From positions 186,001 through 250,000 of the forward strand of contig NZ_JADFFK010000007.1 of the NCBI RefSeq assembly GCF_015223355.1: DNA of 64,000 bases. Reading direction: 5' to 3'. Source of the DNA: Salipiger mangrovisoli. Lineage in GTDB: Bacteria; Pseudomonadota; Alphaproteobacteria; Rhodobacterales; Rhodobacteraceae. The position numbers and the translations under genes were made by a program. The notes under the pieces were generated by a model. The model did no database searches and was not told where the DNA came from. It saw only the letters and a program-made list of their open reading frames with translations. This document shows, in pieces, positions 1 to 64,000 of this stretch. The number at the start of each line of letters is the position of its first letter. Positions within the stretch are counted from its first letter, which is position 1.

Positions 1-456
1 TACCTGCGCCCGCGCTCCCGAGGCACGGTGCGGCTGCAAAGCGACGACCCGGCCAAGGCGCCGCTGATCGATCCCAATTACCTGGCCGACCCCATGGACC
101 GCGAGATGACGATCCGCGGGCTGAAGCTGACGCAGGAGATCCTGTCACAGGGGCCGTTGAAGAAGTTCATCCTTGCCGAGAGGCTGCCCGGCCCGGACGT
201 GAAGACGGACAGGGACTACTTCGACTTCATCTGCGCCCATTCCAAGACCTCGCACCATTGCGCGGGGACCTGCCGGATGGGTGCCGACCCGGCGGCCGTG
301 GTCGACCCGAGGTTGCGCTTCAACGGGATCGACGGGCTGAGGATCGTCGACAACTCGATCATGCCGACGGTGATCTCTTCGAACACCAATGCGGCGGCGA
401 TCATGATCGGCGAAAAGGCGGCCGACATGATCAAGTTCGACAATGGGATGGGCTGA
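1..456 (+). CDS. GMC-family FAD oxidoreductase, C-terminal part (5' end outside window)
   Basis: Only the last ~150 residues are present; the reading frame is open from base 1. The fragment is the C-terminal substrate-binding domain of glucose-methanol-choline oxidoreductases. It shows the conserved segment SHHCAGTCRMG with the catalytic histidine, and further on SSNTNAAA, carrying the second active-site residue (Asn) and the end of the FAD-binding fold. Members oxidise alcohols or sugars (choline, glucose, polyols) using FAD. A Dabb gene follows three bases after the stop, so the two are probably co-transcribed, and the sugar-type genes downstream suggest a polyol or sugar substrate. The exact substrate cannot be read from this fragment. 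Confidence 0.9.
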   Translation, partial: YLRPRSRGTVRLQSDDPAKAPLIDPNYLADPMDREMTIRGLKLTQEILSQGPLKKFILAERLPGPDVKTDRDYFDFICAHSKTSHHCAGTCRMGADPAAVVDPRLRFNGIDGLRIVDNSIMPTVISSNTNAAAIMIGEKAADMIKFDNGMG

Positions 457-459
457 GAA

Positions 460-783
460 ATGGTAAGACACATCGTTCTGATCCGCTTTCGGGCGGGCAC
501 CGGCGAGGCCGCCATCGCCGAGCTGTTCGCGGAACTGCACCGGATCGAGGGCAAGGTGCCCGGCCTCGTCTCGATAACGTCGGGGCGCAGCGAGAGCCCC
601 GAGAAGATGGAGCGCGGATACATGCATGGCTTCGTCGTGGATTTCGACGATTGGGAGGGTTTGCAGGCCTACCAGGACCACCCGGAACACCAGGCGCTGG
701 GGGCGAAGCTGGTCGAAAACGCCGAGGGCGGCAAGGACGGCATCCTCTGCTTCGATCTGCCCCTCGGGTCGAAAGGCACATGA
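460..783 (+). CDS. Dabb (stress-responsive A/B barrel) family protein
   Basis: A 107-residue protein with the ferredoxin-like Dabb fold: it starts with a VRHIVLIRF strand and has the typical VDFDDWEGLQAYQDHPEHQ segment, in which a Tyr/His-rich helix lines the pocket. Members are small cytoplasmic dimers of mostly unknown function, though some act on polyketides or sugars. The gene begins three bases after the GMC oxidoreductase stop, so it is likely translated from the same transcript and may assist that oxidation. Family assignment is firm; the function is not known. Confidence 0.85.
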   Translation: MVRHIVLIRFRAGTGEAAIAELFAELHRIEGKVPGLVSITSGRSESPEKMERGYMHGFVVDFDDWEGLQAYQDHPEHQALGAKLVENAEGGKDGILCFDLPLGSKGT

Positions 784-862
784 TCATGCGTCCGGTCCAC
801 TTTCCATCCACCTGCTATGTGGCGCATTCTTCACGGCAAGATCCGGATGAAGGCAGACGAAC

Positions 863-1879
863 ATGAACCGACGACCAACCATCATCGACGTGGCCCGCGC
901 CGCCGGCGTTTCCAAGTCGACCGTGAGCCTCGTTCTCCAGAACAGCCCCACGGTGCGCGAGGAGACCCGGCAGCAGGTGCGCGAGGCGATGGCGCGCATC
1001 GGCTATGTCTACAACCGGGCGGCGGCGAACATGCGGATGGCGAACGCCGGGTTGATCGGTCTCGTCATCAACGATCTGCGCAACCCGTTCTTCACCGAAT
1101 TCGCCACCTCGCTGCAGATGGCGCTCTCGGCCCGCGGCTATTCGGCGGTGGTCGCGAACACCGATGAGGACCCCGCGCTGCAGGCCCAGGTCGTCGGTGC
1201 GATGATCGAGCATGGCGTGTCCGCCGTCATCCTGTCGCCGACCTATGGCGGCGAGGCCGAGACCTTCGGCGCGCTGGCGCGCTCGGGCATTCCGGCGATG
1301 CAGGTGCTGCGCAAGGTCGAGTCCCGCACCGAGCTTTTTCCCTTTGCCGCACCCGATTATGTTCAGGGCAGTCGCGACGCGACCGAACACCTGATCCGGG
1401 CCGGAGCCAGGCGGATCGCCTTCGTGGGCGGCTTCGAGGGCCGCTCCGTCACGCAGGTCCGGATGTCCGGCTACCGCAGCGCACTCGAACAGGCCGGGCT
1501 GGAGCCGGTGGTGATCACCGGGCGGGCCACACGGGCCTTCGGGCGCGAGGCGGCCCATCGGCTGTCGGCCGAAATGCCCGAGGTGGATGCGGCGCTCGCC
1601 TTCAATGACCTCGTCGCCCTGGGGATCCTGTCCGGCTGCGCCGAGATCGGCCGGACCGTCGGCGACGCGTTCAAGGTGGTGGGGTTCGATGACATCGAGG
1701 AATCCGCCCATGCCTGGCCGCCGCTCAGCTCGGTGCGATGCGACGTGAACGGGTTCGGCAAGGGCATCGCCGACACCGTGCTCAATTGGTTGGAAGACGG
1801 CAAGACACCCCCGGAGGAGACGCTGACACCCGTGGACCTCGTGGTTCGGCGCTCCAGCGGAGGGGCCGGCGCGCGCTGA
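863..1879 (+). CDS. LacI-family transcriptional regulator
   Basis: A 338-residue repressor of the LacI/GalR type. Residues ~4-50 form the DNA-binding head (TIIDVARAAGVSKSTVSLVL, then the hinge with YVYNRAAANMR). Residues ~60-330 are a periplasmic-binding-protein-like sensor domain that would bind a sugar or derivative. It sits between the GMC/Dabb genes and a Gfo/Idh/MocA dehydrogenase on the same strand, so it probably controls this local carbohydrate cluster. I could not identify a convincing LacI-type palindrome nearby. Family is certain; the effector is unknown. Confidence 0.93.
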   Translation: MNRRPTIIDVARAAGVSKSTVSLVLQNSPTVREETRQQVREAMARIGYVYNRAAANMRMANAGLIGLVINDLRNPFFTEFATSLQMALSARGYSAVVANTDEDPALQAQVVGAMIEHGVSAVILSPTYGGEAETFGALARSGIPAMQVLRKVESRTELFPFAAPDYVQGSRDATEHLIRAGARRIAFVGGFEGRSVTQVRMSGYRSALEQAGLEPVVITGRATRAFGREAAHRLSAEMPEVDAALAFNDLVALGILSGCAEIGRTVGDAFKVVGFDDIEESAHAWPPLSSVRCDVNGFGKGIADTVLNWLEDGKTPPEETLTPVDLVVRRSSGGAGAR

Positions 1880-1975
1880 CGGCGCCGCGCGGCTCACACT
1901 CAATCCCGCGCAAGCGGCCCACAACAGCAGACCGCCCGGAATGACCCCCGAAGCGGCAACGGAAGGAGCATGGTC

Positions 1976-3145
1976 ATGGCAGAGGTTCGGGTTGCGGTGC
2001 TCGGGGCGTCGGGATGGATGGGCAAGGTCCATACGATGGCCTACCAGACCTTTCCGCATTTCTTCGGCACCGCCGGGGGCACCGCGCGCGTTGTCGCGCT
2101 GGTCGAGGCAAATCCTGCCGCCGCGGCGGAGCTGGCGGCCCGCGCACCGGGGGCAAAGATTCATAAGCACTGGCAGGCGGTCATCGACGATCCGGACATC
2201 GACCTGATCGATATCTGCCTGCCGGACAGCTTTCACCATGAAGTCGCCAAGGCGGCTCTCGAGGCCGGCAAGCATGTCTATTGCGAGAAGCCCCTGGCCG
2301 ACACCGCGGCCGAGGCGCGGGAACTGGCCGATCTTGCCCGCGCGAAGGGTGTGATCACCCGCGTCGGCCACGCCTTCCCCCGCAACCCGGTGCACGACCT
2401 TGCCAAGGAGATCATCACCTCCGGCGAGATCGGCGAGATCACCCTCTTCAAGGGATGCCAGCACATCGACATGTACGGCGATCCGCTGGCGCCGTTCATG
2501 TGGCGGGCAGATGGCGCACGCGCCCCAACCGGGATCGTCGGCGACACCGGCAGCCACGTTTTCAGCTTCATGGAGTTCCTCGTCGGCCGCGTCTCGTCGC
2601 TCGTGGCGAACAACATCATCGCGACGCCGCGCCGCCCGGTCGTCGAGGGGCAGGGCTACGGCGGTGCGGCGGCCCTGACCGGCAAGGAAGAGTGGGCGGA
2701 GGTCACCAACCCGGACGCGACGCAGCTGCTCTGCACCTTCGAGAACGGCGCCAGCGGCGTCGTCGATTTCAGCCGCATCGCCATGGGCCGCAAGTTCATG
2801 CAGACCTACGAGATCTACGGCACGAAGGGCAGCCTTGCCTATACCTACGACGAGGTGAACCGCATCCGCTTCTATTCCCACGCGGACAGGTCGGGACGGC
2901 GCGGCTTCCGCGAGATCGATGTCGGTCCCGAACACCCGACCTACGCGGCCTTCCTGCCGCTGCCGAATTTCGCGCTCGGCTACAACGAGAGCAAGATCAT
3001 CGAGGTCGCCGAGGTGATCCGCTCGATCGTCGGCGGCACGCCGATGTGGCCGACCTTCGAGACCGGCCATCACATCACCCAGATCGTCGACGCCTGCATG
3101 GCCTCCTCCAGGCAGCGGGCCTGGGTCGACATCCCACTCGTGTGA
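1976..3145 (+). CDS. Gfo/Idh/MocA-family NAD(P)-dependent oxidoreductase
   Basis: About 389 residues. The N-terminal Rossmann fold has the glycine motif VLGASGWMGKVH, and the EKPLA signature with its conserved lysine (CEKPLAD) follows near residue 100. The C-terminal half is the substrate-binding alpha/beta domain. These enzymes oxidise or reduce sugars and inositols. Two in-frame ATGs lie 6 bases apart (1970 and 1976). The strong Shine-Dalgarno GGAAGGAG at 1961-1968 is 7 bases from the second but only 1 from the first, so I place the start at 1976. A flavoprotein gene follows 22 bases later in the same presumptive operon. Confidence 0.92.
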   Translation: MAEVRVAVLGASGWMGKVHTMAYQTFPHFFGTAGGTARVVALVEANPAAAAELAARAPGAKIHKHWQAVIDDPDIDLIDICLPDSFHHEVAKAALEAGKHVYCEKPLADTAAEARELADLARAKGVITRVGHAFPRNPVHDLAKEIITSGEIGEITLFKGCQHIDMYGDPLAPFMWRADGARAPTGIVGDTGSHVFSFMEFLVGRVSSLVANNIIATPRRPVVEGQGYGGAAALTGKEEWAEVTNPDATQLLCTFENGASGVVDFSRIAMGRKFMQTYEIYGTKGSLAYTYDEVNRIRFYSHADRSGRRGFREIDVGPEHPTYAAFLPLPNFALGYNESKIIEVAEVIRSIVGGTPMWPTFETGHHITQIVDACMASSRQRAWVDIPLV

Positions 3146-3167
3146 CACAAGCCGACCGGAGACGAAC

Positions 3168-5273
3168 ATGGACGCATCCGTCCCGCAGAACATCCTCGAC
3201 GCGCTGACCGACGTCGACATGCCGACGCTGCCGCCGGAACGACCGGCCGCGGACCACCTGGACATCGACGGCCTGCGCATTCCCGTCCACCGGGCGGGCT
3301 GTGTGGTGATCGGCAGCGGCGCCGCAGGGCTGCGCGCCGCTGTCGAGCTGCACCGGCGCGGCGGTTCTGTCGCGGTGATCAGCCAGAGCGCCTGGGGCGG
3401 CACCTCTGCCTGTTCGGGATCGGACAAGCAGACGCTGCACACGGCCAATACCTCGGCCCGTGGCGACGACTTCCTGGCGATGGCGCGCGCGATCCGCTCG
3501 GGGGGCGCCATGGACGAGGACACGGCCTATGTCGAGGCGGTGGGCTCACCGCGGATGATGGCCTCGCTGCAATACCTCGGGCTGCCCCTGCCGCAGGACC
3601 CGCTGGGCGGAACGCTTCGCTACAAGACGGACCACGACGAGGCCGGGCGCGCCACGAGCTGCGGACCGCGGACCTCTCGGCTGATGGTGCAGGTGCTGGC
3701 CCGCGAGGCGATCAGCCTGGGGATCGCGCTTCACAACCAGACGACCGCTGCCCGGCTGCTGGTCGAGGACACGGACGCCGGGGCGCGGGTGCAGGGCGTC
3801 CTGACCTTCCGGACGCGGGACCGGTCCGGGGACAACCCCTACGGTCTTGCCCTGTTCCTCGCGCCGGTCGTCGTGCTGGCGGCCGGCGGGCCGGGCGAGC
3901 TCTATCGCGACAGCGTCTATCCGAACGGCTGTTTCGGCGCGCTGGGTCTCGCGCTCGAGGCCGGGCTGCGGCTGACCAACCTGACCGAAAGCCAGTTCGG
4001 GATCGGCACCCGCCGCGAGGGGTTCCCCTGGAACCTGTCGGGCACCTATGTGCAGGTCATTCCTCACATCTATTCGGTCGATTCCGAGGGGCAGGAGCAT
4101 CATTTCCTTGCGGACTACTACCGCAGCACGCAGGAGCTGGCCTCGAACGTGTTCCGCAAGGGGTACCAGTGGCCGTTCCACGCGACGCGGATGCTCGGGT
4201 TTGGCTCCAGCCTTGTCGATCTTGCGATCTGGCGCGAGACCGCAGCCGGGCGGCGGGTTTTCATGGATTTCAACCGCAATCCCCTGCCGGTGCCGGGCGA
4301 TGCTCCGTTCAGCCTCGAACGGCTGGATGGGGACGTGGCCGCCTATCTCGGGACGGCCGGGGCGATCCAGGGCACGCCGATCGAGCGCCTGCGCCACATG
4401 AACCCGCTCGCGATCGAGCTCTACCGCCGGTACAAGGTCGATATCGCCTCGGAGCCGCTGGAATTCGCGGTCAACAACCAGCACATGAACGGCGGCATCG
4501 AGGTCGATACCTGGGGTCGGACCAATGTTCCGGGCATCTATGCGGTGGGGGAGGCCGCGGGCACCCATGGCGTGACCCGGCCGGGCGGTGCCGCGCTGAA
4601 TGCCGGCCAGGTCTTCGGCACCCGCGTCGCCGAGCATATCGCCGCGTCGGGGGCGGCAACACGGCCCGCGTCCGGGCAGCCCGCTGCCGTGGTGAAGACG
4701 GCCCTGTCCGAGATCACGGCTCTGATCCGGCCCGGCAGCCCGCATGACATCGAGGGCGTCCGGGCGGAGATCCAGGCGCGGATGAGCGATTGCGCCGGGA
4801 TGATCTGCGATCCTGCAACGGTTGCCAGGGCAGGGGCCGAGGCCCGGGCTCTTGCAGCGTCGATCGGGGCGAAGGGCATCTCGATCTCCCGGTCCGCCGA
4901 GGCGTCCCGCGCGGTACAGTGGCACCAGATGGCGCTGGCGTCGGAAGCCGTGCTGGCGGCGCTCGACCACTTCATCACTGCCGGCGGCGGCAGCCGGGGC
5001 GCCCGTGCGATCCGCGATCCCGAAGGCCAGGCTCTTCCCTTGGCCCGGACCCTTCCCCTCGATGCGTACCGCTTCCGGGACGAGCGCGAGACGGACAAGC
5101 GAGAACAGATCATCGTGCAGCGGGACAAGGGGGGGCTCCTCGTCGCTTCGAGAGACATCCGCCGCTTCGACGAATCCACCCGCGCCTTCTTCGAGCGGGA
5201 CTGGCCGGCGTCCCTCACCGGCCGGATTTTCGATCTCGATCGCGACGGAGGGCCGGATGATACGCGGCCCTGA
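3168..5273 (+). CDS. FAD-binding oxidoreductase of the fumarate reductase/succinate dehydrogenase flavoprotein type
   Basis: A 701-residue flavoprotein. The FAD-binding Rossmann motif is CVVIGSGAAGLRAA near residues 45-60, and the C-terminal FAD segment is GIYAVGEAAGTHGVTRPGG near residue 455, preceded by the HMNGG active-site-like stretch. The architecture resembles L-aspartate oxidase and fumarate reductase subunit A but is longer, with a C-terminal helical domain to residue 701. No signal peptide is seen, so it is probably cytoplasmic. It is the last gene of the cluster with LacI and Gfo/Idh/MocA genes and probably acts on the same substrate or an intermediate. The specific reaction is not evident. 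Confidence 0.85.
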   Translation: MDASVPQNILDALTDVDMPTLPPERPAADHLDIDGLRIPVHRAGCVVIGSGAAGLRAAVELHRRGGSVAVISQSAWGGTSACSGSDKQTLHTANTSARGDDFLAMARAIRSGGAMDEDTAYVEAVGSPRMMASLQYLGLPLPQDPLGGTLRYKTDHDEAGRATSCGPRTSRLMVQVLAREAISLGIALHNQTTAARLLVEDTDAGARVQGVLTFRTRDRSGDNPYGLALFLAPVVVLAAGGPGELYRDSVYPNGCFGALGLALEAGLRLTNLTESQFGIGTRREGFPWNLSGTYVQVIPHIYSVDSEGQEHHFLADYYRSTQELASNVFRKGYQWPFHATRMLGFGSSLVDLAIWRETAAGRRVFMDFNRNPLPVPGDAPFSLERLDGDVAAYLGTAGAIQGTPIERLRHMNPLAIELYRRYKVDIASEPLEFAVNNQHMNGGIEVDTWGRTNVPGIYAVGEAAGTHGVTRPGGAALNAGQVFGTRVAEHIAASGAATRPASGQPAAVVKTALSEITALIRPGSPHDIEGVRAEIQARMSDCAGMICDPATVARAGAEARALAASIGAKGISISRSAEASRAVQWHQMALASEAVLAALDHFITAGGGSRGARAIRDPEGQALPLARTLPLDAYRFRDERETDKREQIIVQRDKGGLLVASRDIRRFDESTRAFFERDWPASLTGRIFDLDRDGGPDDTRP

Positions 5274-5486
5274 CCGTGCCGTCGCGCGTGGCGCGGCAAC
5301 GCTCTAGATGGCTCCGATCGGTTCGTGAGGGAGGCGGGCTCCGGCGGGTTTGAAATGTGCGGGCACCGTCAAGCTGCGGATCAGCGGCTTGTCGGGGCGC
5401 GAAGATGGCCACCAAGGGTTCCCCGGAAACGGCGCCTGCGGGACTTGCTCGGCAGTGTGTCAGCGGAAAGGTGGGTCAGACCTGCC
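5274..5486. other. intergenic stretch between convergent genes
   Basis: About 210 bases between two convergent genes. I see no convincing small gene and no hairpin with a T-tract. Confidence 0.5.
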
Positions 5487-6479
5487 TCAGAAAAACATCC
5501 CCTCCAGCCGCTCGAACACCCAGAATGTGGCGACAGTCCCGATACCGTAGGCGGCAGCCACCGGGGCCGCCCGCGGCAGGGCGACGAGGCGGCGCAGCAG
5601 CACCACCAACGCCAGCAGCCCACCGATGAAGGCAAGCTGGCCCAGTTCCACTCCAATATTGAAGAAAAGCAGCGCCAGCGGGATGTCGGTTTGCGGCAGG
5701 CCGATCTTCACCAGCGCCCCGGCGAAGCCGAAGCCGTGCAGCAGGCCGAAGGCGAAGGCGACGAGCCACGGCCATCGGGTCGCGAGGCTGGAACGGCCGC
5801 GGCGCAGGTGGATGGCCTCGACGGCGACCAGAAGGATGCTGAGCGCGATCAGCGTCTCGACCGGGGGCGGCGGCAGCGAGACGTAGCCGAAGGTGGCCAG
5901 CGCCAGCGTGATCGAATGGGCGACGGTGAAGGCGGTGACGGTCTTCAGCAGCATCGGCCAGCCGCGCACGATCAGCATCAGCGCGGCGACGAAGGTCAGG
6001 TGGTCGACCCCCTCGAGGATGTGCTGCGCGCCGAGCCGGGTGTAGGTCTGAACCACGGCCCAGGCCGAGGGGGTCTCGGGGATGGTCACGGCGGGCTCGC
6101 GCGGGCGCAGCAGGAAGCTGTGATGTGTGCCGTCCAGCAGCGCGACATTGACCAGCGTGTCGATGGTGGTGCGGTCCAACCCGTCGATGCGCAGCTCGGT
6201 TCCGGGCAGGCCGGTGCCGCCGCTCAGGCCGTAGCGGAAGAGCACGAAGCCCTCGACGAGGGTTTCGCCGGGCACCGGCGTCAGGGTCAGGCCCGGATCG
6301 AAGGCGGGTCGGATGTTCTGCACCATGCCGTCGCGGGTCGGCACCTTCCACAGCAGCTCGTAGCGCTGCGGCGCGACCTCGTCGATCTGCAGGAAGGCGG
6401 GGCGGATCTCATGCGCGCGGGCCTGCGGGGCCAGCGTGCAAAGGCAGAGAAGAAGCGCGGAGAGCAGGCGCAGGATCAT
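5487..6479 (-). CDS. HupE/UreJ-family membrane protein
   Basis: About 330 residues starting at MILRLLSALLL. It opens with a signal peptide ending near ARA, followed by an extracytoplasmic beta-rich domain of ~140 residues. The C-terminal half has several membrane helices with the HupE/UreJ pattern (EGVDHLTFVAAL and HSITLALATFGY, histidines within helices). The family is linked to nickel or other metal transport, but this two-domain form is poorly characterised. Its ATG overlaps the TGA of the upstream PPIase gene by four bases (ATGA at 6476-6479), so the two are translationally coupled. It is the last gene of the DUF3604-PPIase-HupE operon. Confidence 0.85.
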   Translation of the reverse strand: MILRLLSALLLCLCTLAPQARAHEIRPAFLQIDEVAPQRYELLWKVPTRDGMVQNIRPAFDPGLTLTPVPGETLVEGFVLFRYGLSGGTGLPGTELRIDGLDRTTIDTLVNVALLDGTHHSFLLRPREPAVTIPETPSAWAVVQTYTRLGAQHILEGVDHLTFVAALMLIVRGWPMLLKTVTAFTVAHSITLALATFGYVSLPPPPVETLIALSILLVAVEAIHLRRGRSSLATRWPWLVAFAFGLLHGFGFAGALVKIGLPQTDIPLALLFFNIGVELGQLAFIGGLLALVVLLRRLVALPRAAPVAAAYGIGTVATFWVFERLEGMFF

Positions 6480-7345
6480 GGGTGCGCATACTCCTGCCGC
6501 ACCGCTTCGGGCACGCCTTCGGCCTCGAAGCGGACCTCGTAGCGGTCCAGCAGCTCGCGGAACATCTGCTCCTGCGCGTCGAGCACGGTGTAATACTCGT
6601 ATTGCCGGGCGACAAAGTCGCGGACCTCCTCGAAGGGCGCGAGGTGCTCGGGCTGGTTTTCCGTCACCAAAACGAGGTGCAGCCCCAGCCCCGAGCGCAC
6701 GGGCCCGGACCATGTCCCGACCGGCAGTTCCGAGAGCGACTCTGCGAAGCCGCCGCCGAAGGCGTTTTCCAGCGCCTGCGCCGGGGTCAGCGCCCACTCG
6801 GTCGGCATAGCCAGCTTCCCACGCCGGTCCGGCGGTACCTCGCCGCCGACCCGTAGCGCCGCGAGCGTCGCTTCCAGCGCCTCGTCCCCGGCCTCGGCAG
6901 GCAGGTAGAGCACCTGCCGGAAGGCATAGGCCCGCGGCAGGGTGAAGAGATCGGGGCGCGCGGCGTGGAAGGCGCGCAGCTGCTCCTCGGTGGGGGGCTG
7001 CATGAGCAGGCTCAGATCGCTCGACACCGCCTCCATCTTCTGCGCCAGCCGGGTGCGGATGATGTCGTCGTCCTTGTCGAGCCCCATGCTCAGGGCCTCG
7101 CGGTAGAAGACCTCCTGCCGCAGGTGGCGGTCGATGATCGCCTTCAGGTCCTCCGGCGAGGGATCGCGCTTCCACTGCGCGGTCCAGAGCGTCTGCAAGT
7201 GATCGAGCCGGGCCTGGTCAAGCGTGATGACCTCGGCCTGCGGCCCCGCGCTCTCCTGCGGGGCCAGCCAGGTCCATGTCGCGAAGAGCAGCCCGCCCAG
7301 GACGAGGAAATGGACGAGCGGCTCCCTGAGGATCGACTTCAGCAT
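6476..7345 (-). CDS. membrane-anchored parvulin-type peptidyl-prolyl isomerase
   Basis: A 289-residue protein with an N-terminal membrane anchor (residues ~8-28) and a long helical region. The PpiC/parvulin domain sits at residues ~130-240, with the characteristic FGGGFAESLSELPVGTWSGPV and SGLGLHLVLV strands. It probably folds or escorts proteins in the periplasm while tethered to the inner membrane. It lies between DUF3604 and HupE genes, with an 8-base gap upstream and a four-base overlap downstream. This makes it a likely dedicated chaperone for one of those two proteins. Family assignment is good; the client is inference. Confidence 0.85.
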   Translation of the reverse strand: MLKSILREPLVHFLVLGGLLFATWTWLAPQESAGPQAEVITLDQARLDHLQTLWTAQWKRDPSPEDLKAIIDRHLRQEVFYREALSMGLDKDDDIIRTRLAQKMEAVSSDLSLLMQPPTEEQLRAFHAARPDLFTLPRAYAFRQVLYLPAEAGDEALEATLAALRVGGEVPPDRRGKLAMPTEWALTPAQALENAFGGGFAESLSELPVGTWSGPVRSGLGLHLVLVTENQPEHLAPFEEVRDFVARQYEYYTVLDAQEQMFRELLDRYEVRFEAEGVPEAVRQEYAHP

Positions 7346-7353
7346 GGCGCGCC

Positions 7354-9174
7354 TCAGTTCACCTCGTGCCAGATCGGCGAGGCCCAGGCGCGCTCGACCA
7401 GCTCGCGCTTGACGTCCTCGGGGTAGCTCACCCCCTCGCGCAGCTCGTCGTAGAGCGTCCAGCGCGCGGTCGGCAGCTGCAGCACGCGGGCGTAGTAGAA
7501 GGCCTCGACATCGGGGTTCCAGTCGGGATCGGTCCAGACCGTCATCAGCTCGGGATCGCCCTTCTCGGCGTCGAACTCCCCCGTCTCCATGTTGATCGGC
7601 GCATCCACGGGCGTGACGCTGCCATCCGCCTGCAGGCGGTCGCCGGAGGCCACGACGTCGTAGATCCTGTCCTTCATCTCGCCGTCTTCGTACCAGCCCT
7701 TGATGATCTGGATGCGGTCGAGGTTGGGCCCGATCGGGTCTTTCATCGCCCAGACGAGCAACTGCGGCGCCTCGGTTCCGGTGTAGTCGCCGCCCATCGG
7801 CACGCCCTTGGCGTAGCCGTCGGTGACCATGGCGTCATAGCTGTCGTAGCTCTCGGCAAAGCCCTGCCCGGCGAAGACGCGCACCTTCATGCGCGGGCCG
7901 GAGGTGGCGAATGTCTCCTTGGCTTGCATGGAATCCCAGATAGCGCCGCGGGTGTTGGACTCGGCCCAGACCGCGGTCAGCGCGCCGGGGTTCACGTCGG
8001 AGATCAGCATCTCGCCCTCGAGCACCGAGGTCGATCGGATCTCGGCGGTCTGGTCGGCATAGCCGTGGCTGCCGACGGCGAAGTTGTCCTCCTCGACGTT
8101 GCTCGGGGTGCCGTTGTGGCTGTCGGTGCCGCCGACGAAGCCGTATTTGAACGGGTTCACCCCGAGGTCGGCATTGTACTTGATGCCGCGCCCGAGCCCG
8201 TAGCGCACGAAGTTCTCCTTCACGAAGGCCCTGCCGTTGAAGCGCTGGATCGACACGGCATTCTCGAAATCGGCGAACTCGTCGTTGGGCCAGAAGTTCG
8301 GCACCACCTCGGAGTTGCCCTTCACCTGCATCATCTCGATCAGCGGCTCCATCGAGGCGCGGGTCTCGGCGTACTCCTGGCCGATCGGCACGCCGGTCAG
8401 GCTCGCCTCGGCAAAGAGCAGCCCTTTGGATTCGTTGGAATTGTGCGGGATGGCAAAGACCTTTCTGCCGTCGTCGCGCTGGGTCTGCATCCAGGACCAG
8501 AGCATCTCGGGATCGGCGCCCTCGTTCGACGAGAACGGCATGTCGGGCACGTTGGTGTCGCGGAAGAAGATGTTGCGGTGCTGGTTCGCCCCGCCCGGCG
8601 CCGAGGTCCATTCATAGGCGTGGATCGTGGTGAAGGTGCCCGGGTTGTAGTGCTTCTCGGTCGCCTCGTAGTTCTTCTGCCAGGTCGTCTTGATCGCCTC
8701 CTCGCCCTGGAAGAAGGACGGGTGCGGCTCGCCGCCGCCGGCCAGCGGCGTCAGCACGTACTTGCCGTAGAGCCCCAAAGCTGTCTCGAGATCCGGCGCG
8801 GTGCGGAAGGCCACGGCGATCTCGTCGTCATAGCCCGGCGCGCCCTCGGTCATCAGGCTGTAGGCCTCGCCCATGAATTCCGCGTGGTCGGTGACCGCGA
8901 CAAAATCGAGCGGGCGCTTGATCTTGTGCAGGCTGCCGTTGACCATGATCTCCTCGCCCTTGGCGAAGCGGTAGGCGTCGTCAGGCGTCAGCCGGTTGCC
9001 GCCGATGAAGGCATCCATCGACACGCCGGTATGGACGTGCTGCTCGCCGAAATAGGCCTCCTTCAGCGGATTCGTCGGGGCGTCGGCCTCGGTGGCCTGC
9101 GCCAATGCGCCGGTGGCCGTCGTCGCAAGGAGCGCGCCAAGACCCATCAGGGGCAGGAAATTGGGTCGTTTCAT
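7354..9174 (-). CDS. secreted DUF3604 protein (PHP-like metallohydrolase fold)
   Basis: About 606 residues. The start is placed at MKRPNFLPLMG because that ATG has a GAGGA ribosome site and begins a classic signal peptide cut near GALA-QA; the frame extends 43 codons further upstream without a signal. The mature part has metal-site motifs seen in DUF3604 and PHP-type proteins: GEQHVHTG early and VTDHAEFMG at ~residue 95, plus GGTDSHNG further on. Such proteins are predicted metal-dependent phosphoesterases in the periplasm, but no substrate is established. It is the first gene of the operon with the PPIase and HupE genes. Confidence 0.85.
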   Translation of the reverse strand: MKRPNFLPLMGLGALLATTATGALAQATEADAPTNPLKEAYFGEQHVHTGVSMDAFIGGNRLTPDDAYRFAKGEEIMVNGSLHKIKRPLDFVAVTDHAEFMGEAYSLMTEGAPGYDDEIAVAFRTAPDLETALGLYGKYVLTPLAGGGEPHPSFFQGEEAIKTTWQKNYEATEKHYNPGTFTTIHAYEWTSAPGGANQHRNIFFRDTNVPDMPFSSNEGADPEMLWSWMQTQRDDGRKVFAIPHNSNESKGLLFAEASLTGVPIGQEYAETRASMEPLIEMMQVKGNSEVVPNFWPNDEFADFENAVSIQRFNGRAFVKENFVRYGLGRGIKYNADLGVNPFKYGFVGGTDSHNGTPSNVEEDNFAVGSHGYADQTAEIRSTSVLEGEMLISDVNPGALTAVWAESNTRGAIWDSMQAKETFATSGPRMKVRVFAGQGFAESYDSYDAMVTDGYAKGVPMGGDYTGTEAPQLLVWAMKDPIGPNLDRIQIIKGWYEDGEMKDRIYDVVASGDRLQADGSVTPVDAPINMETGEFDAEKGDPELMTVWTDPDWNPDVEAFYYARVLQLPTARWTLYDELREGVSYPEDVKRELVERAWASPIWHEVN

Positions 9175-9295
9175 GATCAAATGTCCTCGTTCCGGAAGGA
9201 ATCCGAAGGTTGGTAATAACGGCAGCGTAACACGCGAATAGCTCACGCATAGCGGGAGTAGACTATCCGGCGCATCGGAGTAACACTGACCACCC

Positions 9296-10006
9296 ATGGG
9301 CATTTCGAAAAATAACGACCTGACGGCAGAGGATAGGCTGCGGCTCGAGGGACGCGGCTGGCTGGTCCGTCAGCCGGCGGATTTCCGCACCGCTCTGCTC
9401 GACAATTGCCTGCTCATGACTCTCGGCGCGGGCGAAAGCGCCATGCACCTCGGCGGCGAAGATGGCGGGCTCTACGGGCTGATCGACGGCTGGCTCGACG
9501 TGCTGATCTCGCCGGGCGCGATGGAGCCCACTTTGGTCCACGTCGCGACCACCGGCTGGTGGTTCGGCGACAGCGCGCTGCTCACCCGCAGCCCGAAGCG
9601 CGGGGCCCATGTCGCCCGCACCCCCTGCCGCATCGCGCACCTGCCCGCCGAGGCCGCCGCGCGCCTCGACCGCGACGGGCTCGACATCTGGCGCCGCATC
9701 GCTTTCATCTCGGTCGGCGTTATCGACCATGCCTTCGCGGTTGTCGCCGCGAACCGTTGCCCCCATCCGCTCGAGCGCAGCAAGCTGACACTCCGCATCC
9801 TGCTGGGCGAGGGTCTGCCCTTTGCCGCCGGCGCGCCGCTCGATCCGCCCGTGCTGCCGATCTCGCAGGCCGAGTTCGCCGAGATCGCCAACCTCTCGCG
9901 CAACGCGGCGGGGGATGCGCTGAGGCAACTCGCGCAGGAGGGGATGATCCGGCTCGGCTATCGGGAGATCGAGGTTGTGCATCAAAAGGCGCTGGGTTTG
10001 GCGTAG
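9296..10006 (+). CDS. Crp/Fnr-family transcriptional regulator
   Basis: A 236-residue protein with an N-terminal cyclic-nucleotide-binding-like beta barrel (residues ~20-120, GDSALLTRSPKRGAHV) and a C-terminal winged helix (FAEIANLSRNAAGDALRQLAQEG). No cysteine cluster of the Fnr type is seen, so it is not an oxygen-sensing Fe-S regulator. It is divergent from the DUF3604 operon across a 121-base gap and is the obvious candidate to control it. The effector is unknown. Confidence 0.82.
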   Translation: MGISKNNDLTAEDRLRLEGRGWLVRQPADFRTALLDNCLLMTLGAGESAMHLGGEDGGLYGLIDGWLDVLISPGAMEPTLVHVATTGWWFGDSALLTRSPKRGAHVARTPCRIAHLPAEAAARLDRDGLDIWRRIAFISVGVIDHAFAVVAANRCPHPLERSKLTLRILLGEGLPFAAGAPLDPPVLPISQAEFAEIANLSRNAAGDALRQLAQEGMIRLGYREIEVVHQKALGLA

Positions 10007-10273
10007 GGCGGTTTTCAGACCCTCCGGTTGGCGCGGCGGGTGCCTTGCGCTGGTTGCCGAGCCCGTGCAGTCGGATCCGAGTTGCGGCCCGGCGGCGGAC
10101 GGCAGGAAGGTCCGGTCCCTGGCCGTCCATTGGTCTCGGGACGAAGACCCGCTTCATCAGGCGGGGCAACTCTAGACGAAGCTTCCGTTCGGGCTGTTGC
10201 CGAAGTTTGCTCCGCCAGGCGGGCCTTGGCGAAGAGGGCTGCCTGCCTTCGTTCGAAGACCAATATCGAGGTC
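10007..10273. other. intergenic stretch, no gene seen
   Basis: The Crp/Fnr gene and the ABC-2 permease gene are convergent and about 365 bases apart. This first part shows no credible open frame with a ribosome site. The rest of the gap holds a structured repeat (listed separately). Confidence 0.5.
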
Positions 10274-10340
10274 GCAGGGGGCGCTGCCCCCTCTTGGCCT
10301 GCGGCCAATTCACCCCTGGCGTATTTGGCAAGAGAAGAAG
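10274..10340 (-). repeat. dispersed structured repeat, copy 1
   Basis: On the minus strand this ~67-base element reads as an AAATA block, then AGGGGTGAATT, a small hairpin TTGGCC-GCA-GGCCAA, and a G-rich palindrome AGGGGGC-AGC-GCCCCCT. The same order of blocks occurs at 19034-19100. In the small hairpin both arms have changed together between copies (GGCC/GGCC against CGCC/GGCG), which argues for selection on structure. It lies between convergent gene ends, so a terminator or REP-like role is plausible. Confidence 0.7.
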
Positions 10341-10371
10341 GGACAGAGGCGCGGCCCTGGGCCGGGGTTCC

Positions 10372-11133
10372 TCAGCTGCGCAAGCGCCAGCCGGTGCGGA
10401 AGATCCACCAGATCACCGCGAGGCAGAGGCCGGTGAAGGCCGCGATCGCCAGCAGGCTCAGACCGATCGGCACGTCGGCCATGCCGAAGAAAGCCCAGCG
10501 GAAGCCCGAGATCAGGTAGACCACGGGGTTGAACAGGGTGATCGTCTGCCAGATCGGCGGCAGCATCGAGATCGAGTAGAAGCTGCCGCCGAGGAAGATC
10601 AGCGGGGTGACCACGAGCAGCGGCACGAGCTGGAGTTGCTCGAAATTGCCCGCCCAGATGCCGATGATGAAGCCCAGCAGCGAGAAACTGATGCAGGTGA
10701 GCAGGAGAAAGACCACCATCGCAAGCGGGTGTGCGATGTGCAGATCGACGAAAAGCGTTGCCGTGGCCAGGATCACCGCGCCGATGAACAGCGCCTTGGT
10801 TGCCGCCGCGCCGACGTAGCCGAGGACGATTTCGAGGAAGTTCACCGGGGCTGACAGAAGCTCGTAGATCGTGCCGATGAACTTGGGGAAGTAGATGCCG
10901 AAGCTGGCATTGGAGATCGCCTGGGTGATCACCGAGAGCATCACCAGCCCCGGCACGATGAAGGCGCCGTAGCTGACGCCCTCGACCTCGTCGATGCGCG
11001 AGCCGATGGCGGCGCCGAAGACCACGAAATAGAGCGAGGTCGAGATCACCGGCGACAGGAAGCTTTGCATCAGCGTGCGGAAGAAGCGGCTCATCTCGTA
11101 GCGGTAGATGGCCCAGACGCCCCGGAGATTCAT
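10372..11133 (-). CDS. ABC-2 type transporter permease
   Basis: A 253-residue integral membrane protein with about six helices and the ABC2_membrane pattern ([12 protein letters not shown], then [29 protein letters not shown], and [16 protein letters not shown] near residue 180). It is the membrane partner of the ATPase encoded just upstream; its ATG overlaps that gene's TGA by four bases. Such pairs export drugs, lipids or polysaccharides. The cargo cannot be deduced here. Confidence 0.9.
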
Positions 11134-12062
11134 GCCTCGTCCTCCTCGTTGTGGACCATGCTGACGAAAATCTCCTCGAGCGAGCTCTGCCGGGTGGCGA
11201 CATCGCGCACCGCGATCCCTTCTGCCGCCAGATCGGCCATCAGACGGGCGATGCCGCTACGCTCGGCGGTGCTGTCGTAGCTGTGGACCAGCAACCGCCC
11301 GTCGTCGAGCAGTTCGAGCCCGCGCCCCTCGAGCGCGGCGGGCAAGGTCTCGAGCGGGCTGTCGAGCAGCACCCGCAGCTCCTTGCGGCCCATGCGGGTC
11401 ATCAGGCTGTGCTTGTCCTCGACCAGCAGGATGCGGCCGCGGTTGATCACCCCGATGCGATCGGCGATGGCCTCGGCCTCCTCGATGTAATGCGTGGTGA
11501 GGATGATCGTCGTGCCCTGCGCCTTGAGCCCGGCGACGATCTCCCACATGTCGCGGCGCAGTTCCACGTCGACACCTGCGGTGGGCTCGTCGAGGAACAG
11601 CACCTTGGGCTCATGCGCCAGCGCCTTGGCGATGAGCACCCGCCGCTTCATGCCGCCAGAGAGCGCGCGGATCGGCGTATCACGCTTGTCCCAGAGCGAG
11701 AGCCGGCGCAGCACGTCCTCGATCAGCGCGTCATCGCGTTTCAGCCCGAAAAGCCCGCGCGAGAAGCGCACCGTGTTGAGCACCTTCTCGAAGGGTTCGA
11801 GGTTGATCTCCTGCGGCACCAGCCCGATGAGGCGGCGCGTGGAACGGTAGTCGGCGAGGATGTCGTGGCCGCCGACGCGCACCTGGCCGCCGGTCGGGGT
11901 GACCAGCCCGCAGATGATCGAGATCAGCGTCGTCTTGCCCGCGCCATTGGGGCCGAGCAGGGCGAGGATCTCGCCCTCGGCGATCGACAGGTCGACGCCT
12001 TTCAGCGCCTCGAAACCGCCGTCGTATTTCTTGGCGAGCTGCGCCACCTCGACCATGGCCAT
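11130..12062 (-). CDS. ABC transporter ATP-binding protein (ABC-2 exporter)
   Basis: A 310-residue ATPase with Walker A (GPNGAGKTT, residues ~38-46), signature LSGGMKRR, Walker B VLFLDEPT and the H-loop TTHYIEEAE. The C-terminal ~80 residues form the extra domain usual in multidrug-type (CcmA/YadG-like) ATPases. It is the first gene of a two-gene exporter operon with the permease downstream. Confidence 0.92.
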
Positions 12063-12194
12063 GGGGTATTCTCCGTCTGCTGTGAGCGCAAACCTAGGCC
12101 CGCGGGCGCAAAGCGCAACGTGCGATATGGCAGGGCGGGCTGTGCGCGGCGCGCCTGCTGCCGGTTCTTGTCAGGAGCTCCCCGGCCGCGCCGG

Positions 12195-12233
12195 GCAAAT
12201 CTCCTTGAAGATATTTGCGACCTTCTTCGAAGG
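12195..12233. other. two adjacent small hairpins upstream of the DMT permease gene
   Basis: The arms GCAAAT (12195-12200) and ATTTGC (12213-12218) pair perfectly, and CCTTC-TTC-GAAGG follows at 12221-12233. They lie in the 228-base gap between divergent ABC and DMT genes, just before the region expected to carry the permease promoter or leader. The role is unknown. Confidence 0.4.
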
Positions 12234-12290
12234 AGGGGGCCCGCGCGTTTCCATATGGCGCCGGCCGCTCCGCCGGGCTAGAGCCAGCCC

Positions 12291-13295
12291 ATGACACTTG
12301 CCGCACCCATCCCCAGCCTTCATCGTCCCGGCCTCGGAATCGCGCTGATCTGCGCGGGGGTTGCGGGGATCTCGATCAACGACATGCTGATCAAGCTGCT
12401 CTCGGGCGGCTACCCGCTGCACCAGATCGTCGCGTCCCGCGCGGCGGTGGGGCTGTGCATCATCCTCGTGCTGCTGCAGCTCGAGGGCGGCTGGCGGCTG
12501 CTGCGCAGCGACACGCCGCTGCTGCATCTGGCGCGCGGGGTGCTGGTGGTGCTTGCCAACATGAGTTTCTACGCCTCGGTCGCGATCATGCCGCTGGGTC
12601 AGGCGACGGCGCTGTTCTTCGTGGCGCCGCTGTTCATCACGCTGCTCTCGGTGCCGATCCTCGGCGAGCGGGTCGGGCCCTGGCGGCTCGGCGCGGTCTT
12701 CGTCGGCTTTCTCGGCGTGGTGGTCATGCAGCAGCCCTGGGCAGCGGCGCCCGAGGGCGCGGCGGCGTCGCGGCTGGCGCTACTGCTGCCGGTCGTGTCG
12801 GCGCTGCTCTACGCGCTGCTGCAGGTGCTGACGCGCAAGCTGGGGGTGACCACGCGGGCCTCGGCGCTGGCGGTGCACCTGCAGCTGATGTTCCTGGTGG
12901 TCTCGGCTGGCTTCTACCTCGTCGCGGGGGACGGGCGCTACATGGACAGCTTCGAGAGCGAGGCGGCGCGTTTCCTGTTGCGGCCCTGGGTGATCCCGAG
13001 CGCGGAGGATGCGCTGGTCTTCCTCGCGCTCGGCTGCATCTCGGGATTCGTCGGCTATGCGCTCAGTGCCGCCTACCGGATGGCCGACGCGGCGGTGATC
13101 GCGCCCTTCGAATATGTCGGGCTGCCGCTGGCGATCTTCTGGGGCTGGGCGATCTTCGGAGAATGGCCAATCCCCGCCACCTGGATCGGCTGCGCGCTGA
13201 TCGTCGGGGCGGGGCTGGTGGTCTTCCTGCGCGAGCGGGCGCGGTCGCGGCCGCAGCCGGGACGGCGGCGCGGCAGCACCGCCGTCAGGCACTAG
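12291..13295 (+). CDS. DMT-superfamily (EamA) transporter
   Basis: A 334-residue membrane protein with ten predicted helices in two EamA repeats (residues ~15-145 and ~165-310). The first repeat ends with FVGFLGVVVMQQPW and the second carries ALGCISGFVGYALSAAYRMADAAVIAPFEY. These permeases export metabolites such as amino acids or S-adenosylmethionine-like compounds. It ends 8 bases before the convergent hemE stop. The substrate is not predictable. Confidence 0.88.
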   Translation: MTLAAPIPSLHRPGLGIALICAGVAGISINDMLIKLLSGGYPLHQIVASRAAVGLCIILVLLQLEGGWRLLRSDTPLLHLARGVLVVLANMSFYASVAIMPLGQATALFFVAPLFITLLSVPILGERVGPWRLGAVFVGFLGVVVMQQPWAAAPEGAAASRLALLLPVVSALLYALLQVLTRKLGVTTRASALAVHLQLMFLVVSAGFYLVAGDGRYMDSFESEAARFLLRPWVIPSAEDALVFLALGCISGFVGYALSAAYRMADAAVIAPFEYVGLPLAIFWGWAIFGEWPIPATWIGCALIVGAGLVVFLRERARSRPQPGRRRGSTAVRH

Positions 13296-13302
13296 GTAGG
13301 AT

Positions 13303-14340
13303 CTAGGCCGTGACCGTGCTGCGCACGGTGTCGATCATCAGCTGAACGTTCTCGGGGTCGGCGTCGGGGGTGATGCCGTGCCCGAGGTTGAAGATATGCG
13401 GCCCCTTCAAGAAGGCCTTCACGACCCGCTGCGTCTCGCGCACCAAAGCGTCGCCGCCGGTGACCATGTGCGACGAGGCAAGGTTGCCCTGCACGCAGCC
13501 CGAGACCTGCACGTGCTGGGCGGCCCATTCGGGCGTCACGCTGTCATCCACCGCGACGCAATCGGCACCGGTCGCCGCGTGGAAGCCGATGTAGCCCTCG
13601 CCGGCCTGGCGCGGGAAGGCGATGACCGGCAGGCCGGGGAAGCGCGCCTTCATCTCCTGGGTGATGATCCGGGCGGGCTCGAGCGCGTACTTGCGGAAAT
13701 CGTCGCCCTCGAGCGAGCCGGCCCAGCTGTCGAAGAGCTTCACTACCTCGGCCCCGGCCTCGACCTGCTTGGTCAGATATTCGATGGTGCCCTGCGTCAG
13801 CACGTCGAGGATGCCCTCGAAGAGCTTGCGGTTCTCGGCCTTGAGCGCATGCGCCGGGCCCTGGTCCTTGGTGCCGCGCCCGGCGATCATGTAGGTCGCC
13901 ACAGTCCAGGGCGCGCCGGCAAAGCCGATCAGCGTGGTCTCGGACGGCAGTTCGCGCGAGAGGATCTTCACCGTCTCGTAGACCGGGTTCAGCGTGTCGT
14001 GGATCGCGTCCACCGGATTCAGCGCGGCAAGGTCGGCATCGGTCTGGATGGTCGAAAGCCGCGGGCCTTCGCCGGTGACGAACCACAGGTCGAGCCCCAG
14101 CGCCTGCGGCAGCAGCAGGATGTCGGCGAAGAGAATCGCCGCATCGAAGCCGTAACGGCGGATCGGCTGCAGCGTCACCTCGGCGGCGAGTTCGGGGTTG
14201 TAGCACAGCGACAGGAAGTCCCCGGCCTGCGCCCGCGTGGCGCGGTACTCGGGCAGGTAGCGCCCGGCCTGGCGCATCATCCAGATCGGCGGGGTGGGCA
14301 GGGTCTCGCCGGCCAGCGCGCGCAGGATCGTCTTGGTCAT
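13303..14340 (-). CDS. hemE: uroporphyrinogen III decarboxylase
   Basis: About 345 residues, the normal length. It decarboxylates the four acetates of uroporphyrinogen III to give coproporphyrinogen III in haem and bacteriochlorophyll synthesis, in the cytoplasm. The N-terminal signature [17 protein letters not shown] and the second signature [13 protein letters not shown] are both intact. The start is placed at MTKTILRAL; upstream in-frame codons overlap the hemC leader and are not family-like. It is divergent from hemC, a common arrangement in Rhodobacterales. Confidence 0.97.
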
Positions 14341-14449
14341 GGGAACCCCCGTCTTTCTTTCGTGTCTTTCAGGTCCGTCGTCTGGGGGCGGCAATATGTC
14401 AAATCGGCCCCCATTGCCACAGCTTCTCCCGCGACATAAAGCTCGGGCC

Positions 14450-15418
14450 ATGACAATCGAGACCCCCATCACCCTGCCTTCGCCCGACGCCCCGTTGAAG
14501 ATCGGCACCCGCGGCTCGCCGCTGGCGCTGGCGCAGGCGCATGAGACCCGCGACCGGCTGGCCGCGCATTTCGACCTGCCCGCCGAGGCTTTCGAGATCG
14601 TGGTGATCAAGACCACCGGCGACGACCGCGCGATGATCGCCGCCGACCGGCCGCTGAAGGAAATCGGCAACAAGGGGCTGTTCACCAAGGAGATCGAGGA
14701 GCAGCTGCTGTCGGGCGGCATCGACATCGCCGTGCACTCGATGAAGGACATGCCGACCGAGCAGCCCGAGGGGCTGATCCTCGATTGCTACCTGCCGCGC
14801 GAGGACGTGCGCGACTGCTTCATCTCGCCCGCGCATTCGGCCATCGCCGAGCTGCCCGAGGGCACCGTGGTCGGCACCTCGTCGCTGCGCCGCCGGGCGC
14901 AGCTGTTGCACCGCCGCCCCGACCTGCAGGTGGTCGAGTTCCGCGGCAACGTGCAGACGCGCCTCAAGAAGCTCGAGGACGGCGTCGCCGCCTGCAGCTT
15001 CCTAGCCATGGCCGGGCTAAACCGGATGAACATGACCGGGGAGCACATGACGCCGATCGACCCCGAGGACATGCTGCCCGCCGTGGCGCAAGGGGCCATC
15101 GGCATCGAGCGCCGCACAGCGGACGGGCGCGCGGCGGCGATGCTGGATGCGATCCACGACCGGCCGACGCAGGCGCGTCTGGATGCCGAACGCTCTTTCC
15201 TGCGCACGCTCGATGGCAGCTGCGAGACGCCGATCGCGGGGCTCGCGCTGCTCGACGGCGACACGCTCTGGCTGCGCGGCGAGATCCTGCGCCCGGACGG
15301 GACCGAGGCGCTTTCCGGTGAACGCCGCGGTCCGATCGCCGAAGGCGCGCGCATGGGCGCCGATCTGGCGCGCGAGCTGCTGGAGCGTGCGGGCGAGGGC
15401 TTCTTCGCCTGGAAGTAG
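14450..15418 (+). CDS. hemC: hydroxymethylbilane synthase (porphobilinogen deaminase)
   Basis: About 322 residues. It polymerises four porphobilinogens into hydroxymethylbilane on a dipyrromethane cofactor. The cofactor cysteine is in [13 protein letters not shown], and [13 protein letters not shown] and [12 protein letters not shown] are family signatures. The start at [11 protein letters not shown] leaves a short N-terminal extension before the IGTRGS strand; longer in-frame starts run into the hemE promoter region. It is divergent from hemE across ~110 bases. Confidence 0.97.
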
Positions 15419-15470
15419 CGCTGATAGGATCAGACGGGGCGCGGGCCGGAGACGGCTTGCGCCCTGCCTC

Positions 15471-15983
15471 TTATCTCTCCGGGCAATCCTCGCCGAGCGG
15501 CGTGCCGTCATAGGTCTTGTCGCCGCACTCGTTCACCTCTTCCCAGACGTAGCCGCGCCCTTCGTCGCTGATCGCCACGACCCGGTCGATGCCGAATTCG
15601 ATGTTGCGCTGCGAAGTGTAGACATGCGCCGTGCCCGCCTCGATCTGCGCGCCGATCTCCTCGGCGTCGAAGCAGCCGAACCAGTCGGGCGCATTGCGCG
15701 GCTCGGCGCCCTCGTAGCGCTCGAACACCGGGTCGAGCGTATCGGGCCGTTCGGAGGTGGTGAAGCAGGCGCGGTAGCGGATCGGCGAGGAGTCCGCGTC
15801 GATCCCCTCGAAGTCGCGGAACGGAATGTCGCGCGGATCGCCGCGATCCAGCGGGGTCAGCACGACACGCGCCTCGGCCCCGGCGAGCGGCTCATAGAAA
15901 TAGTAGACCTGCGCGTAGTAGACGACCGCGCCGAAGATCAGCGCGGCCGCAACGATGAAGATCGCGAGGATCTTGCCGCTCAC
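15471..15983 (-). CDS. small single-pass membrane protein coupled to glyQ (DUF6446-like)
   Basis: About 170 residues starting with GTG at [12 protein letters not shown] single N-terminal membrane helix (residues ~4-24) is followed by a soluble domain with four cysteines ([30 protein letters not shown]). The GTG overlaps the glyQ stop by four bases (GTGA at 15980-15983), so translation is coupled. In related Rhodobacteraceae I recall a similar small protein beside glyQ. No function is known; the cysteines suggest disulfides in the periplasm. Confidence 0.75.
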
Positions 15984-16939
15984 GCGGCGGTCTCCGCGGC
16001 TTCGGCGGTCCAGCCACCGGCCTCGGTGCTGACGAAGGCGTCGGCGCATTTCTTCGCCAGCGTGCGCACCCGGCCGATATAGGCCTGCCGTTCGGTGACC
16101 GAGATCACGCCGCGCGCGTCGAGCAGGTTGAACAGATGCGAGGCCTTGATGCACTGGTCGTAGGCCGGGTGGGCCATGACGATGCGCTTGCCGGTCTTGG
16201 GGTCGTCATGCGTGCGCGCGAGGATCGCCTCGCATTCGGCCTCGGCCTCCTCGAAGTGGCGCAGCAGCACCTCGGTGTTGGCCACGTCGAAGTTCCAGCG
16301 CGAGTATTCTTCCTCGGTCTGGCGGAAGATGTCGCCGTAGCTCAGTGCGATCGGCGCGTCGGGGTCGTTGAACGGCATCTCCATCACGTGGTCGATGCCG
16401 AGCACGTACATGGCAAGGCGCTCGAGCCCATAGGTCAGCTCGCCCGAGACCGGGTGGCAGTCATGGCCGCCGACCTGCTGGAAGTAGGTGAACTGCGAGA
16501 CTTCCATACCGTCGCACCAGACTTCCCAGCCAAGCCCCCAGGCGCCCAGCGTCGGGCTTTCCCAGTCGTCCTCGACAAAGCGGATGTCGTGCAGCGCCAT
16601 GTCGATGCCGATGGCCTCGAGGCTGCCGAGGTAGAGCGCCTGCAGGTCCGGCGGGCTCGGTTTGATCAGCACCTGGTACTGGTAGTAATGCTGCAGCCGG
16701 TTCGGGTTCTCGCCGTAGCGCCCGTCGGTCGGGCGGCGCGAGGGCTGCACGTAGGCCGCCGCCCAGGGCTTCGAGCCGAGCGCGCGCAACGTGGTGGCCG
16801 GGTGGAAGGTGCCGGCACCCACTTCCATGTCATAGGGCTGCAGCACGGCGCAGCCCTTGGAGGCCCAATAGGTCTGCAGCCGCAGGATGATCTCCTGGAA
16901 GCTGCGCGGCTTGCTGCTTTCGCTGCGGATCTCGCTCAT
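15980..16939 (-). CDS. glyQ: glycine--tRNA ligase alpha subunit
   Basis: About 319 residues. It is the alpha chain of the bacterial alpha2beta2 glycyl-tRNA synthetase, which forms glycyl-adenylate. The conserved stretches [17 protein letters not shown] and [15 protein letters not shown], and the [12 protein letters not shown] motif, are intact. The start at MSEIRSESS is preferred because the longer frame adds a non-conserved Arg-rich tail. The beta-subunit gene glyS is not next to it; the DUF6446-like gene follows and is then met by convergent hemC. Confidence 0.97.
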
Positions 16940-17136
16940 GGCATCTTTCCCCTTGCGCGTCGCCTGTGCGGGCGCCCGTCGTCCACTGGTCGGCTGCCTG
17001 ATTATGCGTGCAACGGTCAAGGGTCAATGCGCCAGCCTGACCATCTTTTGAGATGACGCGAGCGGGGGGTCTGTTACAGAGTCCTCGCGAAAACAAGAAA
17101 CCAACAGACGACCGGGGCCGAGGAGCGAGTACAGCC

Positions 17137-19005
17137 ATGTTCAGATCCATTCTCATTGCAGGAGCGACCGCGGCGTTGCTCGCCCATGGTGCCGCGGCGC
17201 AGCAGGGCGACGTGGTCTACATCCAGATCGAGGCGCAGCCCAGCCTGAACGAGGCAGAGGCGCGCCTGCGCGACTATGCGGGCGGGCTGCAGGACGTGAA
17301 CGGCTTCTCGCTGGGCGGCGGCTGGTACGGCATCGCGCTCGGCCCGTTCGCGCCCGAAGTCGCCGCCGAACAGCTGCGCAGCCTGCGCGCCGCCGGGCGC
17401 ATCCCGCGCGATTCCTACCTCGCTGCGGCGGGCGAATACGGTCGCCAGTTCTGGCCGGTCGGCGCGGGCCGCGGCGCGAGCCAGCCGCCCGTGACCGCCG
17501 CGCCGCTCGATCCCGCCCCCGAAGGTCAGGTCTCGTCGCTGGCCGCCGCGCTGGCCGAACAGGTCGGCGAGCGGACCGCTGGCGCCAGCGCAGCGCCAGA
17601 GGCCGCGACCGAGGCGCCCGCCGCAGAGCAGGTGGCTATTGCGGAGCCCAAGCCGCAGCCGCAGCCGCAGCCGTCGATCCCCGAGGAAACCCCGGCTCAG
17701 GCGCGCCGCAGCGAAGCGCAGCTCAGCGCCGCCGAGCGCCAGCAACTGCAGGTGGCGCTGCGCTGGTCGGGCCATTACGACAGCGCCATTGATGGCGCTT
17801 TCGGCAATGGCACGCGCATGGCGATGGGTGCCTGGCAGCGTGACAACGGCTACGAGGTGACCGGCATCCTCACCACGCGCCAGCGCGCCGACCTCATCGG
17901 CAAATACAACGCCGTACTCGAGGGCACGGCGATGCAGCAGGTCACCGACGCCAAGGCAGGCATCGCCATCGAGCTGCCGATGGGCGTGCTGGCCTTCGAC
18001 CGCCGCGAGGCGCCCTTCGCGATCTACAAGGGCAACGGCGAGCTGCCCGAGGCACAGGCGCTGCTGATCAGCCAGCCGGGCGACCGCAAGGCGCTTGGCG
18101 GGCTCTACGAGATCCTCCAGACGCTTGCCATCGTGCCGGTCAACGGCCCGCGCAGCCTGCGCCGCGATGGCTTCAGCCTCAGCGGCGCCAACGCGCGCAT
18201 CACCAGCCACACCGAGGTGCAGCTGCGGGACGGGCAGATCAAGGGCTGGACACTGGTCTGGCCGGCAGGCGACGAGGCCCGTTTCGAGCGCATCGTGAAC
18301 ATCATGAAGACCAGCTTCCGCGCCACTCCCGGCGTGCTCGACCCGGCCTCGGTCAGCGACGACGGCCAGTCGCTCGATCTCGTCTCCGGCCTGCCGATCC
18401 GCAAGCCGCGCGAGACCGTCGCGGGTTTCTTCGTTGACGCGCGCGGCGCGCTGCTCACCTCGGCCGCCTCGGTCGCCGGGTGCGGCCGGCTGACGCTCGA
18501 CGGCAGCTATGGGGCCGAGCTCGTGCAAAGCGATGCGACCCTCGGCGTGGCGCTGCTGCGCGCGACCTCGGCGCTGGCGCCGCGCGGCGTGGCGCGGCTG
18601 CGGACCGACATGCCGCGGCTCGGCTCCGAAGTGGCCGTCGCGGGCTTTCCCTATGGCGGCGTGCTGAGCGCGGCGACGCTGACCTTCGGCGCGCTGGAAG
18701 ACAGCAAGGGCCTCGGCGGCGAGGAGACCCTGGCGCGGCTGGCGGTCGAGGTGACGCCGGGCGATGCGGGCGGTCCGGTGCTCGACGCGGGCGGCGCGGT
18801 GGTCGGCGTGCTGATGCCGCGCGATGCGGGCGCGAAACAGCTGCCCGAGGATGTCGCCTTCGCCACCGATGCCTCGGCACTGCTGGCCTTCCTGCAGTCG
18901 GCCGGCGTCTCGGGGACGTCGTCGCAGGGCGAGGGCGTCATGGCCCCCGAGGACCTCACCGCCGCTGCCCGCGACATGACCGTGGCGGTCAACTGCTGGG
19001 AGTGA
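17137..19005 (+). CDS. secreted protein with peptidoglycan-binding domain and inactive trypsin-like domain
   Basis: About 622 residues. The start at MFRSILIAGATAALLAHG gives a clean signal peptide (cut near AAA-QQ). Residues ~20-120 look SPOR-like, and a Pro/Glu-rich linker follows. Residues ~195-260 form a PG_binding_1 domain (LRWSGHYDSAIDGAFGNGTR), and ~430-600 a trypsin/HtrA-like fold. The protease triad is gone: the His position reads LLTSAASVAG, the Asp position SDATLGVALL, and the GDSGGP serine motif is GDAGGP. It is therefore probably a periplasmic scaffold or binding protein, not a protease. It stands alone as a transcription unit. Confidence 0.82.
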   Translation: MFRSILIAGATAALLAHGAAAQQGDVVYIQIEAQPSLNEAEARLRDYAGGLQDVNGFSLGGGWYGIALGPFAPEVAAEQLRSLRAAGRIPRDSYLAAAGEYGRQFWPVGAGRGASQPPVTAAPLDPAPEGQVSSLAAALAEQVGERTAGASAAPEAATEAPAAEQVAIAEPKPQPQPQPSIPEETPAQARRSEAQLSAAERQQLQVALRWSGHYDSAIDGAFGNGTRMAMGAWQRDNGYEVTGILTTRQRADLIGKYNAVLEGTAMQQVTDAKAGIAIELPMGVLAFDRREAPFAIYKGNGELPEAQALLISQPGDRKALGGLYEILQTLAIVPVNGPRSLRRDGFSLSGANARITSHTEVQLRDGQIKGWTLVWPAGDEARFERIVNIMKTSFRATPGVLDPASVSDDGQSLDLVSGLPIRKPRETVAGFFVDARGALLTSAASVAGCGRLTLDGSYGAELVQSDATLGVALLRATSALAPRGVARLRTDMPRLGSEVAVAGFPYGGVLSAATLTFGALEDSKGLGGEETLARLAVEVTPGDAGGPVLDAGGAVVGVLMPRDAGAKQLPEDVAFATDASALLAFLQSAGVSGTSSQGEGVMAPEDLTAAARDMTVAVNCWE

Positions 19006-19033
19006 GGGCCGCCGCGCCGCGCGCCGCCTGCGT

Positions 19034-19100
19034 CTTCTAGGCGGAAATATCCCGAGGGGTGAATTCGCCGGTAGGCGAAGAGGGGGGCAGCGCCCCCCTT
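19034..19100 (+). repeat. dispersed structured repeat, copy 2
   Basis: Same family as 10274-10340, in the opposite genomic orientation. It contains AAATAT, then GAGGGGTGAATT, hairpin TTCGCC-GGTA-GGCGAA (19063-19078) and G-rich palindrome AGGGGGGC-AGC-GCCCCCCT. It lies between convergent gene ends, as copy 1 does. Confidence 0.7.
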
Positions 19101-19113
19101 TCTTGTCGGTCGG

Positions 19114-20403
19114 TCACGCCGCGGTCACCCGCCAGATGATGTCGCCGACGTCGTCGGCCATGAGCAGCGACTTGCCGTCCGGCCCGATGCAGACCCCGAC
19201 CGGCCGCCCGTAGGAGACGCTTTCGTCCTCGGCGAGGAAACCCGAGAGGATGTCGCGCGCGGGTCCGGAGGGCTTGCCGTCCTCGAAGGGCACGAAGACC
19301 AGCTTGTAGCCGCTCAGCGTCGAGCGGTTCCACGATCCGTGCTGGCCGATCACCATGCCATCCGGGAAGCCGGGCAGGGTGCCCGCGGGCATCCAGCACA
19401 GCCCCAGCGAGGCGGTGTGCCCGCCGAGCGCGTAGTCGGGCTGGATCGCGCGGGCCACCTTTGCGGCGTCCTGCGGCACGCGGTCGTCGACGATCTGTCC
19501 CCAGTAGCAGAAGGGCCAACCGTAGAAGCCGCCGTCCTGCACCGAGGTGAGGTAGTCCGGCGGGGTCTCGTCGCCGAGCCCGTCGCGCTCGTTGACCACG
19601 GTCCAGAGCGCCCCCGTCGCGGGCTCCCAGGCCAGGCCGACGGGATTGCGCAGGCCCGAGGCGAAGACGCGGGACGCGCCGGTTGCGAGATCCAGCTCCC
19701 AGATCGCCGCGCGGCCCTCCTCGACCTCCAGCCCCTCGTCCCCGATGTTGCTGAGCGAGCCGACGCCGGCGTAGATCTTGCTGCGGTCGGGAGAGACGAT
19801 CAGGCTACGCGTCCAGTGGCCATGCGGCTTGAATTCCACCAGCTTGCGGCCCTCGCCGGTGAGCGACGTTGCGCCCTCCGCGTAGGGGAAGGCGACGATG
19901 CCGTCGGTGTTGCCGACGTAGAAGGTGCCGTCCACCAGCGCCATGCCAAAGGGTTGGTTCTGGTTCTCAAGGAAGATCTCGCGCCGCTCGGCGACGCCGT
20001 CGCCATCTTCGTCCCGCCAGAGGGTGATCCGGTTGGCGCTGGTGCCGAGCGCCCGCGCCCGGCGCATGGTGGCATGCATGGCGCGGTCGAAGAGCGTCTT
20101 CGGCGGGCGGCCCTGCTGCATCGCCTCGGCGACCAGCACGTCGCCGTTCGGCAGCACCTCGATCCAGCGCGGGTGGAGCAGCTCCGAGGCAAAGGCGTTG
20201 ACCTTCAGGCCCGGCGCGGCGGTTGGCGTGTGGCCCGGCTCCCAGCCCTTGGCGGTCGGCATCTTCAGGGTCATGATCCCCTGTTTCTTGGCCTCCGGTA
20301 TGCTAGGATTTGCGCCGAACGCCTGTGTGCCCGGCGCGCTTGCGCGCCGAAGTAGAACCATTGTGCCGCCGATCATCGCGGTCACGCGTGCCATGAAATC
20401 CAT
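19114..20403 (-). CDS. sorbosone dehydrogenase-like (PQQ-type beta-propeller) protein
   Basis: About 429 residues with the six-bladed propeller repeats of soluble glucose/sorbosone dehydrogenases: LPNGDVLVAEA near residue 85, IYAGVGSLSNIGDEG, ASGLRNPVGLAWEP, GQHGSWNRS and CIGPDGKSLLMADD. Relatives oxidise sugars or sorbosone with PQQ in the periplasm. The N-terminus (from MDFMARVTAMIGG) holds one hydrophobic stretch that may be an anchor or uncleaved signal. It is monocistronic. Whether PQQ is bound and which sugar is used are not evident. Confidence 0.82.
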   Translation of the reverse strand: MDFMARVTAMIGGTMVLLRRASAPGTQAFGANPSIPEAKKQGIMTLKMPTAKGWEPGHTPTAAPGLKVNAFASELLHPRWIEVLPNGDVLVAEAMQQGRPPKTLFDRAMHATMRRARALGTSANRITLWRDEDGDGVAERREIFLENQNQPFGMALVDGTFYVGNTDGIVAFPYAEGATSLTGEGRKLVEFKPHGHWTRSLIVSPDRSKIYAGVGSLSNIGDEGLEVEEGRAAIWELDLATGASRVFASGLRNPVGLAWEPATGALWTVVNERDGLGDETPPDYLTSVQDGGFYGWPFCYWGQIVDDRVPQDAAKVARAIQPDYALGGHTASLGLCWMPAGTLPGFPDGMVIGQHGSWNRSTLSGYKLVFVPFEDGKPSGPARDILSGFLAEDESVSYGRPVGVCIGPDGKSLLMADDVGDIIWRVTAA

Positions 20404-20588
20404 GTCAGCCCCCAGCCAGTGTTTGCGCGAACCTACCGCAGGCGGGATGAAGGGCAAAGGGGTCCCGCGACGTTTGCACGCACCCGCACCCGGCGATTGC
20501 TCCCTGAGGTCAAGCAGTTGCACGGATTGTATAAGCTGGGCTTTTTGTTAATCAGCGGCCCCGAGATCGGCCGAGAGGAAAAACGCCA

Positions 20589-21602
20589 ATGACCAAACCC
20601 TTCCGTACCGCGCTTTTCGGCGCTGCCATCGCCGGCGCTGCCGCGACCTCGGCCACGGCCGAGGAGTGGCGCCTCAACAACTTCCTGCCCGAGACCCGGC
20701 CGGAAACCGCGCAGATCGAGCAGTTCGCCGACGAGGTGAACACGGCGCTCGACGGCAAGGATTTCAAGCTGACCGTCTACAGCGGCGGCTCGCTTGGGCT
20801 GAAGAACACCGACCTGCTGCGCGTGCTGCCGCGCGGCGCGGTGGAGATGAGCCTGATGTGGTCGAACTACCTTGGCCGCGATGCTCCGGCGCTGTCCTCG
20901 GTCTTCGTGCAGGGGGCGATCAGCACCGTCGACGAGCTGAAGGCGGTGCTGCCCGTGGCGCAACAGATCTACGAGGAAGAATACACCGACTGGGGTGTGA
21001 CCACCGTCGGCTTCGTGGCGATCCCGACGCTCTCGGTTTCGGTCTTCTGCCGCGACGAGCCGATCCACACGCTTCAGGACCTCAAGGACGTCAAGCTGCG
21101 GGTCTGGGCGCGCGAGCAGGTCGAGACCTTCACCAAGCTCGGCGTGGCCGCGCAGATCATCCCGCAGGAAGAGACCTACGTGGCGTTGAAGACCGGCGTG
21201 GTGGATTGCGCGCTCTACCCGGCGCTCTACGCCAGCACGATCTCGTTGCAGGAGGTGACGAAATACGCCTCCTTCCTCTACCCGATGGCCTCGGCGCCCT
21301 ACACGCTGGGCGTCGCCACGGACACATGGGAGTCCACCGACCCGGAGATCCAGGCAGCGATCACCACGGCAGCGGACGCCCTCTGGGAGCGCACCAATCA
21401 ATACGACAAGGACGCCGAGGCCGAGATGGCCGCGCGCGAGAAGCTGGGCGAGATGGGCGTGACCTGGGGTGAGGACTTCCCCGAGGCCGACCGCGCGCAG
21501 TTCATGGAAGCCGTGTCCGAGACCTGGGCGATGCTTGCCGAGGAAGCCGGCGGCAACGCCATGGACTACCGCGCCCGCGTGCTCGAAGCGCTCGGTCGCT
21601 GA
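20589..21602 (+). CDS. TRAP transporter solute-binding protein (DctP family)
   Basis: A 337-residue periplasmic receptor with a signal peptide cut near ATA-EE. The DctP core is clear: LRVLPRGAVEMSLMWSNY, then LQDLKDVKLRVWAREQVE, with the carboxylate-clamping arginine in LRVW, and LKTGVVDCALYPALYAS. It delivers an organic acid to the membrane subunits encoded directly downstream. The ligand-binding segment differs from the sialate/uronate type found in the second TRAP system of this window, so the substrates probably differ. Confidence 0.9.
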   Translation: MTKPFRTALFGAAIAGAAATSATAEEWRLNNFLPETRPETAQIEQFADEVNTALDGKDFKLTVYSGGSLGLKNTDLLRVLPRGAVEMSLMWSNYLGRDAPALSSVFVQGAISTVDELKAVLPVAQQIYEEEYTDWGVTTVGFVAIPTLSVSVFCRDEPIHTLQDLKDVKLRVWAREQVETFTKLGVAAQIIPQEETYVALKTGVVDCALYPALYASTISLQEVTKYASFLYPMASAPYTLGVATDTWESTDPEIQAAITTAADALWERTNQYDKDAEAEMAAREKLGEMGVTWGEDFPEADRAQFMEAVSETWAMLAEEAGGNAMDYRARVLEALGR

Positions 21603-21611
21603 TCCACGGCG

Positions 21612-22130
21612 ATGGGAGCGCTGAAACACATGCTGGCGCGGGGGCTGGAACTTCTGGCCCTCGCCATGGCGCTGATGGCTGCCGTTGCCATGGTGGGGAT
21701 CGTCGGGATCATCACCACCAGCGTCGTCATGCGGCGGTTCTTCAATTCGCCCGTCCATATCACCGAGGACATGGTGGGGCTGATGCTGAGCGCCATGCTC
21801 TTTCTCGCGCTGCCGCTGGTGACCCTGCGGGCCGAGCATGTGCGGGTCTCGATCGTCGCCGACGCCCTGCAGAGCCGGATTCCTCGGCTTCTGCGCATCG
21901 CGGCGATGCTGGTCGGGGTGCTCTTCTTCGGCTGGATCCTGCTGGAGGCGATCCCCTGGTTCGAATTCGCCTGGAAGCGCAATCTCAAGTCCGAGACCGC
22001 GCGCGTGCTGCTCTACCCCTGGATGGCGGCGCTGCCGCTCTCGGTGGCGGTCACATGGGTGATCTTCGCCGGGCGGCTGCTCGGCCTGCTGGCCCCCGAA
22101 CGGCCGCACGCACCCGAGGAACTGCAATGA
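21612..22130 (+). CDS. TRAP transporter small permease (DctQ family)
   Basis: A 172-residue protein with four membrane helices, the standard DctQ size. The conserved RRFFNSPVHITEDMVGLMLSAM segment joins helices 1 and 2. It starts 9 bases after the receptor gene and is followed by the large permease, giving the usual P-Q-M order. Confidence 0.9.
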   Translation: MGALKHMLARGLELLALAMALMAAVAMVGIVGIITTSVVMRRFFNSPVHITEDMVGLMLSAMLFLALPLVTLRAEHVRVSIVADALQSRIPRLLRIAAMLVGVLFFGWILLEAIPWFEFAWKRNLKSETARVLLYPWMAALPLSVAVTWVIFAGRLLGLLAPERPHAPEELQ

Positions 22131-22159
22131 CCATGACCCCCTCGAAGGACAGGTAACCC

Positions 22160-23449
22160 ATGTTCTGGACCACGCTGATCGGCGTCATGGTGTTCTGCGC
22201 CTCGACCGGCGTCGCGCTCGGCGCGGCGCTTGGCCTCACGGGGCTGGCGCTGCTGCACGTCTATTCCAATGGCGCGACGTCGCTGGCGGTGGATGCGATC
22301 TGGGGCGTCTTCAACGCCTTCACCCTCAGTGCGGTGCCGCTGTTCATCCTGCTGGGAGAAATCCTGCTGCACAGCGGCGTGAGCAACCGCGCCTATTCCG
22401 CTTTCGCGCCACTCTTCCGCCGGGTGCCGGGTGGATTGCTGCACACCAATATCGCCGTCTGCACGCTTTTCGGCGCGGTCAGCGGGTCGAGCATGTCGAC
22501 GGCGGCGGCAGTGGGCTCGGTGGCCTATCCCGAGATGGTCCGGCGCGGCTATGACAAGGACGTCATCGTCGGCAGCCTCGCGGGGGGCGGCACGCTGGGC
22601 CTCTTGATCCCGCCGAGCCTGTCGTTCCTGATCTACGGCGCGCTGACCGAGACCTCGATCGGACGGCTTTTCATGGCGGGCATCCTGCCGGGGCTGATGA
22701 TCGGGCTGATGTTCATGGCCTACATCCTGCTCAAGGCGCTGCGCCATCCGCAGATCGCCCCGCGCGACGAGAGTGGCCTGCCGCTGCGAGACATCCTGCG
22801 CGGCTTCAGCCAGGTCTGGCCGCTGCTGATCCTGATCGTCGCGGTGATCGGCAGCATCATCGGCGGCATCGCCACGCCCACCGAGGCGGCGGGGCTCGGC
22901 GTCGTGCTGGCCACTGTCATCTCCTTCCTTTGGGGGGACCTCACGCTGCGCAAGCTGCTCGATGCGATCTTCCATTCGACGCTGCTCTTTGCCGCGATCG
23001 GCTTTGTCGTGCTGGGCGCGACGATCCTCGCGCAGTCGGTGAGCATCCTCGGCATCCCGCAGCAGATCCTGAGCGCCGTCGCCGCGAGCGGGCTGGGGCA
23101 ATACAGCATCCTGCTGATCGTGGTGCTGATCTACCTCGTCCTCGGCTGCTTCTTCGACGGGCTGTCGCTGATGATCATGACCTTGCCCGTGGTCTTCCCG
23201 CTGCTGACCGGGCTCGGCTACGATCCGATCTGGGTGGGCGTGCTGATCACCATCGTCATCGAGATCGGCCAGGTGACGCCGCCGGTGGGTCTCAATCTTT
23301 CGGTCCTGTCGAGCTTGACCAAGAACGAAATCAGCCTTGGCCGGGTGGCGACCGCGACGGTGCCCTATTGGCTCATCCATCTCTTCGCGCTGGTGGTGCT
23401 GACGATCTTCCCGGTCATCGCGCTCTACCTGCCCAACCTGTTGTTCTGA
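22160..23449 (+). CDS. TRAP transporter large permease (DctM family)
   Basis: A 429-residue, roughly twelve-helix protein that forms the sodium-coupled transport path. Family marks are FGAVSGSSMSTAAAVGSVAYPEM and GGTLGLLIPPSLSFLIYG in the first half and ATPTEAAGLGVVLA and GQVTPPVGLNLSVL in the second. It is the third gene of this TRAP operon; an OsmC-type gene follows 16 bases later and may be co-transcribed. Confidence 0.93.
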   Translation: MFWTTLIGVMVFCASTGVALGAALGLTGLALLHVYSNGATSLAVDAIWGVFNAFTLSAVPLFILLGEILLHSGVSNRAYSAFAPLFRRVPGGLLHTNIAVCTLFGAVSGSSMSTAAAVGSVAYPEMVRRGYDKDVIVGSLAGGGTLGLLIPPSLSFLIYGALTETSIGRLFMAGILPGLMIGLMFMAYILLKALRHPQIAPRDESGLPLRDILRGFSQVWPLLILIVAVIGSIIGGIATPTEAAGLGVVLATVISFLWGDLTLRKLLDAIFHSTLLFAAIGFVVLGATILAQSVSILGIPQQILSAVAASGLGQYSILLIVVLIYLVLGCFFDGLSLMIMTLPVVFPLLTGLGYDPIWVGVLITIVIEIGQVTPPVGLNLSVLSSLTKNEISLGRVATATVPYWLIHLFALVVLTIFPVIALYLPNLLF

Positions 23450-23465
23450 GGAAAGGTTTTCCCAA

Positions 23466-23840
23466 ATGGCCCTGAAACTCCGCCCCAAGCGCTTCGGCCC
23501 GGTCTCGGTGCTCTTCGATCCCGAAGGCCCGGTGCGCTTCGTCTCGGGCGAGGGCGGCGCGCCGCTGCCCCATCCGCCCTACGACAAGCCGGTTCTGACG
23601 CTCATGGCCTCGGTGGCGCATTGCCTTGTGGAATCGCTGCGCATCGTCGCCAAGCGTGACGGGGTGGCGCTGCCCGCCTATGCCATCACCGTGACCGCCG
23701 AGAAGTCCATCGACGAGCCGGGGCGCCTGCAGTCCATGGTCTGCCGGATCGACGGCGACCTTGCCGAGGAGATGGTGCGCGAGGCAAAGTCCATGTGCAC
23801 CGTCAGCAACACGCTGAACTGCAAGATCACTCTGGAGTGA
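23466..23840 (+). CDS. OsmC-family protein
   Basis: A 124-residue protein with the OsmC/Ohr fold. Both cysteines expected for thiol peroxidase activity are present, in MASVAHCLVESLRIV (~residue 53) and AKSMCTVSNTL (~residue 112). It probably reduces organic hydroperoxides in the cytoplasm, although the wider family includes members with other roles. It is directly downstream of the TRAP large permease. Confidence 0.8.
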   Translation: MALKLRPKRFGPVSVLFDPEGPVRFVSGEGGAPLPHPPYDKPVLTLMASVAHCLVESLRIVAKRDGVALPAYAITVTAEKSIDEPGRLQSMVCRIDGDLAEEMVREAKSMCTVSNTLNCKITLE

Positions 23841-23927
23841 GGCCGCCATACCCCCGCGCGCGGCTTGTGAAGCCGCGCCGGATGGGGCATGTGACGTCAT
23901 CTTCGTGGCAGCGGAAAGGATCGTGTC

Positions 23928-24092
23928 ATGGACTACAGCAAGATGGGCGGCGCACGCCCAGGCCAGAACAAGCCCAAGTTCAGCGCCGAGGACCTCAAGC
24001 GCGAGGGCAAGGCAGGAACCGGCGGCAAGGCCAGCAAGGAAGAGCTTCTGGCGCGCATGAAGGCGCAGAACGAAGCGAAGAAAAAGGACTGA
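23928..24092 (+). CDS. small basic protein of unknown function, 54 residues
   Basis: The frame reads MDYSKMGGARPGQNKPKFSA and continues to KAQNEAKKKD. It is Lys/Arg-rich, hydrophilic and has no cysteine. A GGAAAGGA ribosome site lies ~8 bases before the ATG. Codon use (third-position GC) matches neighbouring genes. The sequence looks disordered and then helical. No function is assigned. Confidence 0.6.
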   Translation: MDYSKMGGARPGQNKPKFSAEDLKREGKAGTGGKASKEELLARMKAQNEAKKKD

Positions 24093-24153
24093 GCGCGCCT
24101 AAGGCTGGCGACGAATAGGCGTCAGCGGGACGTGCAAGTCTTTGCCAAAAGCA

Positions 24154-24179
24154 AAAGGCGCGGGTTATCCCGCGCCTTT
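24154..24179 (-). terminator. Rho-independent terminator of ilvC
   Basis: Perfect 11-bp stem AAAGGCGCGGG / CCCGCGCCTTT with the loop TTAT, followed on the minus strand by a TTTTGCTTTT-like tract. It lies 22 bases beyond the ilvC stop. Confidence 0.85.
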
Positions 24180-24200
24180 CGTCATTTCGGGAAGTCCCGA

Positions 24201-25367
<1,167 letters not shown>

Positions 25368-25400
25368 TCATTCTCGCAATGAAGAAATAACGGCGAAATC

Positions 25401-25856
25401 ATGCTTGACGACACCGACCGGCGCATCCTGCGCCAGTTCCAGGCCGCGCCCGATCTGCCCGGGGCCGAACTGGCCGAGCGGGCAGGGGTCACGCCCTCGA
25501 CGCTGGCGCGGCGGCTTGCTGCCATGCGTGACAAGGGCGTGCTGCGCGGCACGCGCGGGGTGATCCACTGGCCGGCGCTCGGCTACGAGCTCGAGGTCTC
25601 GCTGCGGGTGGCGCTCGACAAGACGGTCTCCAGCGCCTTCGACGAGTTCATCGTGGCGGCGCGGCAGGTGCCCGAGGTGATCGAGATCCAGACCTTCCTT
25701 GGCTCGATCGACGTGCGGCTGGCGGTGATCGCGCGCGATCTGACACATTACCAGCAGCTCTACCGGGGCCGCATCCTGACCCTGCCGCATATTTCCGACA
25801 TCGAGGCGCTGATGCATGTGGCGCTGGTGAAATCCGACGAAACGGTTCCATTGTAA
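25401..25856 (+). CDS. Lrp/AsnC-family regulator 1
   Basis: A 151-residue protein. Residues ~1-60 hold the helix-turn-helix (LDDTDRRILRQFQAAPDL, then AGVTPSTLARRLAAM), followed by the RAM/effector domain with EVIEIQTFLGSIDVRL. It is divergent from ilvC and 12 bases upstream of a second Lrp gene. It probably controls amino-acid genes nearby. The effector is unknown. Confidence 0.88.
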   Translation: MLDDTDRRILRQFQAAPDLPGAELAERAGVTPSTLARRLAAMRDKGVLRGTRGVIHWPALGYELEVSLRVALDKTVSSAFDEFIVAARQVPEVIEIQTFLGSIDVRLAVIARDLTHYQQLYRGRILTLPHISDIEALMHVALVKSDETVPL

Positions 25857-25868
25857 GGAGGGGCCGCT

Positions 25869-26324
25869 GTGATCGATCTTGATGACACAGACCGCGCGCT
25901 GGTGCTGGCGCTGGCCAAGGATGCCGGGGCGAGCGCGGGGTCTCTGGGGCGCGAGCTCGGCCTCTCGCAGCCCGCTTGCTGGCGGCGCATCCAGCGCCTG
26001 CGCGAGGCGGGGGTGTTCCGCAAGCCGCGGCTCGACCTCGACCTCGGGGCGCTGGGATTCGGCGTGACGGTCTTTCTCGGCGTGAAGCTCGCCACCAAGG
26101 GGCGGGTCAGCCTCGAGGATTTCGAGCGCGCTGTTTCGGCAATTCCCGAAGTGCAGATCGTCGAGCACGTGCTGGGCGCTTTCGACTACCGGCTGCGCGT
26201 CGTGGCCCGAGACATTCCTGATTTCGAGCGGGTGCTTCGGCGGCGGATCATGACCCTGCCCGGCGTGGGTCGGGTCGAAGCGAACGTGGTGCTCACCGAG
26301 GAACGGCGGCCCGGCCCGCTCTGA
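25869..26324 (+). CDS. Lrp/AsnC-family regulator 2
   Basis: A second 151-residue Lrp-type protein, starting with GTG at 25869 after an AGGAGGGG ribosome site. It has the N-terminal helix-turn-helix (LGLSQPACWRRIQRLREAGVF) and a RAM domain (VQIVEHVLGAFDYRLRV). It is similar in layout to the gene 12 bases upstream but clearly diverged in sequence. A class V aminotransferase gene follows 86 bases later and may be a target. Confidence 0.88.
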   Translation: MIDLDDTDRALVLALAKDAGASAGSLGRELGLSQPACWRRIQRLREAGVFRKPRLDLDLGALGFGVTVFLGVKLATKGRVSLEDFERAVSAIPEVQIVEHVLGAFDYRLRVVARDIPDFERVLRRRIMTLPGVGRVEANVVLTEERRPGPL

Positions 26325-26410
26325 GCCCGCTCCGAGGCCTGCGGCCACCTCAGGTTTTGCCAATTCGCGCGATCCGCGCTAACCCCGTCGCACCAACAAA
26401 GGAGGTAGCC

Positions 26411-27535
26411 ATGGCGCTGCGCAAGGATGTGGACCCGACGGGTCTGGACGAATTCTCGGTGGTCTTCACGGATCGGTCGCTCAACCACATGTCGGCGGCC
26501 TTCCAGGAGGTGATGCGCGACATCTCGGCAGGGCTGCGCGAGGTCTACGGCGCGAGCGGACTCGCCGTGGTGCCGGGGGGCGGCACCTACGGGATGGAAG
26601 CGGTGGCCCGCCAGTTCGGTCGCGGTGCCAAGGCGCTGGTGGTGCGCAATGGCTGGTTCTCCTTCCGTTGGAGCCAGATCTTCGAGGCCGGCGGATTCGG
26701 CGGCGAGGTTACCGTGATGAAGGCCCGCGCCACCGGCAACGGCGCGCAGGCCCCCTTCGCCCCGGCACCGATCGAGGAGGTCACCGCCAAGATCCGCGAA
26801 GAGCAGCCCGACATCGTCTTTGCGCCGCACGTCGAGACCGCCGCCGGGATCATCCTGCCCGACGACTACATCACCGCGCTGGCGACCGCCGCGCATGAGG
26901 TGGGCGCGCTGATGGTGCTCGACTGCATCGCCTCGGGCTGCATCTGGGTCGACATGAAAGCCACCGGCGTCGACGTGCTGCTCTCGGCGCCGCAGAAAGG
27001 CTGGAGCGCGACTCCCTGCGCGGGGCTGGTGATGATGTCGCAGCGCGCGCTGGAACGTCTGGAAGAGACCACCTCGGACAGCTTTGCGCTGGATCTCAAG
27101 AAGTGGCATCAGATCACCGCGGCCTATGAAGCGGGCGGCCATGCCTATCACGCCACCATGCCCACCGACGGGCTGCGCATGTTCCGCGACGCGATGGCCG
27201 AGACCCGCGAGTTCGGCTTTGCCGAGGCCAAGGCGGCGCAGGTCGAGCTGGGCGCCAAAGTGCGCGCGCTGCTGGCGTCGAAGGGCGTCGTCTCGGTTGC
27301 CGCCGAGGGCTTCGGTGCGCCGGGCGTGGTGGTCAGCTACACCTCGGACCCCGAGGTACAATCGGGCCGCGCCTTTGCCGCCAAGGGCACGCAGATCGCC
27401 GCCGGCGTGCCGCTGCAGGTGGACGAGCCCGCCGGCTTCTCGACCTTCCGCCTCGGGCTCTTCGGCCTCGACAAGCTCAAGGACGTGGATGCCACCGTGG
27501 CGCGTCTTGAGACGGTGCTGGCCGAGGTCCTCTGA
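26411..27535 (+). CDS. class V aminotransferase, alanine-glyoxylate aminotransferase family
   Basis: About 374 residues. PLP-dependent transaminase: the Schiff-base lysine is in DVLLSAPQKGWS, with the phosphate-binding PGGGTYGMEAVA early and the conserved aspartate in LMVLDCIASGC. It is related to alanine/serine-glyoxylate aminotransferases and 2-aminoethylphosphonate-type enzymes. The start at 26411 follows GGAGGTAGCC; the longer frame upstream is not conserved-looking. Two Lrp genes lie just upstream, consistent with amino-acid metabolism. Confidence 0.88.
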   Translation: MALRKDVDPTGLDEFSVVFTDRSLNHMSAAFQEVMRDISAGLREVYGASGLAVVPGGGTYGMEAVARQFGRGAKALVVRNGWFSFRWSQIFEAGGFGGEVTVMKARATGNGAQAPFAPAPIEEVTAKIREEQPDIVFAPHVETAAGIILPDDYITALATAAHEVGALMVLDCIASGCIWVDMKATGVDVLLSAPQKGWSATPCAGLVMMSQRALERLEETTSDSFALDLKKWHQITAAYEAGGHAYHATMPTDGLRMFRDAMAETREFGFAEAKAAQVELGAKVRALLASKGVVSVAAEGFGAPGVVVSYTSDPEVQSGRAFAAKGTQIAAGVPLQVDEPAGFSTFRLGLFGLDKLKDVDATVARLETVLAEVL

Positions 27536-27875
27536 GCCGGTCTTGAAAATCGGGGCGCGCGGCGGGCAGCGATCCTTGCCGCGCGTCCTGCCCCTCGGGG
27601 CTTGCCGCGCCGGGCTTGCGGCGGCGATCGGTCGCATCTTTGCGGGCACGCATGGGCGGAAAAGGTGGTCTGCCCGGTGTGGAACCGACGGAAGACAGTT
27701 CGGACCGGACAGACCCAAGAGCCGGAGGCGCGGCTGGACCAAGGAGGCCGCGCTTCGGATCGAGTGCGGAGCCCTGGGGGACGGAAGCTATCCCAGGCTC
27801 CGGCCCCAAGCTGCACCGAGATTGTCGCCGAATTGTTGCAGAACGCGATTTATCCGCGCAGATTGCCACGCGGGG
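27536..27875. other. intergenic region between convergent genes
   Basis: About 340 bases with no credible gene. An imperfect hairpin is present (CCTGGG near 27774 pairing with CCCAGG near 27793), but it lacks a clear T-tract. Confidence 0.45.
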
Positions 27876-29597
27876 TCAGCACAGTCGGGCCATGACCCGC
27901 GGATATCGGAAGGCGATCTCCGGCGGCACGGCCTCGGGGCCGAAGCGGCGGCAGACCAAGGCCAGAGGCGCATAGATGATGTTCTCTCGGTGGATCTGTT
28001 CGGCAAAGAGTCGAGCGGAAACATATTCGATGTGCTGGAGCCTGCTCAGGGCCATGCGGCGCGACATCGCCATGGCGGCGATGCGGCCGCGCAGCGAGGG
28101 GCTGTCGGGGTCGCCGAACACAGGTTCAAAGAACAGCGGTGAGAGAACCGACACGCTGTAGAGCTGGCGTTTGGCGTCGCCCAGACCCTCCCGGTTGCCC
28201 GAGGCGACAAGGACCTGGCACTTGATGGTCAGCGTGTAGAGATGTGATCGCGACCCCGGCTCGACCAGCTCCAGCGCCTGCTCGATGCAGGGCAGGGCCT
28301 CGTCAATGCGCCCCATGAAGGCACGCATCTGGCCGATCAGCGGCAGCGAGGCGCTGACCGAGAGGCTTGAACGGTAGGCATCTTCGGCAATCCCCATCGC
28401 CAGCTTGTCATAGCCGCGATCAAGGAAATGCAGAAGCTTCGCCGCCATGATCGTCAGGTCGGGCTTGGGTTGCACATGCGGTAGCGCCGAGAGCACCAGC
28501 GCCTCGATCGAGTCCTCATCCGCATTGCGGTCGTCCACCCCATCGGCAAAGAGCTTGTGGCCGAGCATGATGTATTTGGTGTGCAGGTGCGCGGCATGCA
28601 TGATCCGCAGGCTGGCGTCATCGGGCGCGGCCTCGTGCAGATCGAGGATCCGCCGTTCGGACTGCCGCCATTCCTGCAGGTACTTGCGATCGTTGGTTTC
28701 CGCGCGGGCGGTGAGCTTGGAGAGGCTCTCGGTCGCCGTCGCGGAATCGTCCATCTTCCAGAAGCCGGCGGTATACATGGAGACCGGCAGGGGACCATCG
28801 GTCTCGGTGGCGCTGGCCTTGGCGCGCCAGGCCTCGTTGAGCAGCCGACGGACAAAGTTGCGCATGGCGGCCCGGTCCGAGAGCAGCTCGTGGAGATCGT
28901 GGTCCAGCGAGACGCGCGCCAGGGAGAGGATGCGCCCGGTATCGAACTGCTTCACCGCGCTCACGCAGTTCACTTCCTCCGCCTCCGAAAAGAAAGTCAG
29001 CTCGATCATCTTGCTGGGCCCCTGGCCAGCGCTGCCGGCGCGCGGGGCGGCATCGGGCATGTAGATCACGCTCTGGCCGTCGGGGATCTCTTCTTTCACC
29101 ACTTCGTGCAGGGCGCGGGCAAAGGTCTCGGCGCGCTCGCGCAGGGCTCCGAGCAGGGCAAGCCCGTTTAGCGGACCAACCAGCAGGTCGGCACGCGCCG
29201 GATCGCGCCGCATCGCGGGAGGACCACCGACCCAGACATAGCCTTCGCCGTAGCGCGTGGCGATGAACCGCGGGCTTCGCGCATTGTCGGCGAGCTTGCG
29301 GCGCAGCCGGTTGATGACGAAATCGATGTTGCGCTCGCTGCGGTCTGATCCCACCTCGGTCAACTCGTCGAGCAGCATCTCTCGCGTGGCGATCCGGTCG
29401 GGATGACGGGTGAGCAGCGCCAGCACGCGCGCTTCCGACCGGGTGAAACGGACGATCTGTCCGTCACCCGTGTGCGCTGATCCGAAATCCTCTGCGAAGG
29501 TCAGCTGAGTGAATTGTTCGGGGCTGGTAATGAAAGTCTCCGCGATTCTACGAAACTTGGTCCGACATTTCGCCAAATTTAACGTTTTCTTATCCAA
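27876..29597 (-). CDS. winged-helix (OmpR/CadC-type DNA-binding) regulator with large helical C-terminal domain
   Basis: Up to 573 residues. Residues ~45-125 form an OmpR-type winged helix (VRFTRSEARVLALLTRHPD, then RSERNIDFVINRLRRKL and TRYGEGYVWVG). There is no receiver domain. Residues ~130-290 show no family I recognise. Residues ~330-520 are all-helical and TPR/adenylate-cyclase-regulator-like (LPLIGQMRAFMGRIDEALPC). No membrane helix is seen, so it is unlike CadC. The frame opens with TTG directly after a stop and lacks a good ribosome site, so the true start is uncertain. It faces an outer-membrane protein gene. Confidence 0.75.
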   Translation of the reverse strand: MDKKTLNLAKCRTKFRRIAETFITSPEQFTQLTFAEDFGSAHTGDGQIVRFTRSEARVLALLTRHPDRIATREMLLDELTEVGSDRSERNIDFVINRLRRKLADNARSPRFIATRYGEGYVWVGGPPAMRRDPARADLLVGPLNGLALLGALRERAETFARALHEVVKEEIPDGQSVIYMPDAAPRAGSAGQGPSKMIELTFFSEAEEVNCVSAVKQFDTGRILSLARVSLDHDLHELLSDRAAMRNFVRRLLNEAWRAKASATETDGPLPVSMYTAGFWKMDDSATATESLSKLTARAETNDRKYLQEWRQSERRILDLHEAAPDDASLRIMHAAHLHTKYIMLGHKLFADGVDDRNADEDSIEALVLSALPHVQPKPDLTIMAAKLLHFLDRGYDKLAMGIAEDAYRSSLSVSASLPLIGQMRAFMGRIDEALPCIEQALELVEPGSRSHLYTLTIKCQVLVASGNREGLGDAKRQLYSVSVLSPLFFEPVFGDPDSPSLRGRIAAMAMSRRMALSRLQHIEYVSARLFAEQIHRENIIYAPLALVCRRFGPEAVPPEIAFRYPRVMARLC

Positions 29598-29703
29598 TCA
29601 CGGCAAGGTAGCATCACTTTTCATCTTCGCCGAGTGTTCGGAGTGACGTGCCGGTTTCGGGGGAACTGTACCTTTTTATTGCCACGGGGGGACACTATTC
29701 CGC

Positions 29704-30909
29704 ATGCGACACTCGTTTTTGCCGAAATCGTTAAACAGCTTGCTTTGCGCCCTGCCGCTGGTCGGATTGGTCGCGACCGCTGTGCAGGCGCAGGCTTTCT
29801 TCGCGGATTTCGTGGTGGACCCGGTGACCGGGGTGGACCGGGGATCGACCTCGCAAATTCGCAAGGTGGAGGAATTCACCACCGTCGCGACCCTCTCCAA
29901 CACCGGCTCCACGCCAATTGGCCGCAATGTCGCCTCGCTTGGCGTTTCCATGCCTCTCGGCTCGAAATATGGCAGCCAGATTGATCTACTTGGGGTGATC
30001 GGAGGGCTGGACGTCAACGGCGGGCTGGAATTGCGCGCCGCCGGCGTGGGCTACCGTCTGGGCGTGGCGAGCGGGACGACGCTCTATGTCAATTACGACT
30101 ACGGCGACTACCTTCTCGGCACCGCGGAACTGCTGCCGCTCGATGTGACGGGGGTGCACGAGACACTGGCGCTGGGTGTCCGGCACGTGTGGCAACTGGG
30201 CGAGAGCAAGCTCACCGGGTCGGTCGAGCTGGCGGCGAAACAGCGCAGCGACGAGGTGCTGGGGTTCGAGGTCACCAACGAGGACCTGCGCCTGCTCCGG
30301 CTCGGTGTGATGCACGAGACGGGTCAGCCCTTCTCCTTGCGCAGTCGGCTTGCGCTGGCCGTGACCAAGGGGTTGCCGGGGCTCGGAGCCTCGCTTGCGG
30401 AGAACCCGCTTCCCAGCGCGCGCGGGGTCACGCCCGATTTTCTGCGCGTCGCCTTCAGCGCCGAGGCCTCGGTGCCGCTGCGCGCCACCACCTATGTGAA
30501 TGCCGGGCTGATCGGGCAGGTCACCCGCGACAGCCTGCCGGTCTCCCAGCGCTGCGGCTATGGCACCAACGGCTACTCGCGCGGCTTCGACCGCAGCTAC
30601 GTGCTGGCTGACCAGTGTTTCGGCGGGCGGATCGAGCTGGCGCAGGATTTCCAGCCGCCGAGCATGGCTTCGGGTGCCCTGCGCCGCACCCAGGGGTTTG
30701 CCGCGATCGACGGCGGGCGGCTGCGCAACATGGGCAGCGCGCTGTCGGACGGGCGAAGCGACAGCTGGTCCAGCGCCAACTGGGGCGTACGCACGCTGCA
30801 GGGCAATTTCCTTGGGGAGATTGCGCTGTCGCACATTCTGACCAAGCCCGAGGGACCCGCGCCGCAGGATACGACGCGGCTCTGGTTCCAGGCGGCCTAT
30901 CAGTTCTGA
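29704..30909 (+). CDS. outer-membrane beta-barrel resembling the TpsB (ShlB/FhaC) pore, without POTRA domains
   Basis: A 401-residue protein with a signal peptide cut near VQA-QA and a terminal YQF as in outer-membrane barrels. The strand-rich C-terminal half ends with FAAIDGGRLRNMGSA and WGVRTLQGNFLGEIALSHIL, which resemble the last strands of two-partner secretion pores. Typical TpsB proteins are ~550 residues with two N-terminal POTRA domains; here the barrel starts almost directly after the signal peptide. No TpsA exoprotein gene is nearby. It is divergent from the winged-helix regulator, 106 bases away, which probably controls it. Confidence 0.65.
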   Translation: MRHSFLPKSLNSLLCALPLVGLVATAVQAQAFFADFVVDPVTGVDRGSTSQIRKVEEFTTVATLSNTGSTPIGRNVASLGVSMPLGSKYGSQIDLLGVIGGLDVNGGLELRAAGVGYRLGVASGTTLYVNYDYGDYLLGTAELLPLDVTGVHETLALGVRHVWQLGESKLTGSVELAAKQRSDEVLGFEVTNEDLRLLRLGVMHETGQPFSLRSRLALAVTKGLPGLGASLAENPLPSARGVTPDFLRVAFSAEASVPLRATTYVNAGLIGQVTRDSLPVSQRCGYGTNGYSRGFDRSYVLADQCFGGRIELAQDFQPPSMASGALRRTQGFAAIDGGRLRNMGSALSDGRSDSWSSANWGVRTLQGNFLGEIALSHILTKPEGPAPQDTTRLWFQAAYQF

Positions 30910-30921
30910 GGCGCTCGGGGA

Positions 30922-32193
30922 TCAGCCCACCGCGAAGTCGCGGCGGGTTTCGGGCCTGATCTCGATCGAGAATCCGGGCGCGGAGGGGGCCATGTAGGCG
31001 CCGTTCCGGACCACGCAGGGATCGGTGAAATGCCCGTGCAGATGGTCGACGTATTCGGTGCGGCGGTCGTCCTTTTCGCCACAGATCGCCACGTAGTCGA
31101 TCATGCTCAGGTGCTGGACGTATTCGCACAGGCCGACGCCGCCCGCGTGCGGCCAGACCGGCAGCCCGGCCTTGGCGGCCATGAGCTGCACGGCGAAGAC
31201 CTCGTTGAGCCCGCCGAGGCGGCAGGCGTCGATCTGCACCACGTCGATGGCCCCGGCGGCGATGAACTGCTTGAACATCACCCGGTTCTGGCACATTTCG
31301 CCGGTCGCCACCTTCACCGGGGCGACGCCCTCGCGGATCGCCTTGTGGCCGAGGATGTCGTCGGGGCTCGTCGGCTCCTCGATGAACCACGGCTTGGCAA
31401 AGGCGAGGCGGTTCACCCAGTCGATGGCCTGCGGTACCTCCCAGACCTGGTTGGCGTCGATCATCAGCGTGACCTCGGGGCCCAGTTCCTCGCGGAAGAT
31501 GGTCAGGCGGCGGATGTCATCGTCGAGATCGCGCCCCACCTTCATCTTCACGTGGCTGAAGCCTTGCGCCCCGGCCTCGCGGCAGAGACGGCGCAGCTTG
31601 TCGTCGGGATAGCCCAACCAGCCCGCCGAGGTGGTGTAGCAGGGATAGCCCTCGTCCAGCAGCGTGGCGATGCGGGCGGGCTTGCCGCGCGCGGCTTCCT
31701 GCAGCAGCTCCAGCGCCTGCGCCGGGTCGAGGAAATCGGTCATGTAGCGGTAGTCTGGGATGCGGGCGAGCTCCGCGGGGCTCATCTCGGCGACGAAGCG
31801 CCAGACCGGCAGCCCGGCCTCGCGCGCCATGAGGTCCCAGACCGCGTTGACCAGCGCGCCGGTTGCGAGATGGATGACACCCTTTTCCGGCCCGACCCAG
31901 CGCAGCTGGCTGTCGCCGGTGATCGCGCGCCAGAAGGCGCCGGGATCGGCGCGGATGTCGTCGGTGTCGCGGCCGATCACCTGTCCCTTCAGCGCCTCTA
32001 TGGCCGCCACGCAAAGCTCGTTGCCGCGCCCGATGGTGAAGGTCAGCCCGTGGCCCTCGTGCCCGCCGTCCGTCTCCAAGGTCACGTAGGCGGCCGAATA
32101 GACCGGATCGGGGTTCATCGCGTCGGAGCCGTCGAGACCGCCCTCCGAGGGGAAGCGGAGATCCCATGTCCGCAGGCCGGTGATCCGTGTCAT
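30922..32193 (-). CDS. enolase-superfamily sugar acid dehydratase, L-fuconate dehydratase-like
   Basis: A 423-residue mandelate-racemase-group enzyme. The catalytic base is in HVKMKVG, the magnesium ligands are in LMIDANQVW, FIEEPTSPDD and VATGEMCQ, and the histidine is in WPHAGGVGLCEYVQH. These match L-fuconate dehydratases, which turn L-fuconate into 2-keto-3-deoxy-L-fuconate. It overlaps the MaoC gene stop by four bases and ends an operon with a sugar ABC transporter. The lactonase-like gene at 38907 would supply its substrate. Related acids (L-rhamnonate, D-arabinonate) cannot be excluded. Confidence 0.88.
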   Translation of the reverse strand: MTRITGLRTWDLRFPSEGGLDGSDAMNPDPVYSAAYVTLETDGGHEGHGLTFTIGRGNELCVAAIEALKGQVIGRDTDDIRADPGAFWRAITGDSQLRWVGPEKGVIHLATGALVNAVWDLMAREAGLPVWRFVAEMSPAELARIPDYRYMTDFLDPAQALELLQEAARGKPARIATLLDEGYPCYTTSAGWLGYPDDKLRRLCREAGAQGFSHVKMKVGRDLDDDIRRLTIFREELGPEVTLMIDANQVWEVPQAIDWVNRLAFAKPWFIEEPTSPDDILGHKAIREGVAPVKVATGEMCQNRVMFKQFIAAGAIDVVQIDACRLGGLNEVFAVQLMAAKAGLPVWPHAGGVGLCEYVQHLSMIDYVAICGEKDDRRTEYVDHLHGHFTDPCVVRNGAYMAPSAPGFSIEIRPETRRDFAVG

Positions 32194-32645
32194 GCCGCGG
32201 CGACCTCCTTCTTCTGGACCACGTAGATGTGCTCGCAGGCCAGCACCACCTCGTCCTTCTGGTTGAGCACCTGCACGGTCTCGAAGAGCTTGCCGGACTG
32301 CGGCCGCTTGGGGTCGTCCTCCTTGCGGGCGGCGGTGATGCGGGTGCGGATGGTGTCGCCGATGAAGACGGGCCGGACGAAGCGCAGCCGGTCGTAGCCG
32401 TAGGAGAAGGCGAGCGGATTGATCTCGGTCGCGGTGAGCCCGACGCCGATGGCGAAGATCATCGTGCCATGGGCGATGCGGCCGCCGAACTCGGACTTGG
32501 CCATGAACTCGGCGTCCATGTGATGCGGGAAGAAATCGCCGGTGTGCCCGGCGTGGACCACGAAATCGGTCTCGGTGATCGTGCGACCGTAGGTCTCGCG
32601 GGTCTCGCCGATCTCGATCTCTTCCAGGTAGCGGGGGCGTTCCAT
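32190..32645 (-). CDS. MaoC-family (hot-dog fold) dehydratase
   Basis: About 151 residues. The hot-dog hydratase signature with the Asp/His dyad is present (DFFPHHMDAEFMAKSEFGGRIAHGTM). Such enzymes hydrate or dehydrate acyl-CoA thioesters. The ATG at 32645 shares its base with the TGA of the upstream dehydrogenase (TGATG), and the fuconate dehydratase overlaps by four bases, so all three are coupled. An acyl-CoA hydratase in a sugar-acid operon is unexpected and fits the CoA-transferase encoded at 40857-42062. Confidence 0.85.
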   Translation of the reverse strand: MERPRYLEEIEIGETRETYGRTITETDFVVHAGHTGDFFPHHMDAEFMAKSEFGGRIAHGTMIFAIGVGLTATEINPLAFSYGYDRLRFVRPVFIGDTIRTRITAARKEDDPKRPQSGKLFETVQVLNQKDEVVLACEHIYVVQKKEVAAA

Positions 32646-33688
32646 CACGGGGTCTCCTGAATGGGGGTCAGCGGCGCGGCAGAGGCGGCATAGCAGGCCT
32701 CGACCAGCGCCATGGTGCGCCAGCCGTCGGAGGCGGGGGCGATCAGCGCCTCTTCGCCCGCGGCGGCGCGTTGCAGGTTGTGCATGCGGGCGGTGAAGCT
32801 CTCGGTGAACCACGAGCCGGTGAGCGGCACGTTGCGCCAGCCCGTGCCGTCGTTGATCTCCAGCACGTCGGGCTCGCCCTTGGGGTAGTCGAGGTTGACG
32901 CCCAGCTTCATGTAGGTCGCACCTTTCGTGCCAGCGACGCGCAGCTCGCAGGCCTGGTGCGGACGGCCGAAATCCCAGTCGTGGTTGACCGACAGCAGGC
33001 AGCGCAGATCTGGGCCATAGTCGAGGATCGCCGCAGTGCGGGTCTGGGCGACGGCATGGCTCGGGTGGCCCAGCGTGCGGGCCGAGACCCCTTTGGGGTC
33101 GCCGACGAGGTGGCGGATGAGGTCGAGGTAGTGGATCGAATGCATGGCGATCTCGATCCGGGGCAGCCCTTCGAGAAAGGTCCAGAGGCCCCACGGGGTT
33201 GCGAGAACGCCGTGCATCTCGATATCGACCACCTGACCCAGCAGGCCGCGGTCGATGGCGTCTTTCAGCGCCACCGCCATGGGGGCAAAGCGCAGCTGGA
33301 AATTCATCGCCGCCAGCAGCTTTCGCTCGAGACAGATCCTGAGGATCCCGCTCGCGCCCTCCAGCGTGCTGCCCATGGGTTTCTGGATGAGCACCGGCGC
33401 GCCCTCGGGCAGCCGTTCGAGGATCCCCGCATGGGCGTCGGGCGGGGTGGCGAGGTCGAAGACCGCGCCCGGCACCGCCAGCGCCTCGGCCGCCGTCAGC
33501 GCCCGCGTGCCGTGTTCGGCCGCCAGCGCCTCGGCCTTGGCATGGTCGGGGTCGGTGATCCCCGCCACCTCGTAGCCGCCCGCCGCCCAGGCGGGCAGGT
33601 GGGCATCGCGCACGATCGAGCCCGCCCCGAAAATGACGATCGGGCGGCGGGTGGCCGGCGGGGTCCACTCCTGTTTGAGCGTGTCCAT
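32645..33688 (-). CDS. Gfo/Idh/MocA-family oxidoreductase
   Basis: A 347-residue NAD(P)-dependent enzyme. The Rossmann motif is VIFGAGSIVRDAHLP near residue 20, and the EKP motif reads QKPMGS, retaining the lysine. The C-terminal domain carries the substrate pocket (IEIAMHSIHYLDLIRHL). It probably oxidises a sugar or sugar acid imported by the ABC transporter encoded just upstream. It is coupled to MaoC through TGATG. Confidence 0.88.
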   Translation of the reverse strand: MDTLKQEWTPPATRRPIVIFGAGSIVRDAHLPAWAAGGYEVAGITDPDHAKAEALAAEHGTRALTAAEALAVPGAVFDLATPPDAHAGILERLPEGAPVLIQKPMGSTLEGASGILRICLERKLLAAMNFQLRFAPMAVALKDAIDRGLLGQVVDIEMHGVLATPWGLWTFLEGLPRIEIAMHSIHYLDLIRHLVGDPKGVSARTLGHPSHAVAQTRTAAILDYGPDLRCLLSVNHDWDFGRPHQACELRVAGTKGATYMKLGVNLDYPKGEPDVLEINDGTGWRNVPLTGSWFTESFTARMHNLQRAAAGEEALIAPASDGWRTMALVEACYAASAAPLTPIQETP

Positions 33689-33697
33689 GGCGCCTCC

Positions 33698-34789
33698 TCA
33701 GCCGCGCAGGGTAAGGCCGGTGTCGGCGTCAAAGAGATGGGCGCGCGACAGATCAAGGTGGAAGCGCAGCGCCTCACCGCGCTTCACGGCGCGCGGGTTG
33801 AGCATCCGTGCCGTCCAGCTCTGGCCGCCGAACTCGGTGAACAGCAGCGTCTCGTTGCCCAGCGGCTCCGACAGATGCACCGGAAGCTCGCGGCGTTCGA
33901 CCGCGTGGCCGCTCTCGCTGTGGATGCCGTGGCCCTCGGGATAGATGTCATCGGGCCGAAGGCCGAGCACCACGCGCCGTCCCTCGGCGACGGAGAAGGC
34001 GGGCGGCATGGGCACCTCGGTGCCATCGTCGAGATGCAGTGCGCTGCGCGTGACCGTGGCCTCGGCCATGTTCATCGGCGGCGAGCCGATGAAGCTGGCG
34101 ACGAAGCGAGACGCGGGGCGGTTGAACACCTCGTCGGGCGAGCCCACCTGCTCGATCCGGCCGTCCTTCATGATGACGATGCGGTCGGCGAGGGTCATCG
34201 CCTCGATCTGGTCGTGCGTGACATAGACCACCGTGGAGCCAAGCCGCGCGTGCAGCCGCTTGATCTCGGTGCGCATCTGGCCGCGCAGCTTGGCGTCGAG
34301 GTTCGACAGCGGCTCGTCGAACAGGAACACGTCGGGGTCGCGGACGATGGCCCGCCCCATGGCAACGCGCTGGCGCTGCCCGCCCGACAGCTGCGCCGGG
34401 CGGCGCTCCAGCAGCGGCTCGATGTCGAGGATGCGCGCGGCGTCCTTGACGGCGGTGTCGATGGTGGCGGCATCGCGACCTGCGATCTTCAGCGAGAAGC
34501 CCATGTTCTCGGCCACCGTCATGTGCGGGTAGAGCGCGTAGGACTGGAACACCATCGAGATGTTGCGGTCGCGCGGCGGAAGGTCGTTGACCACCCGCGC
34601 GCCGATGCGCAGCTCGCCGCCCGAGATGTCCTCGAGCCCGGCGATCATCCGCAGCGTGGTGGACTTGCCGCAGCCCGAGGGGCCGACCAGCGCGACGAAT
34701 TCGCCGTCGGCGACCTCGAGGTCGATGCCCTTCACCGCGTGGAAGCCGCCGTATTTCTTGTCGAGTGTGGATAGGGTGAGCGTTGCCAT
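33698..34789 (-). CDS. sugar ABC transporter ATP-binding protein (UgpC/MalK type)
   Basis: A 363-residue CUT1-type ATPase. It has Walker A GPSGCGKSTT, signature LSGGQRQRVAMGRAI, Walker B VFLFDEPLSNLDA, and a C-terminal OB-fold regulatory domain (~residues 240-360). It energises the permeases encoded directly upstream. It follows the permease gene by 3 bases. Confidence 0.93.
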   Translation of the reverse strand: MATLTLSTLDKKYGGFHAVKGIDLEVADGEFVALVGPSGCGKSTTLRMIAGLEDISGGELRIGARVVNDLPPRDRNISMVFQSYALYPHMTVAENMGFSLKIAGRDAATIDTAVKDAARILDIEPLLERRPAQLSGGQRQRVAMGRAIVRDPDVFLFDEPLSNLDAKLRGQMRTEIKRLHARLGSTVVYVTHDQIEAMTLADRIVIMKDGRIEQVGSPDEVFNRPASRFVASFIGSPPMNMAEATVTRSALHLDDGTEVPMPPAFSVAEGRRVVLGLRPDDIYPEGHGIHSESGHAVERRELPVHLSEPLGNETLLFTEFGGQSWTARMLNPRAVKRGEALRFHLDLSRAHLFDADTGLTLRG

Positions 34790-34792
34790 GTC

Positions 34793-35659
34793 TTATCCCT
34801 TGATCGCGCCCGAGGTCAGGCCCGAGACGAGGTGCTTCTGCACCGCGTAAGTCAGAAGAAGCGCCGGGATGATCATCACCACGGCGAGCGCGCACATGCC
34901 GCGCCAGTCGATTGTGAACTCGGCGGTGTAATCCAGCAGGCCCACGGGAAGGGTCTTGCTGTCGGTGGAGCGGGTCAGCTGGCTTGCCAGCGCGAACTCG
35001 TTCCACGAGGTGAGAAAGGCGAAGATGCCGGCGCTGGCGATGCCCGGGCGGGCGAGCGGGAACTCGACCTGCCAGAAGGCCTGCCAGCGGGTGCAGCCGT
35101 CGATCTGCGCGGCCTCGGCCAGATCGCGCGGGACCTGCCGGAAGAAGCCGTCGATCAGCCAGATGGTGAAGGGCACGTTGAGCGCGGTGTAGGCGATGAT
35201 CATCCCCGCGTGGGTGTCGATCAGCCCGACCTTGGCGTAGAGGAAGAACAGCGGCAGCGACAGCGCGATGCCGGGCACCGTGCGGGTCAGCATGAGCCCG
35301 AGGAACCAGGCCGACTTGCCCTTGAAGCGGTAGCGCGCGAAGGCGTAGCCGCCGGACATGCCGATCGCCAGCGAGATGACCGTCGAGGTCACCGCGATGA
35401 TCACAGAGTTGCGGAAGTAGGCGATCACCGGGATGCCGCCCTGACCGACGCCCGAGAACATGTCGACATAGGCGTCAAAGGACAGCTCGCGCGGGATCCA
35501 CACCGGCGGCTTGGCCATGATCTCGACCGTCGGCCGCAGCGAGTTGAGCACGATCCAGAGCCCGGGCAGGCAGATGATCAGCATCGAGATGAAAAGCGCC
35601 ACGTTCAGCGCCCAGGCGGAGCCGCGCTTCTTCAGCCGTGCGGAGGCATTCGCGTCCAT
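34793..35659 (-). CDS. carbohydrate ABC transporter permease (MalG type)
   Basis: About 288 residues with six helices. The EAA loop EAAQIDGCTRWQAFWQVEFPLARPGI contacts the ATPase. The ATG at 35659 overlaps the stop of the upstream permease (TGATG); an in-frame GTG one codon earlier is less likely. It works with the MalF-type partner as a heterodimeric channel. Confidence 0.93.
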   Translation of the reverse strand: MDANASARLKKRGSAWALNVALFISMLIICLPGLWIVLNSLRPTVEIMAKPPVWIPRELSFDAYVDMFSGVGQGGIPVIAYFRNSVIIAVTSTVISLAIGMSGGYAFARYRFKGKSAWFLGLMLTRTVPGIALSLPLFFLYAKVGLIDTHAGMIIAYTALNVPFTIWLIDGFFRQVPRDLAEAAQIDGCTRWQAFWQVEFPLARPGIASAGIFAFLTSWNEFALASQLTRSTDSKTLPVGLLDYTAEFTIDWRGMCALAVVMIIPALLLTYAVQKHLVSGLTSGAIKG

Positions 35660-36555
35660 CACCAGTCCCCCGCGACCTGGGCCCGTGCCTTGCCGAGCTT
35701 CGAGAAGAAATATGCCGTGAAGGCGACCGAGAGCAGGATCGCGACATAGGCCATGGCATTGGCCATCCCCATGCGCGCGTCCGAATAGGCGGTGCGGGCG
35801 ATCAGCGTCCAGAGCACCTCGGTCCGGCCGGCCGGGCCGCCGTCAGTCATGATCTTGATGATGTCATAGGCCCGCGCCACGTCGAGGCTGCGGATGGTCA
35901 TCGCGATGAAGGCGAAGGGCATCAGGAAGGGCCATGTCACATACCGGAAGGTCTGCCACGGCGTGCAGCCGTCGACCCGGGCGGCCTCCTGCGGATCGCG
36001 CGGCATGGCCATAAGACCCGCGAGGATGAAGATCGCGAAGACCGCGGTCGACGACCAGATCTCGGCGGCGGCGATGGCGAGGAAGGCGAGCTTGCCGTCG
36101 ATCAGCCAGGGGATCGCCTTGTCGGTGAGGCCCAGTGACTGCAGGGCGTTGTTCACCAGCCCGACGTTGTCGTTGAACATGAACTTGAACTGGAAGCCGA
36201 CCAGAATGGGCGAGAACATCATCGGGAACATCAGCAGCGTGCGCAGCAGGCGCTGGCCGCGGGTCTGCCGGTCGACCAGCAGCGCGAGCCCGAGGCCGAT
36301 CAGCATCTCGAGGTTCAGCGCCACCGTGAGCAGCAGCACGGTGCGGCCGAAGGCGATCCAGAAATCGAGGTCGGTGAAGATGCGCTGGTAATTGCGGATG
36401 CCGATGAACTGGTAGACCGACTCCGGCTTGGTCAGCCGGAAGGGGGTGAAGCTCGACCACAGCGACAGCAGCAGCGGCAGCACCACCACGGCGGCAAGCA
36501 CGATCACCGCGGGCAGCAACAGCATTATATGCGGGGGGAGGCGCGAGGCCTTCAT
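35659..36555 (-). CDS. sugar ABC transporter permease (MalF/UgpA type)
   Basis: A 298-residue, six-helix permease with EAA loop EAARVDGCTPWQTFRYVTWPFL. It is the first permease gene after the solute-binding protein gene and is coupled to the MalG-type gene. Confidence 0.93.
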   Translation of the reverse strand: MKASRLPPHIMLLLPAVIVLAAVVVLPLLLSLWSSFTPFRLTKPESVYQFIGIRNYQRIFTDLDFWIAFGRTVLLLTVALNLEMLIGLGLALLVDRQTRGQRLLRTLLMFPMMFSPILVGFQFKFMFNDNVGLVNNALQSLGLTDKAIPWLIDGKLAFLAIAAAEIWSSTAVFAIFILAGLMAMPRDPQEAARVDGCTPWQTFRYVTWPFLMPFAFIAMTIRSLDVARAYDIIKIMTDGGPAGRTEVLWTLIARTAYSDARMGMANAMAYVAILLSVAFTAYFFSKLGKARAQVAGDW

Positions 36556-36614
36556 CTTTCTCTCCTGTCAGGGGAGGCGGGCCGCGCGCACGCGGCCCGA
36601 TCCTTGGACGCGGC

Positions 36615-37919
36615 TCAGAGTTCGCCGGCGTCCTCGAGAATGGCAGTCGCCTCGTCGGCGGCGGTGTCGAGTGCCTCCTGCGGGCTCTTGTCGCCGAGAA
36701 TGGCCGCCTGAAGTTCCGGGTAGAGCACGTTGGTGATCTCGATCCAGCTTGGCGTCTGCGGCACCGGGAAGGCGGTCTCTGCGGCCACCTGGAAGGCCTT
36801 CAGCACCTCGGTGCGATAGGCATCCCCCTCGGCCTCGGCGATCACATGCTCCCAGACGGACTGGCGCGAGGGCAGCGGACCGGCGGCGCTTTCCAACTTC
36901 TGGCTGTCCTCGTTGGTCAGGAACCAGACCAGAGAGGCGGCGGCCTCGGGGGTCTCGCAGTCCTCGGTGACCGAGAAGCCGTGGAAGCCCGACCAGCCCG
37001 AGCGGATGCCCGCGGAGCCCTTCGGCGGCGGCGCAACACCGACGTTGCCCGCGACCTTCGAGGCGGAGGGGTCGTTGAAGAACCCGGCCCAACCCGGCCA
37101 GTCGAGGTTCAGCGCCACGGTGCCCGAGGCGAAGCCCTGTCCCAGATCGTCCCAGAGGTAGTTCGGCACGCCCGCCGGCACGGCCTTTGCCGCGTAGAGA
37201 TCGACGAACCAGGTCAGCGCCTCGACACCGGCTTCGGAGTTGAACGCCGGGCGGCCGTCGCCGTCGAGGAACTGCCCGCCGTTGGCCACGAGGATCTCGT
37301 AGAAGCGCCCGGCGATGGCCTCTTCCTTGCCGGCGTATTGCGTGCCGTAGAAGTTCGGCGCGTCGGCGAAGAACTTCGCCTGGTCGGCGACCTGGTCCCA
37401 GGTCTCGGGCACGGCCAGCGGGTAACCGTATTCTTTCTCGAAGGCGGCGGCATCGGCCTTCTCGTAGATGTCCTTCTGGTAATAGAGCGCCGAGACGTCG
37501 AACTGCGCGCGCGGCAGCATCACCAGCTTGCCGTCGAGCGTCGCCGATTGGATGTTGCCCGGCACGAAATCGGCCAGCGCCTCTTCGGGCAGGTACGCGC
37601 GCAGGTCCACGTAGATGCCGGGGTATTGCGGCGCGAAGGACGAGTGGTTCGAGCCGACGCACCAGCCAAGCTGGCCGGTGGCGATGTCGGACTTGATCTC
37701 GCGGTCGAGCTCGAAGTGGTTCTTCTTCGAGATCACCTCGACCTTGGCCCCGGTCGCGGCCTCCCATTCCGCGATGCGCGCGTAGAGCGGTTCATACTGC
37801 TGCCCGCCGATGAGTTTCGCCTCGATGGTCACGCCCTCGAAGCTGCCGGGCAGGTCCTGCGCAGAGGCGGCGGTCGCCAATGTCAGCACCGCCGCCGAAG
37901 CGGTCGTCAAAAGTTTCAT
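36615..37919 (-). CDS. extracellular sugar-binding protein of ABC transporter
   Basis: A 434-residue family 1 solute-binding protein with a signal peptide cut near ASA-QD. Two-lobe features include KVEVISKKNHFELDREIKSDIATG, LDWPGWAGFF and GVAPPPKGSAGIRSGWSGFHGFSV. It is the first gene of a seven-gene minus-strand operon (binding protein, two permeases, ATPase, Gfo/Idh/MocA, MaoC, fuconate dehydratase). It is divergent from the IclR gene, with a candidate IclR site between them. Confidence 0.92.
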   Translation of the reverse strand: MKLLTTASAAVLTLATAASAQDLPGSFEGVTIEAKLIGGQQYEPLYARIAEWEAATGAKVEVISKKNHFELDREIKSDIATGQLGWCVGSNHSSFAPQYPGIYVDLRAYLPEEALADFVPGNIQSATLDGKLVMLPRAQFDVSALYYQKDIYEKADAAAFEKEYGYPLAVPETWDQVADQAKFFADAPNFYGTQYAGKEEAIAGRFYEILVANGGQFLDGDGRPAFNSEAGVEALTWFVDLYAAKAVPAGVPNYLWDDLGQGFASGTVALNLDWPGWAGFFNDPSASKVAGNVGVAPPPKGSAGIRSGWSGFHGFSVTEDCETPEAAASLVWFLTNEDSQKLESAAGPLPSRQSVWEHVIAEAEGDAYRTEVLKAFQVAAETAFPVPQTPSWIEITNVLYPELQAAILGDKSPQEALDTAADEATAILEDAGEL

Positions 37920-38034
37920 GGGTCTCCTCCCTGAAAATCCGTGGGGGCTATCCCCTCACTTATGGATAATCTATTTATATACAAAGACGGCGACGTGCCT
38001 CCTGTCAAGGAATTCCGCTGGAGGCGCAGGATGT

Positions 38035-38048
38035 ATTCTTATATGAAT
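38035..38048. promoter_or_regulatory. candidate IclR operator (ATTC-N6-GAAT), site 1
   Basis: ATTC-TTATAT-GAAT lies in the divergent region between the ABC operon and the IclR gene. It matches the four sites listed at 38853-38885 and 42061-42093, with the outer flanks extending to T/C-ATTC and GAATGA. Confidence 0.6.
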
Positions 38049-38070
38049 GACGCAATTCACAGAGAGCAGC

Positions 38071-38868
38071 ATGACCGACACCACTGACCGCTACCGCGCG
38101 CCGGCCCTGGACAAGGGGCTCGACATTCTCGAATTGCTTGCCGGGATCGAGGGCGGGCTCACCCAGGCCGAAATCGCCAAGGAACTCGGCCGTTCTCCCA
38201 ATGAATTCTACCGGATGCTCGAGCGGCTGGCCCGGCGCGGCTACGTCGCGCGTGTCGATGGCGATCGCTATGCGCTGACGCTGAAGATGTTCGGCATGGC
38301 GCAGTTCCACGCGCCGACGCGACGGCTGGCCTCGCTGGCGACACCCTTGCTGCGCGATCTGGCCGAGCGCACCCGGCAGGCAAACCAGTTGGTGGTCTTT
38401 GACCGTGGCAACGCCGTGGTGATCGCGCAGCAGGAGGCGCCGGGCTACTGGGGCATCTCGATCCGCGTCGGCAGCCACATCAACCTCTTCGACACCGGCT
38501 CGGGCAATGTGCTGCTGGCCTTCTCCAGCCCCGAGCGGCGACTGGCGATGGTGGCCGAGAACAGCGACACCGGCGCCCCGGCGCGCGCCATTCCCGCCGA
38601 GCTTGAGGCGCGCTTCGAGGTCGTCCGCGCCCGCGGCTACGAGGTGAAGCCCTCGGCGCAGACCGTCGGCGTCACCAATCTTTCGGCCCCGGTGCTTGCG
38701 CCGAGCGGCGAGGCCATCGCCGCGGTCACCATCCCCTACCTGCCGCTGGTTGATCGCGAGGCCGCACCCAGCCCAGAGGAGGCGACGGCAGCGCTGGTCG
38801 AAACCACCGCAGCGCTGTCGCGGTTCGCCGGATATGGTGCTGAGGGGGAGACATTCGCATCTGAATGA
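38071..38868 (+). CDS. IclR-family transcriptional regulator
   Basis: About 265 residues. The N-terminal winged helix is GLTQAEIAKELGRSPNEFYRMLERL, and the C-terminal GAF-like effector domain covers residues ~80-250 (NQLVVFDRGNAVVIAQQEA and GSHINLFDTGSGNVLLAF). The start at 38071 is favoured because AGAGAG precedes it; the ATG at 38047 overlaps the candidate operator and has no ribosome site. Its position among three operator-bearing transcription units suggests that it controls all of them and itself, in response to the imported sugar acid. Confidence 0.88.
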   Translation: MTDTTDRYRAPALDKGLDILELLAGIEGGLTQAEIAKELGRSPNEFYRMLERLARRGYVARVDGDRYALTLKMFGMAQFHAPTRRLASLATPLLRDLAERTRQANQLVVFDRGNAVVIAQQEAPGYWGISIRVGSHINLFDTGSGNVLLAFSSPERRLAMVAENSDTGAPARAIPAELEARFEVVRARGYEVKPSAQTVGVTNLSAPVLAPSGEAIAAVTIPYLPLVDREAAPSPEEATAALVETTAALSRFAGYGAEGETFASE

Positions 38869-38885
38869 TCCATTCTTGGGTGAAT
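38853..38885. promoter_or_regulatory. tandem candidate IclR operators, sites 2 and 3
   Basis: ATTC-GCATCT-GAAT (38853-38866) and ATTC-TTGGGT-GAAT (38872-38885) are two copies whose starts are 19 bases apart, overlapping the end of the IclR gene and directly preceding the amidohydrolase ribosome site. Both continue as GAATGAT. Confidence 0.65.
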
Positions 38886-38906
38886 GATTTGCTCAGGGAG
38901 GAGCAC

Positions 38907-39752
38907 ATGCAAGAGCCCGCGATTCTGGACAGCCACCTTCACCTCGTAGACCGCGGGAGGCTCGACTACCCGTGGCTCTCCGGCGCCCCGGCGCTGGACC
39001 GGGACTGGCTGCTGGAGAGCTATGCTGCCGAGGCGCGCCGCGTCGGGATCGGCGGGGCGATCCATATGGAGGTGGATGTCGCCGATCCGCGGATCGAGGA
39101 CGAGACCGCTTGGATCGAGGAGCTCGCCGCGAGCGGCAGCTTCCCCATTCTCGGCGCGATTGCCGCCTGCCGTCCCGAGGCGCCCGACTTTCCCGCCTTC
39201 CTCGACCGCTCGGCCGCGCGCGAGATCGTCGTCGGCTTCCGGCGGGTGCTGCACGTGGTGCCCGACGAGGTCTCACAAGGGGAGCTTTTCCGGCAGAACA
39301 TCCGCCTGCTCTCGGGCCCCGATCTGCCCTTCGATCTCTGCGTGCTTGCCCGGCAATTGCCGCTGGCCATCGAACTGGTCGACTCGGCCCCCAACACACG
39401 CTTCGTGCTCGACCATTGCGGTGTGCCGGACATCGAGGGCGGGCAATGGGACAGCTGGGCGCGCGACCTCGCCGAGATCGCCGAACGGCCAAACGTCTGC
39501 GCCAAGATTTCCGGCGTGGTCGCCTATGGCGGCGCGGGATGGACGCTGGACGAGTTGACCCGCTGGGTCAGCTACACCGCCGAGACCTTCGGCCCCGAGC
39601 GCATCTGCTGGGGCGGTGACTGGCCGGTGAACACGCTGGGCGGCGGTCTTTCCACCTGGGTTGCCGCCACCCGCGCGATCTTTGCCGGCTGGAGCGCGGA
39701 GGAGCGCGCCGCGCTCTATGCAGGGAACGCAGCGCGCATCTGGAAGCTCTGA
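38907..39752 (+). CDS. amidohydrolase-2 family lactonase-like enzyme
   Basis: About 281 residues forming a TIM barrel. Motifs: DSHLHLVD (metal-site histidines, residues ~8-15), then GFRRVLH, FVLDHCGVPD and RICWGGDWPVN with the catalytic aspartate. These match L-fucono-1,5-lactonase-type hydrolases (COG3618), which open sugar lactones to acids. The start at 38907 has an excellent AGGGAGGAG site; the earlier in-frame ATG at 38865 lies inside the operator pair. It would feed the fuconate-dehydratase-like enzyme encoded at 30922-32193. Confidence 0.85.
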   Translation: MQEPAILDSHLHLVDRGRLDYPWLSGAPALDRDWLLESYAAEARRVGIGGAIHMEVDVADPRIEDETAWIEELAASGSFPILGAIAACRPEAPDFPAFLDRSAAREIVVGFRRVLHVVPDEVSQGELFRQNIRLLSGPDLPFDLCVLARQLPLAIELVDSAPNTRFVLDHCGVPDIEGGQWDSWARDLAEIAERPNVCAKISGVVAYGGAGWTLDELTRWVSYTAETFGPERICWGGDWPVNTLGGGLSTWVAATRAIFAGWSAEERAALYAGNAARIWKL

Positions 39753-39756
39753 TCGC

Positions 39757-40860
39757 TCAGAAGGTCGCGGTGAACATCCGGTCGAGGTCGTCCATGGCAG
39801 CCTCGAACCTTCCGTTCTGCAGGGCCGCGTTGATCCGCTCCGAGGCCTCTTGCTGGAACGGCATGTAGCCGTCGTGGCGCGGGCGCATCCAGGCCCGGTC
39901 CAGTGTCGCCAGCGTGCCGGAGTAGAAGCTTCCGGCTCCCGCGTCGCAGGTCGGCGAAATCCACGCGTCCCGGTGTCCGGCCTGACCGCCTGCCGAGGCC
40001 CAGGGCCCGGTCTGCGCCTCGGGTCCCGCCGCGTGGCGGGCGAAGGCGATGGCCTCCCGCGGGTGCTGGCAGAAGGAAGAGACGGCGAGCCCGGTGCCGC
40101 CGAGCGCGCTGCCCTTCGGCCCGGCACCGGGCACGGCCTCGGGGATGTCGTGGAAGGTCACGCGGTGCGGCGCGGCATCGGGCAGGGAATAGCTGATATA
40201 GCCATAGATGAGCGGCGCGCAGGCGATCCGATTGCCTTGTGCCATCTCGCCGAGCACGGCGATCGGGTCCATCTCGAAGCAGGCGGGATCAACCTTGTCC
40301 GCCAGCGCCTTCAGCAGTTCCAGCGCGCGCAGCGCTCCGGTGCGGTCCACGAAGGGCGCGCTGCCGTCGACCCGGCAAGGGTGCCCGAGGTTGCCGCAGA
40401 GCGTGTAGAAGCTCATCAGCACGTGCGGCGGGCGCAGCGGGATCATCACGCGGCCGTCCTCGGCAAGGCGCAGAACACCCCCCCAATCCTTCGCCGGCGC
40501 GCTCAGGTCGGGCCGCACCGCCTGCACCTGCGCGGCGGCATCGACCGGATAGGCCCATTGGCGCGCCTCCCAGGTGTAGCTCTCATAGGAGCGTCCGAGA
40601 GAGCCCGCAGCGATTTCGGGCGCGTCGGGCAGCGGCAGCAGGCAGGTTTCTGCGGTGATCTGCCCGACGTGCGGGTGGTCGATGATGACGAGGTCGTAGG
40701 CGCGCGCCAGCTCAAGCACAGGGTAGCTCTCGAAGTCCTGCAGCGAGCGACGGTCCCAGGTGATCGAGACGCCGTGCGCGGCCTCCCATTCCCGCGAAAG
40801 GGCGGCGAGCGGATCGTAGCCCCGGGGGTGGTCCCAGGTCATGCCTTTGAGGGAGATCAT
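39757..40860 (-). CDS. solute-binding-protein-like protein lacking a signal peptide
   Basis: A 367-residue protein with the two-lobe architecture of family 1 extracellular binding proteins (YDLVIIDHPHVGQ, PVDAAAQVQAVRPD, GGTGLAVSSFCQHPREAIAFA). It begins MISLKGMTWDHPRGYDPL directly on the first mature-type strand, so there is no export signal. Its ATG overlaps the stop of the CoA-transferase gene by four bases. It is therefore probably cytoplasmic and may bind the CoA-transferase substrate or act as a sensor. The role is inference. Confidence 0.75.
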   Translation of the reverse strand: MISLKGMTWDHPRGYDPLAALSREWEAAHGVSITWDRRSLQDFESYPVLELARAYDLVIIDHPHVGQITAETCLLPLPDAPEIAAGSLGRSYESYTWEARQWAYPVDAAAQVQAVRPDLSAPAKDWGGVLRLAEDGRVMIPLRPPHVLMSFYTLCGNLGHPCRVDGSAPFVDRTGALRALELLKALADKVDPACFEMDPIAVLGEMAQGNRIACAPLIYGYISYSLPDAAPHRVTFHDIPEAVPGAGPKGSALGGTGLAVSSFCQHPREAIAFARHAAGPEAQTGPWASAGGQAGHRDAWISPTCDAGAGSFYSGTLATLDRAWMRPRHDGYMPFQQEASERINAALQNGRFEAAMDDLDRMFTATF

Positions 40861-42062
40861 AGTCCGAACTCCTTGCGGATCTGCGCGGAATGCTCGCCCA
40901 CGCGCGGCGCGGCGCGGTGGCCCGCCGGTCGGCGGCCGTCGATGGTCAGCGGCGCGCGGGTGGTGTCGATGCTGACGCCGTCATCGCGGGTCACGGTCTG
41001 CAGAAGATCGAGGCGCTTGAAGGCCTCCGCCTCCATCAGCCCCGACCAGTTCAGCACCTCCGAGCACCAGATGTCGGCGGGCTGCAGGATGGCGAGCCAT
41101 TCGGCGACGGTCTTCTCGGCGACGCGCTCGGCGAGTTGCGCCTTGATCGCGTCGCGGGCGCTGAAGGCGTCGCTGGCAGGGCGGCCCGCCAGCTCCGGCA
41201 ACCCCATCAGCGCGGCGAGCTTGTCGAGCGGGGTCATCGCCAGCGCCAGATGCCCGTCCCTGGCGGCGTAGACGCCGTAGGGCGCGCCCAGATAGGCATG
41301 CGCGCCGTTGGTTTGCGAGCGGGTGGGCAGGCGGCGTCCGTCGTTGAGCCAGGTGGTCAGCACCTCGAACTGCAGGTCGACCAGCGCTTCGAGCAGCGAG
41401 GTCTCGACGTGCCGCCCGATGCCGTCGATGCCGCGCCGGACGAGTGCAGCCAGGATGCCCTGCGACAGTGCCACCCCGGCGAACATGTCGCCCACCGCGA
41501 GCCCCATGGGCACTGGCCCCTGCGCCGCATCGCCGGTCAGCCACATCAGCCCGGAACGCGCCTGCGCCAGCAGGTCCTGGCCGGGGAATTTCACCCAGGG
41601 GCCGTCGTCGCCATAGCCCGAGATCGAGCCGTAGACGAGCCGCGGGTTGAGCGCGTGCATCTCCTCCCAGCCGACGCCGATGCGGTCCGCCACGCCAGGG
41701 CGGAAGTTCTGGATCATCACGTCGGCCTGTGTCGCCAATCGCTTCAGTGCCGCAAGGTCGGCGGGGGTCTTCAGGTCGAGCGCCAGGCTCTCCTTGCCGC
41801 GGTTGATGGCGTGGAAGATCGTCGAGTCGCCGCCGATCTCGGTGTCCGACAGGTAGAGTTGCCGCGACAGGTCGCCCGCGCCCGCGCGCTCGATCTTGAT
41901 CACCCGTGCCCCCAGGTCGGCCAGCCGCAGTGAGCAATAGGGACCGGACAGGAACTGGCTGAGGTCGACCACCAGCAGCCCCTCGAGCGGGCGCTCGGGC
42001 AGCGAGCCTTGGTGGCCTGCGGCAGTGGTCGTCTGGGATGTGGCGATCATTCGGACGCTCAT
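40857..42062 (-). CDS. CaiB/BaiF-family (class III) CoA-transferase
   Basis: About 401 residues. Family III CoA-transferases move CoA between carboxylic acids. The N-terminal signature is LVVDLSQFLSGPYCSLRLADLGARVIKIE, and the catalytic aspartate is in GLAVGDMFAGVALSQGILAAL. The longest frame starts at 42104 but would place the operator pair inside the gene, so I prefer the ATG at 42062 (or 42050); none has a strong ribosome site. It is coupled to the signal-less binding protein and probably activates an acid intermediate of the same pathway. Confidence 0.85.
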   Translation of the reverse strand: MSVRMIATSQTTTAAGHQGSLPERPLEGLLVVDLSQFLSGPYCSLRLADLGARVIKIERAGAGDLSRQLYLSDTEIGGDSTIFHAINRGKESLALDLKTPADLAALKRLATQADVMIQNFRPGVADRIGVGWEEMHALNPRLVYGSISGYGDDGPWVKFPGQDLLAQARSGLMWLTGDAAQGPVPMGLAVGDMFAGVALSQGILAALVRRGIDGIGRHVETSLLEALVDLQFEVLTTWLNDGRRLPTRSQTNGAHAYLGAPYGVYAARDGHLALAMTPLDKLAALMGLPELAGRPASDAFSARDAIKAQLAERVAEKTVAEWLAILQPADIWCSEVLNWSGLMEAEAFKRLDLLQTVTRDDGVSIDTTRAPLTIDGRRPAGHRAAPRVGEHSAQIRKEFGL

Positions 42063-42093
42063 TCTTTGGTGAAAGATGTACTCACATATGAAT
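42061..42093. promoter_or_regulatory. tandem candidate IclR operators, sites 4 and 5
   Basis: ATTC-TTTGGT-GAAA (42061-42074) and ACTC-ACATAT-GAAT (42080-42093), each with one mismatch to ATTC-N6-GAAT. The starts are 19 bases apart, the same spacing as the pair at 38853/38872. They lie upstream of the CoA-transferase gene. Confidence 0.55.
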
Positions 42094-42144
42094 GAACGCT
42101 TCACGCATGGCGCGTCAAGCCCGATGGCGCAAGCTGGAAAGAAA

Positions 42145-42177
42145 TGCGCGCGGGTCCCACGCTGGTACCCGCGCGCA
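42145..42177 (-). terminator. Rho-independent terminator after the DUF1330 gene
   Basis: Perfect 11-bp stem TGCGCGCGGGT / ACCCGCGCGCA with an 11-base loop. On the minus strand it is followed by TTTCTTTCC. It lies 20 bases beyond the DUF1330 stop. Confidence 0.7.
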
Positions 42178-42196
42178 ACGGGATGGAACGGCGATG

Positions 42197-42490
42197 TCAG
42201 TCCAGCGTGGCCGCGAAGATCACCAGCTCGCGCTGCGCGGCCTTCATCGCGAAGGCGCGGGCCGCCTGGTAGTCGGGGTCGTCGTAGCAGGCCTGCGCAG
42301 TCGCCAGATCGGCGAATTCGACCAGCAGGATTCGGGACTTGTCCCCGGCTTCCAGCATCGTTGGCGCCTCGTCGCCACGCCTGACCCTCGCGCCGTATTT
42401 CGCCGCGACCGGGGCCCAGAGCCGCCCGTATTCCGCCTGCGCCTCGGCGTCTGTCACATCGGTGCCGAGCACCAGCCAGTAGCCTTTCAT
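42197..42490 (-). CDS. DUF1330-family protein
   Basis: A 97-residue protein with a dimeric ferredoxin-like fold typical of DUF1330: KGYWLVLGTDV, the central VEFADLATAQACYDDPDYQAA, and a closing strand. The function of the family is not established. The start at MKGYW follows a GGAGA ribosome site on the minus strand. It appears monocistronic with its own terminator. Confidence 0.8.
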   Translation of the reverse strand: MKGYWLVLGTDVTDAEAQAEYGRLWAPVAAKYGARVRRGDEAPTMLEAGDKSRILLVEFADLATAQACYDDPDYQAARAFAMKAAQRELVIFAATLD

Positions 42491-42640
42491 CGGGGTCTCC
42501 TGTCCCTGCGTGTCATGTCGCCCCGCTCTAGCGCGGGCCGGGGCTGCGGGGAAGGGCGGGAGGGGTGAGCCTTGCCTTCGAGGTGGGCCGGGCAAAAGCA
42601 GGCCCTCCCGGGGCCTGCGGCGGAAAGGCCAGGGAACGGA

Positions 42641-43006
42641 TCAGCGCTCTGTCGGATGCCCCGCGTCGATCCAGCCTTGCGTACCGTTCTCGAGGAAGGC
42701 GACGCGCGCGATCCCGGCCTTGACCAGCGCATGAGCGGCAATCGCGCCCATCGGCCCGGCCTGGCAGGCGGTGATCACCTCGCCCCTGTGACCGGAGATG
42801 GCGGTGGGAATGTCCCCCGCCTCGAGCCGGTCGAGCGGCACGATGAGCGCGCTGGGGATGCGGCCTGTTGTCTTGGCGATGGCCTCGGGCGGCCGCGGAT
42901 CGACGAAAAGCGCGCCCCTGCCGTGGCGGCTGGCGGCCTGCCCGGCGGCGATCGAGGGAACGGCCGCGCGGGCCTCTTCGAGACGGGTGTTGAAGGAGTT
43001 TGACAT
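42641..43006 (-). CDS. rhodanese-like domain protein
   Basis: A 121-residue single rhodanese domain: LFVDPRPPEAIAKTTGRIPSALIVPL, then the active-site loop TACQAGPMGAIAA with the cysteine that would carry persulfide. It may transfer sulfane sulfur or sense thiols. It follows the YgjV-like gene by ~60 bases on the same strand and probably shares its promoter. This fits the sulfur/redox theme of the neighbouring regulon. Confidence 0.8.
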   Translation of the reverse strand: MSNSFNTRLEEARAAVPSIAAGQAASRHGRGALFVDPRPPEAIAKTTGRIPSALIVPLDRLEAGDIPTAISGHRGEVITACQAGPMGAIAAHALVKAGIARVAFLENGTQGWIDAGHPTER

Positions 43007-43067
43007 CGGAAGGGTCCTTTTCAGGTTGGGGTGAAGATGCGGCGTGGCCGCGCGGGAAAACGGGGGA

Positions 43068-43619
43068 TCAGGCGGCGAGGCGCAGGGCGCCTGCCTGCCG
43101 GGCGAGCCATTCGCGGCGCAGCGCGGCGGCACCGATGCAGGCCGAGATCAGCGCGCCGACGAGGCCGGGCAGGGCGCCGACCGAGAGGTCGAGGCCGATG
43201 CCGAAGGGCGCGGCGCAGAGCATGACGGCGCGCATCCGCAGCGTGTCACGCTGCATCCGGCCGACCATCACGAGGCAGCAGGCGGTCATCGCCAGTCCCG
43301 AGGCCAGCCCGCTCCATGTCAGCGCCGTGACCAGCCAGACCACCGGCAGGAAGCCCAGACCCATGTGGCGCAGCCAGGGGCGCTCGCCAGCGGCAAGGGC
43401 GATAAGCGTCTGGGTCGCGCCGATGGCGCAGACGCCGGTGCCGCTCCACTGGCCAAGCAGCGCGTATTGAGCGGCGTAGCAAGCGGCGATGCAGAACTGC
43501 GCTGTGAGGATCTGGCGGCGCTGCTTGAACAGGGGCCAGACAAGCTGTCCGGCCAGGCCCGCGGATCCGAAGAGGACCGCCGGGGAGATCGCGGGGATCA
43601 AGGCGAGTACGTCGGGCAT
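43068..43619 (-). CDS. YgjV-like inner-membrane protein
   Basis: A 183-residue membrane protein with about six helices, resembling the Imp-YgjV family (QLVWPLFKQRRQILTAQFCIAACYAAQYALLG). The function is unknown. The start at MPDVLALIPA is supported by GGAGG five bases upstream. It is transcribed away from the TetR gene, and its promoter region holds GAAAC repeats and an inverted repeat (listed separately). Confidence 0.75.
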   Translation of the reverse strand: MPDVLALIPAISPAVLFGSAGLAGQLVWPLFKQRRQILTAQFCIAACYAAQYALLGQWSGTGVCAIGATQTLIALAAGERPWLRHMGLGFLPVVWLVTALTWSGLASGLAMTACCLVMVGRMQRDTLRMRAVMLCAAPFGIGLDLSVGALPGLVGALISACIGAAALRREWLARQAGALRLAA

Positions 43620-43635
43620 CTTGGCCTCCATCAGA

Positions 43636-43653
43636 GCAGACTTTTTGGTCTGC
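43636..43653. promoter_or_regulatory. inverted repeat GCAGAC-N6-GTCTGC upstream of the YgjV-like gene
   Basis: A perfect 6-bp inverted repeat with a TTTTTG spacer, 17 bases upstream of the YgjV-like start. It uses the same CAGAC/GTCTG half-sites as the palindrome in front of the TetR gene, so it may be a second TetR site. Confidence 0.5.
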
Positions 43654-43674
43654 ATCGAACGTACCAACCGGTCT

Positions 43675-43732
43675 GTTTTCGGGGGAGAGCCTTCCGGGTT
43701 TCGCTTGTTTCACCGCCGTATCAGCGCGTTTC
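43675..43732 (-). promoter_or_regulatory. GAAAC repeat array upstream of the YgjV/rhodanese genes
   Basis: On the minus strand GAAAC occurs at 43732-43728, 43711-43707 and 43702-43698, followed by GAAAA at 43680. The middle two form the same GAAAC-N4-GAAAC pair seen at 44468, 45511, 48454 and 52650. The following GAAAA is 22 bases downstream, so the three-part fit is looser here. Confidence 0.45.
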
Positions 43733-43777
43733 AGTCTCGTATTCGCGGTAAATGTTGCGATCCGGGCCGAGGCGGCA

Positions 43778-43795
43778 TAGTCTGATTACAGACTA
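43778..43795. promoter_or_regulatory. candidate TetR operator (18-bp palindrome)
   Basis: TAGTCTG-ATTA-CAGACTA is a perfect palindrome 19 bases upstream of the TetR-family start codon, a typical place for autorepression. Confidence 0.65.
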
Positions 43796-43814
43796 AGCGG
43801 TTTGGAGGTGCCCC

Positions 43815-44447
43815 ATGTCCCGCAAGGGTGAGCAGTCCCGCGAACACATTCTCGGAAGCGCCCGCGCGCTGGTGATGGAGAAGGGCTTTGCGGGCACCTC
43901 GATCGACGACATCCTGCGCAGGGCGGGGGTGTCGAAGGGGGCCTTTTTCCATCACTTCGCCTCCAAGGCCGAATTGGCGCGTGCGCTCGTGCGCTGGCAT
44001 GCGGGGCAGGATCTCGAGATGTTCCGCACCCTCGCCGCCCGCGCCGAGGCGACCCATGACGATCCCTACGACCAGCTGCTGATGTTCCTTCAGGGGTTCG
44101 AAAGCTACATTTCGAACCCCGAGCAGCCGTCGCGCGGCTGCATGTACGCGGTCTACACCTACGAGAACGCCCAGTTCGACGAGGAGGTGCGTGGCATCGT
44201 CACCGAGGTGCTGCGGGACTGGACGGCGATCTACATCCGCAAGTTCCAGGAGGTGCTGGATGTACACCCGCCGCGCATCGAGGTCAGCGCCCGGCAGCTT
44301 GCCGAGTTGGCGGTCTCGATCATCGAAGGCGCGCTGGTGCTTCAGCGTGCCTATGGCAAGCCCGACATGACCGCCCGCCAATCCCGGCATTTCCGCGAGT
44401 ATCTCGCGCTGCTCTTCGACCGGCCCGCGCGTGCCGCGGTGGCCTGA
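43815..44447 (+). CDS. TetR/AcrR-family regulator
   Basis: A 210-residue protein with an N-terminal TetR helix-turn-helix (REHILGSARALVMEKGFAGTS, then VSKGAFFHHFASKAELARALV). The helical ligand domain follows, with GCMYAVYTYENAQFD near residue 110. It is divergent from the YgjV/rhodanese genes and upstream of the OsmC gene. Palindromes on both sides of its promoter are likely sites. The ligand is unknown. Confidence 0.9.
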   Translation: MSRKGEQSREHILGSARALVMEKGFAGTSIDDILRRAGVSKGAFFHHFASKAELARALVRWHAGQDLEMFRTLAARAEATHDDPYDQLLMFLQGFESYISNPEQPSRGCMYAVYTYENAQFDEEVRGIVTEVLRDWTAIYIRKFQEVLDVHPPRIEVSARQLAELAVSIIEGALVLQRAYGKPDMTARQSRHFREYLALLFDRPARAAVA

Positions 44448-44467
44448 ACCGTTGCGGGCTTCGGCGT

Positions 44468-44524
44468 GAAACGAATGAAACAGCGCGCGCAATCGGCCTG
44501 AAACGCGGCCCCGTCAGAACTTCT
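44468..44524 (+). promoter_or_regulatory. GAAAC three-part promoter element A (OsmC gene)
   Basis: GAAAC at 44468, 44477 and 44500: a pair with N4 spacing, then the third after N18. The third is followed by N-CGG and AGAACTT, as in the other copies. It lies 81 bases before the OsmC start. The N18 here is exactly 10 bases (one helical turn) shorter than the N28 of the other three. Confidence 0.6.
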
Positions 44525-44584
44525 GTCCATCGGAAGGGCACAGCGCCCGACGAGCCCAGACACTCCAATGGACAGGAGCCCAAG

Positions 44585-45163
44585 ATGACGACCCAGACCC
44601 TCGAGAAGCCCGCCAAGACCGCCATGAACGGCGTCGACGTGCCGACCTTCCTCGCCACGCTCGGCGTGGTGGGCGAGACCCCGGACATCGCCAAGTTCAC
44701 CTTCCGCGCCGACGGCGAATGGCTCTCCGGCACCCACAGCCGCACCGCCTTCACCGGCTTCCACGGTGCCATGCAGGAGATGCAGCACCGCCGCGACTAC
44801 GCCGTCGAATGCGACCACCCGCAGGTGCTCTGCGGCGCGGACAACGGTGTCACCCCGGTCGAATTGCTGCTGGCGGCGCTGGCCTCCTGCATCACCGCCG
44901 GGATCGGCAACATCGCCTCGATCCGCCAGGTCAAGCTGCACGCGGTCGAGACGAAGATCGAGGGTGACATCAATCTCAATGGCATCCTCGGCCTCGACAA
45001 GAGCGTGCGCAACGGTTTCGCGGGCATCCGCATGGCGGTGAAGATCCGCGGCGACGCCCCGCAGGAGAAGCTTCGCGAGATCGTCGAGCAGTCGGTGGCC
45101 CGCTCCGCCGTCTTCGACGTGCTGAGCAACGGCGTGCCGGTCTCGGTCGAGATGGCCGCCTGA
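44585..45163 (+). CDS. OsmC-family protein lacking the second cysteine
   Basis: A 192-residue OsmC-type protein. The first redox cysteine is present (LAALASCITAGIGN, ~residue 101), but the second site reads ARSAVFDVLSNG, with no cysteine. This belongs to the OsmC branch that is probably not a classical two-cysteine peroxidase. An N-terminal extension of ~50 residues precedes the fold. AGGAG lies six bases before the ATG. It is preceded by the GAAAC element and followed by a 56-residue protein gene. Confidence 0.82.
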   Translation: MTTQTLEKPAKTAMNGVDVPTFLATLGVVGETPDIAKFTFRADGEWLSGTHSRTAFTGFHGAMQEMQHRRDYAVECDHPQVLCGADNGVTPVELLLAALASCITAGIGNIASIRQVKLHAVETKIEGDINLNGILGLDKSVRNGFAGIRMAVKIRGDAPQEKLREIVEQSVARSAVFDVLSNGVPVSVEMAA

Positions 45164-45246
45164 CCCCGGACAGACTGCCCGCGCCGACCGGTGCGCGGGC
45201 CACGTCCCCCAAGCCCTCAATCCCCCTCATCCGAAAGGACAGATCC

Positions 45247-45417
45247 ATGCCCCGTTTCTCCGCCCCCGCCGCCAAGCCCAGCTACGGCTCCGGTTTCGAC
45301 AACGTCGCGATGCGCGACACCTTCGCCGACTTCCGCGCCTGGTGGGACCGTGCCTGCCTGCTCGCCGAAGCGCCGGTGCAGGCTCCGAAAGGCACCTCCC
45401 TGCCGATGGCCGCCTGA
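45247..45417 (+). CDS. small protein of unknown function, 56 residues
   Basis: Starts MPRFSAPAAKPSYGSGFDNV and contains FRAWWDRACLLAEAP. A GAAAGGAC ribosome site precedes the ATG by ~6 bases, and codon use matches its neighbours. It has one cysteine and a WW aromatic pair. It lies 84 bases after the OsmC gene, likely on the same transcript. No family is recognised. Confidence 0.6.
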   Translation: MPRFSAPAAKPSYGSGFDNVAMRDTFADFRAWWDRACLLAEAPVQAPKGTSLPMAA

Positions 45418-45510
45418 GCCGGGCTCTCCTCCCATCCTCCCACCCTCCCCAACGGCCCGCTGCCATTGCGCTGCGGGCCGTCTGCTTTTCACGGGCCGCG
45501 CGCCGGCGCT

Positions 45511-45576
45511 GAAACACTCGAAACGCGAAGGCCTGCGGCAAGACGCAGTGGCGAAACACGGCGCGGTCAATCTTGG
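45511..45576 (+). promoter_or_regulatory. GAAAC three-part promoter element B (flavoprotein gene)
   Basis: GAAAC at 45511, 45520 and 45553 (N4, then N28). The third is followed by ACGG and AATCTTGG. The third box is 47 bases before the ATG of the flavoprotein, so transcription must begin within the next ~30 bases; this makes the third box a candidate -35 or activator-overlap site. Confidence 0.65.
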
Positions 45577-45599
45577 GCAAACCCCAATGGAGTGAGCCC

Positions 45600-46847
45600 A
45601 TGAGCACCGCAACGCGCGTTCTGATCCTTGGTGCCGGCCAGGCCGGCCTTGCCCTGAGCTGGTCGCTGTCGCGGCGCGGCATCGACCATATCCTGCTCGA
45701 ACGCGGGCGGGTGGGAGAGCGCTGGCAGTCCGAGCGCTGGCCGGGGCTGCACCTTCTCACGCCGAACTGGATGAACCGGTTGCCGGGGCCGTGGGCCGAG
45801 AAGGATCCCTCGGGCTTCATCTCCGCCGCCGAGTTCGGCCAGCGGCTCGACGCCTACCGCAAGGCCATCGCCGCGCCGGTGGTGACAGGCTGCGAGGTGC
45901 AGCTGGTCGAGCGGGAAAGCGACCGCTTCCGGGTGATCGCCGGCGGTCGGCAGTGGTTCGCCCGCGCGGTGGTCATCGCCACCGGCGCATGCGATCTGCC
46001 GGCGGTTCCGGAGTGGGCCGCCGCGCTGCCGAAAGAGGTCACGCAAGTGGTGCCCACGCGCTACCGCGGTGCGCAGGCGCTGCCGCAGGGCGGGGTGCTT
46101 GTCGTCGGCGCCTCGGCCACCGGCGTGCAGCTGGCGGCCGAGATCCGCGCCTCGGGCCGTCCGGTCACGCTTGCCGTGGGCCGTCATGTGCGCTGCCCGC
46201 GCCGGTATCGCGGGCGCGAGATCTTCGATCTGCTGCAGGACAGCGGATTTCTCGATGCCCCCCGCCCGCCGGATGCCGATGCGGCGCAGCTTTTGGCGCT
46301 GCCCTCGCTGCAACTCACCGGATCGGAGGGCGGCGGGGCGCTTGGCCTCGACCGGCTCCGCGCGATGGGTGTGCGGCTGGTGGGCCGGGCGCTCGGCGCC
46401 GAGACGGGCGTGCTTCGGCTCGATCCTGCACTCGGCGCGGAGGTCGAGGCGGGGGAGCGTCGGCGGCGCAAGCTGCTCACGCATGTCGAGACCCATCTTG
46501 CGCTGTCCGGCAGCGCGCTGCCGGCGGATGCCGACGCCTGGCGCAGGCCGGAGCTGCCGCGCCACGGTCCCGAGCGGCTCGACCTGGCGGCGGCGGGCAT
46601 CCGCAGCGTCATCTGGGCCACTGGCTTCCGCCGCGCCTACCCGTGGTTGCAGGTTCCGGTGCTGACCGGTGCCGGAGAGCTGGAGACCCAGGGCGGGCGC
46701 ACCGCAGTGCCCGGTCTCTACGCGCTTGGCCTGCCGTTCCAGCGCCATCGTGCCTCGGCCTTCATCCACGGCGTCGGTCGCGATGCCGAGGCGCTGGCCC
46801 CGGTCATCGCCGCCGGGCTGCGCCGGGCTCTGCCACGTGCCGCCTGA
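45600..46847 (+). CDS. FAD/NAD(P)-dependent flavin monooxygenase-like protein
   Basis: About 415 residues. The N-terminal FAD motif is VLILGAGQAGLALSWSLSRRG, and the second dinucleotide motif GVLVVGASATGVQLAAEI (~residue 165) binds NAD(P)H. SVIWATGFRRAYPW is the ATG-containing segment of flavin monooxygenases of the YlmS/CzcO type, which also include sulfide- or thiol-handling members. The start at 45600 is set by GGAGTGAG. A second flavoprotein gene follows 25 bases later in the same unit. Confidence 0.85.
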   Translation: MSTATRVLILGAGQAGLALSWSLSRRGIDHILLERGRVGERWQSERWPGLHLLTPNWMNRLPGPWAEKDPSGFISAAEFGQRLDAYRKAIAAPVVTGCEVQLVERESDRFRVIAGGRQWFARAVVIATGACDLPAVPEWAAALPKEVTQVVPTRYRGAQALPQGGVLVVGASATGVQLAAEIRASGRPVTLAVGRHVRCPRRYRGREIFDLLQDSGFLDAPRPPDADAAQLLALPSLQLTGSEGGGALGLDRLRAMGVRLVGRALGAETGVLRLDPALGAEVEAGERRRRKLLTHVETHLALSGSALPADADAWRRPELPRHGPERLDLAAAGIRSVIWATGFRRAYPWLQVPVLTGAGELETQGGRTAVPGLYALGLPFQRHRASAFIHGVGRDAEALAPVIAAGLRRALPRAA

Positions 46848-46872
46848 CCCCCTTCACACAAGGAGATTCACA

Positions 46873-48009
46873 ATGAACATAGAAACATACGACGTACTTA
46901 TCGTGGGGGCCCGCTGCGCCGGCGCGGCCACCGCCCTGCAGCTCGCCCGGCAGGGCGCGAGGGTGCTGCTGATCGACAGCGCGGCGCCGGGAAGCGACAC
47001 CATGTCCACCCACGCGCTGATGCGCGGCGCGGTCATGCTGCTGGACCGCTGGGGGCTTGCCGAAGCACTGCGCGACGCGGGAACACCGCAGATCACCCGG
47101 ACCAGATTCATCTACGGGACCGAGGCGATCGACATCGCCATCCGCCCGGAACAGGGGGTCGCGGCGCTCATGGCGCCACGGCGCCACCTGCTTGACCGGC
47201 TGCTCGCCGAGGCGGCCGCGGAGGCGGGCGCCGATGTGCGGTTCGAGACCGCTTGCACCGGGCTGATCGAAGACGCGCAGGGCCGGGTGCGCGGCGCGCG
47301 GCTGGCCTTGCCAGATGGCGGCACCCGCGAGGTGCGCGCAGGGCTGGTGATCGGCGCCGACGGCAAGCGCTCGCGCGTGGCCCGGCTCGCGGGGGCAGAG
47401 GTCACGCGGCGTGCGCATCACACCGTGGCCTGCACCTACCACTACGTCACGGGCCTGCCAAACCGCGGCTTTCGCTGGCATTTCGCGCCCGGCGCGGCGG
47501 GCGGGATCATCCCGACAAACGCCGGGGCAAGCTGCGTCTTCATTGCGCTGCCTCAGGGCTCCGCCTCCGAGCTGCGCCGCACGCCTCTGGCCGACCTGGC
47601 GGCGCGGCACATGCCCGCGATGTCCGAAGACCTGGCCGGCGCGGTGCCGGTCGAGGGGCGGGTGACCTTCGCGGGCCTGCCGGGCTACATGCGCCGCTGC
47701 GCCGGGCCGGGCTGGGCGCTGGTCGGCGATGCCAGTTGGTTCCGCGATCCGATCACCGCGCATGGCATCACCGACGCCTTCCGCGATGCCGAGCTGCTGT
47801 CCTCTGCGGCGAGCAGCGGCACGCTCGGCGGCTACGAGGCACTGCGCGACCACCTGTCGCTGCCGATCTTCGACCTGTCGGACCGGATCGCCAGCTTTGA
47901 GTGGTCGATGGACGAGCTGGCCGGGCTGCACAAGCACCTCAACCGTGCGATGAAAGCCAATCAGGGCTGGATCGCCGGAGCGCCTGACCCGGCGCGCCGG
48001 GTGGCCTGA
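46873..48009 (+). CDS. FAD-dependent monooxygenase/reductase of the p-hydroxybenzoate hydroxylase fold
   Basis: About 378 residues. FAD motif DVLIVGARCAGAATALQLARQG at the N-terminus; DG motif VIGADGKRSRVA (~residue 160); and the GD-type motif WALVGDASWFRDPITAHGITDAF near residue 280. This matches aromatic hydroxylases and geranylgeranyl-reductase-like proteins. AGGAG precedes the ATG. It ends before a strong terminator at 48104. The substrate is unknown. Confidence 0.85.
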   Translation: MNIETYDVLIVGARCAGAATALQLARQGARVLLIDSAAPGSDTMSTHALMRGAVMLLDRWGLAEALRDAGTPQITRTRFIYGTEAIDIAIRPEQGVAALMAPRRHLLDRLLAEAAAEAGADVRFETACTGLIEDAQGRVRGARLALPDGGTREVRAGLVIGADGKRSRVARLAGAEVTRRAHHTVACTYHYVTGLPNRGFRWHFAPGAAGGIIPTNAGASCVFIALPQGSASELRRTPLADLAARHMPAMSEDLAGAVPVEGRVTFAGLPGYMRRCAGPGWALVGDASWFRDPITAHGITDAFRDAELLSSAASSGTLGGYEALRDHLSLPIFDLSDRIASFEWSMDELAGLHKHLNRAMKANQGWIAGAPDPARRVA

Positions 48010-48103
48010 GACGTCGCAAGGCCGCGCGGCGCGCCTATGCCGGGCTGCCTTGGCGCATCGGCGGAAGCGGCGGCGGTGGGACACCTGACCCGTGCAAGAC
48101 AAA

Positions 48104-48130
48104 AAGGACCCGCCGATCTGGCGGGTCCTT
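48104..48130. terminator. bidirectional Rho-independent terminator
   Basis: Perfect 11-bp stem AAGGACCCGCC / GGCGGGTCCTT with the loop GATCT. The plus strand continues CCTTTTTTTG and the minus strand TTTTTGTC, so it can end both the flavoprotein transcript and the small minus-strand gene. Confidence 0.9.
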
Positions 48131-48162
48131 CCTTTTTTTGTCCAGCGGCTGCGCGCGGCGGC

Positions 48163-48312
48163 TCAAAACCCGTGGGTGCGGCGAAAGACCCGGTGCCACT
48201 CGGCCTCGCGCTCGATCTCGGCCTTGGCGCCGTAACCGTGCCGGGCGCGGCGCAATCTGCGGTCCGCGCGGGGCTGCTGCAGGGCATTGTTCAACGCGTT
48301 GAGGGCTTTCAT
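48163..48312 (-). CDS. small basic protein of unknown function, 49 residues
   Basis: Reads MKALNALNNALQQPRADRRL and ends HRVFRRTHGF. It is Arg-rich, probably helical and soluble. It is supported by an AAGGAG ribosome site 7 bases before the ATG, a terminator 33 bases after the stop, and a GAAAC promoter-like box upstream. The match to neighbouring codon use is good. No family is recognised. Confidence 0.65.
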   Translation of the reverse strand: MKALNALNNALQQPRADRRLRRARHGYGAKAEIEREAEWHRVFRRTHGF

Positions 48313-48342
48313 GTCATGGCTCCTTGCGTTTGGCGGTGATGC

Positions 48343-48394
48343 GCCAGTCTCGCGTGCCGGTCTCGCGTGCCAGTCTCGCGCGCCGGTGTTTCAG
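48343..48394. repeat. 13-bp tandem repeat inside a divergent promoter region
   Basis: Four contiguous 13-mers: GCCAGTCTCGCGT, GCCGGTCTCGCGT, GCCAGTCTCGCGC and a diverged GCCGGTGTTTCAG. On the minus strand the last two units give GAAAC followed by ACCGG and GAGACTGGC, the same spacing as the third box of element D. The expansion therefore copies part of a promoter element facing the 49-residue gene. Confidence 0.65.
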
Positions 48395-48453
48395 CCCGAT
48401 GTCCCGCGGCGGCCCCGTGCGTATCGCGTGCAGCGCCGCCCCAGCGCGCTGCT

Positions 48454-48519
48454 GAAACAATCGAAACACGGCCCAACCTTGCGCGACATGCGCCTGAAAC
48501 ACGGGCGACCAAGACTTGG
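48454..48519 (+). promoter_or_regulatory. GAAAC three-part promoter element C (globin-cyclase operon)
   Basis: GAAAC at 48454, 48463 and 48496 (N4, then N28). The third is followed by ACGGG and AGACTTGG. It lies ~137 bases before the truncated haemoglobin ATG, leaving a leader of ~110 bases. Confidence 0.65.
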
Positions 48520-48636
48520 ATTTCCGCCCTTGGATGAAAACCTTGCCACAGAGGTGCAAGATCCCGCATGTTTGTAGAGCATTGCATGTTCGCGCATTTT
48601 TACGGTGGGGAGCCGCGGGCTCCGGGGGAGGTTGCC

Positions 48637-48993
48637 ATGGAGAAGTCCCTGTTCGACAAGTACGGCGGCTTTTCCGTCGTCAGCAAGATCGTCCTCGACC
48701 TCTACGACCGGCTGCTGGACGATGATGACGTGGGCCCGTTCTTCGACGAGATCGACATGGCCCGCATCGTCGATCACCAAACCAAGTTCGTCTCTTCGCT
48801 GATGGGCGGCCCGGCCTCCTACACCGACGAGCAGATCCGCAAGATGCACGCGCATCTGCGGATCGATCAAAGGCATTTCGACAAGCTCCAATCGCTGCTG
48901 CGCGCCACGCTGGCAGATCATGGCGTGGCACCCGAGGATCAGGACGCGATTCTCGGGGCCTTCGAGGCGCGGCGCCCCTTGGTGACGGAGTAA
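48637..48993 (+). CDS. truncated haemoglobin (group I-like)
   Basis: About 118 residues, the normal size for a 2-on-2 globin. The start at MEKSLFDKYGG is chosen for the GGGGGAGG site five bases upstream; the earlier frame adds 23 unlike residues. Family marks: GPFFDEIDMARIVDHQTKFV, GGPASYTDEQI, and MHAHLRI with the proximal haem histidine, then RHFDKL. It would bind O2, NO or a related ligand. It is the first gene of an operon with a cyclase (4 bases downstream), a hybrid kinase and a response regulator, so it probably delivers or scavenges the sensed gas. Confidence 0.88.
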   Translation: MEKSLFDKYGGFSVVSKIVLDLYDRLLDDDDVGPFFDEIDMARIVDHQTKFVSSLMGGPASYTDEQIRKMHAHLRIDQRHFDKLQSLLRATLADHGVAPEDQDAILGAFEARRPLVTE

Positions 48994-48997
48994 CGCC

Positions 48998-50047
48998 ATG
49001 ACCATCGCCGCGATCAACGAGCAGCTGCTGCGGGCGATCGGGGTGGGGGTTGCGCTTCTCGACCTGCAGAGCCTGCGCCTGCGCTTCTGCAACGACACGT
49101 TCCGCGGCTGGTTCGGCGAGATGGAGGTGGGCTCGAACCTGCTCGAGCAGTTCCAGGACTTCGACACCGAGGCCTTGCGCGCCGCGCTCGAGGCCGAGGG
49201 CCGCTACACCACCGAGACCACCTTCCGCCTGCGCCGCCGCACGATGACCGTGGCGATGGATTTCAACCGCGCCCTCGACGAGGACGAGCCGATCGCGGTG
49301 CTGGTGTGCCAGAACATCTCGCGCATCAAGGAACTGGAGTCGATGATCGACAGCTATTCCATGATGGTCGAGCGCAACACCCGCGAGATCAAGCGCGAGA
49401 AGGAGCAGGTCGAGAAGCTGCTGCTGAACATGATGCCGCGTTCGGTCTACGAGGAATACAAGACCTTCGGCATCGTCACGCCCCGGCTCTACGATCCGGT
49501 CTCGGTGGTCTGTCTCGATTTCGTCGGCTTTTCCGATATGGTCAGCGCGCATGAGCCGGGGGTGATCGTCTCGGAGCTCAACGACATCTACACCGCTTTC
49601 GACCGCATCGGCGAGCAGTTCGGCTGCGCGCGCATCCGGGCGGTGGGCGATCTCTACATCGGTGTCGCCGGGCTGCCCGATCCCACCGACGACCACGCGC
49701 AGGCGGCCGCCAATGCCGCGATCCGTTTCATGCGCTACCTCAACCAGCGCAACGGCAGCCATCCGATCCAATGGTCCTGCCGCGTCGGCATCGCCTCGGG
49801 AGCGGTGGTCGGATCGGTGGTCGGCGTGCAGAAATACATCTACGATGTCTTCGGCCCCGCGGTGATCACCGCGAGCCAACTGCGTTACAAGGCCGAGCCG
49901 ATGACCATCTCGGGCAACCGCGCGGTGGTCGAGCGGCTCGGTGACGAGTTCACCGCCGCCGAGGCGGGCAGCATCACGCTCTCGGATGGCAGCGAGGAGG
50001 CGGTCTTCCGCATCGCCGCCGAGATGCGCGCGGCGCAGGAACGCTGA
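48998..50047 (+). CDS. PAS/coiled-coil class III nucleotide cyclase-like protein
   Basis: A 349-residue soluble protein. Residues ~1-110 are a PAS-like sensor (LLDLQSLRLRFCNDTFRGWF). Residues ~112-150 are a coiled coil with the sGC-like MMPRSVYEEY. Residues ~160-330 form the cyclase domain. Both metal aspartates are present (VVCLDFVGFSDM and RAVGDLYIG). The residues equivalent to the transition-state Asn and Arg are replaced: VNVASR of canonical enzymes reads VITASQ. Activity may be weak, unusual or regulatory only. It is packed between the globin and kinase genes. Confidence 0.8.
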   Translation: MTIAAINEQLLRAIGVGVALLDLQSLRLRFCNDTFRGWFGEMEVGSNLLEQFQDFDTEALRAALEAEGRYTTETTFRLRRRTMTVAMDFNRALDEDEPIAVLVCQNISRIKELESMIDSYSMMVERNTREIKREKEQVEKLLLNMMPRSVYEEYKTFGIVTPRLYDPVSVVCLDFVGFSDMVSAHEPGVIVSELNDIYTAFDRIGEQFGCARIRAVGDLYIGVAGLPDPTDDHAQAAANAAIRFMRYLNQRNGSHPIQWSCRVGIASGAVVGSVVGVQKYIYDVFGPAVITASQLRYKAEPMTISGNRAVVERLGDEFTAAEAGSITLSDGSEEAVFRIAAEMRAAQER

Positions 50048-50048
50048 G

Positions 50049-51956
50049 ATGGCGGTGCGCTTCGATCCCTCGGTGCCGGAAGCAGGGGGCGGGCCGCAGC
50101 GGCGTCCGGCCGACATGCTGGCCGAGGTGATCGATGCGCTGTCCGAGGGTCTGGCGATCTTTGACGAGAACGCCCTGCTGCTGCGCTTCAATGCGGGGTT
50201 CGCCGAGATGAACCCGGCGGTTGCCGACCTGCTGGCCGAGGGGCTCGACTGGTCGCTGCTGCTGCGCGAATGGGTGGTGCGCGGCGGGCTTGCGCCCGAG
50301 GATGCCGAGCGGCTCAACTTCATGGAGGCCAGGCTTGCGGGGGGCGACTGGATGGTCACCCCGCTTGAGATCGAGAGCGGCGACCGCGTGACGCAGATGG
50401 TTCTGCGCAGCACCGCCGCTGGCGGCTTCGTGCTGGTTCAGACCGACGTGACCGAGCGCCGCGTTGTCGAGGAGACCGAGCGCGCGGCTGACCAGCTGGT
50501 GCGCAAGGTGCTGGAAAGCTGCCCGGCAAATATCATCATGTCGCGCGTCGGCGACGGCGAGGTGATCTACCGCTCGCCCGCCGCGACCGAACTCTTGGGC
50601 AGCGCCGAGCACACCCACGCGCATTTCGCCTCGCGCGCCGAGCGGGCCGACTTCATCACCGCAGTGCTTCCCGACGGGCGGGTCGACGACATGCCGGTGA
50701 CCGGGATCCGTGCCGATGGCGCGCGGTTTCCCAGTCTGGTCTCGGCGCGGCTGATCCAGTATCGCGGCGAGGACGTGCTGGTCTCCTCGACCATCGACGT
50801 GTCGAAGGAAGTGGAGCTGCGCCGCCGACTTGCCGCGCAGCGCGAACAGATCTTCCAGGCGGAGAAGATGTCGGCGCTCGGCGAGCTCCTGGCCGGGGTG
50901 GCGCACGAGCTGAACAATCCACTCTCGGTGGTGGTAGGCCACGCGCTTATGTTGCGGGACGAGGACATCTCGGACGAGGTTCTGCGCCGGGTCGAGAAGA
51001 TCTCGGATGCCGCCGAGCGCTGCGCGCGCATCGTGAAGTCCTTCCTCGCCATGGCCCGGCAGCAGCCTGCGAGGCTGGTGCCGATGGACATCGCCGAGAC
51101 GGTCGAGACCGCGGTGGGCGCGCTGTCGCAAAGCGCCGAGGGGCTGGGGGCAGAGGTCTCGCTGCAGATCGCGCCGGATCTGCCGCCGGTACGCGGCGAT
51201 GCGCATCAGATCGCGCAGGTGGTCATCAACCTCGTGACCAATGCCGATCAGGCCATCGGCGAAAGCGGCACTGGCGGGCGGATCGACGTATCCCTGAGCC
51301 ACGACCTTGCTGCGCAGCGGGTGGTCCTGCGTGTCGCTGACGACGGGCCGGGCATCCCGAGGGACATCCGCAGCCGCATCTTCGACCCGCTTTTCACCAC
51401 CAAGCCCGTCGGCTCGGGCACGGGCATCGGGCTTGCGCTCTGCCACCGTATCGTCACTGCGCATTCGGGGACGATCGCGCTGGCCGAGAGCGGTACGGGC
51501 GCGACGCTGGTGGTGCGCCTGCCGACCACCGAGGCGCGCGAGGCCGAGGGCGAAGGCGCAACCTTGGCCGCGAAGCCTGCCGGGCGCGGCGCGGTGCTGG
51601 TGGTCGACGATGAGGAGGACGTCTCGGACCTCATCCGCGAGATCCTCGGGCGCGACGGCTTCGAGGTGACGGTCGCCGGCTCGGCCGAGGCCGCGCTCGA
51701 CCTTTTGGCCGGAAGAGAGTTCGCGCTGATCCTGACCGACCTCAACATGCCGGGGCTGGGCGGGCGCGGGTTCTACGAACGGCTGCTGCGTGACCGCCCG
51801 TCGATGGCCCGCCGCATGGGCTTCGTCACCGGCGACACGATGAGCCCGCAGGCGCGCGGTTTTCTCGACGGCGCCGGGCGCCCCTTCCTCGAAAAGCCCG
51901 TTGCGCCCGAAGAACTCCGCCGCCTCGCGCGCGGCATGCTGGAGGGCAACGCATGA
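50049..51956 (+). CDS. PAS hybrid sensor histidine kinase with C-terminal receiver
   Basis: About 635 residues and no membrane helix, so it is a cytoplasmic sensor. PAS domains span ~20-130 and ~155-255. HisKA has the phospho-acceptor His in AGVAHELNNPLSVVV (~290). The ATPase domain has INLVTNADQAI, DDGPGIP and GTGIGLALC (~380-490). A receiver with phospho-Asp in LILTDLNMPG spans ~515-630. It starts one base after the cyclase stop and overlaps the response-regulator ATG by four bases. Confidence 0.9.
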   Translation: MAVRFDPSVPEAGGGPQRRPADMLAEVIDALSEGLAIFDENALLLRFNAGFAEMNPAVADLLAEGLDWSLLLREWVVRGGLAPEDAERLNFMEARLAGGDWMVTPLEIESGDRVTQMVLRSTAAGGFVLVQTDVTERRVVEETERAADQLVRKVLESCPANIIMSRVGDGEVIYRSPAATELLGSAEHTHAHFASRAERADFITAVLPDGRVDDMPVTGIRADGARFPSLVSARLIQYRGEDVLVSSTIDVSKEVELRRRLAAQREQIFQAEKMSALGELLAGVAHELNNPLSVVVGHALMLRDEDISDEVLRRVEKISDAAERCARIVKSFLAMARQQPARLVPMDIAETVETAVGALSQSAEGLGAEVSLQIAPDLPPVRGDAHQIAQVVINLVTNADQAIGESGTGGRIDVSLSHDLAAQRVVLRVADDGPGIPRDIRSRIFDPLFTTKPVGSGTGIGLALCHRIVTAHSGTIALAESGTGATLVVRLPTTEAREAEGEGATLAAKPAGRGAVLVVDDEEDVSDLIREILGRDGFEVTVAGSAEAALDLLAGREFALILTDLNMPGLGGRGFYERLLRDRPSMARRMGFVTGDTMSPQARGFLDGAGRPFLEKPVAPEELRRLARGMLEGNA

Positions 51957-52651
51957 GCGATCACGTCCTGATTTGCGACGACGAGCAGGACCTGCGCGAG
52001 ATGGTCGGCGAGTACCTCGGCAAACGCGGCTATCGCACCACGCTGGCGGGCGGGGCCGACGAGTTGCGCGAGAAGCTGGCGCAGGACCGGCCCGATCTCA
52101 TCCTGCTCGACATCAACATGCCCGGCGAGGACGGGCTTTCCGTGCTGCGCAGCCTGCAGGGTCCGGAGGCGCCGATGGTCATCATGCTGACCGCCGCAGG
52201 CGAGGTGATCGACCGGGTGGTCGGCCTCGAGATGGGGGCGGACGATTACCTTGCGAAACCCGTCGATCTGCGCGAGCTCGCCTCGCGGATAAAAGCGGTG
52301 CTGCGCCGGCAGACCTCGACCCCAGAAGAGGCGCCGCGCGAGCGCACGCGCTTCCGTTTTGGCAAGACATGGCTCGACCTCGACGCGGCCAAGCTCTTCG
52401 ATGAAGAGGGGGTGGAGCTGCCGCTCACCGCCATGGAATTCAACCTGCTGAAGCTCTTCGCCCGCAACCGGGGCCGCGTGCTCAACCGCGACCAGATCCT
52501 CGAGGGGGCGCATGACCGTTCGTGGGATCCCTTCGACCGCTCGATCGATATCCGCATCTCGCGCATTCGCAAGAAGATCGAGGTGAACCCGGCCAAGCCC
52601 GAAGTGATCCGCACCGTGCGCGGCGTCGGCTACATCTACGATCCGGGCTGA
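51953..52651 (+). CDS. OmpR/PhoB-family response regulator
   Basis: A 232-residue regulator: receiver domain 1-~115 with phospho-Asp in LILLDINMPGEDG and the LAKPVD lysine, then a winged-helix DNA-binding domain ~130-232 (LTAMEFNLLKLFARNRGRVLNRDQIL, VRGVGYIYDPG). It is coupled by ATGA to the hybrid kinase, its likely phosphodonor. Direct-repeat GAAAC boxes in nearby promoters are plausible targets because OmpR-type regulators bind direct repeats. Confidence 0.92.
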   Translation: MSDHVLICDDEQDLREMVGEYLGKRGYRTTLAGGADELREKLAQDRPDLILLDINMPGEDGLSVLRSLQGPEAPMVIMLTAAGEVIDRVVGLEMGADDYLAKPVDLRELASRIKAVLRRQTSTPEEAPRERTRFRFGKTWLDLDAAKLFDEEGVELPLTAMEFNLLKLFARNRGRVLNRDQILEGAHDRSWDPFDRSIDIRISRIRKKIEVNPAKPEVIRTVRGVGYIYDPG

Positions 52652-52715
52652 AATGATTGAAACCATCTTGACCGGGGTCTGACACAGGCGGGAAACTCGG
52701 GGCAGAGAGACTGGC
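52650..52715 (+). promoter_or_regulatory. GAAAC three-part promoter element D (globin/cysK operon)
   Basis: GAAAT at 52650, then GAAAC at 52659 and 52692 (N4, then N28). The third is followed by TCGGGG and GAGACTGGC. The first box overlaps the response-regulator stop codon; the globin ATG is 52 bases after the third box. Confidence 0.65.
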
Positions 52716-52743
52716 GGCATCATTCGAACATGAGGATCGCGCC

Positions 52744-53181
52744 ATGACCCTGACCACGCAGAACATCTCTGACATCCGCGCCAGCTGGCAGGTGCTTGCC
52801 GCGGACGCCGATGCCTTCACCAGTGACTTCTACGCGGCCCTCTTCCGCCGGAACCCGGCGCTGCGCTCGCTTTTCGCGAACACCGATCTGCCCGCGCAGC
52901 GCAAGAAGCTGGTCGCGGCGCTTGCGCTGGTGGTGCGCCAGGCCGACGATCTTGCGCCGCTGCTCGCCCCCCTCGCGGACATGGGGGCCCGCCACCTCGG
53001 CTACGGCGTGAAGGAGGCCGACTATGACGCCGTGGGGGGCGCGCTGATCGAGACCATGGAGACGCACCTTCGCGCGCTCTTCACCGCCGAGGTCCGCGCG
53101 GCCTGGCTGGCCGCCTATGGCGCGGTCGCGGGCGCCATGATGGCCGGGGCCAGGGCCGCGGCCGCGCGCAAGTCGGCCTGA
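52744..53181 (+). CDS. single-domain globin (flavohaemoglobin/Vitreoscilla type fold)
   Basis: A 145-residue 3-on-3 globin. The first helix reads ISDIRASWQVLAADADAFTSDFYAALF, and the proximal haem histidine is in GARHLGYGV, matching bacterial haemoglobins and the globin part of flavohaemoglobins. No reductase domain is attached. It likely binds O2 or NO. It starts the second GAAAC-controlled unit of the cluster, ahead of a membrane peptide and the CysK-glutaredoxin fusion. Confidence 0.9.
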   Translation: MTLTTQNISDIRASWQVLAADADAFTSDFYAALFRRNPALRSLFANTDLPAQRKKLVAALALVVRQADDLAPLLAPLADMGARHLGYGVKEADYDAVGGALIETMETHLRALFTAEVRAAWLAAYGAVAGAMMAGARAAAARKSA

Positions 53182-53192
53182 GGAGGCGCGGC

Positions 53193-53324
53193 ATGCCCCG
53201 GTCACCCGCCCCCTCGATCCCGCCCGCCGCCTTTGTCGCGGCGGGGCGCCGCAAACTGGCCGCCGCCGGTCTCGCGACAGCGGCGGCCGGGGTCTTTGCC
53301 CATTGCCTCCTTTCGTTTCTCTGA
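53193..53324 (+). CDS. small single-pass membrane peptide, 43 residues
   Basis: Reads MPRSPAPSIPPAAFVAAGRR and then a hydrophobic Ala/Leu-rich stretch (~residues 22-43) ending in LLSFL, with one cysteine near the C-terminus. GAGGAGG lies seven bases before the ATG. It sits between the globin (11 bases upstream) and cysK-type genes on the same strand. This is probably a real small membrane protein, although its coding nature rests on the ribosome site and position only. Confidence 0.5.
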   Translation: MPRSPAPSIPPAAFVAAGRRKLAAAGLATAAAGVFAHCLLSFL

Positions 53325-53348
53325 CCGCATTTCAGAAGGACACATCCG

Positions 53349-54851
53349 ATGACCAAAGCCTTTGACTCCATTCTCGAGACCGTCGGAAACACCCCAATCG
53401 TCCGGATCACCAAGCTCGCCCCCGAGGGTGTCGAGCTCTTCGTCAAGCTCGAGGCTTTCAACCCCATGGGCTCGGTCAAGGACCGGCTGGCGCTGGGGAT
53501 CATCGAGGCCGCCGAGGCCGACGGCTCGCTCACGCCCGGTCAGACGGTCGTCGAGGCCACGAGCGGCAACACCGGCATCGGCCTTGCCATGGTCTGCGCT
53601 GCCAAGGGCTACCCGCTGGTGGTGACCATGGCCGAGAGCTTTTCGATCGAGCGGCGCAAGCTGATGCGCTTTCTCGGTGCCAAGGTGATCCTCACCCCGG
53701 CCTCGGAGAAGGGCTCGGGGATGATCGCCAAGGCGCGCGAACTGGCCGACAAACATGGCTGGTTCCTTGCGCGCCAGTTCGAGAACGAGGCCGGGCCGGA
53801 CATGCATTCACGCACCACGGCGCAGGAGATCCTCGAATGTTTCGACGATGCCCCGCTGGACTACTGGGTCAGCGGCTTCGGCACCGGCGGCACGCTCAAG
53901 GGGGTCGCGCGCAAGCTGAAGGCAGACAGCCCCTCTACCAGGATCATCGCCGCCGAGCCCGACAATTCCGCGCTGCTCGCCTCGGGCTGGTGCCAGCCCT
54001 ACAACGCCGACGGCTCTCCGGCCGCCAGCCACCCCGCCTTTCGGCCGCACTTGATGCAGGGCTGGTCTCCCGATTTCGTGCCGAAGCTGGTCGACGACGT
54101 GCTGCGCGCGGACTGGATCGACGAGCTGGTGCCGGTGGCCGGCGCCGATGCCATGACCTGCGCGCAGGATCTGGCGCGCTACGAGGGCATCCTCTGCGGC
54201 ACCTCGGGCGGGGCCACCTTTGCCGCCGCGCTGGACATTGCCCGGCGCGCTCCAAGGGGATCGCGCATCCTCGCCATGCTGCCCGACACCGGCGAGCGCT
54301 ACCTGTCGACGCCGCTCTTCGCCGAGATCGAGGAGGTGATGAACGCCGAGGAGCTGGACATCGCCGCCTCGACCCCTCGCTTCCGCTTTGACGCGAGCGC
54401 CAGCACCCCGGCTGCGCAGGCCGCTCCGCCCGCCGTCCCGACCGAGGCGGCGCGGGCAGAGCTGGCGACGCTGATCTCGAACCCCGAGACTCCGGTGGTC
54501 TTCTTCGCGCTCGAGTGGTGCGAGTTCTGCTGGTCGGTGCGCAAGCTCTTCGCCGCGGCCGGGATCGAGTATCTGTCCGTCGATCTCGACGGCGCCGCCT
54601 ATCGCCAAGACGATCGCGGCGGCGCGCTGCGCAAGGCGCTGGCCGAGAAGACCGGCGCGGTGACCATCCCGCAGATCTTCATCGGCGGTCGCCACGTCGG
54701 CGGGGCCACCGAGACCTTCGACGCCTTCAACAGTGGCGCGTTGCAGGAAATGCTGGCGGGTTTGGGGCGGCAGGTCCATACCGAGGGCATCGGCAATGCC
54801 TATGGATTCCTGCCCGCGTGGCTGCACCCTCGCAAGCCGGCGTCCGCCTGA
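53349..54851 (+). CDS. cysteine synthase-glutaredoxin fusion protein
   Basis: A 500-residue protein. Residues 1-~325 are a PLP-dependent O-acetylserine sulfhydrylase: Lys44 in MGSVKDRLALG, the substrate loop EATSGNTGIGLA and phosphate loop GFGTGGTLKGV. After a Pro/Ala linker (~345-370), residues ~370-475 are a glutaredoxin with active site EWCEFCWS (~390) and the TIPQIFIGGRHVGG glutathione-binding segment. Normal CysK is ~320 residues. The fusion may couple cysteine or persulfide synthesis to thiol reduction. It is downstream of the globin and upstream of an MFS permease gene (12 bases). Confidence 0.9.
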   Translation: MTKAFDSILETVGNTPIVRITKLAPEGVELFVKLEAFNPMGSVKDRLALGIIEAAEADGSLTPGQTVVEATSGNTGIGLAMVCAAKGYPLVVTMAESFSIERRKLMRFLGAKVILTPASEKGSGMIAKARELADKHGWFLARQFENEAGPDMHSRTTAQEILECFDDAPLDYWVSGFGTGGTLKGVARKLKADSPSTRIIAAEPDNSALLASGWCQPYNADGSPAASHPAFRPHLMQGWSPDFVPKLVDDVLRADWIDELVPVAGADAMTCAQDLARYEGILCGTSGGATFAAALDIARRAPRGSRILAMLPDTGERYLSTPLFAEIEEVMNAEELDIAASTPRFRFDASASTPAAQAAPPAVPTEAARAELATLISNPETPVVFFALEWCEFCWSVRKLFAAAGIEYLSVDLDGAAYRQDDRGGALRKALAEKTGAVTIPQIFIGGRHVGGATETFDAFNSGALQEMLAGLGRQVHTEGIGNAYGFLPAWLHPRKPASA

Positions 54852-54863
54852 GGAGGAGAGGAC

Positions 54864-56108
54864 ATGGAACAGATTGGCGACGCACCGAAGGTCTCGCAGG
54901 ACCGGTATCGCTGGGTCATCGTCATCGCCGCCTCGATCGTGCTGGCCGTGTCGATGGGGCAGCTGGTCAACGGGCTCTCGGCCTTTTTCACGCCGCTTGA
55001 GGACAGCCAGGGCTGGAGCCGGGGCGACATCGCGCTGATCAACTCGGCGGGGCTGATCGGGCTCGCCCTAGGGGGCATCGCGATGGGCTGGCTTGCGGAC
55101 CGGGTGGACACGCGCAGGGTGGTGCTGGCGGGCGCGGTGGTGACCGGGCTCTGCGTGACCGCCGCGGGCTTCACGACCGCACTCTGGCAACTCTACGCAC
55201 TGTTCTTCTTGGCCGGAGCGCTTGGCGGAGGGGCGCTTTTCGCGCCGCTCTTCGCGCTTGTTGGAAGCTGGTTCCGCACCGGCGCGGGGCTGGCGATCGG
55301 CATCGTCTCGGCAGGTCAGGCCATGGGGCAGGGCGGCATTCCGCTGGCCAATGCCATGCTGATCGACGCCCTAGGCTGGCGCGGCGCCTTTGTCGCGATC
55401 GGGCTTGCCTCGCTGGTGGTCATGGTGCCGCTGGCGCTGCTGGCGCGCGCACCGAGGGCCGAGACGGCCGGTGCCGCGGCGCAGGCCGCGGAGGAGGAGC
55501 CCGCGGTCCGGCCCGCGGTCGTGGTCGTTCTGATGAGCCTCGGGGTGATCTTCTGCTGCGGCTTGATGTCGGTGCCGCTCATGCATCTTGCGCCGCTGGT
55601 CGAGCTTTGCGGCGCGAGCGGCCCGGAGGCGGGCGGCGTGCTCTTCGTGATGATGCTGACCGCCATCGCCGGCCGGGTGGCCTTTGGCAAGCTGGCGGAT
55701 GTCATCGGCGCGCTGCCGGCCTATCTGGCCGCCAGCGCCTGGCAGACCGCGCTGGTCTATGTCTTCATCCAGATCGACGACATCGGCCTGTTCTACCTCT
55801 TCGCGCCGATCTACGGCTTCGGCTACGCCGGGGTCATGACCGGGGTGCTGACCACCATCCGCGCCTTGATCCCGGCGTGGTGCCGGGCCGGGGCGAGCGG
55901 CATCATCATCGCCTTTGCCTGGGGCGGGCACGGGCTTGGCGGCTGGCTTGGTGGGGCGTTTTTCGACCGGACCGGCAGCTACGACCTGACCTTCGGCGTG
56001 GCGGCGCTGGCGGGGGTGGTGAATCTGGCGCTGCTGCTCACGCTCGGGGCGCTGGTGCTGCGCGGCCGGGCAAACCCGCCCAAGCCGCTGAGGCCGGTCC
56101 ACGCCTGA
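54864..56108 (+). CDS. MFS transporter
   Basis: A 414-residue, twelve-helix major facilitator. The cytoplasmic loop motif is GWLADRVDTRRVV, with a second loop FGKLADVIGALP. The layout resembles oxalate/formate-type or monocarboxylate permeases. It is the last gene of the globin-CysK unit and may move a sulfur compound or organic acid. The substrate is not evident. Confidence 0.88.
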   Translation: MEQIGDAPKVSQDRYRWVIVIAASIVLAVSMGQLVNGLSAFFTPLEDSQGWSRGDIALINSAGLIGLALGGIAMGWLADRVDTRRVVLAGAVVTGLCVTAAGFTTALWQLYALFFLAGALGGGALFAPLFALVGSWFRTGAGLAIGIVSAGQAMGQGGIPLANAMLIDALGWRGAFVAIGLASLVVMVPLALLARAPRAETAGAAAQAAEEEPAVRPAVVVVLMSLGVIFCCGLMSVPLMHLAPLVELCGASGPEAGGVLFVMMLTAIAGRVAFGKLADVIGALPAYLAASAWQTALVYVFIQIDDIGLFYLFAPIYGFGYAGVMTGVLTTIRALIPAWCRAGASGIIIAFAWGGHGLGGWLGGAFFDRTGSYDLTFGVAALAGVVNLALLLTLGALVLRGRANPPKPLRPVHA

Positions 56109-56171
56109 CCGCGGCGATGGCGACGGCGCCGGACACAGGCCGTCCGGGGCCGTCGTCACATGCCGCTGCGG

Positions 56172-56504
56172 TCAGGGCTTGGGGATCGCGCCGCGCGGCA
56201 GCGGCGACGCGCGCCGAACCACCTCGTCCCAGCCGGGCCGGCGGGTGTAACGCACGACGAGCGATGCATCCACGGCGATGACAAGGGCGTTCAGCGTGTA
56301 AAGCCAGACGATGGGCGGCAACACACCGGTTTCGCGCCAGAGCAGCAGCTTCGAGGCGACGCCGCAGAGGTAGCCGAAGCCGATCACCAGCACGAAGGGC
56401 AGGCTTTTGCCTCGCGCCTCCCGCTGCCGCATCATCTTGTAGATCGAACAGTACCAGCCGGTCGAGAAGGCGACCAGCATGATGGCTTCCAATACCCCGG
56501 ACAT
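56172..56504 (-). CDS. small membrane protein of unknown function
   Basis: A 110-residue protein with three predicted helices (MSGVLEAIMLVAFSTGWYCS, FVLVIGFGYLCGVASKLLLW, IVWLYTLNALVIAVDASLVV). The layout recalls half-transporters of the SemiSWEET/PQ-loop type, but no defining motif is secure. It is convergent with the MFS gene and stands alone. Confidence 0.65.
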   Translation of the reverse strand: MSGVLEAIMLVAFSTGWYCSIYKMMRQREARGKSLPFVLVIGFGYLCGVASKLLLWRETGVLPPIVWLYTLNALVIAVDASLVVRYTRRPGWDEVVRRASPLPRGAIPKP

Positions 56505-56654
56505 GTGCAGTTTCCCCTGTCAGGGAGCGCGGGCCGCTCGGCTGATGGCGTGATCGGGGAAGCTTGCGCGGCGATTGTTGCAGAACTGTTTGAAAGTGCC
56601 GCAACGCGGCGGGCGGGCAAGGGGCCCGCCGTTCGGCGGGCGCCTTGCGCCGGT

Positions 56655-57959
56655 TCAGAGCATCCCCGCCGCGCGCGGCAGCCAGAGCACCAGCTCAGGC
56701 ACGAAGGTCAGCACCATCAGCAGCGCGATCAGGATCGCGAGGAACACCCAGACCTCGCGGATCATCTCGCTGACGGGGATGCCGTTGAGCGCCTTGATGA
56801 TGAAAAGCAGGATGCCGTAGGGCGGGGTGATCAGCCCGATCATCATGTTGAAGACCAGCACCACGCCGAGATGCGTGAGATCGATCCCCAGCGCGGCCGC
56901 CGAGGGCAGGAAGAGCGGCGTGACCACCAGCATGATGGTCGAGACGTCGAGGAAGCAGCCCATCGCGAGGTAGAGCAGGTTGAGCAGGATCAGCAGCTGG
57001 ATGGCGCTCAGGTCCATGCTGTCGAAGAAGGCGAAGACGCTCGCCGGGACCCGCTCGACGGTGACCACGTAGTTGAAGATGAACGCGCCGCAGAGCACGA
57101 TGGTGACCACCGCGGTGGTGCGCACGGTGGCGCGGACCACGTCGAGGAACTCGCGCAGGCCCAGCACCCGGTAGGCGAAGACCGACAGCAGCAGCGCGTA
57201 GAAGGCCGAGACCGCGGCAGCCTCTGTCGGGGTGAAGACGCCGGTGTAGATGCCGCCCAGCAGGATCGCCGGCATCATCAGCGCCGGGGCGGCGCGCAGG
57301 AAGACGAGGGGGAAGGTCCGCCAGGGGATCGCCGCCTCGACCGGGAAGCCGCGGACCTTGGCCATGATCATCACCGAGACGCCCAGCACGACGACCAGAA
57401 GCAGCGCCGGCACCACGCCGCCGAGGAAGAGCGCGCCGACCGAGGTCGAGGAGATCAGCGCGTAGAACACCATGGGAATCGACGGCGGGAAGATCGGCCC
57501 GATCACCGCCGAGGTCGCGGTGATCGCCCCGGCAAAGCCGCGCGGATAGCGCCCGTCCTTTGTCATCATGTCGGTGATCACCTTGCCGACTCCCGCCGCG
57601 TCCGAGATCGCCGAGCCCGACATGCCCGAGAAGATCAGCGAGGTCAGGATGTTGACCTGCGCCAACCCGCCTGGCACCCGGCCCACCAGCGCCAGCGCGA
57701 AGGTCAGCAGCCGGTCAGACACCTTGCCCGCGTTCATGATGTTGGCGGCGAAGATGAACAGCGGCACCGCCAGGGCGACGAAGTTGCCGAAGACCCCGTT
57801 CAGCACGTTCTCGGCGGCAAGACCGATATCGCGCCCGGCCATCAGCAGGTAGAAAACACTCGAGACGATCATCGCGAGCCCCATCGGAAGCCCGGCCACG
57901 GTGGTCATCACCAGCAGCCCGATCATCAGCAGCAAGGCGTTGTCGGCGAAGAATTCCAT
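56655..57959 (-). CDS. TRAP transporter large permease (DctM family), second system
   Basis: A 434-residue, roughly twelve-helix permease: SLIFSGMSGSAISDAAGVGKV, PIFPPSIPMVFYA, FTPTEAAAVSAFYALLLS and MIGLITPPYGILLF are family marks. It is the last gene of the TRAP operon that reads receptor, small permease, large permease on the minus strand. A GC-rich hairpin at 56624-56641 follows but lacks a T-tract. Confidence 0.93.
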   Translation of the reverse strand: MEFFADNALLLMIGLLVMTTVAGLPMGLAMIVSSVFYLLMAGRDIGLAAENVLNGVFGNFVALAVPLFIFAANIMNAGKVSDRLLTFALALVGRVPGGLAQVNILTSLIFSGMSGSAISDAAGVGKVITDMMTKDGRYPRGFAGAITATSAVIGPIFPPSIPMVFYALISSTSVGALFLGGVVPALLLVVVLGVSVMIMAKVRGFPVEAAIPWRTFPLVFLRAAPALMMPAILLGGIYTGVFTPTEAAAVSAFYALLLSVFAYRVLGLREFLDVVRATVRTTAVVTIVLCGAFIFNYVVTVERVPASVFAFFDSMDLSAIQLLILLNLLYLAMGCFLDVSTIMLVVTPLFLPSAAALGIDLTHLGVVLVFNMMIGLITPPYGILLFIIKALNGIPVSEMIREVWVFLAILIALLMVLTFVPELVLWLPRAAGML

Positions 57960-57989
57960 TGAGTTCCCTTGGAGTCTGAGGGGCTCTTG

Positions 57990-58529
57990 TCAGAGCGCGT
58001 CGCGCCAGTGCGGCCCGAAGAGGCGCAGCAGGCGGCCGAGCATCTTCAGCGCCAGGCCGACGACGAAGAGCAGGTAACATCCGTAGATCCAGTGCATGGG
58101 CAGGCGCAGCACCGGGCTCTTCTTGCGGGTGAGGAAGTCGAGGTAGTCGAGCGTCGGCAGGAACAGCAGCGCGAAGGCGACGAGCGCGACGATCATGGTG
58201 AAGATCGCCATTGCCCGCTGCACGCGGGGCGAGACCACGTCATAGACCACGTCGAAGGTGACATGCTCGCGGATCGGCACGAGGAAGGCCGCGGCCCAGA
58301 ACACCGTCCAGATGAAGGCGATCATCACGAACTCCTCGGTCCAGACGAGGGGGGCGCCCATCACATAGCGGAAGAAAATCTGCACGATGAACCCGGCGAA
58401 GGCGGCAAGGAAGAGCCCGATGCCAACCACGTCGGCCGCCCGCGAGAGCAGGCGGCCAAGGGTCTCGATCGTGCCGCGCCGGGCTGTCTCGGGCTTCGCC
58501 CCGGATCCGGAGGCCATGCGCGCCGTCAT
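57990..58529 (-). CDS. TRAP transporter small permease (DctQ family), second system
   Basis: A 179-residue, four-helix protein with the DctQ segment FFRYVMGAPLVWTEEFVMIAFIWTVF. It starts 6 bases after the receptor gene and precedes the large permease. Confidence 0.9.
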   Translation of the reverse strand: MTARMASGSGAKPETARRGTIETLGRLLSRAADVVGIGLFLAAFAGFIVQIFFRYVMGAPLVWTEEFVMIAFIWTVFWAAAFLVPIREHVTFDVVYDVVSPRVQRAMAIFTMIVALVAFALLFLPTLDYLDFLTRKKSPVLRLPMHWIYGCYLLFVVGLALKMLGRLLRLFGPHWRDAL

Positions 58530-58535
58530 GGCGGA

Positions 58536-59525
58536 TCACTCCGCCAGCGCGTTGATCTTCTCGGCCCAGCCTTCGGGCCAGTCGGCCGAACGGTCGGAGC
58601 TGAAGTAGACCTCCTGCACGTGGCTGCGGAAGGCGTCCACGTCTGGTTCCGTCACCTGCAGCCCCTCGGACTTGAAGAAGTCCACCAGCCGCTCCTCGTT
58701 GGCAACGCGCTCGGCGTTGTTCCAGTCGCAGGAGGCCACGGCAGCCTCGGTCATCGCGGTCTTTTCCTCGTCCGAGAGCTTGTCCCAAGTCTCGTTGTTG
58801 ATCGCGATGTTGATGCCGTCGACAAGGTGGCTGGTCAGTACGATCTGCTCGGTGACCTCGTAGAACTTCGCGGCCTCGACGGTGGGCAGCGGGTTGTCCT
58901 GCGCATCGATCGTGCCGGTCTGCAGGCCGAGGTAGACCTCGCCGAAGGGCAGCGGCGTCGGCGCGGCGCCTAGTGCGCTGCCAAGGAACAGCCAGGCGTC
59001 GGAGCCGGGCATGCGCAGCTTCAGCCCGTCAAGATCGGCCGGGGTCTGCACGTCGCGCGCCTTGCGCAGGTTCAGTTGGCGGGTGCCAAGATAGCAGGTG
59101 TCGAGCAGCTGCACGTCCATTTCGTCCGACACGGTCTGCTTGAACTCGGCGCCGATGTCCGAGGCAAGGAAGGCGCGGTAGTGCTCGGGGCTCTGGAACA
59201 GGTAGCCGGCGGTCAGCAGCCCGTAGGCGGGAATGGCGTCGGCGATGAGCTGGTACGACAGGTAGGTCATCTCGGCGTTGCCGCGTTGCAGCGCGTCGAG
59301 GTCGGCACCCTGTGCGAAAAGCGAGCCCGAGTCGTAGATCTGCACGTCGAAACGGCCGGGCGCGCGCTTTTCCAGTTCGTCCTTGAACACCTGCATCGCT
59401 TTGGTGTGCAGGTCGCTGGGCACCGATGCGGTTGTATACTTGATCTCGATCTGATCGGCGGCGAGCGCCGGGGTCGCCAGCGCGGTGCCAAGGGCAAGCG
59501 CGGTCAGCGTGCGTGTGAATGTCAT
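58536..59525 (-). CDS. TRAP transporter solute-binding protein (DctP family), second system
   Basis: A 329-residue periplasmic receptor with a signal peptide cut near ALA-AD. The arginine clamp is in DGLKLRMPGSDAW, and the segment LQTGTIDAQDNPLPTVEAAKFYEV matches the sialate/uronate/gluconate-binding type. It is divergent from a DapA-family aldolase, which probably acts on the imported acid after conversion to a 2-keto-3-deoxy compound. Confidence 0.92.
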   Translation of the reverse strand: MTFTRTLTALALGTALATPALAADQIEIKYTTASVPSDLHTKAMQVFKDELEKRAPGRFDVQIYDSGSLFAQGADLDALQRGNAEMTYLSYQLIADAIPAYGLLTAGYLFQSPEHYRAFLASDIGAEFKQTVSDEMDVQLLDTCYLGTRQLNLRKARDVQTPADLDGLKLRMPGSDAWLFLGSALGAAPTPLPFGEVYLGLQTGTIDAQDNPLPTVEAAKFYEVTEQIVLTSHLVDGINIAINNETWDKLSDEEKTAMTEAAVASCDWNNAERVANEERLVDFFKSEGLQVTEPDVDAFRSHVQEVYFSSDRSADWPEGWAEKINALAE

Positions 59526-59636
59526 GTCAGTCCTCCCTGAATTCCGTTTAAGGATTTTCGCCGCTTTGCCAATGGCCGGACCCTCCTCCGGCGGCGATTG
59601 CTGAAGACTTTACAAAGCACAGGGGCCTATGTAAAC

Positions 59637-59651
59637 ACTGATTGTATCAGT
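59637..59651. promoter_or_regulatory. candidate GntR operator
   Basis: ACTGAT-TGT-ATCAGT is a perfect 6-bp inverted repeat in the divergent region between the TRAP receptor and the DapA-like gene. FadR-type GntR sites often centre on a TTGTAT-like core, and a FadR-like gene follows the DapA gene. Confidence 0.5.
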
Positions 59652-59715
59652 TATGGGATTATTGAAACAACCAGTACAACAGGGCTGGTTGTCCCGTGAA
59701 ATGGAGGAGAGTGGG

Positions 59716-60612
59716 ATGCGTGCTGGGTCGGATTTCAGGGGGGTGGTCGGCGCCGCGGTGACGCCGGTCACGGCGGCGCTCGAGATCGATGTGCCGCGCC
59801 TCCTTGCGCATTGCGAGGCAATGCTCGGGGCGGGCTGTGCCTTCACCTCGGCCTTCGGCACCACTGGCGAGGGCGCATCGCTCTCCACCGATCAGAAGAT
59901 CGCCGCGCTGACGGAAATGAAGGCGGCGGGCCACGACATGGCGCGGCAGGTGCCGGGCATCATCTCGGCAGCGGTCGAGGATGCGGCGCGGCTCTACCGG
60001 GCTTGTGCCGATCTCGGATGCCGCGCGGCGTTGATCATCCCGCCGTTCTACTACACGCCCTCCTCGGAAGCGGCGGTGGCCGAATTCTACGCCGCCGTCG
60101 CCGAGAAGGCGGGACATCCGGGGCTCGACATCGTGCTCTACAATTTTCCGCACTTCTCTGGCGTGACCTTCACGCCGTCGCTGGTGCGCGCGGTGCAGGC
60201 GCGACTGGGCGATCTGGTGATCGGCATCAAGGACTCCACCGGCAACCTCGAAGGCGGGCTCGAGCTGATCCGCGCCTTTCCCGATCTGTCGATCTTCACC
60301 GGCGACGACCGCATCCTGACGCGCATGGTCGCGGCGGGCGGCGCGGGGATGATCGGCGGGCTGGTGAACCTTTTCCCGGCCGACAGCGTCACGCTTTGCG
60401 GTGGCAATGTGGACGCGGCTTTCGAGAAACGCGCGGCGATGCGGATCGAGGCGGTTGACGCTCACGGCGGGCTCGTGGTTCTGAAGGCGCTCGTGGCGGC
60501 CCGCTACGGCGACGACGGCTACCGCCGCACCGTGCCGCCGCTTGCGCCGCTGGAGGCCGGGATGAGCGCGCGCCTCGCGGAAGAGCTGGGGTTCACGGGC
60601 GCGACGCTCTGA
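59716..60612 (+). CDS. DapA/N-acetylneuraminate lyase-family aldolase
   Basis: About 298 residues, a TIM-barrel class I aldolase. The Schiff-base lysine is in LVIGIKDSTGNLEG, the catalytic tyrosine in DIVLYNFPHFSG, and the substrate loop is SAFGTTGEGASL. The start at MRAGSDFRG follows GGAGGAG by six bases; the longer frame runs over the operator region. With a uronate-type TRAP and an alpha-L-rhamnosidase nearby, 2-keto-3-deoxy sugar acid aldolase is more likely than lysine synthesis. Confidence 0.87.
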   Translation: MRAGSDFRGVVGAAVTPVTAALEIDVPRLLAHCEAMLGAGCAFTSAFGTTGEGASLSTDQKIAALTEMKAAGHDMARQVPGIISAAVEDAARLYRACADLGCRAALIIPPFYYTPSSEAAVAEFYAAVAEKAGHPGLDIVLYNFPHFSGVTFTPSLVRAVQARLGDLVIGIKDSTGNLEGGLELIRAFPDLSIFTGDDRILTRMVAAGGAGMIGGLVNLFPADSVTLCGGNVDAAFEKRAAMRIEAVDAHGGLVVLKALVAARYGDDGYRRTVPPLAPLEAGMSARLAEELGFTGATL

Positions 60613-60645
60613 GCCGCGGCACAACAGGACGACAGGAGACAGCTG

Positions 60646-61326
60646 ATGCCGGGCAACCGCGCCGAGGACACCCAGAAGCGCCACGACGGGCGCGTCCGGC
60701 AATCGGGCTACGAGCAGTTCCAGAAGGCGCTGCTCGACGGTCGTCTGCGGCCCGGCCAGCTGGTCAGCCAGCGCGATCTCGTCGCCATGCTCGGCCTGTC
60801 GATCGGGGCGCTGCGCGAGCTCCTGCCGCGGCTCGGATCCGAAGGGCTTATCAACGTGCTGCCGCAGCGCGGGATCCAGATCCCGGCGATCGACCTGCCG
60901 TTGATCCGCGATGCCTTCCAGATGCGGGCCGCGCTGGAGCGCGAGGCGGTGCTCCACGCGGTGCGGACCATGCCCGACGCGGTCATCCGCGAGCAGCTCG
61001 ACCTGCACCGAGAGGTGCTTGCGCAGGTCAAGGCCGATCCCAGCGAGGCGGTGCTGGAACGCGGCCAGGAGATCGACACGAATTTTCATGCGCTGCTGAT
61101 CGCCTCGACCAAGAACGAGCTGATCCTCTCGGCCTATGACATCAACTCGATCCGCATCCGGCTGATCAAGCTCGACCGGATCCGCCTCAGCCCGGTGACC
61201 CTGCCTGCTGCCTTCGCCGACCACATCGCGGTGATCGAGGCGCTGCTGGCGCGCGATCCGGTGGCGGCGACGGCGGCGATGGACCGCCATATCGCGAATG
61301 CCCGCGAGCGCGCGCTCGAGATCTGA
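60646..61326 (+). CDS. GntR-family regulator (FadR/FCD subfamily)
   Basis: A 226-residue regulator: winged helix ~15-85 (LRPGQLVSQRDLVAMLGLSIGALRELLPRLGSEGLI) and helical FCD effector domain ~95-220, with metal-ligand-type histidines in DTNFHALLIAS and AFADHIAVIEAL. The usual recognition-helix sequence (SRTPVREAL-type) is altered to SIGALRELL. It is placed between the aldolase and rhamnosidase genes and probably controls this locus. Confidence 0.88.
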   Translation: MPGNRAEDTQKRHDGRVRQSGYEQFQKALLDGRLRPGQLVSQRDLVAMLGLSIGALRELLPRLGSEGLINVLPQRGIQIPAIDLPLIRDAFQMRAALEREAVLHAVRTMPDAVIREQLDLHREVLAQVKADPSEAVLERGQEIDTNFHALLIASTKNELILSAYDINSIRIRLIKLDRIRLSPVTLPAAFADHIAVIEALLARDPVAATAAMDRHIANARERALEI

Positions 61327-61340
61327 ACTGGAGACCTGAG

Positions 61341-64000
61341 ATGCCCGGACCTGCTGACCGACCCGCAGCCGCAGCCCTGCGCCCCGTCGCGCTGCGCTGC
61401 GAGTTGCAGGAGGAGCCTCGGGGTCTCAACGATCTCGCGCCCCGCCTGAGCTGGGGATGCGAGGGCGACGCCGAGCTGGCCGCGAGCCGGGTGGTGGTTG
61501 GTCTCGATCACGATGCTATAGGATCGGGGCAGGGTGATCTCTGGGACAGCCGCTGGCTCTCCGGCAGCCCGTCGCCGCTGCGCTACGCGGGTGCCGCCTT
61601 GCCGCGCGATGCGCGCCTGTGGTGGGCCGTCGGCCTGCGCGACGCGCAGGGCGCCGAGACATGGTCGAACCCCGCGCCGATCTTCACCGGCCTCGATCCC
61701 TCGGATTGGGATGCGCAGTGGATCGCCCGCTACTTCGTCCTGCCTGCCGGGCGCGAAGTGCCGCAGGACAGCGCCTATGACAACCGCTTCCAGGCCCGCC
61801 CTGCCGATTACCTGCGCCGAACATTCGACCTGCCAGAGGCGCCGGTGCGGGCCTTTGCCTATGTCACCGCGCTGGGTCTCTACGAGCTGCACCTCAACGG
61901 CGCGCGGATTGGCGAGGACGTCATGGCTCCGGGCTGGACCGACTACCACAGGCGCACCGAATATACCGTGCATGACGTCACCGCGCATCTGAACGCAGGC
62001 CCGAACGCCCTCGGCGCGATCCTCGGCGAAGGCTGGTATTCGGGCCGCATCGGCCACAACCAGCGCCGCGCGGGCAACCATTACGGCGGCCGCCCGGCCT
62101 TCCTGTGCCAGCTGCACCTCGAATACGCGGGCGGGCGGACCCAGCGCATCGTCACCGACGCGCAGTGGCGCACCAGGCAGGGGCCGGTCTGCTACTCGGA
62201 CTTCCTCGCGGGCGAGATGTACGACGCGCGGCGCGAGATGCCCGGCTGGGATACGCCAGCCTTCGAAGAGGTGAACTGGCAGCCGGTCGAGGTCTTCACC
62301 CCCGATCCCCGCGCGCCGGAGCTCGACGCCGCCCGCGCACCGCTGGCCCGCGAGGTCGCCGCGCTGGAGCCGCGAGGTGAGACCCTTGCGGCGGATGGCG
62401 AGCGTGTTTTCGACTTCGGCCAGAACCTGGCGGGCTACGTGACGCTCGAAGTCGAGGCCCCCGAGGGCACCGAGATCCGCCTGCGCCACGCCGAACGGCT
62501 GGACGAGTCGGGCGCGCTCTACACCGCCAACCTGCGCTTCGCGGTCAGCGAGGACATCTACATCTGCAAGGGCGGCGGGCCAGAGACCTTCACGCCGCGC
62601 TTCACCTTCCACGGTTTCCAATATGTCGGCCTCAGCGCCAACGGGCCGGTCGGGGCCCTGAGCCTCAAGGCGGTGGCGATCCAGTCCGACCTGCCGCAGA
62701 CGGGCGCCATCGAGACCGGCCACCCGATGCTCAACAAGTTGATCTCCAACATCTTCTGGAGTCAGCGCGGCAACTTCCTTGCGGTGCCGACCGACTGCCC
62801 GCAGCGCGACGAGCGGTATGGCTGGTCTGCCGACGCACAGGTGTTCTGGCGCACGGCGGGATACTTCATGGATGTCAGCGCCTTCACCGAGAAGTGGCTT
62901 CAGGACATGGTTGATGGCCAGTCCGCCGAAGGCGTCTTCCCCGATGTCGCGCCCACCAAGCCGCTCAACCCCTACCGCCTGACGCCGCAACCCGGCGCCC
63001 CCGCGTGGGGCGACGCACCGGTCATCCTGTGCCGCGATCACTGGATGCGCTACGGCGATGCCGGGCTGCTGCGCCGCATGTGGGGCCCGCTGGTGGCCTG
63101 GATGGACTACATCGAACGCGAGAACCCGGATGGCATCCGCGAGCGCGCGGTGCACAACAACTACGGCGACTGGCTGTCGATCGGCCCGGTCACCGACCGG
63201 GCGCTGGTGGCGACGGCCTACTGGATCCATATGGCCGATATCATGGGCGCATTGGCCGCGGTGCTCGGCGAGTCCGAGGCGCGCTGGACCGCGCTGGCAG
63301 TGCGGCTGCGCCGTGCGTTTCTCGGGCGCTTCTGGCAAGAGGGCCGCCTTCGCGGCGATACCCAGACAGCCTACCTGCTGGCGCTGGACTTCGCTCTGCT
63401 CCCCGAGGCGATGCGCCCGCAGGCAGCGGAACGGCTCGGGGCCTTGTTCGAGGCGTCGGATGGCCACCTGCAGACCGGCTTTCTTGGCGTGCGGCACCTT
63501 GCGCCGGTGGTTTGCGACTGGCTCGGGCCGGAGCGGGCGGTCGATCTGCTGCTCAAGGAGACCTACCCCTCGTGGGGGTTCTCGATCCGCCACGGCGCGA
63601 CGACGATCTGGGAGCGCTGGGACGGCTGGACGCCGGAGCAGGGCTTCCAGTCCACCGCGATGAACTCCTTCAATCACTACGCCTATGGCGCGGTCGGGGA
63701 ATGGATCTGGGCGCGGCTGGCGGGCATCGACTGGAGCGCGGCGGGTCCGGGATTCCGCGTTCTTGCCATGCGCCCGGTGTTCGACCGGCGCATCGGTCAC
63801 GTCACGGCGCGCTACGAGGCGGCCTCGGGACCGGTGGCGAGCGCCTGGCACTTCGAGGGCGAGGCGGTGGTTTGGAAGGTGACGCTGCCCCCCGGCACCC
63901 GCGCCGAGGTCGCCTTGCCCGACGGGTGGCATTGCGACGGGCAGCGGTGTTTCGCGCTGCCGGCAGGCGCGCATGTCCTGAGCCTGAGCCTGAGCCGCAG
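61341..64000 (+). CDS. alpha-L-rhamnosidase (GH78), 3' end outside window
   Basis: At least 886 residues, open to the window end. The N-terminal beta-sandwich domains (ENLAPRLSW-like NDLAPRLSW, LWWAVGLRDAQG) are followed by the Bac_rhamnosid domain. The (alpha/alpha)6 catalytic barrel begins near residue 460, with the hallmark TDCPQRDERYGWSADAQVFW, which holds the general acid region. It releases L-rhamnose from glycosides. No signal peptide is seen, so it probably works on imported short glycosides. It appears co-transcribed with the aldolase and GntR genes, so rhamnose-containing uronides are plausible substrates. Confidence 0.9.
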   Translation, partial: MPGPADRPAAAALRPVALRCELQEEPRGLNDLAPRLSWGCEGDAELAASRVVVGLDHDAIGSGQGDLWDSRWLSGSPSPLRYAGAALPRDARLWWAVGLRDAQGAETWSNPAPIFTGLDPSDWDAQWIARYFVLPAGREVPQDSAYDNRFQARPADYLRRTFDLPEAPVRAFAYVTALGLYELHLNGARIGEDVMAPGWTDYHRRTEYTVHDVTAHLNAGPNALGAILGEGWYSGRIGHNQRRAGNHYGGRPAFLCQLHLEYAGGRTQRIVTDAQWRTRQGPVCYSDFLAGEMYDARREMPGWDTPAFEEVNWQPVEVFTPDPRAPELDAARAPLAREVAALEPRGETLAADGERVFDFGQNLAGYVTLEVEAPEGTEIRLRHAERLDESGALYTANLRFAVSEDIYICKGGGPETFTPRFTFHGFQYVGLSANGPVGALSLKAVAIQSDLPQTGAIETGHPMLNKLISNIFWSQRGNFLAVPTDCPQRDERYGWSADAQVFWRTAGYFMDVSAFTEKWLQDMVDGQSAEGVFPDVAPTKPLNPYRLTPQPGAPAWGDAPVILCRDHWMRYGDAGLLRRMWGPLVAWMDYIERENPDGIRERAVHNNYGDWLSIGPVTDRALVATAYWIHMADIMGALAAVLGESEARWTALAVRLRRAFLGRFWQEGRLRGDTQTAYLLALDFALLPEAMRPQAAERLGALFEASDGHLQTGFLGVRHLAPVVCDWLGPERAVDLLLKETYPSWGFSIRHGATTIWERWDGWTPEQGFQSTAMNSFNHYAYGAVGEWIWARLAGIDWSAAGPGFRVLAMRPVFDRRIGHVTARYEAASGPVASAWHFEGEAVVWKVTLPPGTRAEVALPDGWHCDGQRCFALPAGAHVLSLSLSR

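Follow-up and report, generated by a model that had tools for sequence, protein, structure and literature searches.

OmpR and PhoB are response regulators that read direct repeats. OmpR is reported to occupy several same-direction half-sites in tandem (PMC3050692), its consensus is given as TTTTACTTTTTG(A/T)AACATAT (PMC5559549), and its C1 site contains TTTACATTTTGAAACATC (PMC2586830). The direct repeat bound by PhoB is described as overlapping the -35 region upstream of the -10 (PMC3348028), and its distance from the core promoter as strict (PMC10294691). CenKR of Rhodobacter sphaeroides is described as a two-component system that regulates cell division and envelope biosynthesis (PMC9275681).

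The locus compared with these systems here comes from Salipiger mangrovisoli (assembly GCF_015223355.1, contig NZ_JADFFK010000007.1). The window, the whole stretch of DNA that was analysed, comprises 64,000 nt (contig positions 186,001-250,000) and carries a cluster of globin, redox and signalling genes:

44585..45163, +, OsmC-like protein (Pfam OsmC, 4.6e-18)
45600..46847, +, flavoprotein, pyridine nucleotide-disulphide oxidoreductase-like (Pfam Pyr_redox_3, 2e-17)
46873..48009, +, FAD-binding_3 flavoprotein (Pfam FAD_binding_3, 8.2e-28), probably co-transcribed with the preceding gene
48637..48993, +, truncated (bacterial-type) globin (Pfam Bac_globin, 1.2e-16)
48998..50047, +, PAS-nucleotide cyclase (Guanylate_cyc, 1.7e-31; PAS_8, 0.00018, narrowly missing its cut-off)
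50049..51956, +, hybrid histidine kinase (PAS, HisKA, HATPase_c, receiver)
51953..52651, +, OmpR/PhoB-type response regulator, candidate to bind the boxes (Response_reg, 2.3e-27; Trans_reg_C, 2e-23)
52744..53181, +, globin (Pfam Globin, 1.4e-16)
53349..54851, +, cysteine synthase-like protein fused to glutaredoxin (PALP, 5.7e-69; Glutaredoxin, 1.9e-13)

A four-box element in the promoters of the cluster

A preliminary description had noted a three-part element, GAAAY-N4-GAAAC-N28-GAAAC, in four promoters of this cluster, with box starts 9 and 33 bases apart in three of them and a last distance of 23 in the other. Direct reading of the sequence returned the same box positions and distances, and the pattern is real, but in full it comprises four boxes: A (GAAAC), B (GAAAC, 9 bases on), C (GACA/GAAA), which had been missed, and D (GAAAC). 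C precedes D by 11 bases, and a -10-like hexamer begins 15 bases past the start of D, leaving 10 bases between them. Also overlooked was a fifth site, which lies divergently on the minus strand. The sites of the window are as follows:

44468..44520, +, before the OsmC-like gene: A 44468, B 44477 and D 44500 (all GAAAC), C 44489 (GCAA, degenerate); -10-like CAGAAC at 44515-44520; B-D distance 23, one turn shorter; matrix score 38.0
45511..45573, +, before the Pyr_redox_3 flavoprotein gene: A 45511, B 45520 and D 45553 (all GAAAC), C 45542 (GACG); -10-like CAATCT at 45568-45573; score 35.5
48454..48516, +, before the truncated globin, cyclase, histidine kinase and response regulator genes: A 48454, B 48463 and D 48496 (all GAAAC), C 48485 (GACA); -10-like AAGACT at 48511-48516; score 55.0
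52650..52712, +, before the globin gene: A 52650 (GAAAT, sharing bases with the response regulator's stop codon), B 52659 and D 52692 (both GAAAC), C 52681 (GACA); -10-like GAGACT at 52707-52712; score 29.0
48372..48434, -, divergent site: A 48434 (weak), B 48425 (GATAC), C 48403 (GACA), D 48392 (GAAAC); score 22.1 as a whole, 26.4 for the block of C, D and -10 alone

The scoring matrix was built from 19 sites in 9 related neighbourhoods, with the window kept out. Training sites were chosen by boxes A, B and D and their spacing, the A-B distance of 9 being fixed by construction of the search; omitted were a match of like quality in L072 (minus 15598), dropped by eye and having neither C box nor hexamer, as well as L082 (the same record as L075), L083 (a near-copy of L081) and sites with a spacing of 23 or 34. 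The four highest scores in the window (29.0-55.0) belong to the four promoters of the preliminary description, against a best score of 7.0 in 60 shuffles; the same scan found no box directly before the start of the cysteine synthase-glutaredoxin gene, which is a conserved neighbour among relatives. Globin, OsmC and flavoprotein genes do stand behind the boxes as had been noted, whereas the cyclase gene is second behind the site at 48454, the truncated globin gene being first. The divergent site faces an ORF of 49 amino acids (48312-48163) for which Pfam gave no match worth naming; the divergent site is followed by a DUF1127 gene in two relatives. A further pair of boxes on the minus strand (43711-43698), earlier assigned to YgjV/rhodanese genes, does exist, but its downstream half is missing and its score is 9.8 against the shuffle maximum of 7.0; the link to those genes is unsupported and the two-box pair was excluded from the regulon.

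The distance from C to D is 11 in all 19 training sites, and G and A occupy positions D-11 and D-10 in 19 of 19 (19 of 20 with the dropped L072 match restored). The second place of the hexamer (D+16) is A in 17 of 19 (17 of 20 with that match). These counts were preferred to those from 30 sites picked by matrix score (GA at C in 25, A in the hexamer in 28), because the latter are partly circular. In the window, C begins with GAC in all three 33-spaced sites, N-CGG follows the third box (D) in four of four as previously noted, and the sequence between boxes differs freely while boxes and spacing are constant. The 'AGACTTGG' stretch reported about 12 bases on is present, but its form varies (AATCTT, AGACTT, AGACTG, AGAACTT) and it covers the -10-like hexamer, from which the leading T is missing in the window. 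No TTGACA/TATAAT promoter was found in 43500-53400, where shuffles too average just 0.5. The layout is like that of PhoB-dependent promoters, with the proximal C-D pair right upstream of a -10-like hexamer and a -35 consensus absent.

When any B-D spacing from 10 to 80 was allowed, in a scan that included the training loci and some overlapping stretches, the spacings found were 33 (36 sites), 32 (8), 23 (5), 42 (2), 28 (1) and 11 (1). Spacings thus cluster at 32/33 and at 23, one helical turn apart, as the preliminary description had read the difference between 23 and 33. The two cases of 42 and the single 11 come from known 33-spaced sites in a shifted register.

Occurrence in the host genome and in relatives

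The exact three-part pattern has 3 matches in the 6,350,258 bases of the host genome, all in the window and on the plus strand, and the backward pattern has none, which bears out the expectation that the motif would exceed chance. A variant with N17-30 and a trailing NCGG has 4 matches, all within the window, and 3 in the other 197 genomes (backward control, 2). Taken by itself, the two-box part discriminates less well (38 hits in the genome versus 8 for the backward control), and relaxed searches of the genome came near their controls (10+6 versus 8+3; 6+4 versus 1+3). The matrix was applied here to fetched stretches: among 26 loci from the relaxed searches, a score above 16 was reached only at sites of the window and at C77:84928, and among the two-box hits fetched outside the window C77:84928 alone scored above 8; five two-box hits on contigs C88 and C95 were left unfetched, one of which entered a later relaxed search. 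C77:84928 is one good extra site (33.6) with no obvious gene behind it. A genome-wide regulon is therefore unsupported, since weak matches occur at about control level and the lone good extra site has no obvious gene.

Among genomes of the family, the exact pattern is present in 10 of 16 that have the regulator and in 18 of 378 that do not (p 3.7e-9), and in 9 of the 10 it lies on the regulator's contig and near the regulator (that of G210 is on another contig). The backward control is commonplace (4 of 16 and 43 of 378), so isolated pattern matches elsewhere carry little meaning. Of 14 held-out regulator neighbourhoods (345,573 bases), 8 contain sites scoring above 25, 18 in all, L083 being counted here though close to L081; a fifteenth, L074, lies outside this count and has none above 25 (best 22.2). 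Sites above 25 are absent in 7 of the 15 (G146, G240, G210, G355, G343, L084 and L074). A contig end truncates the neighbourhood of G240. In 73 neighbourhoods of distant regulators (41-57% identical; 1,311,542 bases), no site scored above 25 and one reached 23.9, and the any-spacing scan (B-D 10-80) of this set returned zero sites.

In other genera the boxes precede the same kinds of gene, and other genes also, as would be expected of the regulon that the preliminary description had proposed; rhodanese, which it had listed among the likely targets, and ygjV have no match among those listed for the relatives' neighbourhoods (the first 40 of 90 loci; 27 loci). One relative, G345, has a site laid out like that at 48454 (L197 minus 9804, score 45), a counterpart of the 52650 site in the same place (minus 5639, score 40) and a divergent partner site (plus 9823, score 25). 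Another, G244, from a genus other than that of the window, encodes a 218-aa protein with no recognised receiver and a DNA-binding domain 81% identical; its genome gave no match at 1e-40 in a search for the kinase, and four sites that score above 25 lie next to its osmC, flavoprotein and cysK genes, with the spacing of 23 recurring before osmC (L198, score 47). G146 also has a receiver-less regulator, with the recognition segment unchanged, and its 26 kb contig is without a site. Sites are present in 11 of 13 neighbourhoods whose regulator has the segment RSIDIRISR and in 6 of 11 in which it is changed, a weak trend linking the segment to the presence of sites. A changed segment (RSIDLRISR or RSVDNRISR) is found in the siteless G210, G355, G343, L084 and L074, and a changed segment with sites present in L085, L086, G231 and G327.

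The proposed regulator and alternative explanations

The product of 51953-52651 has a receiver and a winged-helix C-terminal domain, as in the OmpR/PhoB family (Pfam). Four of the five best solved matches to its DNA-binding domain are labelled OmpR (1odd, 1opc, 2jpb, 6lxl), and in alignment with OmpR structures RSIDIRISRIRKKIE lies opposite RSIDVQISRLRRMVE. This regulator, already favoured in the preliminary description, is proposed as the reader of the boxes because of their conservation, their co-occurrence with it, the retention of sites beside the receiver-less regulator of G244, and the OmpR-like DNA-binding domain. We estimate a probability of about 0.78 that it binds the boxes and activates these promoters in the manner of PhoB. 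We conclude that the cluster is predicted, from sequence, to form a mostly local regulon of the OmpR-type regulator at promoters without a -35; judged from open-access literature, this regulon is apparently undescribed.

Each promoter would comprise two pairs of same-orientation half-sites, an upstream A-B pair (9 apart) and a proximal C-D pair (11 apart). The C-D pair stops ten bases short of the -10-like hexamer, in the usual place of the -35, so that the regulator, once phosphorylated, would attract RNA polymerase there in much the same way as PhoB at pho boxes. A second dimer on the same face of the DNA would be held by the A-B pair, which lies some three turns further upstream (two at osmC), and would raise occupancy. 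The adjoining hybrid PAS kinase would set the phosphorylation state of the regulator, and proposed targets include the globins, cyclase, OsmC and flavoproteins as well as the kinase and regulator genes themselves (feedback). We infer activation rather than repression, as well as the phosphorylation, dimer number and operon structure. The signal may be redox, oxygen or nitric-oxide-like, judging from the target genes only.

That the response regulator reads only C-D and a second factor reads A-B is unlikely, but is the strongest of the alternatives. The two pairs differ in spacing (9 versus 11) and in their first half-site, A-B is displaced relative to C-D by a whole turn, and at the divergent site (48434) C-D is good and A-B poor; on the other hand, GAAAC is common to both pairs, and both are found beside the receiver-less regulator of G244. 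Some ECF-type sigma factors read GAAAC-like -35 sequences, with about 16 bases between -35 and -10, and the boxes with their conserved downstream hexamer resemble such a layout. That they are -35 elements of this kind rather than activator sites is nevertheless highly improbable, as the gap from D to the hexamer is 10, four boxes in fixed phase would be superfluous for a sigma factor, and none is encoded among the ten window genes scanned. Slightly less probable still is another local DNA-binding protein, such as the TetR-type regulator (43815-44447) whose gene stops 20 bases short of the first site: its likely operators are inverted repeats near 43640 and 43780 rather than direct repeats, it has no match among those listed for box-carrying neighbourhoods (40 of the 90 loci in one set; 27 loci in another listing), and the boxes track the OmpR-type DNA-binding domain instead. 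Recent duplication of one promoter segment with no shared regulator, as four similar promoters within 8 kb might suggest, can be dismissed almost entirely, given that the stretches between the boxes lack identity while the boxes and their spacing persist, and that the same boxes are present before other genes in other genera.

Beyond binding by the OmpR-type regulator, there is a chance somewhat short of even that its DNA-binding domain and the phase-locked element of four half-sites constitute a movable cis-code, controlling an accessory globin and redox cluster scattered among genera of the family, with an exchangeable sensing part. At least one lineage lacks the receiver and kinase, and there the sites are kept with a DNA-binding domain that has another N-terminus. 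This conserved cluster gains a concrete predicted binding code, a candidate reader and a list of targets, and thus a handle on the role of its globins and cyclase; the spacing classes, which differ by one turn, and the regulator that has no receiver offer natural experiments on the use of stacked half-sites by OmpR-type proteins.

Comparison with EnvZ/OmpR, CenKR and PhoB

The DNA-binding domain of the regulator is closest to that of OmpR, with a similar recognition segment, and the GAAAC half-site recurs in the OmpR C1 site (PMC2586830) and agrees with the OmpR consensus (PMC5559549). A row of same-direction half-sites, as predicted to be bound here, is also how OmpR is reported to occupy DNA (PMC3050692). 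The half-sites are 9 and 11 apart here, in contrast to the 10 reported for OmpR (PMC3050692). The predicted targets also differ, being globins, cyclase, OsmC and flavoproteins, with no porins among the target genes scanned; the partner is a PAS-HisKA-HATPase-receiver hybrid kinase, and the pairing of an EnvZ-type kinase with porins is not seen. CenKR probably belongs to the same bacterial family as the host of the cluster, but the role described for it is in cell division and envelope biosynthesis (PMC9275681).

PhoB is resembled in promoter layout, with a direct repeat over the -35 region upstream of the -10 and a strict spacing. The half-site sequence of the pho box differs from the GAAAC boxes. 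The genes differ as well, and the promoters of the S. mangrovisoli cluster have an additional pair two or three turns further upstream.

The box element in the window and in its genome

The preliminary description had placed a three-part element, GAAAY-N4-GAAAC-N28-GAAAC, upstream of several genes of the cluster, and direct reading of the sequence confirmed every box position claimed. The boxes are called A, B and D here, and each site is named by the position of its box A.

Genes of the cluster, as assigned by Pfam
43815-44447: TetR-type regulator
44585-45163: OsmC
45600-46847: Pyr_redox_3 flavoprotein
46873-48009: FAD_binding_3 protein
48637-48993: bacterial globin (truncated)
48998-50047: PAS-cyclase
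50049-51956: PAS hybrid histidine kinase
51953-52651: OmpR/PhoB-type response regulator
52744-53181: globin
53349-54851: cysteine synthase-glutaredoxin fusion (relatives adjoin the cluster in several genera)

All 3 matches of the exact motif in the 6.35-Mb assembly fall within the window, and the backward control has none. A looser form (N17-30 followed by NCGG) recovers exactly the four reported sites in this genome; across 197 further family genomes it has 3 matches, and its backward control 2. The two-box part by itself matches this genome 38 times, versus 8 for its control; thus the third box and its spacing supply much of the specificity.

A weight matrix was built from 19 sites in nine neighbourhoods of related genomes, picked on boxes A, B and D and their spacing, with the window excluded. 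It ranks the reported sites highest in the window: 48454 (55.0), 44468 (38.0), 45511 (35.5) and 52650 (29.0), followed by a divergent minus-strand site at 48434 (22.1); the best score in 60 dinucleotide-shuffled windows was 7.0. The minus-strand pair of boxes before YgjV/rhodanese (43711-43698), proposed earlier as a related element, is not supported, scoring 9.8 versus 29.0-55.0 for the four sites. Close to where the YgjV and TetR genes start are two inverted repeats of the form AGAC/GTCT (43640-43660 and 43778-43796), which resemble operators for the TetR-type regulator. A terminator-like hairpin lies 3' of the flavoprotein genes (48104-48130), where matches of that kind are no commoner than in shuffles.

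Searches found one further good site in this genome outside the window (C77:84928-84964, equivalent to L031 1501-1537; score 33.6, spacing 23), flanked by converging genes that by eye are HupE/UreJ-like and methyltransferase-like. No gene is evident downstream on its strand, and what lies behind it may be a small RNA or an antisense transcript.

Four-box architecture and spacing

A further box, C, was recognized in the training sites: GA, mostly as GACA or GAAA, lies 11 bases 5' of D in 19/19, and a hexamer that begins 15 bases past the first base of D has A in second place in 17/19, often as TAGA; one match of like quality with neither feature had been dropped by eye, and counting it back in gives 19/20 and 17/20. 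The three 33-spaced sites of the window read GACG, GACA and GACA at the place of box C. If the hexamer is a -10 element, C would lie near -38 and D near -27, so that the C-D pair would occupy the usual -35 place. A scan of 43500-53400 gave no TTGACA/TATAAT-like promoter (0.5 expected from shuffles).

Box pairs and triples were also found in neighbourhoods of the regulator's relatives. With B-D distances of 10 to 80 all allowed, 613,078 bases of ortholog neighbourhoods (training loci and some overlapping stretches included) gave distances of 33 (36 times), 32 (8), 23 (5), 42 (2), 28 (1) and 11 (1), where the 42s and the 11 come from known 33-spaced sites read out of register. The classes 33/32 and 23 support the earlier remark that the spacing differs by one helical turn. 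Among the sites of the shorter class are those of osmC in the window and of osmC in G244, a family genome discussed below, and the spacing-32 training sites all precede a relative's kinase gene, a place where neighbourhoods L085 and L087 have 33.

Association with the response regulator

Relatives of the response regulator, the proposed reader of the boxes, were found at 61-68% identity in 7 of 197 other family genomes (two copies in G125), and in a larger set (E <= 1e-70) in 15 of 393, at 55-80% identity, G345 being closest; they include proteins of Rhodobacteraceae bacterium KLH11, Ruegeria sp. EL01 and Chachezhania antarctica, and on this basis the window probably comes from the same family. 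G088, the only congeneric genome in the search, lacks a close relative (best 37%). Kinase, truncated globin, cyclase, OsmC, flavoprotein and cysteine synthase genes recur nearby in varying number and order, and neighbourhoods L074 and L084-L087 show kinase and regulator only. Four relatives have, besides the regulator-paired kinase, a second related kinase directly 3' of the truncated globin-cyclase genes.

Second related kinase
L190: 9934-11349
L192: 10129-11529
L193: 2991-4385
L199: 14883-16289

The pattern is present in 28 of 394 family genomes, in 10/16 with the regulator versus 18/378 without (Fisher p 3.7e-9), and in nine of the ten a match is found on the same contig as the regulator, about 8 kb away at most (on a different contig in G210). 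By our count, 47 genomes contain the backward control (4/16 with the regulator, 43/378 without), so isolated exact matches elsewhere are expected. G244, one of the 18, is an informative case. It has no full-length regulator and lacks matches to the kinase (at 1e-40) and to the truncated globin (at 1e-10), but it encodes a 218-aa protein (L198 12453-13109, contig C83) that ends in a stretch with 81% identity to the DNA-binding domain of the regulator and begins with an unrecognized N-terminus, in which Pfam shows no receiver. Next to the osmC, flavoprotein and cysK genes of G244 are four sites above 25. An ORF adjoining the 218-aa gene looks DUF1127-like by eye. In G146, where the regulator likewise has no receiver, the 26-kb contig contains no site.

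Held-out neighbourhoods, 14 in number (345,573 bases), contain 18 sites above 25, distributed over 8 of them; a fifteenth, L074, outside that count, has a best score of 22.2. Both the window and 13 of the 25 other loci compared have RSIDIRISR as the recognition segment; the others have RSIDIRIAR, RSIDLRISR, RSIDLRVSR, RSVDIQVSR or RSVDNRISR. The segment is changed in five of the seven held-out neighbourhoods without a site above 25 (G146, G240, G210, G355, G343, L084 and L074), yet four neighbourhoods with changed segments carry sites. The 73 neighbourhoods of more distant regulators (L088-L160, 41-57% identical; 1,311,542 bases) have none above 25, and zero sites with B-D distances of 10-80 allowed. 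Their one score of 23.9 belongs to a similar element with A-B spacing 10 on a gammaproteobacterial contig (L116 7133, minus strand), divergently upstream of the gene for a 47%-identical regulator; this element may show an older form of the code.

Predicted regulation and comparison with OmpR and PhoB

The globin-cyclase-kinase-regulator string behind site 48454 is, we infer from gene spacing, an operon; the regulator gene lies downstream of that site, and self-feedback would follow. Kinase-regulator genes of several relatives are preceded by a site of their own. Putative targets are genes for globins, OsmC, flavoproteins, DUF1127, alpha/beta-hydrolase, methyltransferase and VTT-domain proteins, which suggests redox, oxygen or nitric-oxide-like stress as the signal. 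Searches of the open-access literature, where most subscription papers are missing, yielded accounts of other regulators only and none of this system.

Four of the five best matches of the regulator's DNA-binding domain to solved structures are OmpR entries, the alignment placing RSIDIRISRIRKKIE against RSIDVQISRLRRMVE, a segment that we take to be the recognition helix. The OmpR-type regulator probably binds the boxes, as stacked dimers, with the proximal dimer over the -35 region, and its effect would most likely be activation. Studies of OmpR give the C1 site as TTTACATTTTGAAACATC (PMC2586830) and divide each 20-base element into two 10-base sub-elements (PMC3050692). The predicted placement also resembles that of PhoB, which is positioned over the -35 region too (PMC3348028).
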